10,769 nt of DNA from Chloroflexota bacterium. Its GTDB lineage: Bacteria > Chloroflexota > Dehalococcoidia > DSTF01 > JACRBR01. The notes beneath the pieces were generated by a model that was not told where the DNA came from, ran no database searches, and saw nothing but the letters and a program-made list of their open reading frames with translations. Made by a program: the position numbers and the translations under genes. Positions 1-10,769 of this stretch are shown piece by piece. Location: the NCBI GenBank assembly GCA_021813085.1, contig JAKAMA010000044.1:1-10769 (forward strand). The letters run 5' to 3'. Positions within the stretch are counted from its first letter, which is position 1, and each line of letters begins with the position of its first letter.

Positions 1-111
1 GTCGAAGAGCTCAAGGCCGCGAAGATGATCCAGGAGCCGGCGAAGCCCAACGACCCGAAGCGCATCGCCGAGATCAAGGCGCTCGCCGAAAAGTACGGCC
101 TGCCGATGTGA
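1..111 (+). CDS. C-terminal end of an unidentified protein (partial; possibly DapA/NAL family)
   Basis: An open frame runs in from the left edge and stops at TGA 109-111, giving the last 36 residues of a charged, helical protein that ends KALAEKYGLPM. Codons are strongly GC-ending, as in the other real genes here. The pattern of a K-A-A-x-x-(I/L) helix, a Pro-rich turn (EPAKPNDP), then an Arg/Lys/Glu-rich last helix ending in G-L resembles the C-terminus of dihydrodipicolinate synthase/N-acetylneuraminate lyase-type aldolases. That is a weak resemblance: the catalytic part lies outside the window, and a solute-binding protein tail would look similar. The existence of a gene is fairly sure; its function is not. 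Confidence 0.55.
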   Translation, partial: VEELKAAKMIQEPAKPNDPKRIAEIKALAEKYGLPM

Positions 112-124
112 ATGGGCGGGGGGA

Positions 125-145
125 AGTCGGAGGTCAGAGGTCGGG
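125..145. repeat. Heptamer tandem array A (3 units)
   Basis: Three consecutive 7-bp units, AGTCGGA, GGTCAGA and GGTCGGG (consensus RGTCRGR), lie in the gap between the partial first gene and the recombinase-like gene. It is the shortest of a set of period-7 arrays in this window and would not be convincing alone. Confidence 0.5.
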
Positions 146-169
146 GGCGCGGGCTACCGGCCCATCGTC

Positions 170-195
170 GTAGCGAAGGAGCTTCAGCTCCGTCC
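170..195. repeat. Small intergenic palindrome (GGAGCT-TC-AGCTCC)
   Basis: GGAGCT (178-183) and AGCTCC (186-191) are a perfect inverted repeat, flanked on the left by CGTAG. It could be a worn copy of the CGTAG-bordered hairpin class seen at 9834-9941, or a chance palindrome. It sits 45 bases before the recombinase-like start codon and has no T-run. Confidence 0.25.
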
Positions 196-235
196 CCCGG
201 TGTGGCACGCTGCACCGCGGGGGACAGGTGTACAC

Positions 236-616
236 ATGACCATCGACGCCCCCGAAGAACAGCCCGTCGCGCTCCGCCCGATGCTCGACTACGCCGCCGT
301 GCGCACCTGGCTCGACGGTCTCCGCCAGCACTGGGGCGGCGACCCCGCGACCGACGACCCCGAGCGTCTGCCCGTCCTCGAAGCGTTCTGCCGCTACGCC
401 AACCGCGACCCCGACCAGATCATCAAGGAGACGACGATGATCAAGGACGGCGAGAGGCGCATTCGCATCAAGGGCCGCAACAAGTACGCCGCCCTGATCA
501 ATGAGTGGCAGGCCGGCGTCGAGGGCTCGCGCATCCGCAAGGCGAAGTGGGGCAACACCGTCCGCAGCTTCCTCATCCACAACGGCGTGCTGTTGCAGTC
601 GGGGGTGCAGGCGTAA
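236..616 (+). CDS. Orphan core-binding (SAM-like) domain resembling tyrosine recombinase N-terminus
   Basis: This 126-aa protein starts at ATG 236; a GGGGGACAGG purine stretch lies about 7 bases upstream, and the in-frame ATG at 200 would only add residues typical of non-coding sequence. Seen: an N-terminal helix (YAAVRTWLDGLRQHW), a second helix ending CRYANRDPDQIIKE, a basic middle (RRIRIKGRNKYAALINEWQ) and a C-terminal RKAKWGNTVRSFLIHNGV. The order 'helix, DPDxII, K..Y..LI..W, .R..K....(V/I)RSFL..NGV' is that of the DNA-clamping core-binding domain preceding the catalytic domain in phage/XerCD-type and archaeal integrases. The catalytic R...HxxR...Y domain is absent: TAA follows directly and a terminator-like hairpin begins 6 bases later. 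It may be a stand-alone DNA-binding protein, a recombinase remnant, or a look-alike. The family call is inferred from pattern only. Confidence 0.55.
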   Translation: MTIDAPEEQPVALRPMLDYAAVRTWLDGLRQHWGGDPATDDPERLPVLEAFCRYANRDPDQIIKETTMIKDGERRIRIKGRNKYAALINEWQAGVEGSRIRKAKWGNTVRSFLIHNGVLLQSGVQA

Positions 617-622
617 TCGAAA

Positions 623-646
623 GGGGCGCGCCCTGCGGCGCGCCCC
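623..646. terminator. GC hairpin between convergent genes (possible bidirectional terminator)
   Basis: GGGGCGCGCC (623-632) and GGCGCGCCCC (637-646) form a perfect 10-bp stem with a CTGC loop. It lies 6 bases past the stop of the plus-strand gene and 41 bases past the stop of the minus-strand gene, where a shared terminator is expected. There is no T-tract on either side, so it is not a canonical intrinsic terminator. Confidence 0.5.
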
Positions 647-650
647 TGCA

Positions 651-678
651 CGATTCACCATGAACGATTGACGATGAA
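651..678. repeat. Heptamer tandem array B (4 units)
   Basis: Four 7-bp units in perfect register, CGATTCA, CCATGAA, CGATTGA, CGATGAA, fill most of the gap between the hairpin at 623-646 and the stop codon at 688-690. Units differ by 1-3 bases but the phase is kept throughout. Confidence 0.6.
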
Positions 679-687
679 CTCGTCCCC

Positions 688-987
688 CTACGCCCGCCGC
701 CGCTCCGACAGCACGACCGTCAGCCGCACATCCTTGAGCACCGCGCGCGCCGCCTCTCCCTGGCCGATGTCGAGGCAATCGCAGTAGGCGGAGAAGATCG
801 AGCGGTCGAGCAGCCTGAGCCCCGCCTCGTTCAGCTCGTCGAAGTGGTCCCGCCGCAGCCGTAGCAGGCGCCGCAGCCGGCTCAGGTAGCCGTCCTTGAG
901 CTGCTCGGGGCGTGCCTTCGAGATCTCCGGGATCATCGCGCGCACGTCCTTCGCCGTCCGTGTCCTCGTCGTCTGAGCGCGCGTCAT
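688..987 (-). CDS. Small basic protein translationally coupled to the NarL-type regulator (unknown function)
   Basis: This 99-aa protein's ATG (987-985) overlaps the TGA of the regulator gene (TGATG), so coupled translation is likely. Seen: a Thr/Arg-rich start (MTRAQTTRTRTAKDV), then a helical body with a run of basic residues (YLSRLRRLLRLRRDHFDELN), the segment GLRLLDRSIFSAYCDCLDIGQGEAA with two cysteines spaced CDC, and an Arg-rich end. There is no signal peptide or membrane segment. I do not recognise a named family. The tight overlap suggests it works with the response regulator, for example as a partner or modulator. The longer frame extending upstream to 1263 lies antisense-free but out of frame inside the regulator gene, so it is discounted. 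Confidence 0.75.
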   Translation of the reverse strand: MTRAQTTRTRTAKDVRAMIPEISKARPEQLKDGYLSRLRRLLRLRRDHFDELNEAGLRLLDRSIFSAYCDCLDIGQGEAARAVLKDVRLTVVLSERRRA

Positions 988-1715
988 CAGCCGACCGCCG
1001 TCTCTTCCACGCCCAGCTCGGGCCCGCTGTCCAGCCCGACGATGCCCTTGCGGATCGCGTAGCGGATCAGGTCCGTCCGGTTCTGCGCGTGCAGCTTCGA
1101 CATGATGTGCGCCTTGTGCGCCTCCACCGTCTTGACGCTGATGAAGAGCTCGCCCGCGATCTTCTGGTTCGAGTACCCCTCGGCGATGAGCTGGAGCACC
1201 TCGCGCTCGCGGCTGGTCAGCAGGTCGAAGCCGGTCTTCGACTCGGGCTTCTTCGCCTGCCACAGGTAGTCCTGCACCGCGTCGCCGTCGCTGATCGACG
1301 AGCTGAAGTACGTGTTGCCGCGGTGCACCGACTGGATCCCCAGCAGCAGCTCCTGCACGTCCGACTTCTTGACGACGTAGCCACTGGCCCCCGCCCGCAG
1401 CGCAGCGAGGATCTGCTCGTCCTCCATGTAGCCCGTCAGGATCAGCACCTTCGTCTTCGGCGCCCGGCGGCGGATCTGGCGCGTCGCCTCCAGGCCGTTC
1501 AGGCCCGGCATCACCATGTCCATCAACACGACGTCCGGGTGGAGCTTCTCCACCGATTCCAGCGCCTCGCGGCCGTTCGCGGCGTCGCCGACGACGTCGA
1601 CTTCGGACTGCGCCTCCAGCAACATCTTCAGCGCCTGCCGCAGCACCGCGTGGTCATCGACGATTAGGACCTTGATGCGTCCTGCGTGCGCCCGCGGCGC
1701 GTTCCCACCGATCAT
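987..1715 (-). CDS. NarL/FixJ-family response regulator (receiver + LuxR HTH)
   Basis: This 242-aa two-domain transcription regulator starts at ATG 1715-1713 (MIGGNAPRAH), five bases after a strong Shine-Dalgarno GGAGGGA (1727-1721); the in-frame ATG at 1745 has none. The N-terminal receiver has the acidic pair (IVDDH, residues 20-21), the phosphoacceptor Asp in VVLMDMVMPG (residue 66), the conserved Thr in LILTG (94) and the Lys in YVVKK (116). The C-terminal LuxR-type helix-turn-helix spans about 166-208 (LTSREREVLQLIAEG, then NQKIAGELFISVKTVEAH). All phosphorylation and DNA-contact landmarks are present, so it should be activated by a histidine kinase; none is encoded in this window. The downstream 99-aa gene overlaps its stop codon. 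TARGGG/CCCCTA motifs precede it and could be self-binding sites. The family call is firm; the regulon is unknown. Confidence 0.95.
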   Translation of the reverse strand: MIGGNAPRAHAGRIKVLIVDDHAVLRQALKMLLEAQSEVDVVGDAANGREALESVEKLHPDVVLMDMVMPGLNGLEATRQIRRRAPKTKVLILTGYMEDEQILAALRAGASGYVVKKSDVQELLLGIQSVHRGNTYFSSSISDGDAVQDYLWQAKKPESKTGFDLLTSREREVLQLIAEGYSNQKIAGELFISVKTVEAHKAHIMSKLHAQNRTDLIRYAIRKGIVGLDSGPELGVEETAVG

Positions 1716-1778
1716 CTGGCTCCCTCCATCCTGCTCGTGGCGCACATCCTGCGCCCGTCTCTGCGTTGCTCAGCCCCC

Positions 1779-1803
1779 GAAACCCCTAAGGGTTTCTTAA
1801 GGG
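1779..1803. promoter_or_regulatory. Inverted repeat and 11-bp-spaced TAAGGG motifs upstream of the regulator
   Basis: GAAACCC (1779-1785) and GGGTTTC (1790-1796) form a perfect 7-bp inverted repeat around CTAA. On the plus strand TAAGGG occurs at 1787-1792 and 1798-1803, 11 bp apart, about one helical turn. The block lies between the zinc-ribbon stop and the regulator start. It could be an operator or an attenuator-like hairpin; I infer operator because similar words recur at 2110-2160. Confidence 0.4.
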
Positions 1804-1817
1804 AGTCTGCCAAAGTA

Positions 1818-2051
1818 TTACGCGCCGGCCCGCGCGGGCAAAACCGGCTCCTGCCCCACGTCCGGCAGGAGCGCCACCGCCGCGCCTACCGCGGCCGCCT
1901 CCTCGTGCGCCGACCGGCCCGGCGGCTCGACCGACGCCGGATAGGTGCGCGCCGCGCCGCAGCGCTTGCAGCGCCCCCGCACCAGGTCGTCCTCGCCGGG
2001 CGCGCCCAGCACCCAGTGGTGCACGCAGGGCTCCATCGATGATTCAGGCAT
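1818..2051 (-). CDS. Small zinc-ribbon-like protein
   Basis: This 77-aa protein begins at ATG 2051-2049, five bases after a near-ideal Shine-Dalgarno (GGAGGTGG). The N-terminal 40 residues contain C9, H11/H12-W, then after about 15 residues GRCKRCG (C28, C31) followed by AARTYPAS. A Cys/His pair plus CxxCG is the layout of a minimal zinc ribbon, so one zinc ion is expected. Residues 41-77 are Pro/Ala/Glu-rich and probably disordered. It precedes the NarL-type regulator by about 100 bases in the same direction and may share its regulation. Molecular role unknown: such minimal ribbons bind nucleic acid or protein partners, but nothing here tells which. Confidence 0.75.
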   Translation of the reverse strand: MPESSMEPCVHHWVLGAPGEDDLVRGRCKRCGAARTYPASVEPPGRSAHEEAAAVGAAVALLPDVGQEPVLPARAGA

Positions 2052-2080
2052 CTGCCACCTCCGCCATTCCGAACGACGGG

Positions 2081-2160
2081 ATTATCCGCCCGTTGCAGAT
2101 CCCTGCACATAAGGGTTTCCCCTGACAAACCGTAGGGGATTACCCCTAATTTCCGTAGGG
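2081..2160 (-). promoter_or_regulatory. Putative activator-dependent promoter of the zinc-ribbon gene with repeated TAGGGG/CCCCTA sites
   Basis: On the minus strand GATAAT (2086-2081) could be a -10 element about 30 bases before the start codon, with no good -35 at the expected distance. Upstream are TAAGGG (2110-2115), the inverted repeat TAGGGG-ATTA-CCCCTA (roughly 2133-2148) and GTAGGG (2155-2160), all plus-strand coordinates. AGGGG/CCCCT half-sites in inverted array are typical of NarL-family targets, and the neighbouring gene encodes such a regulator. The pairing of site and protein is inference. Confidence 0.4.
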
Positions 2161-2334
2161 AGCGTAGGTGCGCGGCGGTGGCCGGCGCAGGGCGCTCGGC
2201 GGCGGACTGTCGGGCGGCGGACGGTCGTGGGTCGATGGTCGGGCGGCTGCCGGTGGGTATTCGGCCTCCGAAACTCGGGGAGGGCCGGGCCTCGGGCGCT
2301 GGCGCCCGGTGCGCCGCCCTGCGCCCGCGATTCC
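2161..2334. other. Gene-free GC-rich spacer
   Basis: No credible ORF is seen in this stretch before the tRNA-His promoter. It contains the heptamer units at 2221-2241 and a short hairpin, CGGGCGC (2293-2299) with GCGCCCG (2302-2308). Divergent transcription units start on either side, so no terminator is needed and none is evident. Confidence 0.5.
2221..2241. repeat. Heptamer tandem array C (3 units)
   Basis: ACGGTCG, TGGGTCG and ATGGTCG follow one another with GGTCG (or GTCG) repeating every 7 bp. Short and weaker than the arrays at 9411-10009, but with the same period and again intergenic. Confidence 0.4.
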
Positions 2335-2364
2335 TTGACCCCCTTCGAAGCCCGATGCTACCTT
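2335..2364 (+). promoter_or_regulatory. Putative sigma-70 promoter for tRNA-His and the downstream gene
   Basis: TTGACC (2335-2340), an 18-bp spacer and TACCTT (2359-2364) resemble a housekeeping -35/-10 pair. The predicted start lies about 55 bases before tRNA-His. It probably also serves the protein gene that starts 37 bases after the tRNA. Confidence 0.5.
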
Positions 2365-2428
2365 GGGACGGACGGCGGAGTGGCGGCGTTGTGTGCCGCC
2401 CGCGCGCAGCGCATCCGCCGCCGCGCGT

Positions 2429-2505
2429 GGTGGGCGTAGCCTAGCGGTTAAGGCGCCAGGTTGTGGCCCTGGAGATCGAGGGTTCAAATCCCTCCGTCCA
2501 CCCCA
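2429..2505 (+). tRNA. tRNA-His (GTG anticodon), CCA encoded
   Basis: Full cloverleaf. The acceptor stem GTGGGCG (2430-2436) pairs with CGTCCAC (2495-2501) with one G-T pair. The anticodon stem CCAGG/CCTGG (2456-2460/2468-2472) encloses TTGTGGC with anticodon GTG at 2463-2465. The T arm is GAGGG-TTCAAAT-CCCTC (2478-2494). The extra G-1 at 2429, specific to tRNA-His, is encoded and pairs with discriminator C at 2502. CCA is encoded at 2503-2505. Confidence 0.97.
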
Positions 2506-2542
2506 TCCCTCCATCGACAGCACGTCCCCGAAGGAGCCCCCA

Positions 2543-3598
2543 GTGCCCGAACACGAGACGCCGCAGCCGGCCGAGGGCGCCGCCGTGCCAGACCCCGGCG
2601 AGACCGCACCCGTGCCGGCGGACGATGCACCCTCGATGGCCATCGATGGCGAGGATTGGCAGGATGCGCCCGAGCGCGCTGGCCGGGGCACGCCCTGGCC
2701 GGTGCTCCTGGCGTTGGCGGTCGTGCCGGCAGTCATTGTCGGGCTGGCGGTGTGGTTCTTCGCGCCGGGCGGAAGCAGCAGCGGCCGCTCGGGGCAAGAT
2801 GTCGCGAGCGTGCTCAACGCCTTCAGCGCCCAGCCGAACACGACGACGAGGCGCTTCGAGGGCCAGCTACCGCCGGGGTTCCCGGCCGGCGTACCACGGT
2901 ATCCGGGCGCGCACATCGTCTCGTCGCTGCTCCAGATCCGCGGCGCCGATGCCGCCTACCTCGTCGTGTACGACACCGGGGCGGCGCAGGATACCGTCGC
3001 GAAGTACTATCAGGACAAGCTGAACGCCGACCCCTGGCAACTGCAGGGCGGCCAGTCCGATACCAACGGCGCGCTGCATCAGTTCAGCGACATCAAGGAT
3101 CCGAGCCTGTCCGGGCTGGTGCTCATCTCGTCTTCGGTCGGCGGCAACGTGACGACGATCCTGGAGAGCGTGACGGTCATCGGCGGCGCGAAGGCGGCGG
3201 GCACCCAAGCGTATGCGCCGGGACCGAGCAAGGCCCTCCCGGCCGGCTTCCCGGCGGGGATTCAGCCCTACCCCGGCTCGATCACGACATCGGCGGCGTA
3301 CCGGAAGCAGCCGCAAGGCAGCTCGTACATCGTCACCTTCGTCACGAAGGATGCCGCCGACAAGGTGCTCGACTACTACCGAAAGCAGTTGGCGGCCAAC
3401 GGCTGGACGGTCCAGGACAGCACGCCGCTGTCGCCTCCCGCCGCGACACCGACCCAGGCGGCGACCGCGATCACGTTCAAGGACAGCACGTCGAAGATCT
3501 CGGGCAGCATTACCACCGGCACCGTCGCGCAGGACGCGAGCTACACCAGCATCGACGTGCAGGTCTCGGTGGGGACGGCGGGCGCGGGCGGCAACTGA
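2543..3598 (+). CDS. Membrane-anchored protein with a duplicated extracytoplasmic domain (unknown function)
   Basis: This 351-aa protein begins at GTG 2543, six bases after AAGGAG (2531-2536); a longer frame upstream would run through tRNA-His and is rejected. Residues 1-50 are acidic and Pro-rich and probably cytoplasmic. Residues 51-73 (WPVLLALAVVPAVIVGLAVWFFA) form one membrane helix. The rest, flexible and Ser/Gly/Thr-rich, should lie outside. Two copies of one module follow: residues 108-170 (LPPGFPAGVPRYPGA ... VAKYYQDKLNADPWQL) and 232-293 (LPAGFPAGIQPYPGS ... VLDYYRKQLAANGWTV). Each has a GFPAG-x-x-x-YPG opening, a strand-rich middle and a YY-x-x-(K/Q)-L helix ending in a Trp. I do not recognise a named family. 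It sits directly after tRNA-His and is followed by a hairpin, so it is probably read with the tRNA. No enzyme motif is visible; a surface or binding role is a guess. Confidence 0.85.
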   Translation: MPEHETPQPAEGAAVPDPGETAPVPADDAPSMAIDGEDWQDAPERAGRGTPWPVLLALAVVPAVIVGLAVWFFAPGGSSSGRSGQDVASVLNAFSAQPNTTTRRFEGQLPPGFPAGVPRYPGAHIVSSLLQIRGADAAYLVVYDTGAAQDTVAKYYQDKLNADPWQLQGGQSDTNGALHQFSDIKDPSLSGLVLISSSVGGNVTTILESVTVIGGAKAAGTQAYAPGPSKALPAGFPAGIQPYPGSITTSAAYRKQPQGSSYIVTFVTKDAADKVLDYYRKQLAANGWTVQDSTPLSPPAATPTQAATAITFKDSTSKISGSITTGTVAQDASYTSIDVQVSVGTAGAGGN

Positions 3599-3608
3599 GC
3601 GCCCAGTG

Positions 3609-3628
3609 GCGGCGGCGCACGCCGCCGC
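3609..3628 (+). terminator. GC hairpin after the duplicated-domain gene
   Basis: GCGGCGGC (3609-3616) pairs perfectly with GCCGCCGC (3621-3628) around GCAC, starting 10 bases past the stop codon. CCTCTTTCC follows, which is only weakly T-rich. A plausible but imperfect intrinsic terminator. Confidence 0.5.
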
Positions 3629-3663
3629 GGCCTCTTTCCGCGCCCGGGTTGGCGCTGCACCTG

Positions 3664-3672
3664 TGCTAGACT
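3664..3672 (+). promoter_or_regulatory. Putative extended -10 promoter of tRNA-Arg
   Basis: TGCTAGACT contains a TG-N extension followed by TAGACT (3667-3672), 38 bases before the tRNA. No good -35 lies 16-18 bp upstream, which an extended -10 can tolerate. Confidence 0.4.
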
Positions 3673-3709
3673 GCCCGCACGACGCGCCGGGCGCCGGCGC
3701 CGACCTCTC

Positions 3710-3785
3710 GCGCTCGTAGCTCAGCGGATAGAGCATCGGTCTTCGGAACCGGGGGTCGGGGGTTCGAATCCCTCCGAGCGCGCCA
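3710..3785 (+). tRNA. tRNA-Arg (TCG anticodon), CCA encoded
   Basis: Full cloverleaf. The acceptor stem GCGCTCG (3710-3716) pairs fully with CGAGCGC (3775-3781). The anticodon stem TCGGT/ACCGG encloses CTTCGGA with anticodon TCG at 3743-3745, reading CGA and related Arg codons. The T arm is GGGGG-TTCGAAT-CCCTC (3758-3774). The discriminator is G (3782) and CCA is encoded at 3783-3785. Confidence 0.96.
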
Positions 3786-3824
3786 CTTCTACGAGGGAAC
3801 CCGCCGCCGCGTGCGCGTCGGATT

Positions 3825-3930
3825 GGCCTTGCCGCCGGGGAATGACAGCAACGGTGACAGCAACCCGGCGCGCCATTGCCGGGCAAGGCCGCCGGTGCAA
3901 GCCCGGTAACCGTCGCGCGGGTGGTACCTG
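3825..3930 (+). ncRNA. Structured non-coding stretch of unknown type
   Basis: Several nested complementarities are visible: GGCCTTGCC (3825-3833) with GGCAAGGCC (3882-3890); CCCGGC (3864-3869) with GCCGGG (3878-3883), which shares two bases with the first stem; and the direct repeat TGACAGCAAC at 3843-3852 and 3855-3864. GCCGGTGCAAGCCCGGTAACC and a T-box-like word GGGTGGTACC (3919-3928) follow. Pieces recall cobalamin, SAM or T-box leaders, but none of those folds can be assembled completely. It may be a leader of the short ORF at 3934, a tRNA-Arg trailer, or decayed sequence. Confidence 0.3.
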
Positions 3931-3933
3931 TCT

Positions 3934-4095
3934 ATGGTTCCGAGGCAGATGCTGTGTGACGCGCAGTTCAAGGTCATTGTCGACGCCATCCGCAACCTCA
4001 AGGAGCCGCCCAACGGGCCGCAGGCCGTAGCCCGACGCCTTGGCGTGCGGCCCGTGGACCGCGTGCGCTTTCGCCTCGCCGGCCGGAGTGCCTAG
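3934..4095 (+). CDS. Possible 53-aa protein with HTH-like segment
   Basis: ATG 3934 to TAG 4093-4095 encodes MVPRQMLCDAQFKVIVDAIR followed by a segment NGPQAVARRLGVRPVDRVRF that looks like the first part of a helix-turn-helix, and an Arg-rich end. Codons are mostly GC-ending as in real genes here. Against it: no Shine-Dalgarno is seen before ATG 3934, and it is short. An internal ATG at 3949 has GAGG too close to help. It could be a small DNA-binding protein, the remnant of a larger regulator, or chance. Confidence 0.35.
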   Translation: MVPRQMLCDAQFKVIVDAIRNLKEPPNGPQAVARRLGVRPVDRVRFRLAGRSA

Positions 4096-4221
4096 GAGCG
4101 TGACAACGGCATCGCGACCGTGCGCCTGGATCGCGACGAACGGTCAACGACGCGCTGCACGGTCCGGCGCCGGGTGGCGAGGGCCATCCGTTGCTGCTCG
4201 CGCCTGCTTCGGACCGCCGCC

Positions 4222-4227
4222 TATACT
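4222..4227 (+). promoter_or_regulatory. Putative -10 element of pheS
   Basis: TATACT stands out from its GC-rich surroundings and would start transcription about 30 bases before the pheS ATG. No convincing -35 is seen 16-18 bp upstream. The 126 bases between the preceding short ORF and this element hold nothing else I can name. Confidence 0.45.
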
Positions 4228-4264
4228 GGGGCACCGCCGGCACCAGCACGCATCGGAACCTGAG

Positions 4265-5305
4265 ATGGCCGACACCGTCCCGCATTTGCGCACCGAAGCG
4301 CTCGCCGCGCTCGCCGAAGCGGCGGACGACGCCGCGCTCGCCACCTGGCACGTCCGTTACCTCGGCCGCAAGGAAGGCAGGCTCACCGGCGTCCTCCGCG
4401 GCCTCGCGCAGCTCCCGGTCGAAGAGCGCAGGGCCGTCGGCGCGGCCGCGAACGCACTCAAGGCCGAGCTGGAGGCCGCGTACGAGGAGCAGCGCGAAGC
4501 ACTGCGCCGCATGGCGGTCCGCCAGGCACTCGAGGGCGGCAGCGTGGACGTGACGTTACCGCCGCGCCCGCGCGCGCGCGGGCGGCTGCATCCGGTGACG
4601 CAGACGCTCCGGCAGATGCTCGACGCCTTCCGCTCGATGGGCTTCTCCATCGTCGAAGGGCCGGAGGTCGAGCTGGACTACTACAACTTCGAGGCGCTGC
4701 GCATCCCGGCCGACCACCCGGCGCGCGACATGTGGGATACGCTCTGGGTCGATGACGGGACGCCGCGGCCGCGCTCGCTGCTGATGCGCACGCATACGTC
4801 GCCGGCGCAGATCCGCGTCATGGAGCAGCACCAGCCGCCCATCCGCATCGTCGTCCCCGGCCGCGCCTACCGGCACGAGGCCACGGACACGACGCACGAG
4901 TGGATGATGACGCAGGTCGAGGTGCTGGCCGTGGACGAGGGGCTGACGCTGGCCCACCTGAAGGGCACGCTGCTCGGCGTCATGCAGCGGCTCTTCGGCT
5001 CGGAGCGCCGGATCCGGCTCCAGTGCTCGTACTTCCCGTTCGTCGAGCCGGGCGCCGAGGTGGCGATGGACTGCTTCAACTGCGCCGGCACGGGCTGCGC
5101 GACGTGCCACCAGAGCGGCTGGATCGAGATGGGCGGCGCCGGCATGGTGCACCCCGAGATCCTGGAGCGCATGGGCATCGACCCTGCCCGCTACACGGGC
5201 TTCGCGGCGGGCATGGGCCTCGAGCGGCTGGCGATGCAGCTCTACGGCGTGCCGGACATGCGCTTCTTCTATCAGAACGACCTGCGGATGCTGCAACAGT
5301 TCTAG
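4265..5305 (+). CDS. pheS: Phenylalanine-tRNA ligase alpha subunit
   Basis: This 346-aa class II aminoacyl-tRNA synthetase catalytic subunit forms the (alpha-beta)2 enzyme that charges tRNA-Phe in the cytoplasm. ATG 4265 (MADTVPHLRTEAL) fits the family length (about 330-350); the frame extends upstream to 4040 but those residues look non-coding. Seen: an N-terminal coiled coil (about 1-90); FRSMGFSIVEGPEVELDYYNFEALRIPADHPARD (122-155); motif 2 around PGRAYRHEATDTTHEWMMTQVEV (198-220); a Cys-rich CFNC...CATC (270-281) before GWIEMGGAGMVHP; SYFPFVEPGAE (255-265); motif 3 in GMGLERL (316-322); and the NDLRMLQQF end. Motif 2 has MMTQVEV where FHQ(V/M)EG is usual, and motif 3 begins FAAGMG rather than FAFGMG. 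The start has only a weak Shine-Dalgarno. pheT follows after 12 bases. Confidence 0.97.
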   Translation: MADTVPHLRTEALAALAEAADDAALATWHVRYLGRKEGRLTGVLRGLAQLPVEERRAVGAAANALKAELEAAYEEQREALRRMAVRQALEGGSVDVTLPPRPRARGRLHPVTQTLRQMLDAFRSMGFSIVEGPEVELDYYNFEALRIPADHPARDMWDTLWVDDGTPRPRSLLMRTHTSPAQIRVMEQHQPPIRIVVPGRAYRHEATDTTHEWMMTQVEVLAVDEGLTLAHLKGTLLGVMQRLFGSERRIRLQCSYFPFVEPGAEVAMDCFNCAGTGCATCHQSGWIEMGGAGMVHPEILERMGIDPARYTGFAAGMGLERLAMQLYGVPDMRFFYQNDLRMLQQF

Positions 5306-5317
5306 AGCGGACCCCCG

Positions 5318-7780
5318 ATGCGAGTCTCCCTCAAGTGGCTGAGCGAGTACGTCGACCTGCACCTGCCGCCCGAAGAGCTGGCGCAGCGCCTGACGATGGC
5401 CGGCCTCGCGGTCGACACGGTCGCGCGCACGGGCGAATGGGGGCGGGACGTGCGCGTCGCCGAGGTGGTCGCCGTCACGCCGCACCCGAACGCCGACCGC
5501 CTGCGCCTGGCCACGGTCGATGTCGGCGGCGGCGAGCGGCACACCGTCGTCTGTGGCGCGCCAAACGTCGCGCCGGGCCAGAAGGTGGCGTTTGCCACGG
5601 CCGGCGCGCAGGTGCGCGACGGCCACAGCGGCAAGCCGGCGGTGCTCAAGCCTGCCGTCATCCGCGGCGTCGAGTCGGCTGGCATGGTGCTCAGTGAGCG
5701 CGAGCTGGGGCTGTCCGAAGACCACGAGGGCATTCTAGTGCTGCCGGCGGGCGCGGCCGTCGGCACGCCGCTCGCCGATGTGCTGGGCGACGTGATCTTC
5801 GAGCTGTCGGTGACGCCGAACCGCGCGGACTGGCTCTCGGTGCTCGGTATCGCGCGCGAGGTCGCCGCGCTCACGGGCGTGGAGGTGCGCGAGCCGTCGC
5901 TCGCGTACGAGGCGGCAGGCCCGCCGGTCAAGGGCCGCGCAAAGGTCGAGATCGAGGCGCCCGACCTGTGCCGCCGCTACCTGGCGACGGTCGTCGAGGG
6001 CGTCAAGCTCGGTCCATCGCCCGGCTGGATGCAGGAGCGCCTCGTCGCGCTCGGCCAGCGTCCGATCAACAACGTCGTCGACGTCACGAACTACGTGATG
6101 CTTGAGATCGGCCAGCCGCTGCACGCCTTCGACTACGACCACATCGCCGGCCATCAGATCATCGTGCGGCGCGCCAAGGACGGCGAGCGCTTCACGACGC
6201 TCGACAACGAGAAGCGGGCGCTCACGGACGACATGCTGGTGATTGCCGACGCGCGCGGGCCGGTGGCGCTCGCCGGCGTCATCGGCGGGCTGGAGAGCGA
6301 GGTGACGGAGCGCACGGTCAACGTGCTGCTCGAAGCGGCGTGCTTCGCCGGGCCGAACATCCGCCGCACGAGCACGGCGCTGCGGGCGCGCAGCGAGGCG
6401 TCGTCGCGCTTCGAGAAGGGGCTGCCGCCGGAGCTGGCGGCGACCGCGTCGCAGCGCGCGACCAAGCTGCTCGTCGAAGTCTGCGGCGGGCGGGCGCTCG
6501 CCGGCGCGGTCGACGTCTACCCGCGGAAGGAGCGCGCGGCGCGGGTCGAGGTGACGCGCGCGCGCATCGCGCAGGTCCTGGGCATCGACCCGCCGACCGC
6601 GAAGGTGCGCGAGGTGCTGACGAGGCTCGGCTTCACGGCACGCTGGGTGCCGCCGGACCGCTACGTCGTGCGCGTGCCGTACTGGCGTCCGGACGTGCGC
6701 ATCGCGGACGACGTCGCCGAAGAGGTCGCGCGCATCATCGGCTACGACCAGATCCCGGCCGCACAGCTTGCCGGCAGCGTCCCCGCACCGATCCCGCAGC
6801 CACTGCGCGACCTGCGCGAGCGCGCGCGCGACCTGCTCGCGGAGGCGGGGATGCAGGAGGTGATCACCTACTCGCTGACGACGATGGAGCTGCTGGCGCG
6901 CGTGCTGCCGAAGGAGGACCTGGCGATCGACCCGCCGTACCGCGTCGTCAACCCGGTGAGCGCCGAGCACGAGTACCTGCGCCCGACGCTGCGCGCGAGC
7001 CTGCTGCAGACGCTGGCCTCGAACCTGCGCTACCAGGAGGGCGCCGTCGCGCTGTTCGAGACCGCGCGCGTCTACCTGCGGCCGGCCATACCGCCACTCC
7101 GCGACGGCACCGCGGCGCGCGCGGACCGCCCCGCCGGCGAAGACGCGCTGCCCGTCGAGCGCGAGCAGGTGTGCGGCGTCGTCAGCGGGCGCCGGCCCGA
7201 CCGCTGGGGGCGGCCTTCGGCCGCGCCGCTCGACTTCTTCGACGCGAAGGCGTACGTCGAAGACCTGCTCCACGGCATCGGTGTCCGCGCGGAGTACGTC
7301 GCTGCCGTCGAGCACGGCATGGCGCCGGGGCGCACGGCGGAGCTGCGCGCCGGCGGCACGCGCATCGGCGTACTGGCGCAGGTGCACCCGGACGTCGCGG
7401 CGGTGTTCGGGATCGAGCAGGACACGTACCTGTTCGATCTGACGCTCGACGACCTGCTGCCGCACGCATCGCACCGCCGGACGATGCGCGACGTGCCGCG
7501 CTTCCCGGCGGTGGAGCAGGACATCGCGCTGATCGTCGGCCGCGAGACGCCGGCCGACGACGTGCGGCGCGCGATCGCGTCGGTGGCGCTCGTGCGCGAC
7601 GCGCAGGTCTTCGACGTGTACAGCGGCGACCAGGTGCCGCCGGGCAAGAAGTCGATCGCCTTCTCCGTCGCCTGGCAGGCGGACGACCACACGCTTACCG
7701 ATGGGGAGGTCGCAAAGGCGCAGCGCAAGCTCGTCGAGCGGCTGCGGCGCGAGTTCGGCGCGGAGCTGCGCGGCGGGTAG
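5318..7780 (+). CDS. pheT: Phenylalanine-tRNA ligase beta subunit
   Basis: This 820-aa protein is the structural, tRNA-binding and editing partner of PheS, at the usual length. Domains in order: N-terminal B1 (MRVSLKWLSEYVDL); an OB-fold tRNA-binding domain at about 40-150 (HPNADRLRLATVDVG at 56-70); the B3/B4 editing region about 210-390 (QRPINNVVDVTNYVMLE, GQPLHAFDYD, VIGG, SRFEKGL); B5 about 405-480 (VPYWRPDVRIADDVAEEVARIIGYD); the catalytic-like B6/B7 fold about 490-720; and the anticodon-binding FDX-ACB domain about 727-819 (PRFPAVEQDIALIV, DVYSG, KKSIAFSVAWQ). Residues 594-616 form an Ala/Arg/Asp-rich insert within B6/B7. It is 12 bases after pheS with a short GCGGA purine stretch, so one transcript. 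It ends 16 bases from the end of the opposite kinase gene. Confidence 0.98.
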   Translation: MRVSLKWLSEYVDLHLPPEELAQRLTMAGLAVDTVARTGEWGRDVRVAEVVAVTPHPNADRLRLATVDVGGGERHTVVCGAPNVAPGQKVAFATAGAQVRDGHSGKPAVLKPAVIRGVESAGMVLSERELGLSEDHEGILVLPAGAAVGTPLADVLGDVIFELSVTPNRADWLSVLGIAREVAALTGVEVREPSLAYEAAGPPVKGRAKVEIEAPDLCRRYLATVVEGVKLGPSPGWMQERLVALGQRPINNVVDVTNYVMLEIGQPLHAFDYDHIAGHQIIVRRAKDGERFTTLDNEKRALTDDMLVIADARGPVALAGVIGGLESEVTERTVNVLLEAACFAGPNIRRTSTALRARSEASSRFEKGLPPELAATASQRATKLLVEVCGGRALAGAVDVYPRKERAARVEVTRARIAQVLGIDPPTAKVREVLTRLGFTARWVPPDRYVVRVPYWRPDVRIADDVAEEVARIIGYDQIPAAQLAGSVPAPIPQPLRDLRERARDLLAEAGMQEVITYSLTTMELLARVLPKEDLAIDPPYRVVNPVSAEHEYLRPTLRASLLQTLASNLRYQEGAVALFETARVYLRPAIPPLRDGTAARADRPAGEDALPVEREQVCGVVSGRRPDRWGRPSAAPLDFFDAKAYVEDLLHGIGVRAEYVAAVEHGMAPGRTAELRAGGTRIGVLAQVHPDVAAVFGIEQDTYLFDLTLDDLLPHASHRRTMRDVPRFPAVEQDIALIVGRETPADDVRRAIASVALVRDAQVFDVYSGDQVPPGKKSIAFSVAWQADDHTLTDGEVAKAQRKLVERLRREFGAELRGG

Positions 7781-7796
7781 CCGTCGTGACGCAGCG

Positions 7797-8693
7797 TCAG
7801 GTCAGCGCCTCGAGCGACGCCGCGACCGCGATCGCCGGCTCCCAGCCCCGGCCGTGATCCTCGTACGACCAGAAGGCGGAGAGCACGGCCTGCGCCACGC
7901 CCCATCCGATGATCCGCGCACGGTCGATTCCCATTTCTTCGCTGAGCCGGTCGACGCGGCGCCGCAGGATCCTCGGCAGGTCCGGCCACGACACGATGCC
8001 GGGGAGCGGGTTGCGCAGGAGGGCGCCGGCCTCGTACGCGCGCTCGCCGATGACGCCCTTCGGGTCGATGGAGACCCACGCGCCGCCACCCGCATCGAGC
8101 ACATTCTCGTGGTGGAGGTCACCGTGCAGGACGACCGCTTCGCCGGACGAGGCCAGCAGTTCCTGGAAGTGCGCCTCCGCCGCCGCGACCAGACGCGAAG
8201 GCAGGGGACCCCGCGCGTCCGTCGGTGCGGCGGTGAACCGTGCAGCCCAACCGGCAACCGTCGGAAACGGGTAGGCACCGTCTGGAGGGCGCGAGAGCGC
8301 CCGCATGACCGCCGCGGCGATCGCGGTCGCGGCGTCGTCGTCGTGCAGCGCGACGAGCGCCGTGCCGGGTTCGATGCGTTCGAGGAGCAGGAGGCCCCGT
8401 TCCGGGTCGGCGTCGATGAGCCGCGCGCTGCCATGGCCGTCGAAGTGCCGAAGCGCGGCGATCTCGTTGCGCGTTTCGCGCGACGGAAACCCTGCCTTGA
8501 GGACGGCGCGCCCGCCGTCCTCGCGGAGGGCTGGTGCGACGTAGTTGTACGAGAGCGAGAACGGCTCCTGCAGCCGGATCTCCCAGCGCTCCTCAGCCAC
8601 ACGGAGCAGGGCCGGCAGGCGCCTCAACCACACGCTGCCGTCCGGACCGTACACGTCGGTGATCCGGCGCTGGAACGTGCTACTGAGCTTCAT
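7797..8693 (-). CDS. APH(6)/hydroxyurea-kinase-like phosphotransferase
   Basis: This 298-aa kinase-fold protein is taken to start at ATG 8693-8691 (MKLSSTFQRR); the frame continues upstream but overlaps the preceding gene in the wrong frame. Seen: an N-terminal lobe with SLSYNYVAPAL and a lysine in RAVLKAGFP (residue 66) suited to ATP binding; E77 in ETRNEIAALRH; the hinge-like LLLLERIEPGTAL; the catalytic loop LHGDLHHENVL (189-199, Asp192 and Asn197); and the metal-binding D in SIDPKG (210). These are the signatures of the aminoglycoside 6-phosphotransferase/hydroxyurea kinase family, which includes streptomycin kinases; many chromosomal members have unknown natural substrates. No good Shine-Dalgarno precedes it, so it may rely on translation of the upstream glutaredoxin-like gene 29 bases away. 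Resistance is possible but unproven. Confidence 0.9.
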   Translation of the reverse strand: MKLSSTFQRRITDVYGPDGSVWLRRLPALLRVAEERWEIRLQEPFSLSYNYVAPALREDGGRAVLKAGFPSRETRNEIAALRHFDGHGSARLIDADPERGLLLLERIEPGTALVALHDDDAATAIAAAVMRALSRPPDGAYPFPTVAGWAARFTAAPTDARGPLPSRLVAAAEAHFQELLASSGEAVVLHGDLHHENVLDAGGGAWVSIDPKGVIGERAYEAGALLRNPLPGIVSWPDLPRILRRRVDRLSEEMGIDRARIIGWGVAQAVLSAFWSYEDHGRGWEPAIAVAASLEALT

Positions 8694-8722
8694 CTGGTGT
8701 GCCGCCGCGTGTGCCCGGGGCC

Positions 8723-9025
8723 CTACGCCTCGTCCATGCGCGCGCCCGCGAGATCCTCGTGTGGGTTGTACGGCGTGAAGCCGAGCAGCTCGTCGATCGC
8801 CTCCTCGTCGAAGCCGACGACGACCTCGCCGTCGATCACGGTCACCGGCGTCCCGCTCGCGCCGAGGTCCAGCAGCTCCCGCCGGGCGGACGGGTCGGCA
8901 TCGACGTCTCGCTCGGTGTAGGGCTGGCCGCGCGACGCGAGGTGCAGGCGCACCATCTCGGAGAACTCGCACGAGCCCGCGGCGTACAGCGTGACCGCGT
9001 GCTCGACCAGCGGCATCTCGGGCAT
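8723..9025 (-). CDS. Glutaredoxin-like protein with a CxxS active site
   Basis: This 100-aa thioredoxin-fold protein has a strand (VTLYAAGSCEFSEM) carrying C19-E-F-S22 where glutaredoxins have CPYC; a helix (VRLHLASRGQPYTERDVDADPSARREL); the cis-proline segment GTPVTVIDGEVVVGF (58-72); and the last helix DEEAIDELLGF. Retention of only the N-terminal Cys (CxxS) is the monothiol pattern, implying a glutathionylation-type or metal-centre role rather than full dithiol reduction; here even that is inferred. Start: ATG 9025 or the in-frame ATG at 9016, neither with a clear Shine-Dalgarno. It begins 8 bases after rplT ends and so is probably the fourth gene of the infC operon. Confidence 0.88.
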   Translation of the reverse strand: MPEMPLVEHAVTLYAAGSCEFSEMVRLHLASRGQPYTERDVDADPSARRELLDLGASGTPVTVIDGEVVVGFDEEAIDELLGFTPYNPHEDLAGARMDEA

Positions 9026-9033
9026 GCGCGATG

Positions 9034-9390
9034 CTACGCCGGCGCGCCCGTGGCCTTCTGCGCCATGGCGGCGAAGGCCTGCGGCTCGCGCACCGCGAGG
9101 TCGGCGAGCATCTTGCGGTCGACGGCGATGCCGGCCCGCGCGAGGCCGGCGATGAGCCGGCTGTAGGTGGTGCCGTTGAGACGCGCCGCAGCGTTGATGC
9201 GCGCGATCCAGAGCCGGCGGAAGTCGCCCTTGCGCTCGCGCCGATGCCCGTAGGCGTAGTCGAGCGCGTGCAGCACCGACTCGTTGGCGCGCCGGAAGAC
9301 GCGGTGGCGCTGCCCCTTGTGCCCCGCGGCGAGGCCGATGATCTTCTTGTGGCGGGCGCGGGCGGTGACGCCGCGTTTCACTCGACTCAT
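9034..9390 (-). CDS. rplT: Large ribosomal subunit protein bL20
   Basis: This 118-aa protein, the usual length, is an early 23S rRNA-binding assembly protein. It opens [35 protein letters not shown], the basic RNA-threading extension, followed by [34 protein letters not shown], the conserved globular part. AGGAGG lies five bases before the ATG. In other bacteria L20 represses its own operon by binding the mRNA; the unusual hairpin of repeats just upstream (9411-9477) is where such control would act, but no L20-site mimic was recognised. Confidence 0.98.
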
Positions 9391-9410
9391 GGGGTCCTCC
9401 TTCGTCGGAC

Positions 9411-9477
9411 AGAACCTAGAACCAAGAACTTAGAACCTACAGCCTCGGAATCACCGGGTTCTTGGTCCTAGGTCCTA
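9411..9477 (-). repeat. Heptamer arrays D and E forming a 20-bp hairpin between rpmI and rplT
   Basis: Array D is AGAACCT, AGAACCA, AGAACTT, AGAACCT (9411-9438). Array E is GGTTCTT, GGTCCTA, GGTCCTA (9457-9477). They are inverted relatives: 9411-9430 pairs with 9457-9476 over 20 positions with three mismatches, two of which become G-U pairs in the minus-strand transcript. The loop is 26 bases. Array D ends 21 bases before the rplT ATG, just outside its Shine-Dalgarno. Confidence 0.75.
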
Positions 9478-9485
9478 CGCGCGCA

Positions 9486-9686
9486 CTAGCGCGCGTACGG
9501 CAGCAGGCGCCGCAGCAGGCGCTGGCCGGGCTTGCTGACGACGAGCATCTCGTCGATCTGGCGGCGCGCCTGCTTCGACATGCGCGTCTTGTTGTGGCTG
9601 ATGTTGCCCTTGCGGCGCGTGAACCTGCCCGAGCCGGTGACCTTGAAGCGGCGGGCCGCGCCCCTGTGCGTCTTGAGCTTTGGCAT
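9486..9686 (-). CDS. rpmI: Large ribosomal subunit protein bL35
   Basis: This 66-aa basic ribosomal protein opens with the family signature MPKLKTHRGAARRFKVTGSGRFTRRKG and ends RLLRRLLPYAR. The length is normal. A GGAAAG Shine-Dalgarno-like stretch lies about 7 bases before the ATG, with an array of heptamers immediately upstream of it (9706-9761). It sits between infC and rplT, the standard order for this operon. Confidence 0.97.
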   Translation of the reverse strand: MPKLKTHRGAARRFKVTGSGRFTRRKGNISHNKTRMSKQARRQIDEMLVVSKPGQRLLRRLLPYAR

Positions 9687-9705
9687 CGGAGTTCTTTCCG
9701 TCGTT

Positions 9706-9761
9706 AGTAGTCAGTAGTCGGTAATCAGTAGTCAGTAGTCGGTGGTCAGTGGTCGGTACTC
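9706..9761. repeat. Heptamer tandem array F (8 units)
   Basis: This is the longest array: eight 7-bp units, consensus RGTRGTC. Unit AGTAGTC occurs four times; the others are GGTAATC, GGTGGTC, AGTGGTC and GGTACTC. It ends 20 bases before the rpmI start codon, leaving room only for the Shine-Dalgarno. Read from the minus strand it will be present in the infC-rpmI message. Confidence 0.85.
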
Positions 9762-9833
9762 GTCAGTCGTTGCCGCCCGCGTTACCGCCGGCCGGCCGCT
9801 CAGTCTAGCAGGCCCACCGCCGTCATGGCAGGG

Positions 9834-9867
9834 GGCGCAACGCCTTGCGCCCCTACGACTCCCGCCC
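9834..9867. repeat. Palindromic intergenic repeat, copy 1
   Basis: This is a 34-bp element beginning GGCGCAACGCCTTGCGCCCC and ending TACGACTCCCGCCC. GGGCGCAA and TTGCGCCC form an 8-bp stem around CGCC. It matches copy 2 (9908-9941) at 33 of 34 positions. It lies in the infC-rpmI gap. Confidence 0.85.
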
Positions 9868-9907
9868 CCGCTGCTGCAGCAGTATGGCGATGGCCTGATC
9901 GTGCTCA

Positions 9908-9941
9908 GGCGCAACGCCTTGCGCCCCTACGATTCCCGCCC
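9908..9941. repeat. Palindromic intergenic repeat, copy 2
   Basis: This is the second 34-bp copy, in the same orientation 74 bp away; the only difference is T for C in TACGA(T/C)TCCCGCCC. CGTCATGGCAGG occurs just before copy 1 and just after copy 2, as if a larger unit were partly duplicated. Read on the minus strand it contains CGTAGGGGCGCAAGGCGTTG, the style of dispersed palindromes in high-GC bacterial gene gaps. Confidence 0.85.
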
Positions 9942-9974
9942 ACGTCATGGCAGGCCGCCGGGCGGGCATGGCGG

Positions 9975-10009
9975 CTTCCATCTTCCACCCTCTACCTTCC
10001 AGTGTCCGG
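9975..10009. repeat. Heptamer tandem array G (4-5 units)
   Basis: CTTCCAT, CTTCCAC, CCTCTAC and CTTCCAG stand in perfect 7-bp register, with TGTCCGG as a possible decayed fifth unit. It starts 30 bases past the infC stop codon. The 353-base infC-rpmI gap thus holds arrays F and G plus two palindromic repeats and no credible gene. Confidence 0.65.
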
Positions 10010-10039
10010 CGGCAGCCTGATCGTCGATAGGCGTCGGAG

Positions 10040-10678
10040 CTACTCGGCCGCTGGTCCCTGCTCCGCCGCCTGGAACGCGGCGGCGATCGCCGTGTCGGGC
10101 GGGGCGCCATCGGCCGCACCCTGGGCGGCCGGCTTCGGCGCGCGCGGCGTCTTCACCTTCGGTTCCTGCTTCGCTGGTACCGGCGCCAGGTACATGTTCA
10201 TGAAGCGGCCCTCCATCGCGGGCTGCCGCTCCACGATCGCGACGTCTTTCAGCTTCGCCGATATGCCCAGGAGCAGCTCGCGGCCGATCTCCGGGTGCGT
10301 GATCTCGCGGCCCCGGAACATCACCGACACCTTCACCTTGTCGCCACCGGCGAGCAGTCCCTCGACGACGCGCTTCTTGACGTCGATGTCGTGCTGGCCA
10401 ATCTTGGGCTTGAAGCGCACCTCGCGGAGGGCGGCCTGCTTCTGGTGCTTGTGGGCGTCGCGCTCCTTCTTGGCCTGCTCGTACTTGAACTTGCCGTAGT
10501 CGAGGATGCGGCAGACCGGCGGCACGGCGGTCGGCGCCACCTCCACGAGGTCGAGGCCGCGCTCGCGGGCGAGTGCGAGCGCCTCGAAGGCGGGCAGGGT
10601 GCGCTTGCTGCCGTCGTCGTCGATGAGCAGCACCTCGCGGACGCGGATGCGGTCGTTGATGCGGAGCTCGCGGGCTAT
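10040..10678 (-). CDS. infC: Translation initiation factor IF-3, probable AUA start
   Basis: IF-3 binds the 30S subunit and polices start-codon and initiator-tRNA choice. The conserved N-terminus (A)RELRINDRIRVREVLLIDDDGS lies upstream of the first in-frame GTG (10633), so that GTG cannot be the true start. The best start is ATA 10678-10676, six bases after GAGG (10688-10685), giving 212 aa. N-domain about 1-80 (PPVCRILDYGKFKYEQ); linker; C-domain about 86-165 (VRFKPKIGQHD, MFRGREITHPEIG, PAMEGRFMNMYLAP); then an extra Ala/Pro/Lys-rich tail of about 45 residues, longer than in E. coli. A rare start codon is a known feature of infC (AUU in E. coli), letting IF-3 regulate itself. A frameshift joining it to the upstream ATG is the alternative. 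Confidence 0.95.
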   Translation of the reverse strand: MARELRINDRIRVREVLLIDDDGSKRTLPAFEALALARERGLDLVEVAPTAVPPVCRILDYGKFKYEQAKKERDAHKHQKQAALREVRFKPKIGQHDIDVKKRVVEGLLAGGDKVKVSVMFRGREITHPEIGRELLLGISAKLKDVAIVERQPAMEGRFMNMYLAPVPAKQEPKVKTPRAPKPAAQGAADGAPPDTAIAAAFQAAEQGPAAE

Positions 10679-10746
10679 GGCAGGCCTCGTCGGGGCAGCC
10701 AGACGGCCCGTCCGGGGGGGCGCGCGTGGCGCAGGTGGTCGGTCAT
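10675..10746 (-). CDS. 23-codon upstream ORF overlapping the infC start
   Basis: ATG 10746-10744 opens a frame MTDHLRHARPP...LPRRGLP that stops at TAG 10677-10675, overlapping the infC AUA (ATAG). Seven C residues fall as C_CCC_CCC in this frame (codons 9-11), the phase in which a -1 slip would enter the infC frame and give a 235-aa IF-3. It has no Shine-Dalgarno but lies right behind a -10 element, so it may be translated leaderless. It may be a leader peptide, the true 5' end of infC broken by a homopolymer error, or chance. Confidence 0.45.
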   Translation of the reverse strand: MTDHLRHARPPGRAVWLPRRGLP

Positions 10747-10755
10747 GTGTGGATG

Positions 10756-10761
10756 ACTATA
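10756..10761 (-). promoter_or_regulatory. Putative -10 element of the infC operon
   Basis: On the minus strand TATAGT (10761-10756) ends 9 bases before ATG 10746, so transcription would begin at or within a few bases of that ATG, a leaderless arrangement. The -35 region falls outside the window. Confidence 0.45.
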
Positions 10762-10769
10762 GCCGGAAC

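What the first reader, a model, noticed from the sequence alone, without database searches (positions are those of the whole stretch)
125..10009. Seven intergenic arrays with a shared 7-bp period but different unit sequences
Arrays at 125-145, 651-678, 2221-2241, 9411-9438, 9457-9477, 9706-9761 and 9975-10009 all repeat every 7 bp without phase slips, yet units differ (RGTCRGR, CGATKMA, NNGGTCG, AGAACCT, GGTCCTA, RGTRGTC, CTTCCAN). All are in gene gaps. Heptanucleotide tandem repeats (STRRs) are described in filamentous cyanobacteria; here the conserved property seems to be the period, not the sequence. That suggests a generating process such as templated slippage or a polymerase/primase signature.
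Basis: partly seen in the sequence, partly recalled or inferred. Interest (0 to 1): 0.7.

Follow-up and report, generated by a model that had tools for sequence, protein, structure and literature searches.

The report
Seven-base repeats end a mobile cassette
The seven-base repeats scattered between genes here look like gene-less relics of small mobile cassettes that carry a 'four helix bundle' gene between two mirror-image repeat arrays, which would join two bacterial puzzles that have been described separately.

Summary
The lag-7 signal is real. Five of the 7 listed arrays beat shuffled gaps. In 572 kb of the same genome, lag 7 gives 29 strong arrays against 0.3 in shuffles; lags 5, 8, 10 and 13 give none.

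First, arrays can be inverted pairs: 9411-9445 and 9457-9477 are the arms of one hairpin. Second, a gene goes with them. All 3 PF05635 genes detected in this genome (IVP, 'four helix bundle protein') lie between inverted heptamer arrays, each with a different unit.

Of 121 IVP loci from seven phyla, 69 have lag-7 arrays on both sides (controls: 0 of 42 and 1 of 103). Units on the two sides are reverse-complementary in 66 of 76 pairs. On plasmids, cassettes are absent from matching sites in relatives, and one site has cassette, empty and gene-less-hairpin versions.

Solo arrays of this genome share units with its own and its order's cassettes. The window's clear arrays are best read as gene-less derivatives. 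How the cassette moves, and why the period is 7, are inferred.

The parts
122..145 (.). Solo heptamer array (AGTCGGA GGTCAGA GGTCGGG), GGTC-type unit
   Evidence: P = 0.002 against shuffled gap; the stretch is not conserved in the matching region of G001
651..678 (.). Weak heptamer array (CGATTCA CCATGAA CGATTGA CGATGAA) just after a hairpin
   Evidence: P = 0.078 on adjacent units; lag-14 segment 644-679; diverged 7-spaced sequence at the same place in G001
2221..2241 (.). Listed array that is not distinguishable from chance in this G+C-rich gap
   Evidence: P = 0.110; partly kept in G001
9411..9445 (.). Arm 1 (AGAACCT units) of a hairpin between rpmI and rplT
   Evidence: Best array of the gap, 0 of 500 shuffles; 9411-9429 pairs with 9458-9476 in the predicted fold
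9457..9477 (.). Arm 2 (GGTTCTT GGTCCTA GGTCCTA) of the same hairpin
   Evidence: the gap is 12-22 bp without arrays in 7 of 14 genomes compared
9700..9770 (.). Solo array (GTAGTCA units) between infC and rpmI; same unit as the IVP cassette on contig C325
   Evidence: 0 of 500 shuffles; unit 7/7 identical to the C325 cassette; gap 353 bp here, -8 to 168 bp and no array in 11 relatives
9975..9999 (.). Solo array (CTTCCAT CTTCCAC CCTCTAC CTTC) in the same gap
   Evidence: Score 8.0 against a 95% limit of 6.5

Best explanation
The arrays are the ends, or gene-less relics, of a small mobile cassette. The complete cassette is about 0.5 kb: one gene for an IVP protein ('four helix bundle', PF05635) between two heptamer arrays, mostly of 4-5 units, that are inverted and share a unit. 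It sits between genes, also inside operons. SHOWN here: the association of gene and arrays, inverted ends, the dominance of period 7, presence and absence at matching plasmid sites, and one site with cassette, empty and gene-less versions. INFERRED: (1) the window's clear arrays are gene-less derivatives; (2) IVP, a pentamer in a solved relative, binds the arrays with about one heptamer per subunit, so that spacing is fixed while sequence drifts with the protein; (3) IVP itself, or an enzyme not identified here, moves the DNA; (4) replication slippage changes array length. My confidence is for (1) with the shown part; for step (2) it is about 0.3, and for step (3) there is no direct evidence.
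For: Three of 3 IVP genes detected in G000 have inverted arrays on both sides, with three units. In 121 loci lag 7: left 87, right 83, both 69; controls both sides 0 of 42 other genes and 1 of 103 small genes; shuffled flanks 0. Inverted unit match in 66 of 76 loci; mean 0.845 against 0.521 +- 0.016 permuted for the 69 with period 7. Array length has its mode at 4-5 units also at a lower threshold. Six of 7 plasmid cassettes searched have relatives with both flanks and no cassette; one site has all three states. Unit matches of 31 solo arrays: own cassettes 10 (null 3.3, 1 of 1000), order 25 (null 13.1, 0 of 1000). Gaps rpmI-rplT and infC-rpmI are short and free of arrays in many relatives.
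Against: In G000's own sample neighbouring solo arrays are not inverted more than chance (8 pairs, 4 of them inverted), so most solo arrays show one arm only. 52 of 121 IVP loci lack a detected lag-7 array on at least one side, and 10 of 76 pairs are not inverted. G005 has arrays but no detected IVP gene. A short duplication of the target (GTAAT) shows at 1 of 4 empty sites read. Solo units also match other Chloroflexota cassettes somewhat above chance at 6/7 (26 against 19.5). The rise of unit similarity with protein identity can be plain descent. In Xanthomonas most heptamer arrays keep their place between two species, and the authors saw no general link with mobile elements (PMC4692102, passages). 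No movement was observed.
Confidence: 0.72

Rival explanations
1. The arrays are regulatory sites. IVP or another protein binds heptamer arrays in RNA or DNA and controls the neighbouring gene; the copies at both ends and the solo copies are kept for that.
For: The left array ends a median of 19.5 bases before the IVP start codon. The Beggiatoaceae paper proposes translational control by TAACTGA repeats (PMC4679880, passages).
Against: It does not by itself explain inverted ends, empty sites or the gene-less hairpin at a cassette site. It can be true as well as the cassette reading.
Confidence: 0.12
2. Heptamer arrays arise by slippage or another copying process wherever it can start; IVP genes merely lie in the same kind of gap.
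For: Copy number varies at shared sites: an array differs in length between G000 and G001; PMC4679880 reports indels in steps of 7 (passages). The arms agree in unit but not in the order of variant units (26.8 against 26.6 matches, P = 0.57, 32 loci).
Against: Both-sided arrays at 69 of 121 IVP loci against 0 of 42 and 1 of 103 controls; shared inverted unit; shared units within the lineage.
Confidence: 0.08
3. The cassette moves through an RNA copy made by a reverse transcriptase, as in diversity-generating retroelements, whose Avd protein resembles IVP.
For: 11 of 24 IVP proteins match the Avd model weakly, best E 7e-9; PMC10053308 notes the likeness (passages).
Against: No RVT_1 match in G000, which is 77% complete, nor in 10 of 18 IVP-bearing genomes, 6 of them with 10 or more IVP matches.
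Confidence: 0.06

Closest known systems
Intervening sequences (IVS) of 23S rRNA genes with an S23p/IVP gene, e.g. the Coxiella IVS (PMC4990558; passages)
   Same: IVP gene, complementary ends, tandem heptamers before the gene with copy number that varies between strains; called a selfish element
   Different: That IVS lies in 23S rRNA. The cassettes read here lie between genes or in protein operons, have arrays at both ends, and have gene-less relatives; that paper does not present the heptamers as a general feature in the passages I saw
Heptanucleotide repeats of cyanobacteria (STRR), GGGAATC of Xanthomonas and GGGGAYT of Nostoc (PMC4692102; passages), TAACTGA of Beggiatoaceae (PMC4679880; passages)
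   Same: Mostly intergenic heptamer arrays; in X. campestris 186 arrays, 70 cases of convergent pairs, most of 4 units; X. campestris also has the IVP protein XCC0516
   Different: No IVP link is given in the passages seen; in Nostoc PCC 7120 few pairs were found, and none of its GGGGAYT repeats on plasmids
Avd protein of diversity-generating retroelements
   Same: Distant sequence relation (11 of 24 members)
   Different: Far below the Avd cut-off (22.5 of 80 bits for the C325 protein); no reverse transcriptase found in 10 of 18 IVP-bearing genomes
MITEs and REP elements (recalled)
   Same: Short gene-less intergenic elements with inverted arms
   Different: Their ends are kept as sequence; here the spacing is kept and the sequence changes between lineages
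Ring proteins that read repeated short RNA motifs, such as TRAP (recalled)
   Same: One repeat unit per subunit is the proposed way of reading
   Different: Binding by IVP is not shown

Membership tests
PF05635 / TIGR02436 (IVP, four helix bundle): genes inside the cassettes, none in the window itself | Score above the curated cut-off | tested here: met
   131.9, 100.1 and 95.5 bits against 33.8 for the three G000 genes; TIGR02436 matches 24 of 24 members scanned
PF05635 / TIGR02436 (IVP, four helix bundle): genes inside the cassettes, none in the window itself | Pentameric ring | not testable with these tools
   Sequence relatives 2gsc and 2rld have solved structures with five chains each; PMC4990558 describes the X. 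campestris protein as a homopentamer
IVS of 23S rRNA | Lies inside a 23S rRNA gene | tested here: not met
   Window: Rfam finds two tRNAs only. The plasmid cassettes with annotated neighbours lie beside protein genes
IVS of 23S rRNA | Complementary ends around an IVP gene | tested here: met
   66 of 76 loci with two arrays of one period; met by cassettes, not by the window, which has no IVP gene
IVS of 23S rRNA | Removed from RNA by RNase III | not testable with these tools
   Reported for Coxiella (PMC4990558)
Heptanucleotide STRR | Intergenic tandem heptamers | tested here: met
DGR Avd | Avd model score above 80 bits | tested here: not met
   22.5 bits for the C325 protein
DGR Avd | Reverse transcriptase in the genome | tested here: not met
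   None in G000 (77% complete) and in 10 of 18 IVP-bearing genomes by PF00078
MITE (gene-less derivative of a mobile element) | A related gene-bearing element with the same ends | tested here: met
   C325 cassette shares the unit of 9700-9770; L307 and L386 at one plasmid site
MITE (gene-less derivative of a mobile element) | Duplication of the target site | tested here: inconclusive
   GTAAT at 1 of 4 empty sites read
Transposon with terminal inverted repeats of fixed sequence | Same end sequence in all copies | tested here: not met
   Units differ between cassettes, also among the three of G000

The most novel reading that the evidence does not exclude
A class of mobile element whose ends are recognised by geometry. 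A pentameric IVP ring docks on about five units spaced 7 bases apart, nearly whatever their sequence, and IVP itself, with its near-invariant Q34, R37, S41, N45, E48 and E71 (117 of 121 proteins), is the mobility factor. Heptamer repeats reported in several phyla would be its footprints.
Probability: 0.25. Interest if true: 0.93.

Novelty: new variant of a known kind. Interest (0 to 1): 0.8.

Why it matters
Heptamer repeats in bacteria and the widespread 'four helix bundle protein' have each been reported without an explained function. If they are parts of one mobile element, both can be tested together, annotators can recognise cassettes and relics, and the constant period becomes a structural question about a protein ring. 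Cassettes also sit inside CRISPR and restriction operons of plasmids, so they may affect how such operons are read.

Tried and rejected
Slippage with no partner gene: rejected as the only cause, because units are shared within cassettes and within a lineage.

Movement by a reverse transcriptase: not supported.

Selection for exact pairing between the arms: no excess over shuffled unit order in 32 loci.

Solo arrays of this genome as regular inverted pairs: not significant (8 pairs; 430 of 2000 random draws reach the observed mean).

IVP-bearing against IVP-free genomes: 14 arrays (score 12 or more) in 534 kb of 7 IVP-bearing genomes, 0 in 215 kb of 7 IVP-free ones, 2 in 14 kb of an eighth IVP-free one, G005. 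Suggestive only, since lineage and genome size differ.

Phages: no IVP match for one query. One Y1 transposase match in G000 was not linked to arrays. PMC8700078 (passages) and PMC4666352 (passages) gave nothing decisive.
Full report
OBSERVATION. The window is contig C10 of a genome of 2.52 Mb in 399 contigs, 77% complete. Its five best named matches by InfC are Chloroflexota genomes, at 55-62% identity (nearer records may be left out there). In the window's gaps only lags 7 and 14 rise strongly (z = 5.6 and 5.0). Five of the seven listed arrays beat shuffled gaps; 651-678 and 2221-2241 do not. In 68 contigs of the genome (571,762 bp; 5 fetched because they held an AGTAGTC match), 29 lag-7 segments score 14 or more, against 0.3 in shuffles. 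Lags 5, 8, 10 and 13 have none, lag 11 has 1, lags 6 and 9 have 8 and 6. Outside the 5 pre-chosen contigs my simple gene caller puts 23 of 33 arrays (score 12 or more) in gaps and 10 in called genes.

Some arrays face a second one with the reverse-complement unit. In the window 9411-9429 pairs with 9458-9476 in the predicted fold, though the fold energy alone is modest (z = -2.2). In the genome sample this is not general: of 8 neighbouring solo pairs 4 are inverted, not above chance as a group.

Two inverted pairs flank a small gene. It is PF05635, the 23S rRNA intervening-sequence protein (IVP), which NCBI names 'four helix bundle protein'. Three such genes are detected in this genome, on C325, C1 and C159. 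All three have arrays on both sides in inverted orientation, with three different units.

SCALE. The plasmids are from Cyanobacteriota, Bacteroidota, Spirochaetota, Bacillota, Pseudomonadota, Gemmatimonadota and Chloroflexota. Three coordinates were wrong and were corrected. Lag 7: left 87, right 83, both 69 of 121. Lag 8: 10, 10, 8. Lags 4-6 and 9-13: at most 3 on a side and 1 on both. Controls, lag 7: other genes of the window's genome and relatives, left 1, right 1, both 0 of 42; small genes of this genome, left 5, right 10, both 1 of 103; shuffled flanks, both 0. Some cassettes have clear 8-bp arrays (L251, L314).

ENDS. In 76 loci the two arrays share a period (69 at 7, 7 at 8). The left unit matches the reverse complement of the right one at 0.7 or better in 66 of 76; a direct match at that level occurs in 15. 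For period 7 the mean is 0.845 against 0.521 +- 0.016 with permuted partners. Arrays mostly have 4-5 units, also at a lower threshold. Median cassette length is 514 bp. The arms agree in unit but not in the order of variant units (32 loci), so they are not kept as exact partners.

UNIT AND PROTEIN. Unit similarity rises with IVP identity (Spearman 0.22; 0 of 500 permutations reach it; 67 loci): at 70-80% identity the mean is 0.81, at 20-40% about 0.5. Shared descent alone could give this.

MOBILITY. For 7 plasmid cassettes I searched for relatives of the whole stretch. Six have relatives with both flanks and, by length and annotation, no cassette. For the seventh, L304, the nearest relative has other sequence in that gap. 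I read four empty sites. Trichormus against Nostoc linckia is clean, with GTAAT on both sides of the cassette; at the other three the sequence at the joint differs and no duplication is clear. Cassettes lie between cas10 and cmr3, between cas6 and cas4 (two), and between hsdS and hsdR, the last with stops in its IVP frame. At the TraM locus related plasmids carry a cassette (L307), nothing (L387), and a gene-less hairpin with a like unit (L386, 97% identical to L307 over the matched 77%).

BACK TO THE WINDOW. Of 14 genomes compared, the rpmI-rplT gap is 12-22 bp without arrays in 7. Four of the family hold array insertions there: AGAACCT hairpins in G000 and G004, an ACAACAG hairpin in G006, a weak array in G005. 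Three have longer gaps without clear arrays. The infC-rpmI gap is 353 bp here and -8 to 168 bp without arrays in 11 relatives; two more could not be scored. Array 9700-9770 has exactly the unit of the C325 cassette. Of 31 solo arrays outside the pre-chosen contigs, 10 match own cassette units at 6/7 or better (null 3.3), 25 match those of the rest of the order (null 13.1), 26 match those of other Chloroflexota (null 19.5, 6 of 1000), and 11 match plasmid cassettes (null 10.4); exact matches are 6, 9, 0 and 0. I conclude that the window's clear arrays are gene-less derivatives of IVP cassettes.

MECHANISM. IVP relatives with solved structures are 2gsc and 2rld, five chains in each entry; PMC4990558 describes the X. 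campestris protein as a homopentamer. I propose one heptamer per subunit, which would explain a fixed period, free sequence and 4-5 units. This is inference. A reverse transcriptase is not required on the genome evidence. The mobility enzyme is unknown; six polar residues are nearly invariant in IVP (117 of 121 sequences, the 4 shorter ones left out).

KNOWN WORK. The Coxiella IVS paper reports tandem heptamers before S23p (PMC4990558, passages). The Xanthomonas and Nostoc paper reports inverted heptamer pairs, finds no general link to mobile elements, and finds 90% of the X. campestris arrays between the same genes in X. axonopodis (PMC4692102, passages), which speaks against frequent movement there. 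In some searches I found no paper that joins heptamer arrays with IVP genes in general. The library holds open-licence papers only, and for most hits I saw the listing only, so this is not proof of novelty.

Noticed in passing
window about 9831-9870 and 9907-9941: Two near-identical REP-like palindromes (GGCGCAACGCCTTGCGCC followed by CCTACGA) in the infC-rpmI gap; another palindrome-rich stretch near 166-200.
   Followed up: no
window 623-650: A strong G+C hairpin (GGGGCGCGCC...GGCGCGCCCC) directly before the weak 651-678 array, kept in G001.
   Followed up: partly
G000 C25:7623-8023 (L030): A 401-bp array of about 57 heptamers (GCGGGAA/GCGGGAG), the longest seen in the sample; 6/7 like the C159 cassette unit.
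   Followed up: partly
L251, L245, L303, L314: IVP loci with 8-bp instead of 7-bp arrays on one or both sides.
   Followed up: partly
L298, L303, L304, L320: IVP cassettes inside CRISPR (cas10/cmr3, cas6/cas4) and type I restriction operons of plasmids.
   Followed up: partly
G006 C18:239402-245779: A cluster of IVP matches, several of them fragments or with stops, within about 6.4 kb.
   Followed up: no
IVP alignment, numbering of the C325 domain: Q34, R37, S41, N45, E48 and E71 are 95-100% conserved in 117 proteins and five of them are spaced as one helix face.
   Followed up: no
G000 C114:4176-4505: One Y1 transposase (PF01797) match, a possible mover of the REP-like palindromes.
   Followed up: no
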